64,000 bases of DNA from Pseudomonadota bacterium (GTDB lineage: Bacteria > Pseudomonadota > Gammaproteobacteria > Nitrosococcales > Methylophagaceae): positions 3,517 through 67,516 of the forward strand of contig JALIBN010000006.1 in assembly GCA_030576275.1 (NCBI GenBank), in the 5' to 3' direction. Positions 1-64,000 of the stretch are shown piece by piece; position 1 is the first letter of the stretch; every line of letters starts with the position of its first letter. The notes beneath the pieces were generated by a model. It was not told where the DNA came from, searched no databases, and saw nothing but the letters and a program-made list of their open reading frames with translations. Made by a program: the position numbers and the translations under genes.

Positions 1-1
1 G

Positions 2-190
2 GCATCACGAACCTCTCGCGGTGGATTATTTTCTCCGCATAACACCGCAACCATTACCGAAATCGAATCCAATACTCGATATGCCGTAGACTCATGGTTT
101 GATAACAATGGCGAACCACCGGCGATTATTCCATTAACACTATGGAAATCTGGCTGGAAACCCGACTGGAAATTTGGGACTAATAAATAA
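2..190 (+). CDS. C-terminal fragment of an unidentified protein truncated by the window start
   Basis: Frame 2 reads ASRTSRGGLFSPHNTATITEIESNTRYAVDSWFDNNGEPPAIIPLTLWKSGWKPDWKFGTNK* and ends just before hemW. No stop inside. Confidence 0.5.
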   Translation, partial: ASRTSRGGLFSPHNTATITEIESNTRYAVDSWFDNNGEPPAIIPLTLWKSGWKPDWKFGTNK

Positions 191-192
191 CT

Positions 193-1353
193 ATGTTTAA
201 TTTCACTACTCTACCACCGCTTAGCCTTTATATTCATGTGCCTTGGTGTGTGCGTAAATGTCCGTATTGTGATTTCAATTCACATAAGTCGCCAGACAAT
301 TTACCAGAAGCTAGTTATATAGATGCATTGATCCGTGATTTGGAGCAAGAAATGCCTTCCGTTTGGGGCCGCACCGTTCAAAACATCTTTATCGGTGGCG
401 GTACACCCAGTTTATTTTCAGCTGAAGCCTATGAGCGTTTATTTTCATCCATCCGCGCCTTAATTCCATTAAGTCCTCATGCCGAAATTACCCTAGAAGC
501 TAATCCGGGTACCTTTGAAGCGCAGCGTTTTTCCGACTATCGTGATTTAGGAATTAACCGTTTATCTATTGGCGTTCAAAGTTTTAATGATCAATCGCTC
601 ACTGCTTTAGGTCGAATTCACGACAGTAAACAAGCCATCAAAGCCATTGAAACGGCCCATAAAGTAGGCTTTGATAATTTTAATTTAGATCTGATGTTTG
701 GCTTACCTCACCAAACTGAAAAAACGGCTCGCCATGATGTCGCCACGGCAATAGCACTTGCCCCTAGCCATATCTCGTATTATCAACTAACCCTTGAACC
801 TAACACCTTGTTTTATCAAAATCCGCCTACCTTACCTGATGAAGATCCGATAATTGACTGGCAGATAGCAAATCAACAGCAACTCGCGGAAGCTGGTTAT
901 CAGCAATATGAGGTATCTGCTTACGCTAAAGGTAAAAATCGTTGTCAACATAATCTCAATTATTGGCAGTTTGGTGATTATTTAGGTATTGGCGCAGGCG
1001 CTCATGGCAAAATAACCGATGCGGCGAAACAAACCATTACTCGCCGTTCTAAACAAAAGCAACCCCAAGCTTTTATTGATACCGCCGGCTCACCGTCAGT
1101 TATATTAACTGAGGAAGTAATAAGTAAAAGAGATATTGGATTTGAGTTTATGTTGAATGCTTTAAGACTAACGGATGGTTTTCCTACGCCGTTATTTTAT
1201 CAACATGCTGGCTTGCCTATTTCTCATATCGACAAAGCGCTACAATATGCTGAACAAGAAGGATTATTAACTAGAGATATACACTTTATTCGTCCGACAG
1301 AAAAAGGTCAGCGTTATCTTAATGTATTGATTGAGCTATTCTTACCAGAATAG
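193..1353 (+). CDS. hemW: Radical SAM heme chaperone HemW (oxygen-independent coproporphyrinogen III oxidase-like)
   Basis: LYIHVPWCVRKCPYCDFNSH radical SAM motif, FIGGGTPSLF, LSIGVQSFND, DLMFGLPHQT. Confidence 0.93.
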   Translation: MFNFTTLPPLSLYIHVPWCVRKCPYCDFNSHKSPDNLPEASYIDALIRDLEQEMPSVWGRTVQNIFIGGGTPSLFSAEAYERLFSSIRALIPLSPHAEITLEANPGTFEAQRFSDYRDLGINRLSIGVQSFNDQSLTALGRIHDSKQAIKAIETAHKVGFDNFNLDLMFGLPHQTEKTARHDVATAIALAPSHISYYQLTLEPNTLFYQNPPTLPDEDPIIDWQIANQQQLAEAGYQQYEVSAYAKGKNRCQHNLNYWQFGDYLGIGAGAHGKITDAAKQTITRRSKQKQPQAFIDTAGSPSVILTEEVISKRDIGFEFMLNALRLTDGFPTPLFYQHAGLPISHIDKALQYAEQEGLLTRDIHFIRPTEKGQRYLNVLIELFLPE

Positions 1354-1387
1354 TATGCTGTTTATATTATCTAAAGGAGTTCTGCCC

Positions 1388-1684
1388 ATGAAAAAAAGTA
1401 CCTTTACCTTGCTTGCTTGCGTATTGCTATCGGCAACGTCGCTTAGCCAAGCAGAAGTCATTTCTATAGCCGATCCTACTAATCAGGTAGCCAACAGCCC
1501 CGAAGGCATTTTACGTCCAATACAGGGCATGTCCATGGCAACTGTTGAACAGAAATTCGGTCAACCTGAGCAAAAAATCGCCGCTGTCGGTCAACCACCG
1601 ATCGCTCGCTGGATCTATACTGACTTTGTAGTGTTCTTTGAAAATAATTTAGTAATACATTCGGTTGTGCCACATAAACAATGA
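1388..1684 (+). CDS. Small secreted/periplasmic protein of unknown function
   Basis: The ATG at 1388 follows AAAGGAG; signal peptide MKKSTFTLLACVLLSATSLSQA. The ORF-track start at 1331 overlaps hemW and is less likely. Confidence 0.65.
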   Translation: MKKSTFTLLACVLLSATSLSQAEVISIADPTNQVANSPEGILRPIQGMSMATVEQKFGQPEQKIAAVGQPPIARWIYTDFVVFFENNLVIHSVVPHKQ

Positions 1685-2328
1685 AACTCGTTTCAGTCAA
1701 TGTCTCGCTTCCTGTTGAGATTGACTACAATGGCACCCGAATTTCGACCAGTATTTTTAAAAAGCCCATCTCGGGCAAAGTAGCTGTTCACCCGTTTAAA
1801 TTAGCCGGCGATCAACAAGTCGATTTAGAAAATCATGGTGGTGGCCACAAAGCTATTTATAGTTATGCTACTGAGCACTACGATTATTGGAAACAAGCGC
1901 TCGATAGACCTGAGTTACATTACGGCCAGTTTGGTGAAAACTTAACGATTCATGGTTTAGATGAAGCCGCATTATGCATTGGTGATCGATTACACATCGC
2001 GGATTGCATTCTAGAAATAACACAACCGAGAATACCTTGCTTTAAACTAGGTATCGCATTTGATTCAACGACAATGCCTAAACAATTTATTCAATATGGT
2101 TACACGGGCATATACTTCAAAGTAATACAGACTGGAGCAATTGAAGCCGGCGACGAAGTTGTGCGTAGTTATCAACACCCAAATAAATTGTCAGTAAAAA
2201 CGTTATTTTCTGCCTACTTTGATGACGACTTTATAGGTGCTGAAAAAGTGATGCAAACTGCCGCTGAAACGCTAGAATTATCTGACGAATGGCGTGAGAA
2301 AGTTATAGAACGATTAGCTAAGTATTAA
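1681..2328 (+). CDS. MOSC domain-containing protein (YiiM-like)
   Basis: VHPFKLAGDQQVDLENHGGGHKAIYSYATEHYDYW and FGENLTIHGLDE are typical of the MOSC family. Confidence 0.88.
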   Translation: MKLVSVNVSLPVEIDYNGTRISTSIFKKPISGKVAVHPFKLAGDQQVDLENHGGGHKAIYSYATEHYDYWKQALDRPELHYGQFGENLTIHGLDEAALCIGDRLHIADCILEITQPRIPCFKLGIAFDSTTMPKQFIQYGYTGIYFKVIQTGAIEAGDEVVRSYQHPNKLSVKTLFSAYFDDDFIGAEKVMQTAAETLELSDEWREKVIERLAKY

Positions 2329-2834
2329 CCTTCAATATCTAGAAATCGTCGTAAAGCCCATTTTGGAATTGTGCCTACTCGGGCATGATGCAATGAATCT
2401 GATTCAATCACAATCAGCACCAAAACCGTTACCAATGTAGGTAATATCCCAAAACCACCAATCAAGCCATAAACAGCTTCTTTCATAAGCCCTAGGTGCT
2501 GATTAGCTAACCACCCTAGCAGTGATACCGAGCTCAGCAATAACAAAGCATAAGTAAATAATAAGCTCCAGCGCCGTGCGATTTGCCAGTGTATATAGAT
2601 GAACTCACTATCTTCACGTTTTACTTTACTTGCTCGGTAGAATGTATATGCCAGAGCCATTACTGAAAATATCGGTACTAGCGCCATAAAATATAAATAT
2701 TGCGGACCGAAAGTCGAGATCGCAGTAAACAACAAAATATGGTTCATAATCAAGTTGCTTAAAAAAATATCATGAGGCACTTTTGCCGCTTTTCTTTCAG
2801 CCTCATTGGGTTCTGAAAACTCGACCTTATCCAT
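2325..2834 (-). CDS. Conserved hypothetical membrane protein
   Basis: Multiple hydrophobic helices; immediately downstream of thrC on the same strand. Confidence 0.6.
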   Translation of the reverse strand: MDKVEFSEPNEAERKAAKVPHDIFLSNLIMNHILLFTAISTFGPQYLYFMALVPIFSVMALAYTFYRASKVKREDSEFIYIHWQIARRWSLLFTYALLLLSSVSLLGWLANQHLGLMKEAVYGLIGGFGILPTLVTVLVLIVIESDSLHHARVGTIPKWALRRFLDIEG

Positions 2835-3980
2835 TTATCTAGCCATATTACTCAAAATAGCATCACGTACCGCATCAAGTTTCGCATCCACTGTAATGAG
2901 AGGTGATGTGCTTTGTTTAATAGCGATATCAGGATCTTTCAAACCATGTCCGGTCAAGGTACATACAACAGTACTGCCTTCAGGGATTTTTCCTGATTGG
3001 ATATCTCTAATTGCACCGGCTAATGAGGTAGCTGAAGCAGGCTCACAGAAGATACCTTCTTTCTCAGCTAATAATTTTTGTGTGGCTAAGATGATGTCAT
3101 CATCACATTCATCAAACCATCCTTCAGATTCTTCTTTAACTTTCCACGCCATATCCCAGCTTTGTGGATGACCAATGCGAATTGCTGTGGCCACTGTTTC
3201 AGGATCATCAACCATTTTCCCACGCATAAATGGCGCACTGCCAGAAGCTTGATAACCAATCATTTTGGGGCGACTACTAATAACGGCATCTTTAGTAAAT
3301 TTACATTCACCACGGCAAAGTGCACATGCATCGGTTACATGATCACCACATTTTGATGCATATTCGCTATAACCAATCCAATGCGCGGTGATGTTACCGG
3401 CATTACCCACTGGCAGGCAGTGATAATCAGGGGCACGTCCCAATTCTTCAACAATTTCAAATGCCGCTGTTTTTTGACCTTGCAGACGATAAGGATTAAT
3501 TGAATTAACAATAGTGACCGGCGCATGTTCAGCCACGTCTTTTACTAATTGCATACCTTCATCAAAGTTACCTTTGATTTGAATAACAACCGCATCATGC
3601 ATCATCGCTTGCGCTAATTTACCTAAGGCAATTTTGCCATCAGGAATCAATACAAACGCTGTAATACCTGCTCGTGCAGCATAGGCAGCTGCGGCTGCTG
3701 AAGTATTACCTGTTGACGCACAAATAATCGCCTTACTACCTGCTTCAACTGCTTTAGTCACCGCCATGGTCATTCCACGGTCTTTAAATGAGCCCGTAGG
3801 ATTTAAACCTTCATATTTGACGTAAATCTCAACATTTTTACCGATATGTTTTGGAATATTATTCAGTTTTAATAAAGGCGTATTACCTTCACCCAAGCTG
3901 ATTATTTTGGTATCAGCACTGACCGGTAAGCGGTCACGGTAACGTTCAATTAGACCGGTGTAACGTGGACGAAATGGCAT
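2835..3980 (-). CDS. thrC: Threonine synthase
   Basis: YEGLNPTGSFKDRGMT PLP motif, ASTGNTSAAAAAYAARAG; next to hom. Confidence 0.95.
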   Translation of the reverse strand: MPFRPRYTGLIERYRDRLPVSADTKIISLGEGNTPLLKLNNIPKHIGKNVEIYVKYEGLNPTGSFKDRGMTMAVTKAVEAGSKAIICASTGNTSAAAAAYAARAGITAFVLIPDGKIALGKLAQAMMHDAVVIQIKGNFDEGMQLVKDVAEHAPVTIVNSINPYRLQGQKTAAFEIVEELGRAPDYHCLPVGNAGNITAHWIGYSEYASKCGDHVTDACALCRGECKFTKDAVISSRPKMIGYQASGSAPFMRGKMVDDPETVATAIRIGHPQSWDMAWKVKEESEGWFDECDDDIILATQKLLAEKEGIFCEPASATSLAGAIRDIQSGKIPEGSTVVCTLTGHGLKDPDIAIKQSTSPLITVDAKLDAVRDAILSNMAR

Positions 3981-4035
3981 AAAATTTCCTCTTTAAATAT
4001 CTATATGTACTGGGAGTGCTTAACTTACGTCAGCT

Positions 4036-5346
4036 CTATCCTAATGATTCCATACGAATCCGCATGACTGAATCCTTAACGGTGCTTAATGCTTCGATTT
4101 GCATAATCGCTGCATCCATATTTTTTTCTAAAACCTCATGGGTCAGCATGATCAGCGGCACCATGCCACCTTGCTGTTCAGGTTCTTTTTGTACTATCGC
4201 TTCAATACTAATGCCATTGACACTTAAGATACGGGTGATATCAGCGAGTACACCTAATTTATCTTCTGTAGCGATCCGTAAATAGTACGAAGTAACCACT
4301 TGAGACATTGGCATTATAGGCGTGTTATCTAATGAGTCTGGTTTGAAGGCTAAATGCGGCACCCGATTTTCAGGGTCGGAAGTCAACGCTCGCACAACAT
4401 CAACAATATCGGCAACTACAGCTGAAGCCGTTGCATCAGAACCCGCACCAGCACCGTAATAAAGTGTCGAGCCGACAGCATCACCATGCACCAAAATAGC
4501 GTTCATCACGCCATCAACATTAGCGATTAAACGACGATGAGGAATTAATGTTGGATGAACACGTAACTCAATACCTTGTGGTGTTTTTTTTGCGATACCT
4601 AAATGTTTGATTCGATAACCCAACTCACCCGCATTTTTCACATCTTCTTGTGAAATTTTGCTAATACCTTCGGTATAGGCCTTGTTAAATTGCAATGGTA
4701 TACCAAAGGCTATTGAAGCCATGATGGTCAATTTATGAGCAGCATCAATACCTTCAACATCAAAAGTCGGATCAGCTTCTGCATAACCTAAAGCCTGAGC
4801 TTCAGTTAATACCTCAGCAAAGTCACGACCTTTATCACGCATTTCGGTAAGAATGAAGTTACCCGTACCATTGATAATACCGGCCAACCATTCAATTCGA
4901 TTACCAGCTAAACCTTCACGCATCGCTTTTATAATTGGAATACCACCGGCAACTGCTGCTTCAAAGCTTATCGTAACACCCTTTTCCTGGGCTTTAGCAA
5001 ATAGCTCATTACCGTGCAATGCAATTAATGCTTTATTGGCGGTAACAACATGTTTGCCATTTTCAATAGCCTTCATTACTAATTCACGAGCAATGCCTGT
5101 ACCACCAATCAATTCAACAACAATTTCAATTTCAGGATTGTTAATGATAGCCATAGCATCATCTGTCAATGAGATACCATCAGTCTTACAAATCTTCGGT
5201 GAATCTAGATCACGGTCAGCAGCCCATGCAATTTCAATATCACGACCTGCTCGACGACTAATTTCTTTTGCATTGCGGGTCAATACATTAACCGTACCAC
5301 CGCCCACTGTACCTAAGCCTAAAATTCCGATTTTTACTGAGTGCAA
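4036..5346 (-). CDS. hom: Homoserine dehydrogenase
   Basis: GLGTVGGGTVNVL nucleotide-binding motif, GIINGTGNFILTEM, C-terminal ACT-like domain. Confidence 0.95.
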   Translation of the reverse strand: MHSVKIGILGLGTVGGGTVNVLTRNAKEISRRAGRDIEIAWAADRDLDSPKICKTDGISLTDDAMAIINNPEIEIVVELIGGTGIARELVMKAIENGKHVVTANKALIALHGNELFAKAQEKGVTISFEAAVAGGIPIIKAMREGLAGNRIEWLAGIINGTGNFILTEMRDKGRDFAEVLTEAQALGYAEADPTFDVEGIDAAHKLTIMASIAFGIPLQFNKAYTEGISKISQEDVKNAGELGYRIKHLGIAKKTPQGIELRVHPTLIPHRRLIANVDGVMNAILVHGDAVGSTLYYGAGAGSDATASAVVADIVDVVRALTSDPENRVPHLAFKPDSLDNTPIMPMSQVVTSYYLRIATEDKLGVLADITRILSVNGISIEAIVQKEPEQQGGMVPLIMLTHEVLEKNMDAAIMQIEALSTVKDSVMRIRMESLG

Positions 5347-5355
5347 AACTATCCC

Positions 5356-6534
5356 CTAACTATTTTTAAACATATCACGGATCCCTCGGATCGCTTGACG
5401 TGTGCGGTGTTCATTTTCAATTAAACCAAAACGAACGTGATCATCGCCATATTCACCAAAACCGATGCCTGGTGATACCGCTACTTTCGCTTCTTGTAAT
5501 AATTTCTTAGTGAATTCTAATGAGCCCATTTCACGATATTTCTCTGGGATCTGAGCCCAAACAAACATTGTAGCCTTTGGCTTTTCCACTTTCCAACCAA
5601 TAGAGTTTAAGCCGTCGCAGAGTACATCGCGGCGCTTCCTATAGGTTTCAACTATTTCAGCGACACATTCTTGTGGACCATCCAAAGCAGCAATAGCAGC
5701 AACTTGAATCGGCGTAAACATGCCATAATCAAGATATGATTTCATTCTTGCTAACGCGGCCACCAAGGTTGGATTACCCGACATAAAGCCCACACGCCAA
5801 CCAGGCATATTATAAGTTTTAGATAAAGTATAAAACTCTACAGCAACATCAATCGCACCGGGCACTTGTAAAATCGATGGTGCTTTATAACCATCAAAAG
5901 TAATTTCGCCATACGCTAAATCATGCACCACCCAAATTTGGTGTTCTTTAGCAAATGCGACAACTTTTTCAAAAAATTCCAAATCAACGCACTGGGTCGT
6001 CGGATTGCCAGGAAAGTTTAAGACCAGCATTTTTGGTTTTGGCCATGAATCTTTCACTGATTTTTCGAGTTCAGCGAAAAAATCACCGCCAGGAACTAAT
6101 GGTACGTGGCGGATATCGGCACCAGAAATAACAAAACCATATGGATGGATCGGGTAAGCAGGATTCGGAACTAATATGGCATCACCTGGCCCAACGGTGG
6201 CCAATGCCAAATGCGCAAGGCCTTCTTTCGAACCGATGGTAACAATCGTTTCGGTTTCTGGATCAAGTGTCACATCAAACTGACGTTGATACCAATCGCA
6301 AATGGCTTTGCGTAAACGAGGAATTCCCCGCGATACCGAGTAACGATGAGTATCTGGACGCTGGGCTGCCTCGATTAATTTTTCGATAACATGCGGCGGC
6401 GCAGGTTGGTCTGGATTACCCATACCGAAATCGATAATATCTTCACCGCGCGCACGGGCTTTTGCCTTCAAATCGTTAACGATATTGAACACATAGGGCG
6501 GAAGGCGTTTAATTCTAGGGAAGTCGTCGTTCAC
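5356..6534 (-). CDS. alaC: Alanine transaminase AlaC-type class I/II aminotransferase
   Basis: [33 protein letters not shown]; upstream of hom-thrC. Confidence 0.88.
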
Positions 6535-6631
6535 TTAAGTACCTGAAAATAGCAATAACGGTTGGCAAACCAAGCAAAATAACTGAAAATGGTCAGCACT
6601 ACAATCTTAACATTCTACAGAACTTATCATT

Positions 6632-7474
6632 ATGACTGAACAAGAAACTTTTTATAACGAAATTATAGCTGATTTAGAAGATGGTACCTTGGTCTTACCG
6701 ACCTTACCTGAAGTCGCATTGAGAGTTCGAGATGTTGTAGATGATCCTGATTGCACCTCAGCAAAATTAGCTGACATCATTGTCACTGATCCCGCATTAT
6801 CTACGCGCCTGCTCAAAGTCTCCAATAGCGCTTTATACCGTGGTCGTGTGCCTGTGGAAAGCATCCAAATGGCTGTTTCTCGATTAGGTCTGACAATGGT
6901 CAGGAATCTGGTGACAAGCCTAGTAATGGAACAAATGTTTCAGGCCACTTCAAATCGATTGGAAAAACGCCTACATGACTTGTGGGAACACAGTACAGAA
7001 GTTGCCGCTATCAGTCAGGTCATTGCCTCTAAAAAACCGGGTATTAAAGCCGACGAAGCCATGCTCGCAGGCTTAATACACGATATTGGCGTGTTACCAA
7101 TATTAATGAAAGCTGAAGAATCCCCAGAAATACTCAAAAATACAGTACTACTAGACAGTCTGATCTCACGATTACATACACGTATTGGTGCTGCTATTTT
7201 AAGAAGTTGGAAATTTCCAGAAAGTTTGATTGCCGTTGCAGCTGAACACGAAGATTATCATCGTAATACAGGAAACGCTCCAGACTTAGTTGATATTATT
7301 CAAGTTGCTAATTTACAAAGCTATATAAATACCGATAAAGCACTCTCTGAACAACAACTACAAAATATTAAAGCATTTTCAAAACTCAATATTGATACCA
7401 ATATCAATGTCGTCGAACTTGAAGAAAACAGTGCAGAATATGCTGAGGCCCTAGCATTATTTTCCGCAATGTAA
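6632..7474 (+). CDS. HDOD domain-containing protein
   Basis: LPTLPEVALRVRDVVDDP, ADIIVTDPALSTRLLKVSNSALY, LAGLIHDIGVLPI. Confidence 0.88.
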   Translation: MTEQETFYNEIIADLEDGTLVLPTLPEVALRVRDVVDDPDCTSAKLADIIVTDPALSTRLLKVSNSALYRGRVPVESIQMAVSRLGLTMVRNLVTSLVMEQMFQATSNRLEKRLHDLWEHSTEVAAISQVIASKKPGIKADEAMLAGLIHDIGVLPILMKAEESPEILKNTVLLDSLISRLHTRIGAAILRSWKFPESLIAVAAEHEDYHRNTGNAPDLVDIIQVANLQSYINTDKALSEQQLQNIKAFSKLNIDTNINVVELEENSAEYAEALALFSAM

Positions 7475-7505
7475 GTTGTAATTTAGACGCTAGGCTCATG
7501 TCATA

Positions 7506-7541
7506 AAAAAGGCTATCTCCTTGCGGAAATAGCCTTTTTTT
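7506..7541. terminator. Rho-independent bidirectional terminator between convergent HDOD and lysS genes
   Basis: aaaaaGGCTATctccttgcggaaATAGCCttttttt stem-loop. Confidence 0.85.
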
Positions 7542-7558
7542 ATGCTTAAATATAAATT

Positions 7559-9055
7559 TTACTCTGGTCGCATATGCGGGAATAACAATACATCTCTAAT
7601 CGACGGTGAATCAGTTAGCAACATCACCAAGCGATCAATACCAATCCCCTCACCTGCTGTAGGTGGCATTCCGTATTCTAATGCGCGAATATAATCAGCA
7701 TCAAAATGCATCGCTTCATCATCACCTGCGTCTTTATCCGCTACTTGCGCTTGAAAACGTTCAGCTTGATCTTCAGCGTCATTTAACTCTGAGAAGCCAT
7801 TGGCGATTTCTCGACCACCGACAAAAAATTCAAAGCGATCTGTCACAAAAGGATCGGCATCGCTACGACGAGCCAATGGTGAAACTTCGGTTGGATATGC
7901 GGTGATAAAGGTCGGTTCCATCAAGCGATGCTCGACGGTTTTCTCAAAGATTTCGATTTGGATTTTACCTAAACCGTAACTTGCTTTTAATGGGATACCT
8001 AGACCTTCAGCGACAGTGGTTGCAGCTTCTATTGTTGCCAATTGCTCGGCAGAAATATCGGCGTTAAAATCTAATATCGATTCAATTACAGTCATACGAT
8101 GGAAGGGTTTTGCAAAATCCAAATCAGTGCCTTGATAATGGACTTGTGATGTACCCAATACATCTTGAGTCACGGTGCGTAGCATTTCTTCTGTCAGATC
8201 CATCAAATCTTTAAAATCAGCATAAGCCTGATAAAACTCGACCATGGTAAATTCAGGGTTATGACGTGTTGATAAACCTTCATTGCGGAAATTACGGTTA
8301 ATTTCAAACACTCGCTCAAAACCACCGACAACTAGACGTTTTAGATACAGTTCCGGTGCAATGCGCAGGAATAAGTCCATATCTAAGGCATTATGGAAAG
8401 TAGTAAACGGTTTTGCTGTTGCACCACCTGGGATCGCCTGCATCATTGGGGTTTCGACTTCTAAATAGTCTTTTGCCATCAAAAATCGACGAATACCATC
8501 AATAATCCGTGTGCGAATAATAAATGTTTTACGGCTTGCTTCGTTCATAATCAAATCAACATAACGTTGACGATAACGCGTTTCTTGATCAGACAAACCA
8601 TGGAATTTTTCAGGCAGCGGACGTAACGATTTGGTTAATAGACGGATATCATCCACTAGTACCGATAATTCGCCTTTTTGAGTACGAAACATCACCCCTT
8701 CAGCAGCAATAATATCGCCTAAGTCCCAACGTTTAAAATCACCATAAACACCTTCGGCTAAATCATCACGTTTAACGTATAACTGCATGTCGCCTGACAT
8801 ATCGCGAATATTGGCAAAACTGGCTTTACCCATCACTCGTTTGGTCATCAAGCGACCAGCTATTTTAACGCGTCGCGGTGTAGCACTTAATTCTTCAGCA
8901 GAAGTATGCTCATACTCAACTGTTAATTCAGCATTGACTACGTTACGACGAAAATCATTCGGAAAGGGATTACCCTGTTCACGCAACGCTGCCAATTTTT
9001 CACGACGTTGGGCAATTAATCGGTTTTCGTCTTGTTCAATTTCGTTTGTCATCAT
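7559..9055 (-). CDS. lysS: Lysine--tRNA ligase, class II
   Basis: [26 protein letters not shown] motif 2, [31 protein letters not shown] motif 3. Confidence 0.96.
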
Positions 9056-9064
9056 TGGTCTCTT

Positions 9065-10160
9065 TTACAATCCCGACTTTAGGGATGCTTCAATAAATAA
9101 GTCTAAATCACCATCTAAAACTGCTTGGGTATTACCCGTTTCTACATTAGTTCGTAAATCTTTGATCCGGGATTGATCTAAAACGTAAGAACGAATTTGG
9201 CTACCCCAACCAATATCTGATTTAGCATCTTCAGCTGATTGTTTTTCTTCATTCTGTTTGTGTAATTCCAGCTCGTATAGCTTGGCACGTAACAGATTCA
9301 TTGCCGTGTCTCTATTTTGATGCTGAGAACGTTGGTTCTGACATTGCACCACAGTATTGGTCGGAATATGCGTTATACGAATGGCGGAATCAGTCTTATT
9401 TACATGCTGACCACCGGCACCACTGGCACGATAGGTATCGACTCTTAAATCGGCTTTATTAATTTCTATTTCGATATTTTCATCGACTTCAGGATATACA
9501 AATACTGATGCAAATGAGGTATGGCGGCGTGCGCCAGAATCAAATGGTGATTTACGCACTAGGCGATGGACACCCGTTTCAGTTCTTAGTAAACCAAAGG
9601 CATATTCACCTTCAAAATGAATCGTCGCACTTTTGATGCCTGCAACCTCACCGGAAGAAGCTTCAACCAGCTCAACCTTAAACCCTTGTGCTTCGCCCCA
9701 GCGAAGATACATGCGCAAAATCATATTGGCCCAATCTTGTGCTTCCGTGCCACCTGAACCAGATTGAATATCTAAATAGGCATTATTGATATCCATTTTT
9801 CCGGAAAACATGCGTTGAAATTCAAGTTTCTCCAAGGCTTTTTCTAGGGTATCGAGATCCTGTTTCACCACATCGAAAGTATCTTGATCTTGTTCTTCTA
9901 CCGCCATTTCAAGCAATTCTTTGGCATCATCGAGTGTCGTGTGATGACCTGCTAAGGTGGTAACTATCCGTTCTAAACTAGCGCGTTCCTTACCTAAGGA
10001 TTGTGCTCGTTCGGGATTGTCCCAAACGGTAGGTGACTCCAGTTCGCGGGTAACCTCAATTAATTGTTCAGCTTTTACATCATAGTCAAAGATACCCCCT
10101 AAGATCGTCACAACGACCTCGGAGTTCTTTAATTCGTTGCATTGTTGCGCCTAGTTCCAA
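9065..10160 (-). CDS. prfB: Peptide chain release factor 2, made by programmed +1 frameshift
   Basis: [21 protein letters not shown] (GGQ). The upstream zero frame on the minus strand reads (TTG start)[23 protein letters not shown] then TGA, and continues in +1 as DYDVKAEQL. The ORF track shows only the downstream frame. Confidence 0.93.
10084..10103 (-). promoter_or_regulatory. prfB: prfB programmed +1 frameshift site (CTTAGGGGGTATCTTTGACT)
   Basis: Minus strand reads CTT AGG GGG TAT CTT TGA C: internal Shine-Dalgarno-like AGGGGG, CTT slippery codon and in-frame TGA C. Confidence 0.93.
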
Positions 10161-10243
10161 CGGGGTATCCTTTTGATAATGACTATAAGATAGCTACTAT
10201 AAGTAGCATAAAGCTCGTTATTGTAGCGTATTCGACATATTAA

Positions 10244-11041
10244 TTATTGTTTAGGTAAGAAACGTAAAGGATCAACCGGCTTGCCATTACGTCTAATTTC
10301 AAAATGTAACTGTTCCTGCTGGGCACCACTACGACCAAGCGTTGCAATATTTTGGCCGGCCTTCACATACTGCCCTTCTTTGACTAATAAAGTTTTATTG
10401 TGGGCATAGGCACTCAGATAGACATCATTATGTTTAATAATCAATAAATTACCGTATCTCGCCAAGCCATTTCCACTATAAACGACCTTGCCTGATGCTG
10501 ATGCAATTACCGCTTGTCCTGATTTCCCGGCTATATCTATTCCTTTCCTACCTGCAGATGAGATGGAATACGTTGAAATTACCTTGCCAGCTGTTGGCCA
10601 GCGCCAGTTTAGATTTTGATTACCTGAACTACTCGGTGGCGGTGACTTGTTGGGTGTTGATGTCGTTGCCTGCTTAGTTTGTGATGCAGGTTGCCATTGT
10701 GTTGATTTTGTCTTGGTCTCGACCTTTTGTTTCACAACGGGTTTGTTGTAATTAGTCGCTTTTTTAGTCTGTTTAAAATATATTTTTTGATCGACATAAA
10801 TATTATAAGGTGATCGAATATTATTAATTTTAGCTAATTCTTTGTAATCCATTCCATAACGAAAGCTGATTGAATATAAAGTATCGCCTTTTTTAACCTT
10901 GTAAACCGATCCTGACCTTGAAGCAGATCCGAAATTACTAGCTGTTTTTGAGTTGTCGCCATAACTACCAACAGGAACCACTGCTAGGCTTCCACCACAG
11001 GCGGTCAACGTTAACATAAGCAGTATTACAATGATTCTCAT
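10244..11041 (-). CDS. nlpD: NlpD-type LysM/M23 murein hydrolase activator lipoprotein
   Basis: Lipobox MRIIVILLMLTLTACGG; LysM YKVKKGDTLYSISFRYGMD; M23 domain GIDIAGKSGQAVIASASGKVVYSGNGL...LHFEIRRNGKPVDP. Start trimmed to the lipoprotein Met. Confidence 0.9.
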   Translation of the reverse strand: MRIIVILLMLTLTACGGSLAVVPVGSYGDNSKTASNFGSASRSGSVYKVKKGDTLYSISFRYGMDYKELAKINNIRSPYNIYVDQKIYFKQTKKATNYNKPVVKQKVETKTKSTQWQPASQTKQATTSTPNKSPPPSSSGNQNLNWRWPTAGKVISTYSISSAGRKGIDIAGKSGQAVIASASGKVVYSGNGLARYGNLLIIKHNDVYLSAYAHNKTLLVKEGQYVKAGQNIATLGRSGAQQEQLHFEIRRNGKPVDPLRFLPKQ

Positions 11042-11043
11042 AA

Positions 11044-11619
11044 TTATGCGAAGATCAAATAACCTGTAATCAATAATATAACCACAGCCCAACCGATACG
11101 ATCAATCCAGGTGCGTAACACCGCTTCTAAGCGCACGCCACCCCATCGCATTAAGCCAGCCACTAAGAAAAAACGCATCCCACGGCCAATAGCTGAACCT
11201 ACGATAAACGGGACTAAAGCCATACCAGCCACACCAGAAGCAATGGTAAATACTTTGTAAGGTATAGGTGTAAACCCTGCTAAAAATATTGCCCAAAAGC
11301 CCCATTGTGCAAACCATTGTTCAGCAAGATGATACGAATCAATGTAGCCCAAGGAGACTAACCAAGGCTCGATAAATTGAAAAGCAGTCATGCCGATCAC
11401 ATAGCCTAATAGACCGCCCAACACCGAGCTTACAGTTGTTAGGCCGGCATAAAACCATGCTTTTTCGGGTTTAGCTAAGGTCATTGGCGCCAACATGACA
11501 TCTGGCGGTATCAAAAAGCACGACGACTCAGTAAAACTGACTAAGGCTAACCAATAAACGGCGTATTTATGCCGAGACCATTGCAGAACCTGATCATATA
11601 ATTTGGAAAATAAGCTCAT
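11044..11619 (-). CDS. YqaA/DedA family membrane protein
   Basis: SFTESSCFLIPPDVMLAPMTLAKPEKAWFYAGLTTVSSVLGGLLGYVIG. Confidence 0.86.
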   Translation of the reverse strand: MSLFSKLYDQVLQWSRHKYAVYWLALVSFTESSCFLIPPDVMLAPMTLAKPEKAWFYAGLTTVSSVLGGLLGYVIGMTAFQFIEPWLVSLGYIDSYHLAEQWFAQWGFWAIFLAGFTPIPYKVFTIASGVAGMALVPFIVGSAIGRGMRFFLVAGLMRWGGVRLEAVLRTWIDRIGWAVVILLITGYLIFA

Positions 11620-12281
11620 TAAATTTGGCCATTCAAAAAAGGCACAAAACTAACATCGTCTAATATTGTTTCTTCAAAGCTATTTCCATTTCGGTCTATC
11701 ACTCGTAATGATTGACCGACACTGCCGCCTACGGGAATAACTAAACGTCCACCGGGTGCTAATTGTTTCAATAGATTTTCCGGAACATGTTCCGGTGCAC
11801 ACGTGACGATAATGCTGTCGTAGGGCGCGTTTTCTTCCCAACCCCAGTTGCCATCACTGTGTTTTAAACGAATATTATTTAATTTCAAATTGTAAAAACG
11901 TTCACGTGCTTGATTTTGTAGTAACGAAATACGTTCAACACTAAATACTCGGTCAACCAGTCGTGACAAAACCGCTGTTTGATAACCGGAGCCAGTACCT
12001 ACTTCCAGTACTTTTTTCTTAGGCGAACCTTCTAACAAAATTTCCGTCATTCGAGCAACGATAAAAGGCTGTGAAATCGTTTGGCCATGTCCTATTGGTA
12101 AGGCCGTATCTTCATAAGCACGGCTTGCTAAAGCTTCTTCTACAAACAAATGTCGTGGCAAAGATTTCATCACTGCCAAAACATCTGTATTATGAATACC
12201 TTGTTCTTTTAAACGCCCGATTAATCGATCTCTTGTCCGCTGTGATGTCATACCAATACCTTGGAACGCATCACTCATATG
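11619..12281 (-). CDS. pcm: Protein-L-isoaspartate O-methyltransferase
   Basis: [37 protein letters not shown]; overlaps surE. Start trimmed from the ORF-track 12299. Confidence 0.94.
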
Positions 12282-13027
12282 ACTACGCCTTGCAACCATT
12301 TAGCAACACCATCAATGGCCTTATAACTGGTCAAATCGATTTGCAATGGCGTCACAGATATAGCGCCGCGGCGAATCGCATCAAAATCAGTGCCCGGCCC
12401 AGCATCTTGTTCTTCGCCCGCAGGTCCTATCCAAAACATCTCACGGCCTCTTGGATCAAATTCCTTGATCAGCGGCGCAGCTTTATGACGATGACCTAAC
12501 CGAGTACTTTCAAAACCGATAATCTGATCAATCGGTAAGTCAGGCACATTAACATTTAAAATTGTATCTGCTGGTAGTGATGATTGTTGTAGGTGCATGA
12601 CGATTTTTTTCGCCGCCCAAGCAGCCGTTTCATAATGCGTTGCGGTATGACCGTTAAGTGAAATTGCGATCGCTGGCAAACCTAAAAACCGACCTTCCAT
12701 CGCTGCCGCTACCGTACCAGAATACAATACATCGTCACCTAAATTAGCACCGGCATTAATACCTGATACCACCATATCTGGCTCTTCATCTAACAAGCCT
12801 GTAATCGCTAAATGGACACAATCGGTCGGCGTTCCTTCGACACGATAGATACCATTTTCCAGCCTATTTACTCGTAACGGATTTTCCAAAGTCAGGGAAT
12901 TGCTCGCGCCACTGCGATTTCGATCTGGCGCAACGACAGTGATCTCGCCAATGCTTGACATTGCATCAGCTAAAGCCCGAATACCTTTGGCCATATAACC
13001 ATCATCGTTACTAATTAGGATCTTCAT
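12275..13027 (-). CDS. surE: 5'/3'-nucleotidase SurE
   Basis: [54 protein letters not shown]. Confidence 0.96.
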
Positions 13028-13107
13028 AGTGTTAGTGCCTACTTATCTGTTTTTTTATACTACATATCTTATCAATAATAGTGCCGACAAGAATACTAAT
13101 GTTCTGT

Positions 13108-14061
13108 TCACTCTACAGGCGGTTCAGCAAAAAATAGCCTGGCTTGTTTACAATCTATATCAATTTGAGCAATCAACGAATCCAAACTCTCAAACTTTTT
13201 CTCATCACGTAATTTTCGTAAGAAGTGTACTTGAACATGTTCGCCATAAATATCACGTTTAAAATCAAACAAATGAACCTCTAACAGAGCGTGTTCAGCT
13301 CCGAATGTCGGCCGAATACCAACATTTGCGACACCCTGAATGGGTTCATCTTCAATACCAAAGAAGCGCACAGCATATACGCCACTCAACGGCACTTTAT
13401 GACGATGAAGATGGATATTGGCAGTGGGATATCCCATAGTACGGCCTCGTTTATCACCATGTGCCACTCTGCCACTCATGCGATAAGGACGACCAAGTAA
13501 CTTCTCAGCTAGTATCAAGTCACCTGTTTCTAATGCATGGCGAATTCGGGTGCTACTCACTCGCCTACTGTCAATAGAAAAGGTGTGCATATTAACGACT
13601 TGAAAACCTTTGTCTTTACCCGCTTGTTGTAGTGAAGCAAAATTTCCTTGTCGATCTTTGCCGAATTTAAAATCATCACCCACAACTAAATATCGAACAT
13701 TCAAGCCAGTAACAAGCAATTGATCAATAAATTCTTCAGCGGTCATTTGAGCTAATTTATGATTGAAACGCAACACACAAAGCTGTTGAATAGCATAACA
13801 GCGCAATGCCTCTATTTTTTCACGGAAACGACTTAAGCGAGCCGGCGCTTTATCAGGAGAAAAAAACTCATTAGGCTGGGGTTCAAATGTAATCACTACA
13901 ACCGGTAAACCGAGTGCATCGCCCTTCATCGCTAGTTGATTTAATACTGCATGATGACCTAAATGTACGCCATCAAAATTACCAATAGTGGCAACACAAC
14001 CGTCGCGTCGGCCATTAGCTGACGAAGGTAAATTATAAAACCCACGAATTATTTTTTGCAT
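13108..14061 (-). CDS. ribF: Bifunctional riboflavin kinase/FAD synthetase
   Basis: ATIGNFDGVHLGHHAVL, VVGDDFKFGKDRQGN, GRVAHGDKRGRTMGYPTANI. Confidence 0.95.
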   Translation of the reverse strand: MQKIIRGFYNLPSSANGRRDGCVATIGNFDGVHLGHHAVLNQLAMKGDALGLPVVVITFEPQPNEFFSPDKAPARLSRFREKIEALRCYAIQQLCVLRFNHKLAQMTAEEFIDQLLVTGLNVRYLVVGDDFKFGKDRQGNFASLQQAGKDKGFQVVNMHTFSIDSRRVSSTRIRHALETGDLILAEKLLGRPYRMSGRVAHGDKRGRTMGYPTANIHLHRHKVPLSGVYAVRFFGIEDEPIQGVANVGIRPTFGAEHALLEVHLFDFKRDIYGEHVQVHFLRKLRDEKKFESLDSLIAQIDIDCKQARLFFAEPPVE

Positions 14062-14203
14062 AGTTCTGTTATATCAAATCTGTTTAGTTGTAGTTGTAAG
14101 CGTAATTAAAGCTGTTAAGCCTAACGGCTAGCGGCAAAACAATCCAGTGGGCAATAAAACGTTGTTTAACATATAATGCTAGCTGATTAAACTTTGTGTA
14201 GAG

Positions 14204-14455
14204 ATGGGCATGGCCGTAAGACGAAAAAAACTGAATTATGAAGCCTCAGTAACTGAGCTAGAATCTCTGGTTAATCGCCTCGAGCAAGGTGATATTAGCC
14301 TTGAAGAATCACTGAAACTTTATGAAAGTGGCGTATTGCTTACTCGAGATTGTCAGGATGCTTTGCAAGCTGCCGAACAAAAAGTGCAAATGTTAATACA
14401 ACAATCAGGTCAATCAAACTTAGTAGATTTTGATAGTAATACCACTGAATCGTGA
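14204..14455 (+). CDS. xseB: Exodeoxyribonuclease VII small subunit
   Basis: NYEASVTELESLVNRLEQGDISLEESLKLYESGVLL; first gene of xseB-ispA-dxs. Confidence 0.93.
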   Translation: MGMAVRRKKLNYEASVTELESLVNRLEQGDISLEESLKLYESGVLLTRDCQDALQAAEQKVQMLIQQSGQSNLVDFDSNTTES

Positions 14456-15357
14456 CCGACACTTTTATTCTTTCTAATTGGCGACAACTGCATCAACTGC
14501 GCATCGAACAAGCACTCACCGCTCGACTGCCTGATACTAGCCATCTCAGTCAAACCACTTCAAACCGATTGGTTGAAGCTATGCGTTATTCCTGTCTCAA
14601 CGGCGGTAAACGTATGCGCGCCTTACTGGTTTATGCAACCGGCGAAGCCTTAGGTGTAGATTTAGACCTGCTTGATGCACCAGCATGTGCTGTAGAAATG
14701 ATTCACGCATATTCACTAGTTCATGATGACATGCCTATCATGGACAATGACAACTTACGTCGTGGCCTGCCAACTTGTCACAAAAAATATGATGATGCCA
14801 CAGCGTTATTAGTTGGTGATGCCTTGCAATCATTAGCATTTGAAACACTATGCGAAAATACTTTGGCACCTGAACAACTATGTCAAATGGTCAAAACTCT
14901 CGCGCAACAATCTGGTGTGTTAGGCATGGCAGGCGGCCAAGCCATCGATCTTGAATCTGTCGGAAAAACACTCACTCTAGATACATTACAGTCTATGCAT
15001 CAGCTTAAAACGGGAGCATTGATCTGTGCTAGTGTACGTCTTGGGGCACTAGCCTTCCCACAGATAGACATCGCAACCTTAGTTAAACTCGATAAATATG
15101 CACAGTGCATAGGTTTAGCCTTTCAGGTGCAAGATGATGTCCTTGATCTTATTGCTGACACTGATACCCTAGGCAAAACTCAAGGTGCCGATCTCGCGCT
15201 GAATAAGCCAACCTATCCGGCTCTCATGGGCTTAGAGGCTGCGCAACAAAAAGCTCTCGATTTGAGAGATGAAGCTCTAGCCCAACTTGATGATTTACCC
15301 TTCAATACACAAGCACTTGCGGCGCTAGCCAGCTTTGTGGTGCAACGGTCACACTAA
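14452..15357 (+). CDS. ispA: (2E,6E)-farnesyl diphosphate synthase
   Basis: GGKRMRALLVYATGE, SLVHDDMPIMDNDNLRRGLPTCHK (DDxxD), AFQVQDDVLD; GTG start. Confidence 0.95.
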   Translation: MTDTFILSNWRQLHQLRIEQALTARLPDTSHLSQTTSNRLVEAMRYSCLNGGKRMRALLVYATGEALGVDLDLLDAPACAVEMIHAYSLVHDDMPIMDNDNLRRGLPTCHKKYDDATALLVGDALQSLAFETLCENTLAPEQLCQMVKTLAQQSGVLGMAGGQAIDLESVGKTLTLDTLQSMHQLKTGALICASVRLGALAFPQIDIATLVKLDKYAQCIGLAFQVQDDVLDLIADTDTLGKTQGADLALNKPTYPALMGLEAAQQKALDLRDEALAQLDDLPFNTQALAALASFVVQRSH

Positions 15358-15360
15358 AAT

Positions 15361-17199
15361 ATGGCGACACCTATGGATACCTTACTCGCTCACATTAATA
15401 GTCCAGCGGATTTACGTAAGCTGGATAAAAAACAGTTGCCACAACTTGCCGAGGAAATTAGAGCACTAATCGTAAATAGCGTGCAACAAACCGGTGGTCA
15501 TATTTCATCTAACTTAGGTGTAATTGAACTAACGATAGCATTGCATTACATATTTAACACGCCTGATGATCGTTTTGTCTGGGATGTAGGCCACCAAAGT
15601 TACGTTCACAAAATTCTTACTGGTCGCCGCGATCAAATGCATACCATGCGCCAAGCAGGAGGCTTGTCAGGTTTTCCAAAACGTAGCGAAAGTCACTATG
15701 ACCACTTTGGTGTCGGGCATTCCAGCACATCAATCAGTGCCGCATTAGGCATGGCTATCGTAGCACAGGCTAATGGTGATTCTCGCCGCGCAGTCGCCAT
15801 CATTGGCGATGGCGCACTCACCGCAGGCCAAGCCTATGAAGCTTTAGCCCACGCCGGTGATTTAAGTGCCAACTTACTCGTTATCCTTAATGATAATGAA
15901 ATGTCTATTTCCAAGAATGTTGGCGGCATGTCGAATTATCTTGCTCGTCTGTTATCAGGCAAGTTTTACGCATCTGCCCGCGAAGGCAGTAAAAAAGTAC
16001 TTGAAAAACTACCTTCGGCATGGGAATTTGCTCGTCGAGCCGAAGAGCATGTCAAAGGCATGATGATTCCAGGCACTTTGTTTGAAGAGATGGGCTTTAA
16101 CTACATAGGTCCAATTGATGGTCACGATCTTGATATTTTAATGACAACCTTAGGCAATTTGCGTGAACGCAAAGGCCCACAATTTCTTCACATCGTAACC
16201 AAAAAAGGCAAAGGGTATGAACCAGCAGAACAACAGCCTGGTAAATATCATGGTGTAAGCCCCGCTGGGAGCACCTCATCAACCAGTCCGAGTTACACAC
16301 AAGTCTTTGGGCAATGGTTATGTGACATGGCGCGAGAATCAGAAGATTTAATTGGTATTACACCGGCGATGTCCGATGGTTCAGGCTTAAATGAGTTTGC
16401 GAAACTTTATCCTGACCGTTATTTTGATGTTGGTATTGCCGAACAACATGCAGTTACTCTGGCTGCTGGCATGGCTTGTGAAGGTAAAAAACCTGTCGTT
16501 GCTATTTACTCTACGTTTTTACAACGTGCTTACGATCAGTTAATTCATGATGTTGCCTTGCAAAACTTACCAGTTTTATTTGCCATCGACCGAGGGGGCT
16601 TAGTGGGTGCTGATGGTGCGACGCATGCAGGCACCTTCGATTTGAGTTACCTCCGCTGCATTCCAAATATGGTCGTGATGGCACCTGCAGATGAAAATGA
16701 ATGTCGTCAAATGCTCACCACAGGTTACAAACATAATGGACCAACTGCAGTGCGTTATCCACGCGGCTCAGGAAATGGCTCATTGATCTCGCCAAACTTA
16801 GAAACCATCGAAATTGGCAAGGCAGAACTAAAACGCCAAGGCCAAAAAGTCGCAATTCTTGCTTTTGGTAGCATGGTCCAACCTGCGCTTGATGCAGCAG
16901 AACGACTTAATGCAACCGTGGTCAATATGCGATTTGTAAAACCATTGGATAATGCACTAATAGATCAAATGGCAGCCACGCACGATTTAATTATCACCAT
17001 TGAAGAAAATACACACCTTGGTGGAGCAGGTAGCGCCGTCGCCGAACACCTACTTGCCATCGGCAATACTACAGCCATTAAAATTATGGGGTTGCCCGAT
17101 AAATTCATCGATCATGGTGAACATAAACAAATGTTAAGTAGCTGTGGTTTAGATGCTCAAGGCATTATAGATACAGTCAACAATCATTTTCCGGCATAA
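15361..17199 (+). CDS. dxs: 1-deoxy-D-xylulose-5-phosphate synthase
   Basis: [64 protein letters not shown]. Confidence 0.97.
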
Positions 17200-17241
17200 T
17201 ATCCTGTTAGTCGCCCTAATTCCCGAGTATAATAGTCAACT

Positions 17242-17625
17242 ATGAGTAGCCCAACCTATACCTTAAAAATATTGGCAGATTTTGCCTCAGCACATACCCT
17301 TCGAGATTACCCTGGTGATTGTAGCCGCATGCATGGTCACAACTGGAAGTTAGAAGTTGAAGTGACCGCGACTGCTCTGAATGGACATGGCATGGGCATG
17401 GATTTTAAAACCATCAAAAATGCCGCTCGTGAACTCGCTAAAAAGCTTGATCACCGTTATCTAAATGATATTCCACCTTTCGATACCGTTAATCCTACAG
17501 CAGAAAATATTGCCCAATATTTTTATCAAAATCTGAGCGAAACGTTAAATATCGACTCAGCTAAAATCTCTGGTGTGACCCTTTGGGAAACTGATCGCGC
17601 CTGTGTACGTTACAGTGAGGACTAA
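17242..17625 (+). CDS. queD: 6-carboxytetrahydropterin synthase QueD family
   Basis: [36 protein letters not shown]. Confidence 0.9.
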
Positions 17626-17632
17626 GAAAGAC

Positions 17633-18442
17633 ATGACTACTGCTAAAAAACCAGATTGCTGCGATGAAATCGAAGATGTTCAAAATATAGCTGATAAACG
17701 CCATATCGCAATAGATAAAGTCGGTATTAAAGATATTCAACATCCGATAAAAATCAGCGACCGTACCACTGGTGAACAAAATACTATCGCTAACTTTAAT
17801 ATGTATGTGAACCTACCGCACCAATTTAAAGGTACACATATGTCACGTTTTGTTGAGATTTTAAATCAACATGAGCGTGAGATCACCGTGAAATCATTCC
17901 GTGAAATGTTAGGCGAAATGACTGAACGCTTACAAGCTGAATCTGGTTACATTGAGATGGACTTCCCTTATTTTGTTAATAAAGAGGCTCCAATCAGTAA
18001 AGTAAAAAGTTTGATGGATTATCAAGTTAGCTTTATCGGTGAAATCACTGGCGATAAAACGATGATGACTGTCAAAGTCGTGGTGCCGGTGACCAGCCTT
18101 TGTCCATGTTCAAAAAACATCTCTGACTACGGCGCACATAATCAGCGTTCACACGTTACCGTAACAGTACGGGTTGAAAGCTTCATGTGGATTGAAGACT
18201 TAATTGACGTAGTCGAGTCAGAAGCTTCATGTGAAATATATGGTCTTCTTAAACGACCAGATGAAAAATATGTCACAGAAAAAGCCTATGACAATCCAAA
18301 ATTTGTTGAAGATATCGTGCGTGATATTGCTGCTCGATTCAATGATGACAAGCGTATCAATGCTTATACCGTCGAATCAGAAAACTTTGAATCGATTCAT
18401 AACCACTCTGCTTATGCTTTAATTAGTAAAGGTTTTGATTAA
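17633..18442 (+). CDS. folE2: GTP cyclohydrolase FolE2
   Basis: [44 protein letters not shown]. Start trimmed to MTTAKKP. Confidence 0.93.
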
Positions 18443-18470
18443 AAGTAAAATCAAATCAGCTTAAATTAAA

Positions 18471-18507
18471 AGCCTCCTGTTAACAGATTCTAGCAGGAGG
18501 CTTTTTT
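18471..18507. terminator. Rho-independent terminator
   Basis: AGCCTCCTGttaacagattctaGCAGGAGGCTtttttatt. Confidence 0.88.
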
Positions 18508-18523
18508 ATTTGTATAAATATAC

Positions 18524-19279
18524 CTACTGACTCAACATTAACGGCTTATTGATACGGATCATCGCCTGAATGTCTTCCACGTATTCTTCACCACGTTCAG
18601 AGTACTTGTTTAAGCCTACGGCCAATGCCAAACCAGTCGATGTCTTGCCTTCCTCTCGATGTTCTTGGCGTATTGTTCGTAGTGGCTGATAAGCGTTTAA
18701 GGTGTTCAAATTTAAAATATAATAAGCAACCGATTCCTCAACGGAATTAAAGACAGCGACTTCATGCGTTTCCCCGTTGCCTCTTCTAGCGGGAACAAGA
18801 CCACAGCCCTCGATAAAACACCATTGCCCGAAAAAATTATTTCCTTCCTGTGCGAAACGTGATGTTCCCCAACCTGATTCATTAGCAGATTGCGCTAATG
18901 CCAGCGGTACAGGCACAATATCGACACGATGCTTTAAGGAGGTCCATGCCGCTTGGTCATCTAAAGTATCGATCCTGACTTTATATATTTTGGCCAAGTT
19001 CTTTACCCATTTTTCATCATTTGGATGCATAGTATTAACATTACTGTATTGCTGTTCAAGCATCAGTAATTTCTCTCTATTCATAAGCACTTTTTTATTT
19101 TCAGCCTCAACTATCGGACGTATAAAATCAAAGAAGTGCCTTTTTTTATCTTTCACGTCGGAAAATGATTTAAAGTCAGGTAAATCATCAATCATCATAT
19201 TGCGTGTTACAAATACCAATATCATTAGAACAATGAAGCTAAAGGCTAAATAGCCAGAAATTTTTCTATTCCACTGCAT
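18524..19279 (-). CDS. Bax-like glucosaminidase domain protein
   Basis: PLALAQSANESGWGTSRFAQEGNNFFGQWCFIEGCGLVPARR; N-terminal membrane anchor. Confidence 0.88.
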   Translation of the reverse strand: MQWNRKISGYLAFSFIVLMILVFVTRNMMIDDLPDFKSFSDVKDKKRHFFDFIRPIVEAENKKVLMNREKLLMLEQQYSNVNTMHPNDEKWVKNLAKIYKVRIDTLDDQAAWTSLKHRVDIVPVPLALAQSANESGWGTSRFAQEGNNFFGQWCFIEGCGLVPARRGNGETHEVAVFNSVEESVAYYILNLNTLNAYQPLRTIRQEHREEGKTSTGLALAVGLNKYSERGEEYVEDIQAMIRINKPLMLSQ

Positions 19280-19354
19280 AATTATGCCTTATCTACTAAT
19301 AAGAAAACTCCAGACCTACTTAAGCCTAAATAAGCCAGTCCTATTTTCAAGCTG

Positions 19355-20023
19355 TTAATATTTTTTTTTCAAATCCATGCGTTCATCCGAGCGCGATATT
19401 TCAACTTGCCCCAAAAACGTCATACCTAATAAGGCACGTTCGGGTTGTGGGCCATCAAGCACCATAGCTTCGATATTATGTAATTTAATATCGCCTACTT
19501 GAATCTGGTCCAGGGTAACTTGATAGGCCTTTTCTACACCCGATGCAGTTTGTACCATACCCGCCGGCGCATTAAGATAGTCCAATCCCAAGCGTATTGC
19601 GGTTGCAGCATTGAAGGCAACAACTGATGCTCCAGTATCAATAAGAAAATCGACGCTGTAGCCATTGACGCTTCCAACCGTCAGATACATGCCATCATTT
19701 GGCCATATACTCACCATTGGTTGCTTGGCAGGGGGAGCGAAAAGACCTCCAACTTGTGAACCTAAAAGGTATTTTTTTTGAACCCCTTCCACTTCAATAA
19801 TTGCACTCTGGCTTGTCGCAGAAATGAGTTTTACGCCTTCAGGACTAATATTACCTACTTCTAATAAACGCTGTTGTTCGTTGATCGTCAGTACCGCTTT
19901 ACCACTAAATAACCCCACGACAACAATGTTCAGTGAGCCAGACCATACGAGTGGTGAGTTTATCAGTATAATAAGTGCCGAAGCCCATGATATCCATGAT
20001 TTTTGCATGGGTGTACCCCTCAT
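19355..20023 (-). CDS. Retropepsin-like aspartic protease (TIGR02281-type, clan AA)
   Basis: VDFLIDTGASVVAFNAATAIRLGLDY with ALLGMTFLGQVEISRSDERMDLKKKY. Confidence 0.87.
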   Translation of the reverse strand: MRGTPMQKSWISWASALIILINSPLVWSGSLNIVVVGLFSGKAVLTINEQQRLLEVGNISPEGVKLISATSQSAIIEVEGVQKKYLLGSQVGGLFAPPAKQPMVSIWPNDGMYLTVGSVNGYSVDFLIDTGASVVAFNAATAIRLGLDYLNAPAGMVQTASGVEKAYQVTLDQIQVGDIKLHNIEAMVLDGPQPERALLGMTFLGQVEISRSDERMDLKKKY

Positions 20024-20063
20024 CTATTTTAGTTTACCCCATAGAGAATAACAGCGAATCATC

Positions 20064-21182
20064 ATGAATACATCATCTACTCCCACTGTTACCGGTGTCA
20101 TTTTGGCAGGTGGACAAGCTCGCCGCATGGGTGGCGAAGATAAAGGCCTTATTCTGTTCAATCATAAACCTCTGATTGCTCACGTCATCTCGACTTTAAA
20201 ACCGCAAGTAGACACTCTAGTAATTAATGCCAATCGTAATATCGACAAGTATAAGGCGTTTAAATATCCCGTTATTAGTGACAGCTTAGATAATTTTTGC
20301 GGCCCACTGGCAGGTATGTTGAGCGCCATGCAAACTGTGGATACTGATTATATTCTCACTGCACCTTGTGACTCACCCAATATTTCCACCCAATTACGCC
20401 AACGGATGATGGAAACATTATTAATTGAGCATGCAGATATTGCCGTCGCCCACAATGGCGATCGATTACAACCGGTATTTTGCCTGATCCCCTGCCGACT
20501 ACATCCTGATCTCGAAAGCTATCTACAACAAGGTGGTCGTAAAATTGATGTATGGTTAAAAAGTCATGCCTTGGCTATCGTTGATTTTTCCGATCAACCT
20601 AATTCCTTTATCAATGTTAATCATCCTGAAGATCTAGTGACACATCAGACTCGCGTTCAGTCGCCGATACCTTTAATTGGATTCGCGGCATTTAGTGGCA
20701 CCGGTAAAACGACCTTATTACGCCAATTAATCCCCGCGCTAAATGCGAAAGGATTGGAAGTTGCAGTGATCAAACATGCCCATCATAATTTTGATATTGA
20801 TGTCCCGGGAAAGGACAGCTATGAAATTCGCCAAGCTGGTGCCCAACAAGTATTGGTTTCATCTAGTCGATTAATGGCATTAGTGGAAGTACAATCCGAC
20901 ACGCTAACCGAACCTAGTTTATCTACATTAGTTCCTAGACTTGACTGCTCTAAACTCGATCTTATTTTAGTTGAAGGTTTCAAACATGAGTCTATTGCTA
21001 AAGTTGAATTGCACCGATGTAGTTTAGATAAGCCTTTTCTTTATCCCGCAGACCAAAATATTATTGCCATCGCCAGCGATCAGCCACTTGATCTTGAACG
21101 TAATATCGAACAACTTGATATTAACGATATCGCTGCTATTGCGGATTACCTAGCACATTTTATTGAAAGTTGGACTCATTAA
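20064..21182 (+). CDS. mobAB: Fused molybdenum cofactor guanylyltransferase MobA / MobB GTP-binding protein
   Basis: MobA motif GVILAGGQARRMGGEDKGL at the N-terminus; MobB P-loop GFAAFSGTGKTTLLRQL and VIKHAHHNFDIDVPGKDSYEIRQAGA at the C-terminus. Confidence 0.92.
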   Translation: MNTSSTPTVTGVILAGGQARRMGGEDKGLILFNHKPLIAHVISTLKPQVDTLVINANRNIDKYKAFKYPVISDSLDNFCGPLAGMLSAMQTVDTDYILTAPCDSPNISTQLRQRMMETLLIEHADIAVAHNGDRLQPVFCLIPCRLHPDLESYLQQGGRKIDVWLKSHALAIVDFSDQPNSFINVNHPEDLVTHQTRVQSPIPLIGFAAFSGTGKTTLLRQLIPALNAKGLEVAVIKHAHHNFDIDVPGKDSYEIRQAGAQQVLVSSSRLMALVEVQSDTLTEPSLSTLVPRLDCSKLDLILVEGFKHESIAKVELHRCSLDKPFLYPADQNIIAIASDQPLDLERNIEQLDINDIAAIADYLAHFIESWTH

Positions 21183-21186
21183 CACC

Positions 21187-22446
21187 ATGTCAGAATTTAT
21201 TCCACAAAACAGCTGCGCTGATCCAGAAGATCAAAATAGACTCAGTATTGATGACGCTAGGCAACGTATCGCTTCGTTAATTACACCATTAACGGCTTGG
21301 CAACGTTGTCCAATACGCGATGCTTTAGGTCGTATTTTACTTGATGATATCATTTCACCACTCAATGTCCCAGCTCACAACAACTCAGCAATGGACGGCT
21401 ATGCCATTAGAAGTATTGACATCACTAATGATTCATTTAGTCTTAAAAAAGTGGGAATTGCCTTTGCAGGCCAACCATTCCAAGGTACTGTCAATGCGGG
21501 TGAATGTATTCGGATCATGACGGGCGCTGTTGTGCCAAGCGAATGCGATACTATCGTCATGCAAGAACAAGTGGCGGTGACTGACAACATTATCACCATT
21601 CACGGTAAACAGCCGAAAGGTAACCATGTCCGTTATATAGGCGAAGATTTAAAAACTGGCGATGTCGTTCTCTCTGCCGGTCGACGGATTATTCCAGCAG
21701 ATCTCGGTCTAATCGCTTCACTTGGTATTGCTGAAGTTAATGTCTCTCGTCGGCTCCGAGTTGCTTTTTTTTCCACTGGCGATGAACTTAAATCCATTGG
21801 TGAAACATTGGCAACAGGTCAAATCTACGACAGCAACCGATATACCCTTTATGGCATGTTAAAACGCCTCGATGTGGAAGTGCTAGATATGGGCGTGGTG
21901 CCGGATCAAAAAGAGCCCCTTCGCCAAACCTTACTTCAAGCCGCTGAGCAGGCTGATGTCATTATTAGTTCAGGTGGTGTTTCAGTAGGTGATGCGGACT
22001 ACGTAAAAGAAATGTTAGCAGAATTAGGTCAGGTCGATTTCTGGAAAATAGCAATGAGACCTGGTCGCCCCCTTGCCTTTGGCCAAATCAATGATTCGCT
22101 ATTTTTTGGCCTCCCCGGTAACCCTGTTTCTGTAATGGTAACGTTCTATCAGTTTGTGGCGCCCGCTCTTCGAAAATTAATGGGTGAAACAGAACCTGAT
22201 GTAACTACATTTCAAGTGAACTGTACCGATGCTATTCGTAAACGGCCAGGCCGCTTCGAATATCAACGAGCCATTTTATTCAGAGATAATGATGGCAGCA
22301 CAAAAGTAAAAATAACAGGTAGCCAAGGTTCAGGCATCTTACGCTCAATGAGCACTGCCAACTGTTTCATACTTTTAGATGAGAAATGCGATGGAATAGC
22401 CGCTAACAGTCTCGTTACAGTACAACCCTTTTCAGGCCTTATTTAA
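21187..22446 (+). CDS. moeA: Molybdopterin molybdenumtransferase MoeA
   Basis: NVPAHNNSAMDGYAIR, GLPGNPVSVMVTF, ISSGGVSVGDADYVKEML. Start at the ATG at 21187. Confidence 0.95.
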   Translation: MSEFIPQNSCADPEDQNRLSIDDARQRIASLITPLTAWQRCPIRDALGRILLDDIISPLNVPAHNNSAMDGYAIRSIDITNDSFSLKKVGIAFAGQPFQGTVNAGECIRIMTGAVVPSECDTIVMQEQVAVTDNIITIHGKQPKGNHVRYIGEDLKTGDVVLSAGRRIIPADLGLIASLGIAEVNVSRRLRVAFFSTGDELKSIGETLATGQIYDSNRYTLYGMLKRLDVEVLDMGVVPDQKEPLRQTLLQAAEQADVIISSGGVSVGDADYVKEMLAELGQVDFWKIAMRPGRPLAFGQINDSLFFGLPGNPVSVMVTFYQFVAPALRKLMGETEPDVTTFQVNCTDAIRKRPGRFEYQRAILFRDNDGSTKVKITGSQGSGILRSMSTANCFILLDEKCDGIAANSLVTVQPFSGLI

Positions 22447-23319
22447 ATGTCAGAATTAGCCACAACAGCAAAACAAAGACTCGAAATTAATAAATTACGC
22501 AAACGACTTCGCCGTAACGTTGGTCAAGCAATTGCTGATTACAACATGATTGAAGATGGCGACAAGGTAATGGTTTGCCTGTCAGGTGGTAAAGACAGTT
22601 ACACCATGCTAGATATTTTACTGAACCTTCAAAAGCATGCACCCATTTCGTTCGACATCATTGCCGTTAATCTTGACCAAAAACAGCCGGGGTTTCCTGA
22701 ACATGTTTTACCTGAATATCTAGCTTCCATTGGTGTGCCTTTTCATATTATTGAAAAAGACACCTACAGCATCGTTAAAGAGATTGTGCCTGAAGGCAAA
22801 ACTACATGCGGGATCTGCTCTCGTCTCCGTCGCGGGTCCTTATATGGTTATGCTCGTCAAAATGGTATCACTAAAATAGCTTTAGGCCATCATCGTGATG
22901 ATATTATCGAAACGGCTTTTCTCAATATGTTTTATGGCAGCAAACTTAAAGCTATGCCACCCAAATTATTGAGTGATGACAAAACAAACATTTTGATTCG
23001 CCCACTAGCTTACTGCAAAGAATCAGACATTATTCGCTATTCTGATCATCAACAGTTTCCGATCATTCCTTGCAATTTATGTGGTTCACAAGAGAACTTA
23101 CAACGGCAAGTCATTAAAGACATGTTACAAGGTTGGGAAAAACAGCAACCTGGTCGATTAGAAAATATTTTTCGAAGCTTTCAAAATATTTCACCCTCAC
23201 AATTAGCTGATAATGAATTATTCAACTTCAAAGATCTTGAGTTACATAGGCTAGCACCATCGGGCCAAGAAGACGCGGCCCACGATGACAAACAATTTCC
23301 AGCATTATCTAGACAATAA
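22447..23319 (+). CDS. ttcA: tRNA 2-thiocytidine(32) synthetase TtcA
   Basis: [20 protein letters not shown]-loop, [27 protein letters not shown]. Confidence 0.96.
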
Positions 23320-23349
23320 TCACCATAATCTGTTAATCCAATAAGAGAG

Positions 23350-23358
23350 TTATGCACC
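23350..23358 (+). promoter_or_regulatory. Near-consensus DnaA box (TTATGCACC)
   Basis: 8/9 match to TTATNCACA; paired with TTATGCACT at 23899. Confidence 0.45.
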
Positions 23359-23526
23359 AGTAAGGGCCACTATCTCATAACAGTCACAAGAGTCATCGCT
23401 AAGTCATTGAAACTATTACTTAGCGCGCTATCTAGTTGATTTTTATCAATATTATTATAGTGGATGAATTTTAACCAAACTGCGGTAGATTGTTACAAAA
23501 TAATGACTTAGCGATTTGTCGGCATG

Positions 23527-23561
23527 TTACCCACAGAGTTATCCACAGATATTGTGAGTAA
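23527..23561. promoter_or_regulatory. DnaA box cluster: TTACCCACA, TTATCCACA (perfect), and inverted TTACTCACA
   Basis: Boxes at 23527-23535(+), 23539-23547(+) and 23553-23561(-). Confidence 0.75.
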
Positions 23562-23635
23562 GTCTGTAAGTCATTGATCATGAAATTTACGACTCAAATA
23601 GTCACTATTTAGTATCTATTCTTATCAGATTAGCT

Positions 23636-23644
23636 TGTGTAAAA
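23636..23644 (-). promoter_or_regulatory. DnaA box (TTTTACACA, fits TTWTNCACA)
   Basis: Plus strand TGTGTAAAA. Confidence 0.45.
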
Positions 23645-23898
23645 TCTTGCTAAAATAAATATATTGGTCAACGTTCATCGAGATGAAATAAAGACTGCTA
23701 ACAAAGGATTGATCACTTAATTTATTACTATCGTAAGGAGAAAAAAATAATCGGCGACTAGCTGACTAAGTCAGGTCAATGAATCAGATCCAAGCTCAGA
23801 ATGGTCATTTAGAGATAAAAACTGCACTCATAAATATACTTGTAAGCATCAATAAAAATTCACTAAAATTTCGACTTAACACTTGACATCTGAGCAAG

Positions 23899-23907
23899 TT
23901 ATGCACT
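23899..23907 (+). promoter_or_regulatory. Near-consensus DnaA box (TTATGCACT)
   Basis: 8/9 match to TTATNCACA. Confidence 0.4.
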
Positions 23908-24073
23908 TGAGAGTATTTAAAGTAGGAGCCAGTTTTAACTGATCTTTTTCAATTTGTAACGGCTATGATAATTTAATAACTACCTGATTATATTGAAATT
24001 AAACTTAATGGTTAAATTTTGACCATACACTATAGATTGTTACAGATTAAAGACTTAGCGATTTCCCCATAAG

Positions 24074-24108
24074 TTAACCACAGAGTTATCCACAGATACT
24101 GTGAGTAA
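24074..24108. promoter_or_regulatory. DnaA box cluster: TTAACCACA, TTATCCACA (perfect), and inverted TTACTCACA
   Basis: Boxes at 24074-24082(+), 24086-24094(+) and 24100-24108(-). They lie within the inverted repeat ACAGAGTTATCCACAG-ata-CTGTGAGTAACTCTGT. Confidence 0.75.
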
Positions 24109-24150
24109 CTCTGTAAGTCGTTGATCTAGGAAAACCTGAACAATCCTACC

Positions 24151-24537
24151 CTACTTTTGAGGGGTAAAGTCTTCAGAAAATTCCAAGGCATTACCATCTG
24201 GATCACGACAAAAGAAAGCTGCGCGACCAGACTTACTTCTGGAAAACGTCACATTTGCCCCCTCTAATCTTTCAGCTAAAGCATCTAAGTCATCAACAAC
24301 CAATGCAATATGTTTATCTTTTCCGCCATGTTCAGGACGACCTTCCTTTGAATCAGGATTAGGTAATTGCATTAAATGTAATTGCTGGCCTTCGGCATTA
24401 AGATCTAACCAAGCGCCATCAAATGGGAAATTAGGTCGATGTTCATTTAAATGAATATCTAATACGCCGCAATAAAACTTTAAAGCCCGAGCAACATCAG
24501 CCACTAAAAAGCTAGCATGTGCTATTGATTTAATCAT
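24151..24537 (-). CDS. VOC family (glyoxalase/bleomycin resistance-like) protein
   Basis: HASFLVADVARALKFYCGVL...FFCRDPDGNALEFSE. Confidence 0.88.
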   Translation of the reverse strand: MIKSIAHASFLVADVARALKFYCGVLDIHLNEHRPNFPFDGAWLDLNAEGQQLHLMQLPNPDSKEGRPEHGGKDKHIALVVDDLDALAERLEGANVTFSRSKSGRAAFFCRDPDGNALEFSEDFTPQK

Positions 24538-24562
24538 AAAAACCCCTATTTATTGTATATGT

Positions 24563-25438
24563 TTAAGCTTCTGATTTAGCGACACCATAAGCTGCTAGCA
24601 TGATAAGACCGCCCCCCATCCATTCTTGCAATGACATCACCTCGTTCGTTAACGCCCAAGCGGCCATAGCAGCCACCACTAACTCAAATAACATGATAAC
24701 TGATGAATGATAGATAGGCATGCGAGCTATGCCGTATAACACTGTTACAGTCATTACCACGATGCCTAGAAGGCCTACTAAGCTAGCAACTATCCAAACA
24801 TTGATGGTCACAGCTGGTACTGGTGCCTGTTGCCAAACGAGGACAAGTACTGATGCTATAACAACACCCCACCAAATAACGCCCGTTTTAGCCGCCATCG
24901 ATACATTAGCCAATTTTCGGGCCAATACATTATTTATTGAAAACATGATGCCCGCTATTAAGGCCAACCAATCAGCTAAACCATGTGGCCAAGGCCAGCC
25001 AACACTAGCATCCCACAACATCACCAATGATCCTGTCATTGCTAGGCATAACATTGCAATGGCCGATGAAGACAAGTGTTCTTTTAACCACCATCGACTG
25101 AGTAAGACAGACCATATCGGTGACAAATAAAAGAGCAACATGACTCGCATCACTTGACCTTCCGTCAAGGCCACCAGAAAAGCAATATTGGTAATGCCGG
25201 CAGCAATGGCCAAAAATAACAAATCTCTGCGATTGCTTGCGTTAAAAATATTCCTTTTGAATAAAAAAGGAAGCGCTAGTGCACCAGCTGCAAGATACAT
25301 AACTAAGGAACTCCACACCGCGGACATGCCGGCCTCATCTAACCAGCGTAAGGGGTACCAGATTACTCCCCATAAGCTTGAAGAAAATAACAAGGCGGCG
25401 ATAGCTAAACGATTGTGTGTTGTATGTTGTATATTCAT
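24563..25438 (-). CDS. DMT/EamA family transporter
   Basis: Ten hydrophobic segments with duplicated EamA pattern (LLFSSSLWGVIWYPLRWL...). Confidence 0.85.
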   Translation of the reverse strand: MNIQHTTHNRLAIAALLFSSSLWGVIWYPLRWLDEAGMSAVWSSLVMYLAAGALALPFLFKRNIFNASNRRDLLFLAIAAGITNIAFLVALTEGQVMRVMLLFYLSPIWSVLLSRWWLKEHLSSSAIAMLCLAMTGSLVMLWDASVGWPWPHGLADWLALIAGIMFSINNVLARKLANVSMAAKTGVIWWGVVIASVLVLVWQQAPVPAVTINVWIVASLVGLLGIVVMTVTVLYGIARMPIYHSSVIMLFELVVAAMAAWALTNEVMSLQEWMGGGLIMLAAYGVAKSEA

Positions 25439-25507
25439 GGCGAACCTTATACCACGACTGAGCTATAACCCGTTATAATAGTCGGCTTTATTTAATGTTT
25501 ACTTCTT

Positions 25508-26704
25508 ATGAATCCAGATCTAGCTCACTTGCATCCCTATCCGTTCGAAAAACTTGCGCAACTAAAAGCAGGATGCACGCCGCCGTCTAATCTGCCTCAT
25601 ATCGCGCTATCGATTGGTGAACCTAAACATCCAACCCCGGGATTCATTACCGAGGCAGTAATCGAGCATTTGCACGGCTTATCTAATTACCCCACTACAG
25701 CGGGTTCAACTGAATTGCGTCAGGCTATCGCTACTTGGTTAGATAATCGTTTTCATCTTGCAGGTAATATTGATGCTAATACGCAAATATTACCTGTTAA
25801 TGGTACTCGTGAAGCACTATTTGCTCTCGCTCAAGCAGTGGTTGATCGCACAGAACATACACCACTCATTGTGATGCCCAATCCCTTCTATCAAATCTAT
25901 GAAGGCGCGGCGATTTTAGCAGGCGCGCATCCCTATTTTCTTAATTGCACCGCTGAAAACAACTTTATGCCAGACTTTGACAGTGTGTCTCCTGATGTGT
26001 GGGATCGTTGCCAGTTGTTATATTTATGTAGCCCTGGTAATCCGACCGGTGCGGTCATTGAACAAGCAACATTAACTAAGCTAATCGAACTTGCTCACAA
26101 ACATAACTTTATCATTGCTTCCGATGAATGTTATTCCGAGCTGTATTTTGATGAGGCACGTCCTCCTGTCGGTCTATTACAGGCCGCTGTTGTCGCGGGT
26201 TATACTGATTTAAGTCGTTGCGTGGTTTTTCATAGTTTATCCAAACGATCTAATGCACCGGGCCTACGTTCTGGTTTTGTGGCTGGTGATGCTAAAATAA
26301 TGAAAGACTTTCTACGTTACCGTACCTATCATGGTTGCGCCATGCCACCGTCAACTCAAGCGGCTTCAATTACGGCATGGAATGATGAACAACATGTGGT
26401 CACTAACCGTCAACTTTATCGAGAAAAATTTGATGCTGTACTCGCCATACTATCACCAGTAATGAATGTCACTTTACCGGAGGCCAGTTTTTACCTTTGG
26501 GCTGAAACGACGATATCTGACACTGATTTTGCTCGTCGCTTATTTGATGAACAAAATGTCACCGTGTTGCCGGGTAGTTTTTTAGCGCGAGACAATAACA
26601 ATACTAATCCAGGCTCACATCGTGTCCGCATGGCCTTAGTTGCGCCCATAGATGAATGTATAGATGCCGCCCACAGAATTGTAAAATTAATTAAAACCTT
26701 ATGA
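25508..26704 (+). CDS. dapC: Succinyldiaminopimelate transaminase
   Basis: [40 protein letters not shown]; directly upstream of dapD. Confidence 0.9.
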
Positions 26705-26747
26705 ACGACGACAATCACACCCCTACGTCCCTAATTGGAGAAATAAA

Positions 26748-27569
26748 ATGAGCGATATTCAACAAATTATTGAAGAAGCCTTTGAACGCCGTGCAGACAT
26801 TACGCCAGCCAATGCAGAAGCAAAGGTTAAAAATGCCGTAGACCAAGCATTAGCCATGTTAGATAACGGTACTGCCCGCGTTGCTGAAAAACAAAATGGC
26901 GACTGGATTGTTAACGAATGGCTAAAAAAAGCCGTACTACTGTCTTTCCGTTTGAACGACAACAGAATCATGAATGGTGGTGAAACTAACTTCTACGATA
27001 AAGTTGAACCTAAGTTCGCTAGCTTTAGTGAAGAAGATTTTAATAAAGCAGGTATCCGTGTTGTGCCACCAGCCAATGTACGTCGTGGTTCTTATATCGC
27101 ACCAAGCGTTGTCTTGATGCCTTCATACGTTAACATTGGTGCTTATGTTGATTCTGGCACCATGGTAGATACATGGGCAACCGTTGGTTCATGTGCCCAA
27201 ATTGGTAAAAACGTTCACCTTTCTGGTGGTGTAGGTATCGGTGGTGTTTTAGAACCTTTACAAGCAGGCCCAACAATCATTGAAGACAACTGCTTCATCG
27301 GTGCTCGTTCTGAAGTAGTTGAAGGTGTTATTGTTGAAGAAGGCGCCGTTATTTCAATGGGCGTTTACATTGGTCAAAGCACTAAAATATTCAACCGTAT
27401 GACCGGCGAAATTTCATATGGTCGTATCCCCGCCGGCTCTGTCGTAGTCTCAGGTAACTTACCATCTAAATGTGGTATTTACAGCCTTTACTGCGCCGTT
27501 ATCGTAAAACAAGTTGATGCCAAAACACGCGGTAAAGTAGGTATTAACGAATTATTACGCGATATTTAA
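26748..27569 (+). CDS. dapD: 2,3,4,5-tetrahydropyridine-2,6-dicarboxylate N-succinyltransferase
   Basis: [64 protein letters not shown]. Confidence 0.97.
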
Positions 27570-27910
27570 TGACCACTGTTTACGGCATTAAGAACTGCGA
27601 TACCGTTAAAAAATCACGCCGTTGGTTAGAAGCTAACGGCGTGGCTTTTCAATTTCATGACTTTCGAGATGATGGAATAGATGAAAAAACAATCCAGTTT
27701 TGGTTACAATCTGTCAGTTGGGAAACCTTGCTAAACAAACGTAGCACTACGTGGCGACAAGTTGATCAAACACAACGCGATACCATTAATAAAGAAAGTG
27801 CTATAGGACTCATGTTAGCTTTTCCTTCGATTATTAAACGGCCAGTATTAGTGAACAATGACACTATTTTGGTAGGGTTTGACGAAGTTCATTACAAATC
27901 CCTTCTCTAA
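27569..27910 (+). CDS. ArsC/Spx family reductase (YffB-like)
   Basis: TTVYGIKNCDTVKKSRRWLEANGVAFQFHDFR; between dapD and dapE. Confidence 0.9.
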   Translation: MTTVYGIKNCDTVKKSRRWLEANGVAFQFHDFRDDGIDEKTIQFWLQSVSWETLLNKRSTTWRQVDQTQRDTINKESAIGLMLAFPSIIKRPVLVNNDTILVGFDEVHYKSLL

Positions 27911-27920
27911 CTGGACCCGT

Positions 27921-28397
27921 GTGAAAATTATTCGTTTTTTGTTATATATAATACTGCTTAGCCCTTTAATCTCTCAAGCAGAAGAACACTGGTACGACTA
28001 TGACCATCTGTACTTGCAAGGTGGCACCTATACCCATTACAGCGCCAGTGACAATCATGATGGATCTAATGTTTTAATCAGTTTAGAAGCTATAAAATCT
28101 AATGATTGGTCATTGGGATTAGCATTATTTGATAACTCTTTCGGACAGTTTTCTCAATATTTATATGTGGGTAAAAACTGGAACTACCATGGTTCATTTG
28201 AAGGTTTTCATACCAAGTTAACTGCAGGTTTAATTCATGGTTACCATGGTGAATACCAAGATAAGATACCCCTCAATAACTTTGGTACCGCCCCAGCGAT
28301 TATTCCCAGCTTTGGCTATAAAACAGGTCGCTATGGCGCCGATGTTTCCATGCTAGGTCTTGCCGGTCTGCTGGTAACTTTAGGGTTAGACTTATAA
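27921..28397 (+). CDS. Small exported outer-membrane beta-barrel-like protein, possibly PagP-like
   Basis: GTG start at 27921 gives signal peptide VKIIRFLLYIILLSPLISQA. C-terminal beta strands NNFGTAPAIIPSFGYKTGRYGADVSMLGLAGLLVTLGLDL. The PagP link is tentative. Confidence 0.6.
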   Translation: MKIIRFLLYIILLSPLISQAEEHWYDYDHLYLQGGTYTHYSASDNHDGSNVLISLEAIKSNDWSLGLALFDNSFGQFSQYLYVGKNWNYHGSFEGFHTKLTAGLIHGYHGEYQDKIPLNNFGTAPAIIPSFGYKTGRYGADVSMLGLAGLLVTLGLDL

Positions 28398-28413
28398 TAA
28401 TATGTGGAATTAA

Positions 28414-29559
<1,146 letters not shown>

Positions 29560-29572
29560 CTAAATCATACCC

Positions 29573-29863
29573 GTGAATCGCATCATTAAACAACGTCAAT
29601 GGCTTTACCTGCTAACAGCACTTGTGGTGTTAATGCAGTCGTTTGCTATTTGGCATGATACGGAACATCGCTTTCATGTTACCAGCGATCAATGTCAACG
29701 ATTTGAGAGTGTCAGTCATACTCCTACACTTGATCTAGTCTCACCCATTCTTCCTCAACTAACGACTCAGTGTAGTGTTGTTGAACCATCAGTCACCATC
29801 ACCTATGCATTAAAACGCTTACGTGAAAATCACACTATCCGCGGCCCACCCACCTTTTCATAG
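29573..29863 (+). CDS. Small protein of unknown function with N-terminal hydrophobic segment, upstream of metal uptake genes
   Basis: GTG-started ORF with YLLTALVVLMQSFAIWHDTEHRFH and C-terminal IRGPP. Confidence 0.6.
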   Translation: MNRIIKQRQWLYLLTALVVLMQSFAIWHDTEHRFHVTSDQCQRFESVSHTPTLDLVSPILPQLTTQCSVVEPSVTITYALKRLRENHTIRGPPTFS

Positions 29864-29946
29864 TCAATAAAGCACCACTTTATTTTTACAGAATTGCTCC
29901 GTCTTTTGATGACTCTTTTCTGCAACTTATGCTATGAGAAAAAACA

Positions 29947-31305
29947 ATGAAACCATTAAAATTAACACTGCTTATTGCGGCGGTGCTTGCGCCTGCCTCA
30001 CCCATTTTTGCTGACGATCTGAGTGACTTAAAAGCTGAAATAACTCAAATGCGTGCCGATTACGAACAGCGTATTAATCAATTAGAACAACGCCTTGCTG
30101 TCAATGAATCGTCTACAACAGAACTTAATGACACGATAAATAACGCACCACCATCACCTATTGCCAATAGTTCAACATCTAAAAATAGCTTTAACCCTGC
30201 CATCAGCATGGTATTGAATGGTAGCTTTAATCAATATCAAAATAATCCAGAAGACTATGCTTTGGATGGTTTTGCTCTGCAAGGTGAAGGCGAACTTGGT
30301 AAGCAAGGTTTTTCACTGGGTGAAAGTGAGTTAACACTTAGTGCAAATATCGATCAAGCCTTATACGGTCAAGCAACATTAGCAATTCATGAACACGAAG
30401 GGTCAACTGAAGTCGAGATTGAAGAAGCTTTTATTGAATCACTGGGCTTAGGAAATGGACTTACCGCACGTGCAGGCCGCTTCTTCGCACCGATTGGTTA
30501 TTTAAATCAACGCCATATACATACATGGAACTTCGCCGATGCCCCCCTTATTTACCGTGGTTTATTTGGTAATCAATTATCAACTGATGGCTTAAAACTC
30601 GCTTATGTATTGCCTACTGATCAACTATTTGAAATAGGTGCTACCGTTGGCGCGGGAGATAGCTATCCAGGTGGTGGCGACCACAATGGGATTGGTGATT
30701 GGTTAATCTACGCTAAAACAGGCGGCGATATTGGGATTGAAAGTAGCTGGCAAGCCAGCATGTCACATTGGCAGTCAAACCCTGAAGATCGTCAATATAG
30801 TGGTGGCCACAGCCATGGTGCTGAACCAGACACTTCTGCACTATTTAATGGTGACACTGATATTAGCAACGTATCGCTAGTCTACAAATGGGCCAAAAAT
30901 GGTAACTTTCGCCAACAAAACTTCAGCCTTGTTGGTGAATATTTCTTGTTAAATGACGATGGGGACATCACGCATGGCAATGAGTTTGCAAATTATGATG
31001 GCAAGCAATACGGCGGTTATGTAGAAGGCGTTTATCAATTTAATCCACAATGGCGCTCAGGCCTAAGGTACGACTGGGTGGGTAGTGATCACAAGGCTTC
31101 AGATAATGAATTATTAGCTGATGCGGGACTTGATGGTAAATATAACAACCCACAACGTAGCAGTGTAATGGTTGAATATTTACCGAGCGAATTCAGCCGT
31201 ATCCGTGCTCAAGTCAATTACGACCAATCTTACAATGACGATGATTTACAATTGTTATTGCAATATACCGTTAGCCTAGGTGCCCATGGCGCTCATAGTT
31301 ATTAA
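29947..31305 (+). CDS. Outer membrane protein with N-terminal coiled coil, probable metal-uptake-associated porin
   Basis: Signal peptide, coiled coil LSDLKAEITQMRADYEQRINQLEQRLA, beta-rich body ending DDDLQLLLQYTVSLGAHGAHSY; directly upstream of the metal-binding protein gene. Confidence 0.72.
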   Translation: MKPLKLTLLIAAVLAPASPIFADDLSDLKAEITQMRADYEQRINQLEQRLAVNESSTTELNDTINNAPPSPIANSSTSKNSFNPAISMVLNGSFNQYQNNPEDYALDGFALQGEGELGKQGFSLGESELTLSANIDQALYGQATLAIHEHEGSTEVEIEEAFIESLGLGNGLTARAGRFFAPIGYLNQRHIHTWNFADAPLIYRGLFGNQLSTDGLKLAYVLPTDQLFEIGATVGAGDSYPGGGDHNGIGDWLIYAKTGGDIGIESSWQASMSHWQSNPEDRQYSGGHSHGAEPDTSALFNGDTDISNVSLVYKWAKNGNFRQQNFSLVGEYFLLNDDGDITHGNEFANYDGKQYGGYVEGVYQFNPQWRSGLRYDWVGSDHKASDNELLADAGLDGKYNNPQRSSVMVEYLPSEFSRIRAQVNYDQSYNDDDLQLLLQYTVSLGAHGAHSY

Positions 31306-31310
31306 GGAGA

Positions 31311-32210
31311 ATGATGATGAAAAAATTAATTGCATTATTACCGTTATTATTTATTCATACAGCATTGGCAGATATCAATATTTTCGCCTGTGAACCTGAA
31401 TGGGCTTCATTAAGTGAAGAGTTAGGTGGCGATCATGTTACCGTTTTTTCTGCGACGACGGGTTTGCAGGACCCCCATTATATCCAAGCTCGTCCTAGCC
31501 TAATAGCCAAAGCTAGACGTGCTGATTTGTTAGTGTGTACAGGTGGGGAATTAGAAGTAGGTTGGTTACCATTACTGCAACAAAAGTCAGGAAATGCCGC
31601 TATTCAAACAGGGGCCACTGGCTATTTTATGGCAGCCAATTTCGTCAGGTTATCTGAGGTTCCAATAGTGCTGGATCGTAGTCAAGGTGATGTTCATGCC
31701 GCTGGCAATCCACACATCCAAACCAGCCCAGTGAACATTTTAAATGTCGCTGAAGCACTAACAATACGATTACAAGCACTTGATGGTGCTAATGCTGCTT
31801 TATATGAACAACGCTGGCAAGACTTTAGTCAACGTTGGCAGTTAGCAATCAATAAGTGGCAACAACAAGCTGCGCCACTCAAAGGAGTCTCAGTTGTAGT
31901 GCAACACAATAGCTGGGGTTATTTATTTGACTGGTTAGGTTTAAATAAAGTCGCAGTACTTGAGGTTAAAGCTGGTGTCCCACCGACAGTTGATGACTTA
32001 AATACGGTGCTTAATAAGCTGAAAGTTACACCAGCGAATATAGTTATTCATGCAGCTTATCAACCATCAAGAGCAACTGATTGGTTAGTTGATAAGACAG
32101 GAATAACCAAAGTAACACTACCTTTTACAATTGGCGGCGATGCCGAAAGTACAAATTTGTTTACTTTGTTCGATGACACCATTCAGCGCTTATTGGATGC
32201 CAATAAATGA
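31311..32210 (+). CDS. ZnuA-like zinc/manganese ABC transporter substrate-binding protein
   Basis: INIFACEPEWASLSEELGGDHVTVFSATTGLQDPHYIQARPSLIAKARRADLLVCTGGELEVGWL. Confidence 0.88.
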   Translation: MMMKKLIALLPLLFIHTALADINIFACEPEWASLSEELGGDHVTVFSATTGLQDPHYIQARPSLIAKARRADLLVCTGGELEVGWLPLLQQKSGNAAIQTGATGYFMAANFVRLSEVPIVLDRSQGDVHAAGNPHIQTSPVNILNVAEALTIRLQALDGANAALYEQRWQDFSQRWQLAINKWQQQAAPLKGVSVVVQHNSWGYLFDWLGLNKVAVLEVKAGVPPTVDDLNTVLNKLKVTPANIVIHAAYQPSRATDWLVDKTGITKVTLPFTIGGDAESTNLFTLFDDTIQRLLDANK

Positions 32211-32986
32211 TCTGGTCAGATTTTGATCTTATGTTGATTGTACCCGCCTTTTTGGCGGGTGCTCTCGTCCTTTCCACTCATGTACCCTTAGGACAAGAAG
32301 TCCTTAAACGTGGCATTATTTTTATTGATATTGCCATTGCTCAAATTGCCGCTTTAGGCGTCATAGCTGCCACTGTTTTTGGCGGAGAACTAGCTACATG
32401 GCAAATCCAATTATTTGCTGGTTTAAGTGCTATTACAGGCGCGGCACTTATTCATTGGTTGGAACGACACCATGCTCGTAGTTTAGAAGCGTTAATCGGT
32501 CTGCTCTTTGTCTTGGCTGCAAGTGGTGGTTTGTTATTAACCAGTAACGCACCACATAGTGGTGCGTTACTACATGATTTATTAGTTGGGCAGATATTAT
32601 GGGTCAGTTATGAACAATTACTCTGGGTGATGGCACTATACATCCCGCTATTAATTGTATGGTTTACATTTAATTGTACGCAACGTCCCATGTTGTTTTA
32701 TTTGGTATTTTCCTTAGCGATAACCGCGTCAGTACAATTAGTTGGGATATATCTGGTGTTTGCTAGCTTGATTCTGCCAGCACTAGCTAGTAGTCATATC
32801 ATCAATGTGAAAAACAGACTATTCATCGCCTATATGATCGGTTTAGGCGCTTATATTCTTGGTCTAATCGCTTCACTGATATTTGATTTACCTACAGGCG
32901 CCATTACCGTTTGGACACTATTATTAATGGTGCTTATTACCAAGCCATTGTTAAATAGATGCAAGATCGAAACTCTGATAAAGTAA
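32207..32986 (+). CDS. Metal ABC transporter permease (ZnuB/MntB-like)
   Basis: Multi-TM; VLSTHVPLGQEVLKRGIIFIDIAIAQIAALG; overlaps the substrate-binding gene. Confidence 0.86.
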   Translation: MIWSDFDLMLIVPAFLAGALVLSTHVPLGQEVLKRGIIFIDIAIAQIAALGVIAATVFGGELATWQIQLFAGLSAITGAALIHWLERHHARSLEALIGLLFVLAASGGLLLTSNAPHSGALLHDLLVGQILWVSYEQLLWVMALYIPLLIVWFTFNCTQRPMLFYLVFSLAITASVQLVGIYLVFASLILPALASSHIINVKNRLFIAYMIGLGAYILGLIASLIFDLPTGAITVWTLLLMVLITKPLLNRCKIETLIK

Positions 32987-33018
32987 ACTTTTTTCAGTTT
33001 TTAATTAAAGGATTAACC

Positions 33019-33360
33019 ATGTCAGAAGTACCCGTCAGTACATCTACACCAAAATTAATTTATATTTTATTTTTAGCCAATATCCTTATCCCTTTTCTTG
33101 GCTTAATTGCTGTTGTAATGGCTTATATAAATAAAGCTGATGCTCCAGAATGGTTACAAACACATTATCAGTTTCAAATTCGTACATTTTGGATTGGCTT
33201 TTTATACTTCTTTATAGGTGCCTTATTAACCATGATCTTCATTGGCTACTTAGTCATTGTTTTCGCTGTAATTTGGGTGGTAATTCGCTGTGTTAAAGGC
33301 ATGAAGTATTTAGATGCTGGACAAGCTCAACCGAACCCAACAAGCTGGTTGTTCTCTTAA
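33019..33360 (+). CDS. DUF4870-like membrane protein
   Basis: PEWLQTHYQFQIRTFWIGFLYFFIGALL; start trimmed to MSEVPVST after an AAAGGA site. Confidence 0.78.
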   Translation: MSEVPVSTSTPKLIYILFLANILIPFLGLIAVVMAYINKADAPEWLQTHYQFQIRTFWIGFLYFFIGALLTMIFIGYLVIVFAVIWVVIRCVKGMKYLDAGQAQPNPTSWLFS

Positions 33361-33389
33361 GCTAGTTACAACATCTTTATCTTTATTTG

Positions 33390-34148
33390 TCATTTTTCTT
33401 TTCGATAAATAGCCAACGGACCCGTTGCTTGCTCAGTGGGCATTATTTCCATTGTAGTGACATTAACATGCGCTGGCGTGCTTGCTAACCAAAATACCGT
33501 ATCAGCAATATCTTGAGCCGTTAATGCGACCGTTTGTTGATAAACTCCTTCAGCACGTTGTTTATCATTTTTAAAACGTACCATCGAAAATTCAGTTTCA
33601 GCATTGCCTGGTTCGATATTAGTAACCCTAATTCCAGTGCCCAATAAATCAGCACGAATTGCCAATGAAAATTGTCTTACAAAGGCCTTACTAGCACAAT
33701 AAACATTACCGCCAGGATAGGGCCAATTACCTGCTACTGAACCAATATTAATAATGTAACCGCTTCCTTGTTGCTTCATCTTAGGCAACACAGTTCTGGT
33801 GCAATACATTAAACCTTTAATATTGGTATCAACCATTTTATCCCAATCATCGAGATCAGTCTTATCAGCGGGTTCTAAGCCTAAAGCAAGTCCTGCATTA
33901 TTCAGTAAAACGTCAATATTGGAAAATGAGTCAGGTAAAGTGTTAAATGCATGTTCCACTGCATTGCGATCCGTAATATCGAAACAACAAATATGTACTT
34001 GTTGAGGCCCACCTAATTCAAGCTGTAAAGCCTTCAAGCGTTGTTGGCGTCGGCCCGTAAGAATTAATTTCCAGCCAAAGCTTGCAAATAATCGAGCTGT
34101 GGCTTCACCAAAACCAGATGTTGCACCAGTAATCATAATTGTTTTCAT
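33390..34148 (-). CDS. SDR family NAD(P)-dependent oxidoreductase (YdfG-like)
   Basis: MITGATSGFGEATARLFASFGW, NNAGLALG, YCASKAFVRQFS. Confidence 0.9.
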   Translation of the reverse strand: MKTIMITGATSGFGEATARLFASFGWKLILTGRRQQRLKALQLELGGPQQVHICCFDITDRNAVEHAFNTLPDSFSNIDVLLNNAGLALGLEPADKTDLDDWDKMVDTNIKGLMYCTRTVLPKMKQQGSGYIINIGSVAGNWPYPGGNVYCASKAFVRQFSLAIRADLLGTGIRVTNIEPGNAETEFSMVRFKNDKQRAEGVYQQTVALTAQDIADTVFWLASTPAHVNVTTMEIMPTEQATGPLAIYRKEK

Positions 34149-34171
34149 CAGTACTTTTTACTCCTAACGTG

Positions 34172-35569
34172 TTACGTCGGTCGTTTTACTAAAATCGCTA
34201 AGGCCGCGATACGGTATGCTTCTGCCAATGTTGGGAAGTTAAAGGTACTTTCGACAAAGATATCAACATCAGCATCACATAACATCGCCATATGCCCAAT
34301 GTGAACTACTTCGGTTGAGCCCTCTCCCACCAGCATCACGCCAAGGATTTTTTTACCTTGTGGATCAGCAACAATTTTTAACATGCCTTCAGTATTACCT
34401 GAGATCTGACCGCGAGCAACTTCTGCAAACGAGGCGATTCCCACGATTACATCGCCATATTGTTCCCGCGCTTGTTTCTCAGTCAAACCTACTGAGGATA
34501 ACTCAGGAATAGAATAAATACCGGCAGGAATGAGTTGCCCCATCATGCCAGTATTTATTCCTAATGCATTACACGAGGCGCGACGTCCTTGCTCCATCGA
34601 TGCTGATGCCAAGGAAGGTGGACCAATAACATCACCAGCGGCATAAATATTCGCAACAATAGTCCGGAGGTTTTCATCAACACTTATTAAGCCTCTGTCA
34701 TTCAATGCTAAACCTGCATTTTCAAGCTGTAAACCTTTCACATTGGCAAGACGACCCGCCGCACATAATAATTTTTGACTACGAATTACAGTACCATCAG
34801 CACATTCTGTAATGACCTCACTGATATCATCCCAGTAGACCTTTTCAACATTTTGGTTGCCCATCCATGTGCCGCCCATATTGGTAAAGGCTTTGGCAAA
34901 AGTATCCGTCATATCACTATCTAAAAAGCCAAGTGGGGTTGGGTAACGATCTATCATGGTGACTTTAACACCTAAAGCCTGAAAGATAGTGGCATATTCA
35001 CTGGCAATGACGCCCCCGCCTAATACCGTAAGGCTCGATGGCAAATACAACATTGATAAGATTGAATCGCTGTCAAAGATATGCTCGTGATCGATGGGAA
35101 TATTATCTGGAGTACGTGGGTAAGAACCAGCGGCGATAATGATAATCTTCGCACGCACATCAGTAGTGTCACCACCGACCTTAGTAATTTTAATTGTTTG
35201 ATTATCAATAAAGCTAGCACGCCCATGAATCCGTTCGACTTTATTACGATCCATTTGTTTACGCATGTACTTATCATGCGATTTAAGCACTTCGTCCAGA
35301 CGATCGATCAAGGTAACCATCTCAGTATCTTCACCCAGCTTAAAATCAGCTAGTGCAGCATTTTGACGCATATTTTTTACACGAAGTGCATTTTCACGCA
35401 GGGTTTTTGATGGAATAGTGCCGCGATGAACACATGCACCGCCAAATAAACTATCAAGCTCAACTATAGCAACACGCTGGTCAGCTTTAGCGGCTTGAAT
35501 TGCAGATTTTTGCCCGGCGGGCCCGCTACCAATAACAAATACATCATAATCAAACTCCTTATTACTCAT
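34172..35569 (-). CDS. sthA: Soluble (Si-specific) NAD(P)+ transhydrogenase
   Basis: DVFVIGSGPAGQKSAIQAAK, GGACVHRGTIPSKTLRE, VVHIGHMAMLCDADVDIFVESTFNFPTLAEAYRIAAL. Confidence 0.93.
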   Translation of the reverse strand: MSNKEFDYDVFVIGSGPAGQKSAIQAAKADQRVAIVELDSLFGGACVHRGTIPSKTLRENALRVKNMRQNAALADFKLGEDTEMVTLIDRLDEVLKSHDKYMRKQMDRNKVERIHGRASFIDNQTIKITKVGGDTTDVRAKIIIIAAGSYPRTPDNIPIDHEHIFDSDSILSMLYLPSSLTVLGGGVIASEYATIFQALGVKVTMIDRYPTPLGFLDSDMTDTFAKAFTNMGGTWMGNQNVEKVYWDDISEVITECADGTVIRSQKLLCAAGRLANVKGLQLENAGLALNDRGLISVDENLRTIVANIYAAGDVIGPPSLASASMEQGRRASCNALGINTGMMGQLIPAGIYSIPELSSVGLTEKQAREQYGDVIVGIASFAEVARGQISGNTEGMLKIVADPQGKKILGVMLVGEGSTEVVHIGHMAMLCDADVDIFVESTFNFPTLAEAYRIAALAILVKRPT

Positions 35570-36428
35570 GATGATACCCCTCTAATCGGGCTTTAATGGC
35601 ATCTGTCTGGTTTAATAAACTTTCGACCTCATCTTGATAGAGATTTAGTGTCGCAAGGGCGGGGAGAACAAATAAAGTTTCTTTGTCTAACTTTTCTGGC
35701 GTCAACATATAGGTGGCAAATCTAGCACCAATAGTAACCTGTGCTGTCTGTGAACTTGTCGCTAAGGCATTATTGTAATCTGTGTAAGAACTGACAGCTT
35801 CAACCACTAATGTCGGCATTTTCCATAAATTAACTACCGCCTCACTCACTCGATGGGAGTATGTGTTTTCCAGTTGATGAATGTCTTCTACAGTAAGATC
35901 TACTTGATCTTTTTTAGCCAATTCAATGATTGTCTGCAATATGGCAGGACGGCCTATAGAATGAAGTAGCCCAGCTAGAAAAGCCACTTCGACATTACTT
36001 CGGCAATGTCGTGCTACTTCTTTTGCCCATAGTGATGTTGCCAAAGCATGACGCCAAACACCCGCGACATATGATTCATAACCTGGCGTGTTAAACATCT
36101 TGGCACCGATAGCGGCAGTTAATGCAATTTCACTAATAACACCCATGCCAAGACGTGCGATAGCTTGCTGTAATGAGACTAAATTAGACATCGGCGTATA
36201 AGCTGCTGAGTTGGCAATCCGCATAACATGACCAGCTAAAGATTGATCACTTTGTATGAGCTGGGCCATTTCGCTAGCATCTGAATCTGAATTTTGTGCC
36301 AATAAAAGTGCTTTATTAGCCACTTCAGGCAACATCGGCACTTCTATACCACCCCGATTAATTAAATGTTCTAAGGGTTCGGCCAGCAATTGCGCTTGAC
36401 TAGATAAGGTATGACCTTCAGTACTCAT
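35562..36428 (-). CDS. HDOD domain-containing protein
   Basis: EVPMLPEVANKALLLAQNSDSDASEMAQLIQSDQSLAGHVMRIANSAAY. Confidence 0.88.
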   Translation of the reverse strand: MSTEGHTLSSQAQLLAEPLEHLINRGGIEVPMLPEVANKALLLAQNSDSDASEMAQLIQSDQSLAGHVMRIANSAAYTPMSNLVSLQQAIARLGMGVISEIALTAAIGAKMFNTPGYESYVAGVWRHALATSLWAKEVARHCRSNVEVAFLAGLLHSIGRPAILQTIIELAKKDQVDLTVEDIHQLENTYSHRVSEAVVNLWKMPTLVVEAVSSYTDYNNALATSSQTAQVTIGARFATYMLTPEKLDKETLFVLPALATLNLYQDEVESLLNQTDAIKARLEGYHHE

Positions 36429-36499
36429 AACATGATTCCGGTTGACTATAAATTATTAAAGTTATTACTGCTTATTAATAAGCAGTTCACTAATTGGAA

Positions 36500-37357
36500 T
36501 CAAGCACCTTCAGAAAAGACAATCGTACGACGACCGGAGATAATAATACGATGTTCGATATGGGCTTTAACAGCACGTGCTAATACTAATCGTTCGATAT
36601 CTTTACCTATCATCACTAAGTCTTCAGGGCTATTGTCGTGCATGACGCGCTCGACTCCTTGATCTATTATTGGGCCTTCATCTAAGTCTGCAGTAGCATA
36701 ATGTGATGTCGCACCAATTATTTTCACGCCGCGATCATAGGCTTGGTGATAGGGTTTCGCCCCCTGAAATGCAGGTAAAAATCCATGATGAATATTAATG
36801 ACGCTCCCCGCATGTTGCTGAACAAATTTTTCAGAGAGAATTTGCATGTAACGCGCCATGACGATCAAATCAATTTTATATTCATCGAGTAAGGCATTTA
36901 TTTGAGCTTCTTGTTGCGCTTTGGTATCTTTAGTAATAGGTAGATGATAGAAGGGTTTAGCAAATTGTTTTGCCATATTTGCAAGATCGTTATGATTAGC
37001 GATTATCAGTGGAATTTCACACTTCAATTCACCTTCCAACTCTCGCAACAATAAATCATAAGGGCAATGTGAGGCCCTTGTTACCAACAGGGCAACGCGG
37101 TAAGGTTGATCTGAATAGCGCACTGACCATGTTAGGCCCAAGCGATTAGCAAATACCGTAAATTCTTGCTCTAATAGTGCGCGGTCTGACTGGACATCAT
37201 CTTCCAGCTTTATCCGCATGAAATACTGACCATCTTGTATGTCGGTATATTGTTGGCAATGCAGAATATTAAAATCTCGTTCCGCAAAAAAACTTGTTAT
37301 GCCAGCGACCAAACCTTTTTGATCAGGACATTGAATAAGAAAAACAATTGCGTTCAT
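36500..37357 (-). CDS. purU: Formyltetrahydrofolate deformylase
   Basis: QCPDQKGLVAGITSFF, INIHHGFLPAFQGAKPYHQAYDRGVKIIGATSHYATADLDEGPIIDQ. Confidence 0.95.
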   Translation of the reverse strand: MNAIVFLIQCPDQKGLVAGITSFFAERDFNILHCQQYTDIQDGQYFMRIKLEDDVQSDRALLEQEFTVFANRLGLTWSVRYSDQPYRVALLVTRASHCPYDLLLRELEGELKCEIPLIIANHNDLANMAKQFAKPFYHLPITKDTKAQQEAQINALLDEYKIDLIVMARYMQILSEKFVQQHAGSVINIHHGFLPAFQGAKPYHQAYDRGVKIIGATSHYATADLDEGPIIDQGVERVMHDNSPEDLVMIGKDIERLVLARAVKAHIEHRIIISGRRTIVFSEGA

Positions 37358-37417
37358 AAATCAATCATACCTTCAAACATATTTAATTTCGTCGTATCGT
37401 AGCATTATTGCTCGCAC

Positions 37418-37774
37418 TCATGAATATTCTGTATATTTATCTGCTCGGCCTTTGACTTGATCGACAGGATATTTTTTCGCGTTTTTATCTATTTTAGTCG
37501 CCAAAGCCTGATTGATATCGACACCGAGGTCATGACAAAGATAAGCTAAATATGCTGTTACATCAGCTAGTTCGTCCTCCAGTGCTTGTCGTTTTTCAGA
37601 TTTAAGCTGGATATTTATTTCATCATTAGTTTTCCATTGAAACCATTCTAATAATTCAGATGCTTCGATAGACAAAGAAATGGCTAAATCTTTGGGGTTA
37701 TGAAACTGTTCCCAATCGCGCTCACGACGAAATGAAATAAGTCTTTCCAATATTTCCGGTTTAATCATAATCAA
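37418..37774 (-). CDS. MazG-like nucleotide pyrophosphohydrolase
   Basis: FRRERDWEQFHNPKDLAISLSIEASELLEWFQW...ELADVTAYLAYLCHDLGVD. Confidence 0.88.
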   Translation of the reverse strand: MIMIKPEILERLISFRRERDWEQFHNPKDLAISLSIEASELLEWFQWKTNDEINIQLKSEKRQALEDELADVTAYLAYLCHDLGVDINQALATKIDKNAKKYPVDQVKGRADKYTEYS

Positions 37775-38525
37775 GAAACTCAGTTATTTTAGTCAACAAT
37801 TGTTGGGGCGCCTCAGCATGTACCCAATGACCTGCTTGCTCAATGGTTGCTAGTTCTGCATATGGAAAGCAGGTTCTAATTAAATCAATATCCTCATCCC
37901 CGACATAATCTGATTGACCACCACGAATAAAACAACTGGGAATCATTATTGTTTCATCTTCACAAACGGCCGCAAGCAGTTGAGAATAATTATCATACAA
38001 AGCCTGTAAATTTATTCGCCAGCTCAGTTGTGCGCCGTTTAAGGCGAGATTCATTAATAAAAATTGCCGTACGGCTTTATTTGGCAAAGCTGTTTTCAAT
38101 GCATCATTAACCTCATTACGACTCGTGTATAAGGATAAGTCTAAAGCTAATAAAGCCCTAAATATAGCACTATGTTCATCATGGTATTGTTTCGGTGCAA
38201 TATCCACCACTACTAGTTTGCGTAGCCTTTGTGGATAATGCAGACTAAACGACATCGCTAATTTGCCACCCATCGAATGACCAATGATATCGGCTTTATC
38301 TAACTTTAATAGCTCAAATAATTCGGCCAAATCTTCAACCATCAAAGCATAAGTTTGTTGTGAACTATGGGGTGAACGACCGTGATTGCGTAAATCGACC
38401 GTGATTACTTGTGCATGTGTAGCTAATTGTTTGGCTACGGCCTGCCAATTATCAGAGGATCCGAACAAGCCATGCAAGATAATAAGAGGCTGACCTGTGC
38501 CAATGGTTTGATAATATAGTTTCAT
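37761..38525 (-). CDS. Alpha/beta fold hydrolase (YbfF-like)
   Basis: LIILHGLFGSSDNWQAVAKQLATHAQVITVDLRNHGRSPHS, IIGHSMGGKLAMSF. Confidence 0.9.
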   Translation of the reverse strand: MKLYYQTIGTGQPLIILHGLFGSSDNWQAVAKQLATHAQVITVDLRNHGRSPHSSQQTYALMVEDLAELFELLKLDKADIIGHSMGGKLAMSFSLHYPQRLRKLVVVDIAPKQYHDEHSAIFRALLALDLSLYTSRNEVNDALKTALPNKAVRQFLLMNLALNGAQLSWRINLQALYDNYSQLLAAVCEDETIMIPSCFIRGGQSDYVGDEDIDLIRTCFPYAELATIEQAGHWVHAEAPQQLLTKITEFLDYD

Positions 38526-38592
38526 TGAATGATAATTTATTGTGTCGTGTGTTTATAATGGTGTCATTTTATGACAATTTGGGGATATTTAG

Positions 38593-38766
38593 GTGGAAGA
38601 TGAAACCGTTTTAGTGATGATAGTTCAACAATATGCGAGTAAATATGGCATTACTTTTAGCTCTAAACATTTGGATGACCCAGAGAAGAAAACTAAACTT
38701 ATTAGCCTGATTCAAGAATCACTTTCTGGCAAACGTGGTCCAGTCACTGATGAAGATCTTGTGTAA
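38593..38766 (+). CDS. Candidate small protein (57 aa), below the ORF-track length cutoff
   Basis: GTG-started frame VEDETVLVMIVQQYASKYGITFSSKHLDDPEKKTKLISLIQESLSGKRGPVTDEDLV*. It has an upstream TATAAT (38554-38559) and a downstream terminator. Confidence 0.55.
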   Translation: MEDETVLVMIVQQYASKYGITFSSKHLDDPEKKTKLISLIQESLSGKRGPVTDEDLV

Positions 38767-38793
38767 CTAAACACGTTATTGTTTAAATAAAAC

Positions 38794-38819
38794 GGCCACC
38801 TGATAAGGTGGCCTTTTTA
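38794..38819. terminator. Rho-independent terminator
   Basis: GGCCACCtgataaGGTGGCCtttttaa. Confidence 0.88.
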
Positions 38820-38854
38820 ATTCAATGTCGCTCAAAATGAATCAACTAATCAAA

Positions 38855-40072
38855 TTAATCAACGATCTTTTCAAATACTAAACTGGCGTTAGTGCCACCA
38901 AAACCAAAGCTATTTGACATCACCGTTTTTAAACCAGCATTGTCTTTACGTTCACGAATAATAGGAATACCTGCTGCTTGAGGATCAATATTATCAATGT
39001 TTGCTGATGCGGCAATAAAATCATTTTCCATCATCAATAAACAATAAATTGCTTCTTGTACACCCGCAGCACCTAATGAATGTCCTGACAATGACTTAGT
39101 TGAACCAACGATAGGAACATTGTCACCAAAGGCTTTTTTAACCGCGCCTAGCTCGGCCAAATCACCTACTGGCGTACTAGTTCCATGGGCATTAATATAA
39201 TCAATGGGCGCTCTTACGGTTGCGGTTGCAAGTTGCATACAACGCACAGCACCTTCACCTGAAGGAGCAACCATGTCATAGCCATCAGATGTTGCGGCAT
39301 AACCGGTTAATTCTGCGTAAATTTTTGCGCCGCGAGCTTTAGCGTGTTCATATTCTTCTAATACTAATACACCACCACCACCCGCAATAACAAATCCATC
39401 ACGGTCAGCATCATAGGCCCGAGATGCTTTTTCAGGGGTGTCGTTATATTTGGTCGATAATGCACCCATCGCGTCAAACAATGAACTCATAGTCCAATGT
39501 TCTTCTTCAGCACCGCCAGCAAAGACAATATCTTGCTTACCGAGTTGAATTTGCTCCATGGCATTACCAATACAATGTGCACTTGTCGCACAGGCAGATG
39601 ACATTGAATAATTCACACCTTTAATTTTAAATGGTGTGGCTAAACATGCTGATGTCGTACTACCCATAACTTGGGTAACGCGATATGGTCCAACACGTTT
39701 AATACCTTTTTCACGCAAAATATCAGCGGCTTCAACTTGATTGGATGATGATGCACCACCAGACCCCATAACGAGGCCTGTTCGTGGATTAGACACCTGC
39801 TCATCAGTTAAACCAGAATCAGTAATGGCTTGTTGCATCGAAATATAAGCATATGCGGCAGCATCACCCATAAACCGTAATGTTTTGCGGTCGATAAACT
39901 CTTTAAAGTCGATATCAACGCTACCAGCAACATGACTACGAAACCCCATATCAGCATATTCTTGTTTAAATCGAATGCCTGAACGCCCTAAACGTAATGA
40001 CTCTGTAACGGTTGCCGCATCTAAACCCAAACAAGATGTAATACCTAAACCTGTGATTACTACACGTTTCAT
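38855..40072 (-). CDS. fabB: Beta-ketoacyl-ACP synthase I
   Basis: [49 protein letters not shown]; next to fabA. Confidence 0.95.
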
Positions 40073-40081
40073 TGCTATTTC

Positions 40082-40597
40082 CTAAAAATCTTCAGTGGAA
40101 GTAAATAAACCTACTTTTAGGTCTTTTGCTGTGTATATTTCGCGGCCATCGACAGAGACAGAGCCATCCGCTATCGCTAAAACTAATTTACGTGCAATAA
40201 CACGTTTTAAATCGAGTTTATACGTCACTTTTTTCGCTGTTGGTACCACTTGTCCAGAGAATTTAACTTCTCCTGAACCTAATGCACGACCACGACCAGG
40301 ATTACCATCCCAGCCTAAGAAAAACCCAACCAATTGCCACATAGCATCTAAGCCAAGGCAGCCAGGCATTACAGGATCACCAGGAAAATGACATGCAAAA
40401 AACCACAATTCTGGCGTAATATCTAATTCGGCAATAATTTCACCTTTGCCGTATTTTCCGCCTTCATTAGAAATATGAATAATACGATCCATCATCAGCA
40501 TATTCGGGGTAGGTAATTGTGCATTGCCAGGGCCGAACATTTCGCCGCGACCGCACTGCAAAAGCTCTTCGTATGAAAATGATGACTGTTTACTCAT
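40082..40597 (-). CDS. fabA: 3-hydroxydecanoyl-ACP dehydratase/isomerase
   Basis: [33 protein letters not shown]. Confidence 0.96.
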
Positions 40598-40700
40598 AGA
40601 TTCTTCTTTAAAAACGCCTCTAATTGGGCAATCGTTTTATGATATCACGACCCAGTAAAACTAAAAAGTAACATCAACGATTTCAACTATCTGACATAAA

Positions 40701-40728
40701 AAAAGCCACTATAGAAATAGTGGCTTTT
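40701..40728. terminator. Rho-independent terminator (bidirectional structure)
   Basis: AAAAGCCACTAtagaaaTAGTGGCTTTT. Confidence 0.85.
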
Positions 40729-40749
40729 AAAACTATTTCGGGAAATTAT

Positions 40750-42087
40750 TTATTGTTCAGCGCTTGTTAACGTCATAGCTGCCTCAGGTAATGCCACATC
40801 AAGTCCTTGCAACAAACTGCCTATGCTATTTAGAATCCGGTACATCGCAAACAATTGATCATATTGCGCATTTACTAAATCTTGACGCGCGGTGAAAACT
40901 TCATTTTCAGAGTCTAATAAATCTAATAAGGTACGTTGGCCAAGACTAAATTGTTGTTGATAAGCATCTCTTGAGCTTTCGCTTGAATCAACATGTAGCT
41001 TAAAGTACTCCATTTGATTTGTAACAGTTTGTAATGCATTCCACGACAATCGCACACTTTGTTCGACTTGGCGATGGGTATTATTGCGAATTTCTGAAGC
41101 TTGGTTGATTAAATAGCCTGTTTCTTGGCGACGAGCACTGTCTTTACCACCATTTAACAAGTTGTAACGTAAGCGAAACATAGCGGTAACATCATTATTA
41201 TGACCATCAACACCATCAAGATCATTATTTGCTGTTGCACCTAATTCAAAATCAACACGCGGATAGAAAGGAGATACCGCCGTGTCATGTTGAGCATTTG
41301 CAGATTCAACATCAGCTTGAGCAGACTTTAAAGTAGGGTGATTGTCTATGCCTCGGCTAATAGCTTCATCTAGCGTGGCAGGGATTAGATTTAACGGTGA
41401 TTCCGGTTCGCTCAATGATTCGCTAGCTAATCCTATAACTCGTAAATAAGTTGTCTCTGCATCACGTAAATTACTTTGCTCTGCAATTTGATTGGCTTTA
41501 GCTAATGCAAGTCGGCCTTTGCTTTGGTCCATGTCCGAGCCACGTCCCACACCACGTTCGCTACGTAATCTAATTTGATCATGTGTGCGCTCATGGGCTT
41601 CAAGGTTAGTTGTCGCCAATTCCACTAGCTTTTGTTGACGCAATACATTTAAATAAGCATCAACGGCTTCTAGTGCGGTGTTTTCAGAGGCACCAAATAC
41701 ACCATAGGCTCGTGAATCGGTTCGAGCCGTTTGTCGGCGGGTTTCATTTTTGGTTGCCATGCCATCAAATAACATTTGACGTAAATTGATGCTCGCTTCA
41801 TCGCGATTCATATGTACGTCTTTGTGAGAGCCTGGCGTTCGCGTTGTAGGATTATCACTAGATTCCCAACCAGTTCCAATTGCTAGGTCAATGGTTGGTA
41901 GGTATCCCGCCTTAGCTTGATTCACCTCTTCTGCCACGGCATTTCGTTCATTACTGGCTGCCAGCACATCTGGATTAGTTTTTATCGTAGTATCAACTGC
42001 TTGCTCTAAGGTAGTTGCTGATAATGAAATTGACCCCATACATAGTGCCGCGGTAATCATGAGTTTTGTTGATTTTATAAATTTCAC
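40750..42087 (-). CDS. TolC family outer membrane protein, T1SS-associated
   Basis: Signal peptide; TLEQAVDTTIKTNPDVLAASNERNAVAEEVNQAKAGYLPTIDLAIGTG; adjacent HlyD and ABC genes. Confidence 0.9.
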   Translation of the reverse strand: MKFIKSTKLMITAALCMGSISLSATTLEQAVDTTIKTNPDVLAASNERNAVAEEVNQAKAGYLPTIDLAIGTGWESSDNPTTRTPGSHKDVHMNRDEASINLRQMLFDGMATKNETRRQTARTDSRAYGVFGASENTALEAVDAYLNVLRQQKLVELATTNLEAHERTHDQIRLRSERGVGRGSDMDQSKGRLALAKANQIAEQSNLRDAETTYLRVIGLASESLSEPESPLNLIPATLDEAISRGIDNHPTLKSAQADVESANAQHDTAVSPFYPRVDFELGATANNDLDGVDGHNNDVTAMFRLRYNLLNGGKDSARRQETGYLINQASEIRNNTHRQVEQSVRLSWNALQTVTNQMEYFKLHVDSSESSRDAYQQQFSLGQRTLLDLLDSENEVFTARQDLVNAQYDQLFAMYRILNSIGSLLQGLDVALPEAAMTLTSAEQ

Positions 42088-42183
42088 TTTTAATTCCTTG
42101 AATAAACTAATTCATAAATTGAAATAATACGATTTATCTTTATACTAAACAATATCATATAAATATTCTTTTCGTATATAGCC

Positions 42184-42855
42184 TTAACGCAAATCTCTAA
42201 AGAAAATAGCCAGTGACAGTCGATCTGAAATATCTAGCTTTTGAAAAATGGTCGTTAAATGAGCTTTGACAGTACGTTCTGTTATTGCCATTTTATAAGC
42301 AATCATTTTATTTGTTGCCCCATGACTGACCAATGTCGCCACCTCAATTTCTTTAGGTGACAGTAACGCTAGGGACTGCTGCTGTTCCAACGATATTTTA
42401 GGGATGGCAACCTGTGTTAATTCATCAATCAAACTCGAGATAACATAACGTTCAACCCAAACTTCTCCATGTAATATCGAATGCATGGCAAAGTGCAATT
42501 TTTCTGGGGGTAAGTGATTATCAAAATAACCACGAGCCCCTTGTTTCAATAGTGCGATTTGGCTCTCAATAGCCCGGCCAACGCCCAATACTAAAATTTG
42601 TGTAGTGGGACTTGTCTCTTTAATCGCAGATATTAATGAAATTTGTTGATCTCTAATTAAATCCTCATGACATAAAACAAGGTCCGGTTGCTTATTAATT
42701 ATAGTGTCCAATAAATCAGCCAATGTATAACAATTCGAGGCGACATAATGAGCAGGCAAGTTTACGGAAATAGCTTTACACTCATCTTCATCAGGAATGG
42801 CTATGCACACACTCTTTTTTAATAACTCAGGGGTTATCGTCGCATCTATTAACAT
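42184..42855 (-). CDS. LuxR-type response regulator transcription factor
   Basis: LSPKEIEVATLVSHGATNKMIAYKMAITERTVKAHLTTIFQKLDISDRLSLAIF HTH; N-terminal receiver-like domain. Confidence 0.86.
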   Translation of the reverse strand: MLIDATITPELLKKSVCIAIPDEDECKAISVNLPAHYVASNCYTLADLLDTIINKQPDLVLCHEDLIRDQQISLISAIKETSPTTQILVLGVGRAIESQIALLKQGARGYFDNHLPPEKLHFAMHSILHGEVWVERYVISSLIDELTQVAIPKISLEQQQSLALLSPKEIEVATLVSHGATNKMIAYKMAITERTVKAHLTTIFQKLDISDRLSLAIFFRDLR

Positions 42856-42871
42856 GATCGCTCTCTCAACA

Positions 42872-44203
42872 TCATCGTTCCCTTAATGCCTCATTTTTGG
42901 CTTTAAGGATGGGCTTCAGCAAATAATCAAAGACTGTTTTTTTACCTGTCAAGATATCTACAGTAGTGGTCATCCCTGGAATAATATTTAACTTAACATT
43001 TTTATGAAAAATATAGTTCTTATCTGTACGTAAGTAAATCAAATAAAAACTTTCATCTTTCTCGTCTTTGATTGTGTCGGCACTAATTCGCTCCAATTTT
43101 GCTGGCAATCCGCCGTAAATTGAAAAATCATAGGCCGTCAATTTAACCATCGCCTCTTGACCAGGGCGTAAAAAAGCAATGTCAGAAGGTCTAATTTTAG
43201 CTTCAATCAACAGATTATCTTCTATCGGTACAATCTCAAGTAAATCCATGCCTGGTTGAATAATACCACCAACGGTATTAATTTTTAACTGCTTAATCGT
43301 ACCCTTTAATGGCGAGCGAACCTGAGTGCGTGTTACTCGATCTTTTGCAGAAAAAATAGTTTCTCTGGTTCTGCTCAACTCAGCATTTACTTCGGAGAAC
43401 TGACTAGCAGCATCCGTCTTAAACTGAATCGTTTGTTCTATTACTTTTTGTTGTGCTTCATTTAATGCTGACTGTGTGCGTGGAATGGCCAAACGATTGG
43501 CTTCCATTTCACCATATAGTTGATTTACTGTTCGCTTCAAGCGCAACACTTCCACTTCAGATATAACACCAAGGTCTACTAACGGTTCAGACATCTTTAA
43601 TTCTTTATTGCTGAGTTCATAGCCTTCTATTAATTGTGATTGTTTCGCTCGTCGTTCTATCAATTCTTGTCTACGTTGCGCTTGTTGCTGCTCTAATACT
43701 TGAATGGCAGCTCTCAATTCACGTTGCCGTGACAGATATAATGCCCTTTCGTTTCCGGCCAGTATAGGATTAGCGCTTATGACCTCTTCTGGCACAATAA
43801 AATCAACACCGTCACTTTCAGCTTTTAATCGTGTACTACGTGCTAATAACTCGTAATATTTAAGCTCTGTTTCTCTCACTGAAGAGGAAAAACGTGTGTC
43901 ATCAATTTTCAATAACACCTGATCCTTCTCAACAATCTGACCTTCTGTCACCAAAACGTCAGACAGTATTCCACCTTCTAAATTCTGTATTACTTGAATT
44001 TTACTAGTAGGTATAACTTTGCCCTCGCCCCTAGTCACTTCATCAAGGCTCGTAATATAAGCCCACCAGCCTGCAACAAGGAAAAATGCAACACTTAATA
44101 TCAATAATGAATGGCCAGCTCGATGGGCTGATTCCAATGTAGCGGCACTTACTTCTGACATAAATTCAGCATCATCAGGATGGGTACGTTTTAACCATGC
44201 CAT
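42872..44203 (-). CDS. HlyD family type I secretion periplasmic adaptor subunit (LapC-like)
   Basis: VTRGEGKVIPTSKIQVIQNLEGGILSDVLVTEGQIVEKDQVLLKIDDTRF. Confidence 0.92.
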   Translation of the reverse strand: MAWLKRTHPDDAEFMSEVSAATLESAHRAGHSLLILSVAFFLVAGWWAYITSLDEVTRGEGKVIPTSKIQVIQNLEGGILSDVLVTEGQIVEKDQVLLKIDDTRFSSSVRETELKYYELLARSTRLKAESDGVDFIVPEEVISANPILAGNERALYLSRQRELRAAIQVLEQQQAQRRQELIERRAKQSQLIEGYELSNKELKMSEPLVDLGVISEVEVLRLKRTVNQLYGEMEANRLAIPRTQSALNEAQQKVIEQTIQFKTDAASQFSEVNAELSRTRETIFSAKDRVTRTQVRSPLKGTIKQLKINTVGGIIQPGMDLLEIVPIEDNLLIEAKIRPSDIAFLRPGQEAMVKLTAYDFSIYGGLPAKLERISADTIKDEKDESFYLIYLRTDKNYIFHKNVKLNIIPGMTTTVDILTGKKTVFDYLLKPILKAKNEALRER

Positions 44204-44207
44204 AACG

Positions 44208-46385
44208 CTATCCTTTTGACACTTTAATATGACCGTTTTTAAGAGCCACTAGTATTTGTTCGCGAGGACCATCAGCAACTAGGCGCCCTTGATCCATCAC
44301 AATAATTCTATCAACTAAACTAAGTAAAGATGCTTTATGAGTCACTAATATCATTGTTTTGTCTACTAAATGGGCTTTCAATTTTGATTTAAATTGATCT
44401 TCGGTACTATTATCCATCGCATTAGTAGGCTCATCCAGTACTAATACAGGGCAATCTTGTAGCAATGCTCTAGCTACAGCAACACTCTGCCGCTGCCCAC
44501 CGGAGAGCCCTTCTCCTCGTTCACCAACCGGCAAATCAAAACCTGCAGGATGTCGGTTAACAAATTCAGTAACACCCGCTATATCAGCCGCTTTAATTAC
44601 TGCATCATCATCAGAAAATGGAGCGCCCATAACAATATTGTCACGTATACTGCCAAAAAATAGCACTACATCTTGTGGTGCATAGCCTATATTTCTTCGT
44701 AAATCGACAGGATCAATTTGCCTAATATCCGTTCCATCTAATAAGATCGAACCGTCAAGTGGCTCGTATAAACCCAATAATAGTTTCTCAATTGAGCTTT
44801 TACCTGAACCAATACGACCGATGAAAGCGACCTTCTCACCTTCCTTTATACTAAAGGACACTTCAGATAGCGCATCCATAGGTTGTTCAGGATAGCGGAA
44901 TGATACCTTTTTGAATTCGATATTGCCTTTAAAATCAGGGCGATGTAAAAATTCTCTACCAGATGGCCGTTCTACGGGTAGATTCATCAAATGATCTAAT
45001 GAACTTAATGCTGCTTTTGATTGATGATATCGCGTCAAAATACCAGCCACCTGACCCAGCGGGGCTAAAGCCCTACCAGTTAAAATAGTACTGGCAATTA
45101 AGGCCCCCATGGTGATATCGCCTTCAGCTATTTTGTAAACGCCAAATACCACAACACTTACTGAGGCCATTTGCTGTAAAAATGCAGTGAAATTTACGGC
45201 CATTGATGATAACAGCCGAGATCTTTGACTATATTTTGCGATAAACCCTATTGTTTGTTCCCATTTACGCTGAATTTGAGATTCGGCACCAATGCTCTTA
45301 ATTGTCTCTAATCCCGTTAAGGTTTCTATTAAAGTGGCACTTTTTTGCCCAGAATGACGAAATAGATTTTGAATTGTTTTGCTCAGTGGAACCTGAATGA
45401 TAAGGCTAACTAGAATCCCTAATGGAATGGCAATTAATGGCACATAGGCTAGTTCACCCGAAATTGTCCAAATAACAAAGATAAATAAGAACATAAAAGG
45501 CAAATCAATTAATGTTGTCAATGTTGCTGAGGTAAAAAAATCTCGGAAAGATTCAAACTCATGCATATTATTGGCAAATGAACCGACTGAATTTGATCGA
45601 GAGGCCATTTTAATGCCCATCACCTTTTCAAATATAGTGGCAGATAGAATTACATCTGCTTTCTTCCCAGCCATATCAATGAAATAACCGCGTAAGGATC
45701 GTAGAAGCAAGTCGAAAATAAACACGGTTGCCACACCTATCGCTAATACCCATAAGGTTTCAATAGCACGATTAGGTACAACACGGTCATAAACGTTCAT
45801 GATAAACAATGGTGATGCCAAAGCAAAAGAATTAAGCAAAATTGATGCAATAAATACTTCACCATAAATCGGCCAAAAGCGTAATATTGTTCCCCAAAAC
45901 CAGTGTTTAGTCTTCGGTATTACTGAAGAGTCTGTCCGTTTATCGAATAAATGAACTGATTTGATAAAAATGGCATAGCCTGCATAGACGGCATTTAAAT
46001 CCGCCAGCGGGATTTCAGCTTCAGCCTCACCAACTTCTGGGAAAATAACCCTTGCCGTTTTTTTCTTAAATTCCAGCACGATGCAAGCATTACTGTTTTC
46101 GAGCAATAATACTGCAGGCAAAACTAAATTGGATATTCGTCGTAGGGGACGTTTAACGATTTTCGATGTTAGGCCAGCCCGCTCTGCTGCACGTTCAAAT
46201 AGCTTAGGTGTTAACTTATTATCAACTAAAGGTAAGCCATGAATTAACGATTCTGCACTATGTGGTTTATTTAACAACTTGCTGAGTAGCGTTAAGCAAT
46301 TAAGTAGAGGGTCATCCAATGTCTGCTGACCGTCACCAGCTTGCCACTGCTTAGCTTTTTCTAATGGTGTTGATTGTTCAGACAT
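44208..46385 (-). CDS. Type I secretion system permease/ATPase (LapB-like, N-terminal C39-like domain)
   Basis: GRIGSGKSSIEKLLLGLYEP Walker A, LSGGQRQSVAVARALLQDCPVLVLDEPTNAMD. Confidence 0.93.
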   Translation of the reverse strand: MSEQSTPLEKAKQWQAGDGQQTLDDPLLNCLTLLSKLLNKPHSAESLIHGLPLVDNKLTPKLFERAAERAGLTSKIVKRPLRRISNLVLPAVLLLENSNACIVLEFKKKTARVIFPEVGEAEAEIPLADLNAVYAGYAIFIKSVHLFDKRTDSSVIPKTKHWFWGTILRFWPIYGEVFIASILLNSFALASPLFIMNVYDRVVPNRAIETLWVLAIGVATVFIFDLLLRSLRGYFIDMAGKKADVILSATIFEKVMGIKMASRSNSVGSFANNMHEFESFRDFFTSATLTTLIDLPFMFLFIFVIWTISGELAYVPLIAIPLGILVSLIIQVPLSKTIQNLFRHSGQKSATLIETLTGLETIKSIGAESQIQRKWEQTIGFIAKYSQRSRLLSSMAVNFTAFLQQMASVSVVVFGVYKIAEGDITMGALIASTILTGRALAPLGQVAGILTRYHQSKAALSSLDHLMNLPVERPSGREFLHRPDFKGNIEFKKVSFRYPEQPMDALSEVSFSIKEGEKVAFIGRIGSGKSSIEKLLLGLYEPLDGSILLDGTDIRQIDPVDLRRNIGYAPQDVVLFFGSIRDNIVMGAPFSDDDAVIKAADIAGVTEFVNRHPAGFDLPVGERGEGLSGGQRQSVAVARALLQDCPVLVLDEPTNAMDNSTEDQFKSKLKAHLVDKTMILVTHKASLLSLVDRIIVMDQGRLVADGPREQILVALKNGHIKVSKG

Positions 46386-46617
46386 ATTTACATTAGTATC
46401 CTTGACAAAGAAGTTTTATAAATGACCAAATTTAAACGCGAACTTTATCACAGAATACAAAAATTAATATCATCATTTGGTCTGATTTGATAGATTATCA
46501 GTAGAATGTAGGTCTGACACCAGTTCGACGTTAATATTTCATCACTTACTTACATGTCAAATTAAGAATGAAATACGAATGATAGAATATCCTTAATCTA
46601 ACATTACAGGTATAAAA

Positions 46618-46956
46618 ATGCCCTATATAAATCGTAATATTAATGGCGAAATAACCGAAATTTTTGAAACACGGCAAAATGATGCTCAGGAATACATTTC
46701 TCTAGATAATGCCGAGCTTATTGATTTTATCAAACAGGTAGCCAATAGTAATGATGTTAAGACAGTTCTGTCTTCATCCGATGTGGCACTAGTTCGTGTC
46801 CTTGAAGATCTAATCAATACTCTTATTGATAAAAATGTCATCCAGTTCACCGATCTGCCCTTAGTAGCACAAGGTAAACTAGCTAATCGTGAAAAAATCC
46901 GTGGTCATTTGACGAGCCTTGATAATTTAATGGCGGATGACGACGGAATTTTATAA
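46618..46956 (+). CDS. Conserved small protein of unknown function, divergent from the T1SS operon
   Basis: MPYINRNINGEITEIFETRQNDAQEYISLDNAELIDFIKQ. It resembles proteins often annotated 'tryptophan synthase subunit beta like'. Confidence 0.65.
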   Translation: MPYINRNINGEITEIFETRQNDAQEYISLDNAELIDFIKQVANSNDVKTVLSSSDVALVRVLEDLINTLIDKNVIQFTDLPLVAQGKLANREKIRGHLTSLDNLMADDDGIL

Positions 46957-47159
46957 CTAACACCAGCTTATGGGTTACGATAAATTATTGGATGCTTGAC
47001 AATTAAGCTATCACAAATAAAACTCGAAAATCAATGACTTAAAATTGTTACCGAATAAGGTAAGGAAACTCGCATTTAGGCTATAAGAATACGATAGATG
47101 GGTTCACAATAAATACTAATCATAATACTGTTGGAACATTTTGTAATTTGAACATCGAC

Positions 47160-47648
47160 TTACACTCTTCCTAATAGCGGTTGCCGCACCACTTGATTGG
47201 TATACTCGCCTCCAGGTCCGTATGCACTAGGCGCCATGTCACGTCCACGCAAGATATTCATCGCTTGCTGAAGATATTGGCGATTTACATTAACAATACC
47301 ACCATTAACTTGATTGTGTTCTCGACAAGCCCTTGCAGTAATTTTTAATCCATCTACCATGCTATTCAATATCCGTGAATGCTGTTCTGTTTGATTGGCA
47401 ATAAAAGCCGCTAAGCCATCTTTACCTGCCGAAAAACCTTCCGCTTGTAATAGTGTTTCACGTTGACGTCCCAACTGTTCTAAGGTGACAACTAAGGGCT
47501 GTTTTTTAGCTGTTAGATCAGTCATTGTCTCAACATCCGACTTCGTCAGTGCACTACGTTCATATTTAAGCATCGCCAGCAACTGAGAAGCTGTCGACTG
47601 TTCTGACTGTAAGATACTATGTAGTTTCTGTAATGAAGTCATTGTCAT
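47160..47648 (-). CDS. flgN: Flagellar export chaperone FlgN
   Basis: FlgN-like helical protein directly downstream of flgM. Confidence 0.8.
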   Translation of the reverse strand: MTMTSLQKLHSILQSEQSTASQLLAMLKYERSALTKSDVETMTDLTAKKQPLVVTLEQLGRQRETLLQAEGFSAGKDGLAAFIANQTEQHSRILNSMVDGLKITARACREHNQVNGGIVNVNRQYLQQAMNILRGRDMAPSAYGPGGEYTNQVVRQPLLGRV

Positions 47649-47658
47649 GGGTATTCAC

Positions 47659-47970
47659 CTAACCGAGCTGTTGCTCGAAATTGATCATATTACTGGCTAG
47701 TTCAGCAGGATCTACATTGTAAGAGCCTTCTTCAATAGCGGCTTTTAAAGCTGATACGCGGTCAGTATCGACTGCAGGCGCATCTGCTAAAGTTTGTTGT
47801 AGTGACCGTAGCTGCGTTGCAGTATCGGTTAAACTCACCGTATCAACCGCTGATGAATTTACTGCTACGCCTTGCATTTTATCGCTAGCAGAATTCACCT
47901 GAGCATTGCTACTTCGGTTAGTATTTAGCGCTAGTTGGCTTGTCGTTTTTATCGTATTTATTTCTGACAT
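47659..47970 (-). CDS. flgM: Anti-sigma28 factor FlgM
   Basis: VDTDRVSALKAAIEEGSYNVDPAELASNMINFEQQL. Confidence 0.9.
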   Translation of the reverse strand: MSEINTIKTTSQLALNTNRSSNAQVNSASDKMQGVAVNSSAVDTVSLTDTATQLRSLQQTLADAPAVDTDRVSALKAAIEEGSYNVDPAELASNMINFEQQLG

Positions 47971-47998
47971 TATTTATCTCCTTCAGAGTCTGATTAAT

Positions 47999-48025
47999 AC
48001 ATCGGCCAGAATAATAAAAACTTGA
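47999..48025 (-). promoter_or_regulatory. Sigma28 (FliA) promoter for flgM-flgN
   Basis: Minus strand TCAAGTTT-N11-GCCGATGT against consensus TAAAGTTT-N11-GCCGATAA. Confidence 0.85.
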
Positions 48026-48055
48026 GTTTTTTTGTACACTTTTTATCTCAATTAT

Positions 48056-48760
48056 TTACAGCGATACTTTAACTATCCCTGGAGCATCAACTATTCCTTC
48101 CACAATACGTTTAGAAGTCCTGTTTTTAACTTTTACACGTTCACCCAATGTTGCATCATCTAAAGCAGTGCCAATCATTCTTACTTCCATTTGACCTGCC
48201 ATAGCCACCAACATAATCTGATCACCACGATGAACTATTTTTTGAGCTTGAAGACTATTCGGTTTAATTACAGATCCCATCGATACTGGATACTTTAATT
48301 GTTGGCCAATGACTAATTGAGTGCTGTTTAGATAACCATGTTGCAAACTACCGATATCCCATTGCAGTAATTTGATATCGTCTTGTGTGATTAATTGATT
48401 TGACGATAAAGGCCTACTCGCCACCACTACGGATTTCATCACTTTAACTTTAACAGGTACATAGACTGTCCACGCTACCGGAGAGTTGCATTTAACCCCT
48501 ATTGTCTGATTACCTAAATCAACAACCCCATTAGATGAGAATACATCAAGTGCTCCCTCACAGGCTTGTAGCCGCAATCGATCATCTAACGAATCCATTG
48601 CAATTTGTGGATTGTCGTAACTCGCTTGCGCCTGTTTAAGTGCATACTCATATGCCACTTGCTCGATTCTATCTAGAGCATGTAAAGTATCGGCAGAAAG
48701 ACTAAATGACACAAATATGCCACAGACTAGGCTTAGTTTATGCTTCCAATTAACAACCAT
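48056..48760 (-). CDS. flgA: Flagellar basal body P-ring formation chaperone FlgA
   Basis: VVASRPLSSNQLITQDDIKLLQWDIGSLQHGYL...MVAMAGQMEVRMIGTALDDATLGERVKVKNRTSKRIVEGIV. Confidence 0.92.
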   Translation of the reverse strand: MVVNWKHKLSLVCGIFVSFSLSADTLHALDRIEQVAYEYALKQAQASYDNPQIAMDSLDDRLRLQACEGALDVFSSNGVVDLGNQTIGVKCNSPVAWTVYVPVKVKVMKSVVVASRPLSSNQLITQDDIKLLQWDIGSLQHGYLNSTQLVIGQQLKYPVSMGSVIKPNSLQAQKIVHRGDQIMLVAMAGQMEVRMIGTALDDATLGERVKVKNRTSKRIVEGIVDAPGIVKVSL

Positions 48761-48878
48761 GACGTTACCCTCATTATTTATCGTAATGTCATTTTTATGA
48801 CATTCAGCGGTTTAACATTTAATAAGCAATTAACATGCCTATCGTCATTAGTTATATTAAATTAAGGAGTTCAACATA

Positions 48879-49798
48879 ATGGCCAGTATGATTGAAGGTG
48901 TAGAACAGCGAACACGACTAGTAGGTCACAATCGCCTTGAATTACTGCTTTTTTAATTAGGCACAACACAAACATTTGGCATGAGTGTATTTAAGGTATG
49001 TGAAGCCATTCCCTGCCCCGTTTTAACTAAATTACCATTTTCACACCCCGTTATCCGAGGCGCAGCTCGCATCCGTGGTCAAGCGATTAGTATTTTGATT
49101 TATCGCTGGGCATTGGCGGCCAACCGCTAACGACCTCAGTAAAGCGTATGTAATAATTACCGAATACAATCGCTCAATTCAGGGCTTTAGTCAGCAATAT
49201 TTAACGTATCGTTAATACTAGCTGAGCTGATAACTTACCGCCACCTTCAGCATTAGGTCATGACAGCTATATGACGGCCTTCACTAAACTTGATAAAGAA
49301 TTGATTGAGATTATCGATGTTGAAAATCATCTCTGAAGTAGTAGGTGCTGATGACATAGTATCTAACAATTTAATTGATAATTTTACGAGTCAAAATGCT
49401 GACTATCACCCGCATATTTTAGTGGCGGATGATTTTAGCGTTGCCGATAATCAAACCAAACGTACTATGCAACAACTGGGTATAGACACAACTATACCCC
49501 ATGATGGCAAAGAAGCACTGCAACAACTGCTAATGTGGGCTAATGACGGCATTGATGTAAAACAGCATATCGCAATATTGATCTCTGACATTGAAATGAC
49601 TGAAATGGATGGTTACGCCCTCACCAGTAAAATTCGTAAAGATCCTCGCTTACAGAATATTAAAATTTTATTACATTCATCAGGGAGTGCTGACTTCAAC
49701 AATACAATGGTCGACATTGTGGAGCAGATAAATTCATTCCGAAATTTTCCCCCAATGATATCGCCATCAGTTTACAAGCATTAATTGAAGAGTTGTAA
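48879..49798 (+). pseudogene. cheV: Decayed cheV (CheW-like plus receiver chemotaxis protein)
   Basis: MASMIEGVEQRTRLVGHNRLELLLF*... VFKVCEAIPCPVLTKLPFSHPVIRGAARIRGQAISI; AYVIITEYNRSIQGF; LPPPSALGHDSYMTAFTKLDKELIEIIDVE; receiver HILVADDFSVADNQTKRTMQQLG...ILISDIEMTEMDGYALTSKIRKDPRLQNIKILLHSSGS; ADKFIPKFSPNDIAISLQALIEEL*. Several stops and frameshifts join these segments. Confidence 0.9.
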
Positions 49799-49820
49799 CT
49801 GGAGCAATAAATATTATTTA

Positions 49821-49860
49821 ACTGCAAAAAAGCGCCAGTTAAGGCGCTTTTTTTTGCAGT
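49821..49860. terminator. Long palindromic rho-independent terminator
   Basis: ACTGCAAAAAAGCGCCagttaaGGCGCTTTTTTTTGCAGT. Confidence 0.9.
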
Positions 49861-49878
49861 TGCTACTTATAAGCCACT

Positions 49879-50994
49879 TTACGATCCAAAGCCCATTGCG
49901 TCGGCTGGCATCGGAATGACATTCTCAGATTCGGTCACCATATCAGCTTTTGCACGCATCATATTAGTACCTACGAAACCACCAAAACGGTACACCCAAT
50001 CGCGCAACTCATTATTAATTTCAGTAACTTCTGTTTGTACTTGTTGTGGCGTTTGTAATACATTCAATTCTTGTATATCACTTGGCGCCACTTTAATGGC
50101 AGAGGCAACAAACTCAGCATGAAAAGTAGTAAAGTAGAAACCATCATTAAATGATGTTTTTGTGATAACTTTCAAACCATCAAAAGTAATAAATTCCGCA
50201 GTAACAACTTCTGCTCCATTTCTTGAAAAATCTTTAGCGGCTTTAACATCTTCCATTCGTAATTGAAACAAAGTACCTGCGATGTCATAACCCAGTTGCT
50301 CATATTTAAATACTGTTTTATCTAACGATTGCGGTGTACCAAACTTATCTTTTACGCCTAAATTAACCACCGTGGCTGTTTGACCATTAGGTTGGATAAT
50401 ATTGACTTCAGCAATGCGTTCACGAGCAATGTTAATGACTTCACTTTTAATCCAGTTCAACATTAGTGGATTAATATTCAAATAACCTTCAGCTAACCAA
50501 GCCCTTGCTTCGCCTTCTCTACGAACATAGAACTGCTTTGCACCCATTGCTGATGTAGTTTCTCGTTCATTACCTAAAACTAGCCCAGCTATAGCCTTAT
50601 CACCATTTAACATGGTTAAGGTTAAAGAATCTCCACCCTCATCAAGGCCAGCGACACCTAACAAAGGATATTGTTCAGGATTTTCAGTCTTACGTTCCAG
50701 AATTTTAGTATCACTAAGGTCAATCAATGCACGTTTGACCGCATCAAAATCTGCAGGATAATTTAAACGTTCCTTAATAAACCAATCCTCGCCCTTTTTA
50801 AACAAGGTGAATTCATCTTGTGCACTTTTAAACTTAAGCGTATCGATAAGATTCAATTGCCCAAATAAGTCTGGGAACAATAAACCCTCATCGTCATTAT
50901 TATCACTCGGAGCTTGAATAGTGATTAACATTAGCACCACCATTACCGTAGTGATAAGGAATAATATTGTGAGACTATTTAATTTTTTTATCAT
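49879..50994 (-). CDS. DUF4340 domain-containing protein
   Basis: Membrane-anchored; LFPDLFGQLNLIDTLKF...GEDWFIKERLNYPADFDAVKRALIDLSDTKILERKTENPEQYPLLGV; last gene of the Gld-like operon. Confidence 0.83.
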   Translation of the reverse strand: MIKKLNSLTILFLITTVMVVLMLITIQAPSDNNDDEGLLFPDLFGQLNLIDTLKFKSAQDEFTLFKKGEDWFIKERLNYPADFDAVKRALIDLSDTKILERKTENPEQYPLLGVAGLDEGGDSLTLTMLNGDKAIAGLVLGNERETTSAMGAKQFYVRREGEARAWLAEGYLNINPLMLNWIKSEVINIARERIAEVNIIQPNGQTATVVNLGVKDKFGTPQSLDKTVFKYEQLGYDIAGTLFQLRMEDVKAAKDFSRNGAEVVTAEFITFDGLKVITKTSFNDGFYFTTFHAEFVASAIKVAPSDIQELNVLQTPQQVQTEVTEINNELRDWVYRFGGFVGTNMMRAKADMVTESENVIPMPADAMGFGS

Positions 50995-51029
50995 GTTTAC
51001 AAACCTAGTAGAGTATCGAGTCTAACTTA

Positions 51030-52940
51030 CTATTGATGACGACCTTTAGTACGTTTACGAACACGCATCCAGCCCGTGAGCACGGCTAAAAATGCGACCA
51101 GTATAGGTACCAGACCAATATTAAAGAATTTAAGCTGAGTATCAAGCTTATCAATATCCTGACGTAATTTACCCTGTACTTCACGTAATTGTTGTTGGGT
51201 TTTATTCTTCATCATTCGTAGATCCGCAATTTCTTGCTTCTGGTCATCATTCAGAAGTTCTTCACCACTACCGCTACGTTCAACTTGCATTCTGGCGATG
51301 TGTTGTTCAGTTTCTGTTAATATTTTTTGTAACTCACGTTCTTTAGTTCGATAGTTTTTTTCTGCCTCACGTTGTAAATTTAAAACGCGTTCAAATGGCC
51401 GAGAAAAACCAACACGAGAGCGGACACTAATCAAACCATGACTATCTGTTAATTCATCAATAGCATTGATTAAAAAATCAATATTATTAGACGTGCTATA
51501 AGCAATCTCTTTTCCGTAAAAATCTTGTAATTGCACCCAGAATCGGTCTTGTAGCATGTCCACGTCGGCAACCGCAATAACATCGATATCCTGCTTAGAT
51601 TCGCTCAAGTAACCAGATGGTTTTTCAGCAACACCAGCCTCATTTTTCAAACCATTAGGAAAAGCTGATTTAACAGGACCTGTCACGCGAACAGCAATAG
51701 GATAACTTAAGGTTCCTGCTTGATACTTAGTTAATAAAGCCATCGGATCATTACGGAATTGTACAACCCGTTTGTCAACCATCATGGCTTCGTTACTTGA
51801 TGAAATAAGAGGAATAAACTTAGTTGTAGCACCATCGATGGTTTGGAAGCGGCCAGCAGTGGCCATTTCAACTTTTTTCAAATGATTGGTAATCGCTTGC
51901 TCTCCATTCATCTGTTCTGATGGAATTGCCTGCCACAACACATAATCAATCGGTTGATTATTAGTTCTAGCACCAAAATCAACTTTTATCGCAGTTTTAC
52001 GATCAGCGACAACGTCAGTCGGCGAACGCTCAAACCCCCAAGCCCTAAATAGAGTAGGCATATTTGAACTGTGTGATGCCAACATCGCATTCATCGGGTT
52101 ATCAGGATCTTTTTCTGGGATATCTATTTCAGCATAAGGATCTACAAACGTAATTAATTTACCACCAGCCAAAACATACTGATCGATAGCAAATAAAATA
52201 CCATCTTCTAATTCTTTTGGATGAATAACCATTAACACATCAATGCTAGATGGGATTCGTTTGATATCTATAGGTAACACTGACACATTAAACATCTGGC
52301 GCAATTCAGCCATTACCGCCCAAGGTTTAGGCCCATCATTTGTTGGTGCATAACCCTTCAAAGGATCATATCCTTCACCGTCTACCGGCAAAGAACTGAC
52401 AATAGCGATAGTTTTTTTATCGGCACTAGATAGTTTATAAACAAGTTTGGTTAAATCATATTCAAGTACGTCTTCTTTTTCGGGTTGGAAAAAAGAAATG
52501 TTTTCGACGCCATCTAATAAGTTACTACCGACTAGACCGAAATACAGTTGATCAGTTTTACCGTCGATAGGCACTGCCTGTAATCCGTAGTCTTCAGCAC
52601 GTTGTTCATTATCAGAAAACGGTTCAGGATTAATCACAATCAAATTGATCATGCCATCTGCTGCGCGCTGGTATTCTTCTAATAACTCTTGAACACGCTG
52701 TGCATAGGCTTTTACGCTAGGCAATTCCTGTGCGACTTTATCTGAATAATAAAATCTCAGCGTAAGCGGCTCTTTCAATGACTTGATAATATTTAAGGTA
52801 CCTTCTGACAAGGTATATAAATTATCTTGAGTCAAATCGATACGTGCTGATTTTAAATTACCATTAGTCACAATGTTAAATGACAAAAATAGGATAATGG
52901 CCAGTACTAGACCAAGGGTCGATAATAGTTGTTTATTCAT
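51030..52940 (-). CDS. GldG-family ABC-type transport system auxiliary protein
   Basis: IDLTQDNLYTLSEGTLNIIKSLKEPLTLRFYYSDK; C-terminal TM helix. Confidence 0.88.
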   Translation of the reverse strand: MNKQLLSTLGLVLAIILFLSFNIVTNGNLKSARIDLTQDNLYTLSEGTLNIIKSLKEPLTLRFYYSDKVAQELPSVKAYAQRVQELLEEYQRAADGMINLIVINPEPFSDNEQRAEDYGLQAVPIDGKTDQLYFGLVGSNLLDGVENISFFQPEKEDVLEYDLTKLVYKLSSADKKTIAIVSSLPVDGEGYDPLKGYAPTNDGPKPWAVMAELRQMFNVSVLPIDIKRIPSSIDVLMVIHPKELEDGILFAIDQYVLAGGKLITFVDPYAEIDIPEKDPDNPMNAMLASHSSNMPTLFRAWGFERSPTDVVADRKTAIKVDFGARTNNQPIDYVLWQAIPSEQMNGEQAITNHLKKVEMATAGRFQTIDGATTKFIPLISSSNEAMMVDKRVVQFRNDPMALLTKYQAGTLSYPIAVRVTGPVKSAFPNGLKNEAGVAEKPSGYLSESKQDIDVIAVADVDMLQDRFWVQLQDFYGKEIAYSTSNNIDFLINAIDELTDSHGLISVRSRVGFSRPFERVLNLQREAEKNYRTKERELQKILTETEQHIARMQVERSGSGEELLNDDQKQEIADLRMMKNKTQQQLREVQGKLRQDIDKLDTQLKFFNIGLVPILVAFLAVLTGWMRVRKRTKGRHQ

Positions 52941-52955
52941 AATTAGCTTAAATTC

Positions 52956-53696
52956 CTAATCGGCCTTACGGGCATTAACAACAATGGCATTAGCAAATAG
53001 CCAAACCATGATGACAGAAGCGAAATACAGCATATCTCGTATATCAATGACGCCCTTTGAAATTGCATCAAAATGGGTCAAAAAGCTGAAAGAGCTTATC
53101 GCATGAATCAACGCTGTAGGCGCCCAACCACTAAAAAAGTCCAATACTATGCCATAGCCACTCAATACGAAGATCAAGCTAACAATCAAACTTAATACAA
53201 AGGCAATAACCTGGTTTTTAGTTGTCGCAGAGATACAAGCACCAATTGCTAAGAAACCACCCGCCATCAATAAACTACCTAAGAAACCGGCAAAAATGAC
53301 ACCGTTATCAGGTGAGCCCAAATAATTAACCGTAATCCATAATGGAAAATTCAATAGCAAAGCTAGACCTGTAAACGCCCATGCCGCAAGAAACTTACCT
53401 AAAACGGCTTCAAATACCGATACTGGTAATGTCATCAGTAATTCAATCGAGCCATTTTTGCGTTCTTCAGACCATAAACGCATTGAGATCGCAGGAATCA
53501 ACAACACATAGATCCAAGGGTGCATGGAAAAAAATGGGTATAAATCCGCTTCGCCACGTTCAAAGAAATTACCAACAAAAAAGGTTGAAAAACCAGTCAG
53601 TAATAAAAAGATAATAATAAAAACATACGCAACTGGCGTAGCAAAATAGCCACTCAGCTCACGTTTCATAATAAACCAGATGTTACGCATATTCAT
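52956..53696 (-). CDS. ABC-2 type transporter permease (GldF-like)
   Basis: IWFIMKRELSGYFATPVAYVFIIIFLLLTGFSTFFVGNFF. Confidence 0.88.
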   Translation of the reverse strand: MNMRNIWFIMKRELSGYFATPVAYVFIIIFLLLTGFSTFFVGNFFERGEADLYPFFSMHPWIYVLLIPAISMRLWSEERKNGSIELLMTLPVSVFEAVLGKFLAAWAFTGLALLLNFPLWITVNYLGSPDNGVIFAGFLGSLLMAGGFLAIGACISATTKNQVIAFVLSLIVSLIFVLSGYGIVLDFFSGWAPTALIHAISSFSFLTHFDAISKGVIDIRDMLYFASVIMVWLFANAIVVNARKAD

Positions 53697-54682
53697 TAGG
53701 TGCTACTCCGTAAACTGCCCGTTGCACCCATTGTAATAGTGCGGAAAACTTCATCTAAACGACCATTTTCAGTATAAAGCGAATCTATTTCCCAGCCATT
53801 ACCACGAATGACTTGTGCTAATTCAAGTGTGATTTGTCGCCCATTAGCAGGATAAATACGAAAACCACGGTTTGCTGATAGCGTTTCAATCTTAGCAATA
53901 AACTCAAGGCCATTCAGAAAGGTTGCAAATGCATTGCCATCAACATTCGCTACCGAGACACATACGGCATTATGATAATCAGACATAGCTTCTAGCTGAC
54001 TCGGTGTACCATCGAATTGGATCTGTCCATTTGCAATAACCACATTACGTGTACAAAGGGCATGAACTTCTTCAAGAATATGCGTTGAAATGATGATCGC
54101 TTTATCGTGTGCCATCTCATTGATTAAGGTACGTACTTCATGTTTTTGATTAGGATCCAAACCATCCGTAGGCTCGTCTAAAATCAAAACTGGCGGATTG
54201 TGTAATATAGCTTGCGCTAGCCCAACGCGGCGTTTGTACCCTTTAGATAAGGTTTCAATGGGTTGGAACATCACGGTTTTGATTTGGGCACGGTCAGCAG
54301 CAGAAGCGACAGCTCGTTTTTTATCTGCACCTGATAGCCCGCGAATATCAGCAATAAAGCGTAAAAAACCATCTGGTGTCATATCCGCATAGGCTGGCGC
54401 GCCTTCTGGCAAATAGCCCAAACACGCTTTGACTGAAATGGGGTCGGTTAATACATCATGTCCACAGACCCTTACGGTTCCTCGTGTAGGGGCCAAAAAT
54501 CCGGTAATCATCTTCATGGTGGTTGATTTTCCTGCACCATTTGGTCCTAGAAAACCTAAAACCTCACCTTTTTTGACTGAAAATGACACGCCATCCACGG
54601 CTTTAATAGCACCAAAATGCTTAGCCAGATCTTCGATCTCAATTCTCAATGTCATAATAAAAGCATCTCCCCGCCCCATCAA
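53696..54682 (-). CDS. ABC transporter ATP-binding protein (GldA-like); true start may be internal MTLRIEIED
   Basis: LGFLGPNGAGKSTTMKMITGFL, LSKGYKRRVGLAQAILHNPPVLILDEPTDGLDPNQ. Confidence 0.92.
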   Translation of the reverse strand: MMGRGDAFIMTLRIEIEDLAKHFGAIKAVDGVSFSVKKGEVLGFLGPNGAGKSTTMKMITGFLAPTRGTVRVCGHDVLTDPISVKACLGYLPEGAPAYADMTPDGFLRFIADIRGLSGADKKRAVASAADRAQIKTVMFQPIETLSKGYKRRVGLAQAILHNPPVLILDEPTDGLDPNQKHEVRTLINEMAHDKAIIISTHILEEVHALCTRNVVIANGQIQFDGTPSQLEAMSDYHNAVCVSVANVDGNAFATFLNGLEFIAKIETLSANRGFRIYPANGRQITLELAQVIRGNGWEIDSLYTENGRLDEVFRTITMGATGSLRSST

Positions 54683-54831
54683 TTATTCTTCATAACCGCA
54701 CATTATTCTGAGGTTAGGCACTACAAGTCAAGTTAGATTTACTAATTATCGCTATATTAGTATTGCCATCATTCACTTAAGGGCATAATCTACTTATTAA
54801 ACATTTTTGTATTTAGGGCAATAAATCCAAC

Positions 54832-55896
54832 ATGGCATTAAAACAATTTATTCAACTCGGACGAGATATTGGCTACAACATTCTTGGTAATTTTAATGAC
54901 TCGAGCTCACGTAAAAAGACATTAAAATTCTCGGTAGTTCTTATTACAAGCATTGTTTTAATACTACTCATCACCATGTTGTGGTGGGATCGTCGACCTA
55001 ACGATTTCGATCCTGTAGAGCAAGCAAAACAGTTGGCAGCCCAAACACGTCAACAGTTAGTAACCGGCTACGTATCAACTTCGACTTTGATTGCACTTGG
55101 CAACTCATTACTAAATAAACCAGGCGGTTACCTCAGTAACGATGTTATACCGCCTTCAATTTGGATGGATAATGTACCAAACTTCGAGTTTGGTGTGTTG
55201 GTACAAATTCGTGATTACGCTCGTGCTTTGCGCAATGACATTAGTCGCTCACAATCTCAGTCGCTGGAAGATTCTGATCTTGCAATTGCCGAACCGCAAT
55301 TTAATTTCAACTCAGAATCATGGATGTTTCCTCCCACTGAAAATGAATATAGAAAAGCAATCACGGCGCTCGAATCTTACCTAACCCGTCTGAGTAATGT
55401 TGAACAAGATGATGCTCAATTTTATGCACGTGCTGATAACTTAGCCGCTTGGTTAGCTATTGTAGAAAAACGCCTCGGCAGTTTGTCACAACGGCTAAGC
55501 GCGAGTGTTGGACAAATTCGCATTAACACTGATCTGGCAGGTGATCCGGCGGCTAACCAATCAACTACAGGGCCCGCTGAACTGACCACTCAAACACCAT
55601 GGACCAAGATAGATGATGTCTTTTACGAAACGCGCGGCTCAGCATGGGCATTAATCCACTTATTAAAGGCCGTTGAATATGATTTCTCCGATATTTTAGT
55701 TAAGAAAAATGCGTTAATTAGTTTACGGCAAATTATTCGTGAACTAGAAGCAAGTCAAGAAGCTATTTGGAGCCCAGTTATTTTAAATGGTAGCGGCTTC
55801 GGTTTAATGGCTAATCATTCATTAGTAATGGCGTCTTATATCTCCCGCGCGAACGCTGCAATAATTGACTTGCGTAGCTTGCTCAGTCAGGGATAA
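54832..55896 (+). CDS. DUF2333 family protein
   Basis: LWWDRRPNDFDPVEQAK, YVSTSTLIALGNSLLNKPGGYLSNDVIPPSIWMDNVPNFEFGVLVQIRDYARALRND. Confidence 0.87.
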   Translation: MALKQFIQLGRDIGYNILGNFNDSSSRKKTLKFSVVLITSIVLILLITMLWWDRRPNDFDPVEQAKQLAAQTRQQLVTGYVSTSTLIALGNSLLNKPGGYLSNDVIPPSIWMDNVPNFEFGVLVQIRDYARALRNDISRSQSQSLEDSDLAIAEPQFNFNSESWMFPPTENEYRKAITALESYLTRLSNVEQDDAQFYARADNLAAWLAIVEKRLGSLSQRLSASVGQIRINTDLAGDPAANQSTTGPAELTTQTPWTKIDDVFYETRGSAWALIHLLKAVEYDFSDILVKKNALISLRQIIRELEASQEAIWSPVILNGSGFGLMANHSLVMASYISRANAAIIDLRSLLSQG

Positions 55897-55946
55897 GCTA
55901 TACGAGTTACAACGTTTATTCTTTAAACCAATCTAGGAGTTTTACC

Positions 55947-56192
55947 ATGAACAAATTAACATTGTCAGCTTTAATGGCTTCTTTCTTACTTATCTCTGCT
56001 TGCGGCGAAAGCACTGACAATACCGCTGATGCAGACAAATCAGTTATGGATAGCGCTGTAGAAATGACTGAGCAAGCAGCTGAATCAGTTAGTGACACTA
56101 CATCTAATGCTTATGATGCAACCACTGAAATGGCAAATGATGTTGCGGATTCTGCTATCGAAATGATGGAAGAAGATAAGCCAAAAGACTAA
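55947..56192 (+). CDS. Small lipoprotein with alanine/acid-rich helical region
   Basis: Lipobox LISAC; ESTDNTADADKSVMDSAVEMTEQAAESVSDTTSNAYDATTEMANDVADSAIEMMEED. Confidence 0.75.
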   Translation: MNKLTLSALMASFLLISACGESTDNTADADKSVMDSAVEMTEQAAESVSDTTSNAYDATTEMANDVADSAIEMMEEDKPKD

Positions 56193-56273
56193 ATGCCTAC
56201 TGACCCAGACATGCGTATTTTATGCATGAGCTAATGTCTAAAAGTCGTAAATCCAACTAAGTCATTCCTCAAT

Positions 56274-56312
56274 AAAAAGCCGGTAATGTTTGATTCATTA
56301 CCGGCTTTTTTA
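56274..56312. terminator. Rho-independent terminator
   Basis: AAAAAGCCGGTAATgtttgattcATTACCGGCTTTTTTatt. Confidence 0.9.
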
Positions 56313-56322
56313 TTAGTCCAAA

Positions 56323-57135
56323 CTAGTTTATTGCGTCAGGATAAAATAACTGCTGACCCGACTTCTTGAATCCAGCGATAATTGCCTGCCCTTCCTCACT
56401 AGTCACAAATTCAATGTACTTTTTAGCGAGGTCATATCTGACATGCGGCTGTTTTTCAGGATTAACTGCCATCACATGGTAGGGATTAAACAATGCCTCA
56501 TCGCCCTCAAACAACACTTTTAAACTCATTTTATCGGCGTATGCGATTTGAGTACCGCGGTCAGCCATTGCATAAGCTTGTTTTTCATCAGCAATGGTTA
56601 AAACGGCCCCCATTCCCTGCCCCGCCTGGATATACCAAGAGCCTTCAGGTTTTACATCAACTGCTAACCATAATAGTTTTTCTTTTTTATGTGTACCTGA
56701 ATCATCGCCTCGTGAGATAAAATCGGCCTTAGTCATTGCAATACGTTGTAAAGCTTCACTTGCGGATTTTGCTTGAGCAATATTTGCGGGATCAGTTACC
56801 GAACCAACTATAACAAAATCATTATGCATAACTGCTTTACGATCAATAAAGTCACCACTTTCAACATATTTCAATTCTGCCGCTGGCGCATGAACAAAGA
56901 CCACATCAACATCTCCATTACTACCAATTTTCAAGGCTTTACCTGTACCAACTGCAATAACATCAACTTTTACATTATATTTAGCTTCGAACACAGGATC
57001 TAATACTGCCAATAAACCTGAATTTTCAGTACTGGTTGTCGTTGATATTTTTAAATGTTCTACAGCGTGTGTGGTCACCGAGAACAGTGAAATTGTGAGG
57101 ATAGAAGCTATAGATAGCCATTTTTTCATTATCAT
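56323..57135 (-). CDS. tupA: Tungstate/molybdate-type ABC transporter substrate-binding protein (TupA-like)
   Basis: ISTTTSTENSGLLAVLDPVFEAKYNVKVDVIAVGTGKALKIG, DFISRGDDSGTHKKEK. Confidence 0.88.
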   Translation of the reverse strand: MIMKKWLSIASILTISLFSVTTHAVEHLKISTTTSTENSGLLAVLDPVFEAKYNVKVDVIAVGTGKALKIGSNGDVDVVFVHAPAAELKYVESGDFIDRKAVMHNDFVIVGSVTDPANIAQAKSASEALQRIAMTKADFISRGDDSGTHKKEKLLWLAVDVKPEGSWYIQAGQGMGAVLTIADEKQAYAMADRGTQIAYADKMSLKVLFEGDEALFNPYHVMAVNPEKQPHVRYDLAKKYIEFVTSEEGQAIIAGFKKSGQQLFYPDAIN

Positions 57136-57159
57136 TATGTTTTCCTTCTTACTACAACG

Positions 57160-57500
57160 TTATTTCTTAAAATGCCACTGGCTATGTACTTGGAATAAAC
57201 TTGGTTCTTGGTTATCTTAAGCACCACCTTTTACATTTAGTACATCAACATAATTTGCACTGAAACGTAAACTTAGGTGTAGCAAACCAATTCAAACCCA
57301 CCGTGTATGAATCGACATCGCCTTCTCCAACTATCGCTTCAAAGCGTAATGCCATCAATATGCGCGTCAGGCTAATGTTTAAACGATGTTGCACCTAACT
57401 CGCCAGCATCACGATAATTTAAACCTAAACCCAAATGCACCACTTTATTTTTTTCATTTATCACTGAATTACTACAAAGTAGTCAATTTAGGCATTCTTT
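57160..57500 (-). pseudogene. Remnant of a phosphate-selective porin (OprO/OprP-like) gene
   Basis: Minus-strand segments in shifting frames: VINEKNKVVHLGLGLNYRDAGELGATS; ITLRFEAIVGEGDVDSYTVGLNWFATPKFTF; SANYVDVLNVKGGA*DNQEPSLFQVHSQWHFKK*. Interrupting stops and frameshifts; no ORF in the track. The upstream boundary is approximate. Confidence 0.72.
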
Positions 57501-57585
57501 ATCAGGATTTTCTGGATATGCTGTCTCGCGTTCTGGTATTAGCGTGACCTTTAAAGACATATTTTCCTAAATTTTAGTTTTGTTG

Positions 57586-58065
57586 TTAAAGCTCTCGAAC
57601 CCAATGGCCGGACTTACCACCTGCTTTTTCAAGTAAACGAATATCCGTCATAACCATGCCACGATCAACAGCCTTACACATATCGTAAATGGTTAACAGC
57701 GCAATTTGCACCGCCGTTAATGCCTCCATTTCTACACCAGTTTGACCACTAGTTTCAACTTGAGCACGACATTGCACTGCGACGTCATCCTCCAAAATAT
57801 TGAAATCTACCGTCACTTTAGTCAAAGCTAGTGGATGACAAAGTGGAATTAAATCAGAGGTACGTTTAGCGGCCATAATCCCAGAAATGCGTGCAATTCC
57901 TAGTACATCACCCTTTTTGTGATTGCCCTCTCGGATAAGTTTTAATGTCTTATCCAGCATCAATATTTGGCCTTCTGCGACAGCAACCCGTTTGGTAATT
58001 TGTTTTGCTCCAACATCAACCATATGCGCTTCGCCCGCTTGATTAAAGTGTGTTAAATCAGCCAT
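57586..58065 (-). CDS. moaC: Cyclic pyranopterin monophosphate synthase MoaC
   Basis: [56 protein letters not shown]. Start trimmed to MADLTHFNQ. Confidence 0.95.
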
Positions 58066-58107
58066 GAGTGGTATCCTTTTAATTTTAATAGTGAAACAAT
58101 TAACCAG

Positions 58108-58335
58108 ATGAGCATTCAAGTCAAATTTTTTGCCAGTCTCCGTGAAACCATTGGTGTTGGTGATACCACGATTAACCACGCTAGATCTGCGGGTGAAGCA
58201 TGGGATATCGCTACGGATAAAGCTAAGCGCCCGATCAATGTTCTAGTGGCGATCAACCTCGAATACGCTCAATTTACTAGTCCTGTAGAAGATGGTGACG
58301 AAGTTGCTTTTTTCCCTCCAGTAACTGGCGGTTAA
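58108..58335 (+). CDS. moaD: Molybdopterin synthase sulfur carrier subunit MoaD
   Basis: [17 protein letters not shown]...[16 protein letters not shown]-terminal diglycine. Confidence 0.94.
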
Positions 58336-58336
58336 T

Positions 58337-58774
58337 ATGTCTAGTCATATCGAGCAACTGACACTTGACCCTTGGCAAGCCATTGTTGATCATCAACAAG
58401 AATCTGCACTTGCTAATCAATTCGGAGCTACAGCCACCTTTATCGGTTCGATGCGAGATTTTAATGACAATGCCGATGTTTCACATATGGTATTAGAACA
58501 TTATCCTGCTATGACTCAACGTTATTTGAATCAATTAGAACAACAGGTCAAACAACGTTGGAACTTGCTTGATACATTGATTATTCATCGTGTAGGAGAC
58601 ATAAGCCCAGCCGATCCGATTGTGTTGATAGCTTGCTGGTCAGCCCATCGCCGTGCGGCGCTAGATGCCTGTAGTTGGTTAATTGAAGAATTAAAGCATA
58701 ACGCACCATTCTGGAAAAAAGAGACCAGAGAAGACGGTGAACGTTGGGTGAAAAACAATACTGACGGCTTGTAA
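58337..58774 (+). CDS. moaE: Molybdopterin synthase catalytic subunit MoaE
   Basis: ATFIGSMRDFNDNADVSHMVLEHYPAMTQRYL, HRVGDISPADPIVLIACWSAHRRAALDACSWLIEELKHNAPFWKKE. Confidence 0.94.
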   Translation: MSSHIEQLTLDPWQAIVDHQQESALANQFGATATFIGSMRDFNDNADVSHMVLEHYPAMTQRYLNQLEQQVKQRWNLLDTLIIHRVGDISPADPIVLIACWSAHRRAALDACSWLIEELKHNAPFWKKETREDGERWVKNNTDGL

Positions 58775-58802
58775 TCACAATCGTCAAATAATTTTCAAAG
58801 AT

Positions 58803-58845
58803 AACCGCTCTGGCTATATAGAGCGGTATCTGATGTTTTTATTTG
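58803..58845 (+). terminator. Probable terminator after moaE
   Basis: ACCGCTCtggctatataGAGCGGT followed by a T-rich stretch. Confidence 0.6.
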
Positions 58846-58903
58846 TGCAACTAATCTGAAATTCTAAAATGTTAGAAACTATTCTTAACTGAAACAATAA
58901 TCC

Positions 58904-60328
58904 TTAATCACGGCGTTTTTTCAAATTTGAATGTTGATTTTCCAAACGTCTCTTTTTAACTAATTGCTCATTTGTTAATTTTTTCTTCTTATCCTTAAAC
59001 GGATTGTCACTCATTTTAAATTCAATCATGATCGGTGTGCCATGTAACTTCAACACTGTCCGGAAGGTATTTTCTAAATACTTCATATAACTATTTGGCG
59101 TCTTATCCGTTTGATTACCATGAATAATAATACGTGGTGGATTTTTGCCACCAAGATGAGCATAACGAAACTTAATTCTACGACCATTGACCATCGGTGG
59201 CTGATGATCAGCAACAGCATCTTCCAACACACGAGTTAAGCGAGGTGTCGGAATTTGTGCCATAGCAGACTCATAAGCCTGTTTAACAGACTTAAATAAC
59301 AAACCTACTCCACTTCCGTGTAGGGCAGAGATAAAATGAGTATTAGCAAAATTTAAGAATGGGATGCGACGTTCAATATTGGTCGTTACCCAGTCGCGTT
59401 CACCTTTTTCTAAACCATCCCACTTATTAACAGCAATAACTAGAGCACGTCCACTTTGTAAAATGAGTCCGGCAAGGTGGAGATCTTGTTCCACAATGCC
59501 ATCGTGTGCATCTAATACTAATAAAACAACGTTAGCTTCTTCTAAGGCCTGTAATGTTTTTACGATACTGAATTTTTCTAACATTTCAGATACTTTAGAA
59601 CGTCTACGTACCCCAGCCGTATCAATTAGGGTATAACGAGTACCATCTTTTTCAAATGGGATATGAATACTATCTCGCGTGGTACCGGGCTCATCAAAAG
59701 CGACTACGCGTTCTTCACCCATAATACGATTGATTAATGTCGATTTACCTACATTCGGCCGCCCTAAAACAGCCAGACGAATCCCCATTCTCGTTTCTTC
59801 ATTTTCTTCTTCTTCATCACTTTCTACTGCCAATGCTGCTGGCAGGATATCAGTGATTGCGGCGATCAAGTTAGCCGTACCACGGCCTTGTGAAGCAGAA
59901 ATAACTTGTGGTTCACCCAAGCCTAGAGCATAAAAATCTGCAGAAACCAGCTCACGCTGTTCACCTTCTGACTTATTAATTACTAAAATTATAGGCTTAC
60001 CAACATTGCGTAAGGTTTGGGCAATATTTTGGTCGTCTGAGGTCATTCCAGCACGACCGTCGACTAGAAATAATACTAAATCAGATTCTTGTATGGCCAG
60101 ATCTGCTTGCTTACGCATTAAACCAGACATACTGTCGGCTTGTTCTGTCATACCACCGGTGTCAATCAAAATAAAGTCACAGCCATCACTTTTAACTGTG
60201 CCATAAATTCTGTCACGAGTTAGGCCTGAGAAATCAGCAACCAAGGCATCTCGACTTTTTGTTAAACGGTTAAATAGCGTTGATTTACCAACATTAGGAC
60301 GCCCTACTAAGGCGATAACTGACTTCAT
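58904..60328 (-). CDS. der: Ribosome biogenesis GTPase Der (EngA)
   Basis: Two GTPase domains, each with GRPNVGKSTL(F/I)NR; RIKFRYAHLGGKNPPRIIIHGNQ KH-like C-terminus. Confidence 0.97.
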   Translation of the reverse strand: MKSVIALVGRPNVGKSTLFNRLTKSRDALVADFSGLTRDRIYGTVKSDGCDFILIDTGGMTEQADSMSGLMRKQADLAIQESDLVLFLVDGRAGMTSDDQNIAQTLRNVGKPIILVINKSEGEQRELVSADFYALGLGEPQVISASQGRGTANLIAAITDILPAALAVESDEEEENEETRMGIRLAVLGRPNVGKSTLINRIMGEERVVAFDEPGTTRDSIHIPFEKDGTRYTLIDTAGVRRRSKVSEMLEKFSIVKTLQALEEANVVLLVLDAHDGIVEQDLHLAGLILQSGRALVIAVNKWDGLEKGERDWVTTNIERRIPFLNFANTHFISALHGSGVGLLFKSVKQAYESAMAQIPTPRLTRVLEDAVADHQPPMVNGRRIKFRYAHLGGKNPPRIIIHGNQTDKTPNSYMKYLENTFRTVLKLHGTPIMIEFKMSDNPFKDKKKKLTNEQLVKKRRLENQHSNLKKRRD

Positions 60329-60329
60329 A

Positions 60330-61496
60330 TTATTTGATCCGGAATGCGGTTAATGTTCCATCGGCGGCCATAACATAGACCAAATCATTGCTCACCACTG
60401 GTTTGCTACGGATAGCAGTACTGGCAACTTTAACGCGCGCAGTAAAACGACCATCTTGACGAGATATCCAGTGTATGTAACCTTCAAAATCGCCGACAAT
60501 CAAATTGTCACCGACCACAACTGGCGCTGTCAGTTGACGTCTTAATAAACGTGTTTGTCGCCAAAGAGAATCACCTGATCCATCTTGTAAGGCCCAAACA
60601 TTGCCTTCATCGTCACTAACATAAACAGCATCACCGACAACAACATCTAAACCAGAACGTGAAGACATATCGTGAGTCCACAGAAAAGTCCCATCATCAA
60701 GAGATAAAGCAACTACACGGCCGTGATAAGCGACAACATAGACTGTATTGTTTACAACAACAGGATCTGCATCTATATCAACTAGGCGATCAAGTTCTGT
60801 TCTACCGCGAGGCACTGCAATACTTTTCTCCCACATTACCTTGCCATCGATAATCGACAAAGCCACTAATTTGCCATTGGCATAGCCAGCAATTACTTTA
60901 TCGTCAGCTAATACAGGTGCACTAGCACCACGTAAGCTTAATAAAGGCACCGCACGTTGATAATTCCATAGCACATGACCATCCGTCTTAGATAGCCCCG
61001 TCATGCGTCCATCAGAAGTGCTGGCGACAACAACCCCCTGAGTAGCTTTTGGTGGTGCGAGTACTTCACTGCTTAACTTCACTTTCCAAAGTAAATTGCC
61101 GTTAAGTTCATCTAATGCGAGTATTAGACCATCTTTAGTACCTACTAGAATAAGGCCTTCACCGCCGCCAACACCCGTAGCCACTGGGACTTTAAGGTTT
61201 ACCCGCCATTGACGTTTACCCGTTTGGGCATCATAGCTATTCACTTCGCCTTGCGAATCAACTGCGATAACATTATCTCCCTGTATCCAAGGCGCTAGAC
61301 TACTGTAGATATCATCAGAGCCACCAGTATCGGTCGACCATGCAATTGTCGGTTCAAATTCATGGTTAAATTCTGTTAATTCTGTAGCTGGCACTTCGTA
61401 AACATCATCCTTAAACCAGCCACTTACCGTACCACAAGCTGTTAGTGTTGAAATTAAAGCAAACACAAAAGTAATTCGATACATTTTAGCTATCAT
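60330..61496 (-). CDS. bamB: Outer membrane protein assembly factor BamB
   Basis: Lipobox LISTLTACGTVSGWF; repeated PQQ-like beta-propeller motifs; upstream of der. Confidence 0.94.
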   Translation of the reverse strand: MIAKMYRITFVFALISTLTACGTVSGWFKDDVYEVPATELTEFNHEFEPTIAWSTDTGGSDDIYSSLAPWIQGDNVIAVDSQGEVNSYDAQTGKRQWRVNLKVPVATGVGGGEGLILVGTKDGLILALDELNGNLLWKVKLSSEVLAPPKATQGVVVASTSDGRMTGLSKTDGHVLWNYQRAVPLLSLRGASAPVLADDKVIAGYANGKLVALSIIDGKVMWEKSIAVPRGRTELDRLVDIDADPVVVNNTVYVVAYHGRVVALSLDDGTFLWTHDMSSRSGLDVVVGDAVYVSDDEGNVWALQDGSGDSLWRQTRLLRRQLTAPVVVGDNLIVGDFEGYIHWISRQDGRFTARVKVASTAIRSKPVVSNDLVYVMAADGTLTAFRIK

Positions 61497-62128
61497 TGAG
61501 GTATAGCCACATCATCAAGTTTAAGTTGTATTATGCTCTGACGAGGCTGACCTTGTCCTAGTGTCATCAACGCAGTTTGATATGCTGACCTTGCCTCGCT
61601 ATCTTTACCTTGCGCCATTAGAATATCGCCTTGTAGCTCAGAAAATAGTGATGAGAAACTGACTGATCTAGGCTGCGCTAATAACTCAAGTGCTAGATCG
61701 AATTTTGATTCTAATAATAATAATTCGCTAAGTCGTAACTGTGCCAGTGATTTGTGACCTGATAACTCAGCATGGTCAATTATCCACTGCAGATAAGTTT
61801 TGGCAGTTTCATTATCATTAAGTTCAACTGCTTTTTTAGCCATATCAAAAGCGGCAAAAACAGCATATGGCGTTGATGAAAATTCACTTAAAAGTAGCTG
61901 AGTTTTTTCGTCTGCTTCAACTTTTTTATCTTCAGTTAGTAATGTTACTAATTGTTGATAGCTCGACGATGCTTGTTCAGCCAATGTTGTCTGGTAATTA
62001 AGCCAATAGCGACCTGAGAATAGCAGTGCTACACCAAATACGATTCCGATAATTACAGCGCGACCATTATCTCGCCACCACTGTTTTATTTCTTCACCTT
62101 TTTCATCATCTGAAGCGTAAATGTCCAT
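61493..62128 (-). CDS. YfgM-like tetratricopeptide membrane protein
   Basis: KGEEIKQWWRDNGRAVIIGIVFGVALLFSGRYWLNYQ; conserved position upstream of bamB-der. Confidence 0.9.
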   Translation of the reverse strand: MDIYASDDEKGEEIKQWWRDNGRAVIIGIVFGVALLFSGRYWLNYQTTLAEQASSSYQQLVTLLTEDKKVEADEKTQLLLSEFSSTPYAVFAAFDMAKKAVELNDNETAKTYLQWIIDHAELSGHKSLAQLRLSELLLLESKFDLALELLAQPRSVSFSSLFSELQGDILMAQGKDSEARSAYQTALMTLGQGQPRQSIIQLKLDDVAIPQ

Positions 62129-62253
62129 CTATTCAGTCCTCGGTTGCCGTTATAGCAAATTATTAATTTTATACAACCTCTAATTATACGTTGTTCTACA
62201 GTGAAAGTGGTTAAGACATTTTCCCGCACCAACATGTTACATCAAGCAAGCCT

Positions 62254-62273
62254 ACGCACCACAACTGTGCAAT
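62254..62273. promoter_or_regulatory. NtrC-type binding site
   Basis: cGCACcacaactGTGCa: GCAC-N7-GTGC, ~65 bp upstream of the sigma54-like element. Confidence 0.65.
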
Positions 62274-62335
62274 TAGTTATAATAAAGTGAATGCGGTCAT
62301 TGTTAAGTTACTGAATTACATATACATGTCTATTT

Positions 62336-62352
62336 TGGTGCAATAATTGCTT
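62336..62352 (+). promoter_or_regulatory. Sigma54 (-24/-12) promoter upstream of amt
   Basis: TTGGTGCAATAATTGCTT: GG at 62337-62338 and GC at 62349-62350, with the 12-nt offset expected for -24/-12. Confidence 0.72.
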
Positions 62353-62391
62353 AAAGTTGAGTTCATTTTATTAATTGCAAAGGAAATCACA

Positions 62392-63576
62392 GTGCATGAC
62401 GCTACTGATGTTCTATTTATTTTACTAGGCGCTATAATGGTGCTTGCTATGCATGCTGGATTTGCTTTTTTAGAAGTCGGTACAGTGCGTAAAAAAAATC
62501 AAGTTAATGCTCTAGTCAAGATCATTGTGGATTTTGCGATATCAACTATTGCCTACTTTTTTATCGGTTACAGCATCGCTTATGGTGTGGATTTCTTTCA
62601 AGCTGCGCCCAAATTAATAGACAGTAATGGTTACGAGCTAGTGAAATTCTTTTTCTTACTAACTTTTGCTGCCGCTATTCCTGCAATCGTCTCTGGCGGC
62701 ATTGCCGAACGGGCGAAATTTAATCCGCAACTTATCGCAACGTTTATGTTGGCTGGTTTTATATATCCATTATTTGAAGGTATAAGCTGGAATAACATGT
62801 TTGGTTTCCAATCTTGGTTAGAAACTACTTATGGCGCAAGTTTTCATGATTTTGCCGGTTCAGTTGTAGTTCACGGTGTAGGCGGATGGATTGCGTTAGC
62901 GGCAGTTTTACATCTCGGTCCCCGTCATGGACGTTATGGTAAAAAAGGAGAAATATTTGCACATCCTCCCTCGAATATTCCTTTTCTAGCATTAGGTGCA
63001 TGGATACTCACTGTAGGCTGGTTTGGTTTCAATGTAATGTCAGCACAAGAAGTGGGTGGTATTAGTGGTCTCGTAGCCGTTAATTCATTAATGGCAATGG
63101 TAGGTGGCATATTAGTCGCTTGCTTAGTAGGACGTAATGATCCTGGTTTCGTACATAACGGTCCATTAGCAGGATTAGTCGCCATTTGTGCGGGCTCAGA
63201 CGTTATGCATCCCCTAGGGGCGCTTGTAACTGGTGGTATTGCAGGTGGTTTATTCGTATATGCCTTTACCCTCACCCAAAACAAGTGGAAAATAGATGAT
63301 GTTCTTGGTGTTTGGCCTTTACATGGTATTTGCGGGCTTTGGGGAGGGGTTGCAGCTGGTATATTTGGTCAACAGGCACTTGGTGGCCTGGGTGGTGTAA
63401 GTCTGCCTTCACAACTTATCGGTACTGCCTTGGGTATCAGCATCGCATTTATCGGTGGTTATGTGGTCTATGGAATACTTAAAAAAGTAATGGGCTTACG
63501 CTTGTCCCAAGAAGAAGAATATGATGGCGCAGATTTGAGCATACATAAGATAAGTTCTACACCAGCTAACGATTAA
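62392..63576 (+). CDS. amt: Ammonium transporter
   Basis: AMHAGFAFLEVGTVRKKNQVNALVKI, DFAGSVVVHGVGGWIALAAVLHLGPR, WPLHGICGLWGGVAAGIFG. GTG start at 62392 after AAAGGA. Confidence 0.93.
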   Translation: MHDATDVLFILLGAIMVLAMHAGFAFLEVGTVRKKNQVNALVKIIVDFAISTIAYFFIGYSIAYGVDFFQAAPKLIDSNGYELVKFFFLLTFAAAIPAIVSGGIAERAKFNPQLIATFMLAGFIYPLFEGISWNNMFGFQSWLETTYGASFHDFAGSVVVHGVGGWIALAAVLHLGPRHGRYGKKGEIFAHPPSNIPFLALGAWILTVGWFGFNVMSAQEVGGISGLVAVNSLMAMVGGILVACLVGRNDPGFVHNGPLAGLVAICAGSDVMHPLGALVTGGIAGGLFVYAFTLTQNKWKIDDVLGVWPLHGICGLWGGVAAGIFGQQALGGLGGVSLPSQLIGTALGISIAFIGGYVVYGILKKVMGLRLSQEEEYDGADLSIHKISSTPAND

Positions 63577-63584
63577 TTCAAGAG

Positions 63585-63632
63585 TTCGATGAAATACATG
63601 GAAGTAGTTCATCGAATATTTCATTTATTTAA
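63585..63632. terminator. Probable terminator-like stem-loop downstream of amt
   Basis: TTCGATGAAatacatggaagtagTTCATCGAA, weak T-rich tail. Confidence 0.45.
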
Positions 63633-63699
63633 ATTTTGAGGCTAATTGGTGGAGAAGTATTTCGATAAGCAATCTTGTTGAAAGATTTCAAGAACATAT

Positions 63700-64000
63700 T
63701 TAGCGGATGATACCACCTTGTTGGATATTCAAGAACTCACATAAAATAGCTAATTCAGGCTGATCTTGGCTAAGTTGTTCCAGTTTCAACTCAGCCTCCT
63801 CAATTCGTAAGCCTGAACGATAGACTAATTTATAAGCTTGTTTGATATTCTTTATTTGCTCATCAGAAAAATGGCGACGACGCAAGCCTTCAACATTAAC
63901 GCCAATTGGTTTTGCCATATGCCCTGAAACTAAAACATAGGGCGGTATGTTACGCGAAATAACACTACCCATAGCGCTAAAAGCATATGAACCAATTTTA
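63700..64000 (-). CDS. lpxA: Acyl-ACP--UDP-N-acetylglucosamine O-acyltransferase LpxA (C-terminal part, runs off the window)
   Basis: KIGSYAFSAMGSVISRNIPPYVLVSGHMAKPIGVNVEGLRRRHFSDEQIKNIKQAYKLVYRSG...QQGGIIR*. Confidence 0.87.
   Translation of the reverse strand, partial: KIGSYAFSAMGSVISRNIPPYVLVSGHMAKPIGVNVEGLRRRHFSDEQIKNIKQAYKLVYRSGLRIEEAELKLEQLSQDQPELAILCEFLNIQQGGIIR

Follow-up and report, generated by a model that had tools for sequence, protein, structure and literature searches.

A tandem pair of probable DARS-type DnaA-reactivating modules between convergent ttcA and VOC-family genes in a gammaproteobacterium of the Methylophagaceae

The ttcA-VOC gap and its two DnaA-box modules

The window, i.e. 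the whole 64,000-nucleotide stretch of DNA analyzed here, contains an intergenic gap of 831 bp (23320-24150) between two convergent genes. The ttcA gene (+) ends at 23319 and a VOC-family gene occupies 24151-24537 (-), so that both 3' ends face the gap. Open reading frames lying wholly within the gap reach only 36 aa, terminator-like sites were not found there, and promoter-like matches in it stay at the level of shuffled sequence. The gap harbors a direct repeat of 94 nt (23486-23579 and 24033-24126; 86% identity, offset 547 bp), which bears out the duplicated locus between inward-pointing genes that an initial annotation of the sequence had described. In an Rfam search of the region, the only matches were to an unrelated miRNA family and attributable to chance, and comparison of the region with plasmids, E. 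coli and phages yielded nothing beyond short matches.

Two perfect DnaA boxes of the form TTATCCACA are located in the gap, at 23539 and 24086. A TTWTNCACA match, TTTTACACA at 23636 (minus strand), is found in the spacer, outside both modules described below. Six further boxes carry one mismatch (23350, 23527, 23553 on the minus strand, 23899, 24074, and 24100 on the minus strand). A recount thus gave the same numbers as the initial annotation, whose "several" GATC sites amount to five. In total, nine boxes with at most one mismatch to TTATNCACA occur in 831 bp against about 1.2 expected from shuffles (P roughly 5e-6, a Poisson estimate from these shuffles); across the entire window, DnaA boxes are not enriched (71 found vs 94 expected).

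The boxes are organized in two modules with the same core. Each unit shows TTAMCCACA, i.e. TTA(C/A)CCACA (box III), 3 bp, TTATCCACA (box II), 5 bp, and TGTGAGTAA, the inverted form of TTACTCACA (box I). A fourth DnaA box is located at -175/-177, and IHF-like and Fis-consensus sites lie between it and the core; all accessory-site positions were measured from the start of box III. The TTATGCAC sequences noted earlier as landmarks of the repeat turn out to be these conserved fourth boxes, one in each module.

Module 1 extends from the distal DnaA box to the right-hand IHF-like site (23350..23579, +). Its distal box ("IV", TTATGCACC, 23350..23358, +) is found at -177, a conserved position, and is followed by two IHF-like sites on the same strand, TAAGTCATTGAAA at -127 (23400..23412, one mismatch to YAANNNNTTGATW) and TATCTAGTTGATT at -98 (23429..23441, one mismatch), the latter at a position that recurs throughout the class. 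The Fis-type site GGATGAATTTTAACC at -65 (23462..23476) fits the relaxed consensus and has one mismatch to the strict one. The core comprises box III TTACCCACA (23527..23535, +), box II TTATCCACA (23539..23547, +) and the inverted box I TTACTCACA (23553..23561, -), and another IHF-like site, TAAGTCATTGATC (23567..23579, +), is located at +40, where YAANNNNTTGA is conserved. Module 2 (23899..24126, +) comprises a distal DnaA box TTATGCACT at -175 (23899..23907, +), an IHF-like site TAACTACCTGATT at -97 (23977..23989, +, one mismatch), a Fis-type site GGTTAAATTTTGACC at -64 that matches the strict consensus (24010..24024), box III TTAACCACA (24074..24082, +), box II TTATCCACA (24086..24094, +), the inverted box I TTACTCACA (24100..24108, -) and an IHF-like site TAAGTCGTTGATC at +40 (24114..24126, +).

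A motif AATGACTTAGCGAT adjoins the core and is present again upstream in module 1 in inverted form, as ATCGCTAAGTCATT (occurrences at 23395-23408, 23502-23515 and 24049-24062). A related inverted form, CGCTAAGYCATTGAT, is found after the core in some relatives.

Conservation and chromosomal position within the family

The region was matched in 39 of 59 relatives by nucleotide search. A TtcA search of named genomes identified Methylophaga as the closest group, and a Methylophaga sp. MAG with a 99% identical TtcA likewise carries the double module. Two orthologous loci were recognized across the family, both between convergent genes: ttcA and VOC flank one or two modules, the VOC gene being separated from the nearest core by ~34-53 bp; clpA and cobO flank a single module. 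In the window's genome there are exactly three triads, two at ttcA-VOC and one at clpA-cobO. Both sites are thus intergenic and keep their position among relatives, as expected of a DARS. A triad search with variable gaps (10 x 14 = 140 spacings allowed, 78 genomes) gave 126 matches in 61 of the 78 genomes, and two of these matches are second registers of other sites; counted from the listed sequences of this search, the spacing was 3/5 at 123 of 124 distinct sites. The reversed control of the same search gave zero matches.

The accessory sites were compared in 42 ttcA-VOC and 17 clpA-cobO modules. A distal DnaA box in the direction of boxes II and III occurs at -173 to -178 in 33 of the 42 and 16 of the 17, respectively. 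The Fis consensus is matched at about -65 by a palindrome TGGTTA...TAACCA, strictly in 30/42 and in relaxed form in 40/42 ttcA-VOC modules, and strictly in all 17 clpA-cobO modules. IHF-type sites recur at about -98 and -127, YAANNNNTTGA is present at +40 in 38/42 ttcA-VOC modules, and the inverted box I is kept in nearly all modules. Base conservation is concentrated in these protein-site motifs. The initial annotation had named a lack of box conservation in relatives as an argument against its own proposal; the boxes are conserved. A tree of the modules, built from short sequences and given no weight here, splits the ttcA-VOC from the clpA-cobO locus and suggests that several separate tandem duplications may have taken place.

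The window's genome encodes one Fis above the curated cut-off, three IHF/HU-family proteins and, besides DnaA, a shorter DnaA-family protein that is consistent with Hda.

The window's assembly is too fragmented for placing the locus. Chromosomal position was determined in two relatives with closed or near-closed chromosomes (G061 and G062), in which GC skew was sampled in 20-kb pieces. The single contig of G061 (3.135 Mb) has dnaA at 0.16 Mb and dif at 1.99 Mb, and the sign of its sampled skew switches near 0.2-0.6 and 1.99 Mb. Here the ttcA-VOC pair is located at 1.18 Mb, ~1 Mb from dnaA and near the middle of one arm; the other arm carries the clpA-cobO site, at 2.31 Mb. G062 carries the sites at 0.737 and 2.461 Mb, with dnaA at 1.865 Mb; it yielded no dif, and its sampled skew is noisier than that of G061. 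The loci examined showed no perfect DnaA box in the vicinity of dnaA, and oriC itself was therefore not located. The sites are placed between origin and terminus in both relatives. This mid-arm position fits a DARS and excludes oriC in G061 and G062, as the element neither coincides with the origin switch of the GC skew nor occurs in single copy.

Recurrence of the layout beyond the family

Triad matches were found in 149 of 291 genomes sampled from the class, where the spacing among the matches listed is mostly 3/5 with a few cases of 1/5, and in 30 of 150 genomes sampled from the phylum, with looser spacing outside the class. The arm layout was examined in 106 triads from 84 genomes, all outside the family. 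A distal box occupies -182 to -173 in 66 of these 106 cores (equal-sized control windows: mean 0.60, max 3) and is found there on the other strand in none of the 106. The IHF consensus is matched at -101 to -96 in 43/106 (control mean 0.19, max 2; other strand 3/106) and the strict Fis consensus at -67 to -64 in 37/106 (control mean 0.28, max 3). The 84 genomes span many families; they are not phylogenetically independent, and these counts are therefore not to be read as probabilities. The class-wide recurrence is centered near -178 for the distal box, -99 for IHF and -66 for Fis.

Individual genomes display variants of this layout. One relative (L135, G032:C16:10500-29500) has six DARS-type triads, at 658, 3099, 4397, 4927, 6784 and 17842, spread over 17 kb of intergenic gaps; each has a Fis-type site at -64/-65, and most are without IHF site and distal box. 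Another locus (L130, G034:C3:1518800-1520600) shows three degenerate triads at 810, 994 and 1177, every one with a Fis-type site at -64. Their period of 183-184 bp means that each core occupies the place of the next module's distal box. Triad pairs ~1.5 kb apart are present in two genomes of another family of the same order (G039:C2:1364285 and 1365860; G040:C1:3499230 and 3500778), and paired sites thus recur outside the window's family. A TrfA-type plasmid (NZ_CP082977.1, L198 at 1505) has a 3/5 triad without accessory sites, ~210 bp away from the trfA 3' end. The triad alone is therefore no proof of DARS function.

Probable function, alternatives and comparison with E. coli

DARS1 and DARS2 are sites that convert ADP-DnaA back to ATP-DnaA. 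Their common feature is a set of three boxes, equally spaced in both DARS and with box I opposite to II and III (PMC5742627), and boxes I and II support a head-to-head DnaA contact that releases ADP (PMC8682772). Both window modules have this triad with the common spacing and the opposite box I. Judged by sequence, the element has a DARS-type core, is DARS2-like by its candidate IHF and Fis sites, which lie beside the core at fixed positions, and has a layout unlike that of E. coli DARS2. We consider it likely that two DARS-type, i.e. DnaA-reactivating, modules stand here in tandem, resembling DARS2 but with a different arm. Among the three roles originally proposed, the DARS-like one is strongly supported by box order, orientation and the 3/5 spacing shared with E. 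coli DARS1 and DARS2, and the initiation region is not supported.

In such a module, by analogy with E. coli, ADP-DnaA would bind boxes III, II and I. Boxes II and I, 5 bp apart, would place two of these molecules opposite one another, and a head-to-head interaction between them would lead to ADP release. The resulting apo-DnaA could then take up ATP and become able to start replication. IHF, by bending the DNA at about -98, and Fis, at about -65, may together bring the distal arm with its DnaA box (-175/-177) to the core, and this contact could restrict activity to certain times of the cell cycle or to certain growth phases. Against the DARS reading stand gene neighbors unlike those of E. coli DARS1 and DARS2, an arm order unlike that of E. 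coli DARS2, and the plasmid triad beside trfA that has no accessory sites; moreover, the Fis-type site of module 1 is not strict and the IHF-like sites at -98/-97 have one mismatch each.

The main rival is a datA-like or titration role, in which DnaA bound to the distal box and the core around an IHF bend would reduce the free or active DnaA, either through ATP hydrolysis or through mere binding. The arm does follow the plan of E. coli datA (downstream of the glyV-glyX-glyY tRNA genes), where a distal box and a proximal cluster surround an IHF site; here a box of the same direction is found ~175 bp from the cluster with an IHF-type site in between, and tandem copies would add binding capacity. 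The datA region, which inactivates DnaA, however lacks the III-3-II-5-I triad, its essential boxes all point in one direction (PMC5742627), the exact 3/5 spacing would be needless for simple titration, and a Fis-type site is conserved here, Fis being a described activator of DARS2. We therefore regard this role as unlikely; of the datA-like titration site suggested initially, the datA arrangement is absent at the triad, and a titration effect is still compatible with the boxes. A DnaA/IHF/Fis nucleoprotein site with some other task, in chromosome organization or in control of neighboring transcription, appears less likely still. IHF and Fis are general nucleoid proteins, function has been deduced from sequence only, and all four neighboring genes converge on the sites, which would permit a role at transcript ends. 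Yet in E. coli the exact spacing of the DARS triad is of known biochemical significance (PMC8682772, PMC5742627), the neighbors point inward, and promoter-like matches stay at shuffle level.

The element shares DnaA boxes with IHF and Fis sites with oriC, and also the CAGAGTTATCCACAG context; the likeness to the R4 flank of E. coli oriC that had been pointed out initially reflects a DnaA-box context common to both and does not speak for an origin. A similar triad also adjoins the plasmid gene trfA. A chromosomal or secondary origin was nevertheless rejected by chromosome position and could hardly be the explanation: in G061 the pair lies midway between dnaA (~1 Mb away) and the terminus and does not coincide with the skew switch, a second locus is found on the other arm, the situation in G062 is similar, and no unwinding element was identified in the window's element. 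It is just as hard to believe in an intergenic repeat, dispersed or mobile, that has nothing to do with replication, the other objection raised at the outset. The six triads with Fis-type sites in the gaps of G032 would suit such a repeat; the window's genome, in contrast, has only two loci, both syntenic across the family, and the conserved bases cluster in protein-site motifs, and for this genome the dispersed-repeat reading was rejected.

To our knowledge, DARS function is known in detail from E. coli only. Conservation of the DARS2 core has been described for Fis-bearing relatives of E. coli (PMC4245941, PMC8682772). DARS-like sequences have been reported from many proteobacteria in a review (PMC10380432), and the wide occurrence of the core is therefore not claimed as new. 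For the arm layout, its fixed positions across the class and the tandem modules no description was found in the open-licence literature, outside of which the founding DARS papers (Fujimitsu 2009, Sugiyama 2019) lie. We tentatively propose, as a scenario that may well prove wrong, that the fixed composite of a DnaA box at about -178, IHF at about -99, Fis at about -66 and the triad at 0 is a common, probably ancestral, gammaproteobacterial DnaA-reactivation switch, with a rearranged arm in E. coli DARS2, a reduced form in DARS1 and a tandem-duplicated example in the window. If true, the composite provides a sequence signature for locating a DARS-type site in many unstudied genomes, and two questions become testable: what holds the DnaA, IHF and Fis sites at constant distances, and whether the E. 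coli arrangement is younger than the reactivation switch.

The cores of both DARS were taken from E. coli MG1655, where they read, on the reverse strand, TAATACACA TGG TTATCCACA GGAAT AGTGGATAA for DARS1 and TTCTTCACA ACT CTATCCACA GAAAA GGTGAATAA for DARS2. DARS1 (bioD-uvrB, 0.81 Mb) is identical to the window modules in triad spacing and orientation and also has its accessory DNA on the box III side, but it is only ~101 bp long and has other neighbors. It is active in vitro without IHF or Fis (PMC5742627). A weak DnaA-box match (TTTTTAACA, -177) and a weak IHF match (TAACCAGTTAAAA, -99) were seen relative to box III of DARS1 (L033); at these class-wide positions they might be relics. DARS2 (beside mutH, 2.97 Mb) shares with the window the III-3-II-5-I core in identical orientation and spacing, accessory IHF and Fis sites on the box III side, the intergenic location and a place between oriC and the terminus. 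It differs in its neighbors, ttcA and VOC standing here instead of mutH, and the window has two tandem modules. From the core outward, the DARS2 arm shows IHF (two IHF-type matches at -87 and -71, 3 bp apart with two mismatches each, in agreement with the published IBS1-2 separation), then Fis (strict match at -125) and then a DnaA box of opposite direction (-185). The arm in the window runs from Fis (-65) to IHF (-98) and then to a DnaA box of the same direction (-175/-177).
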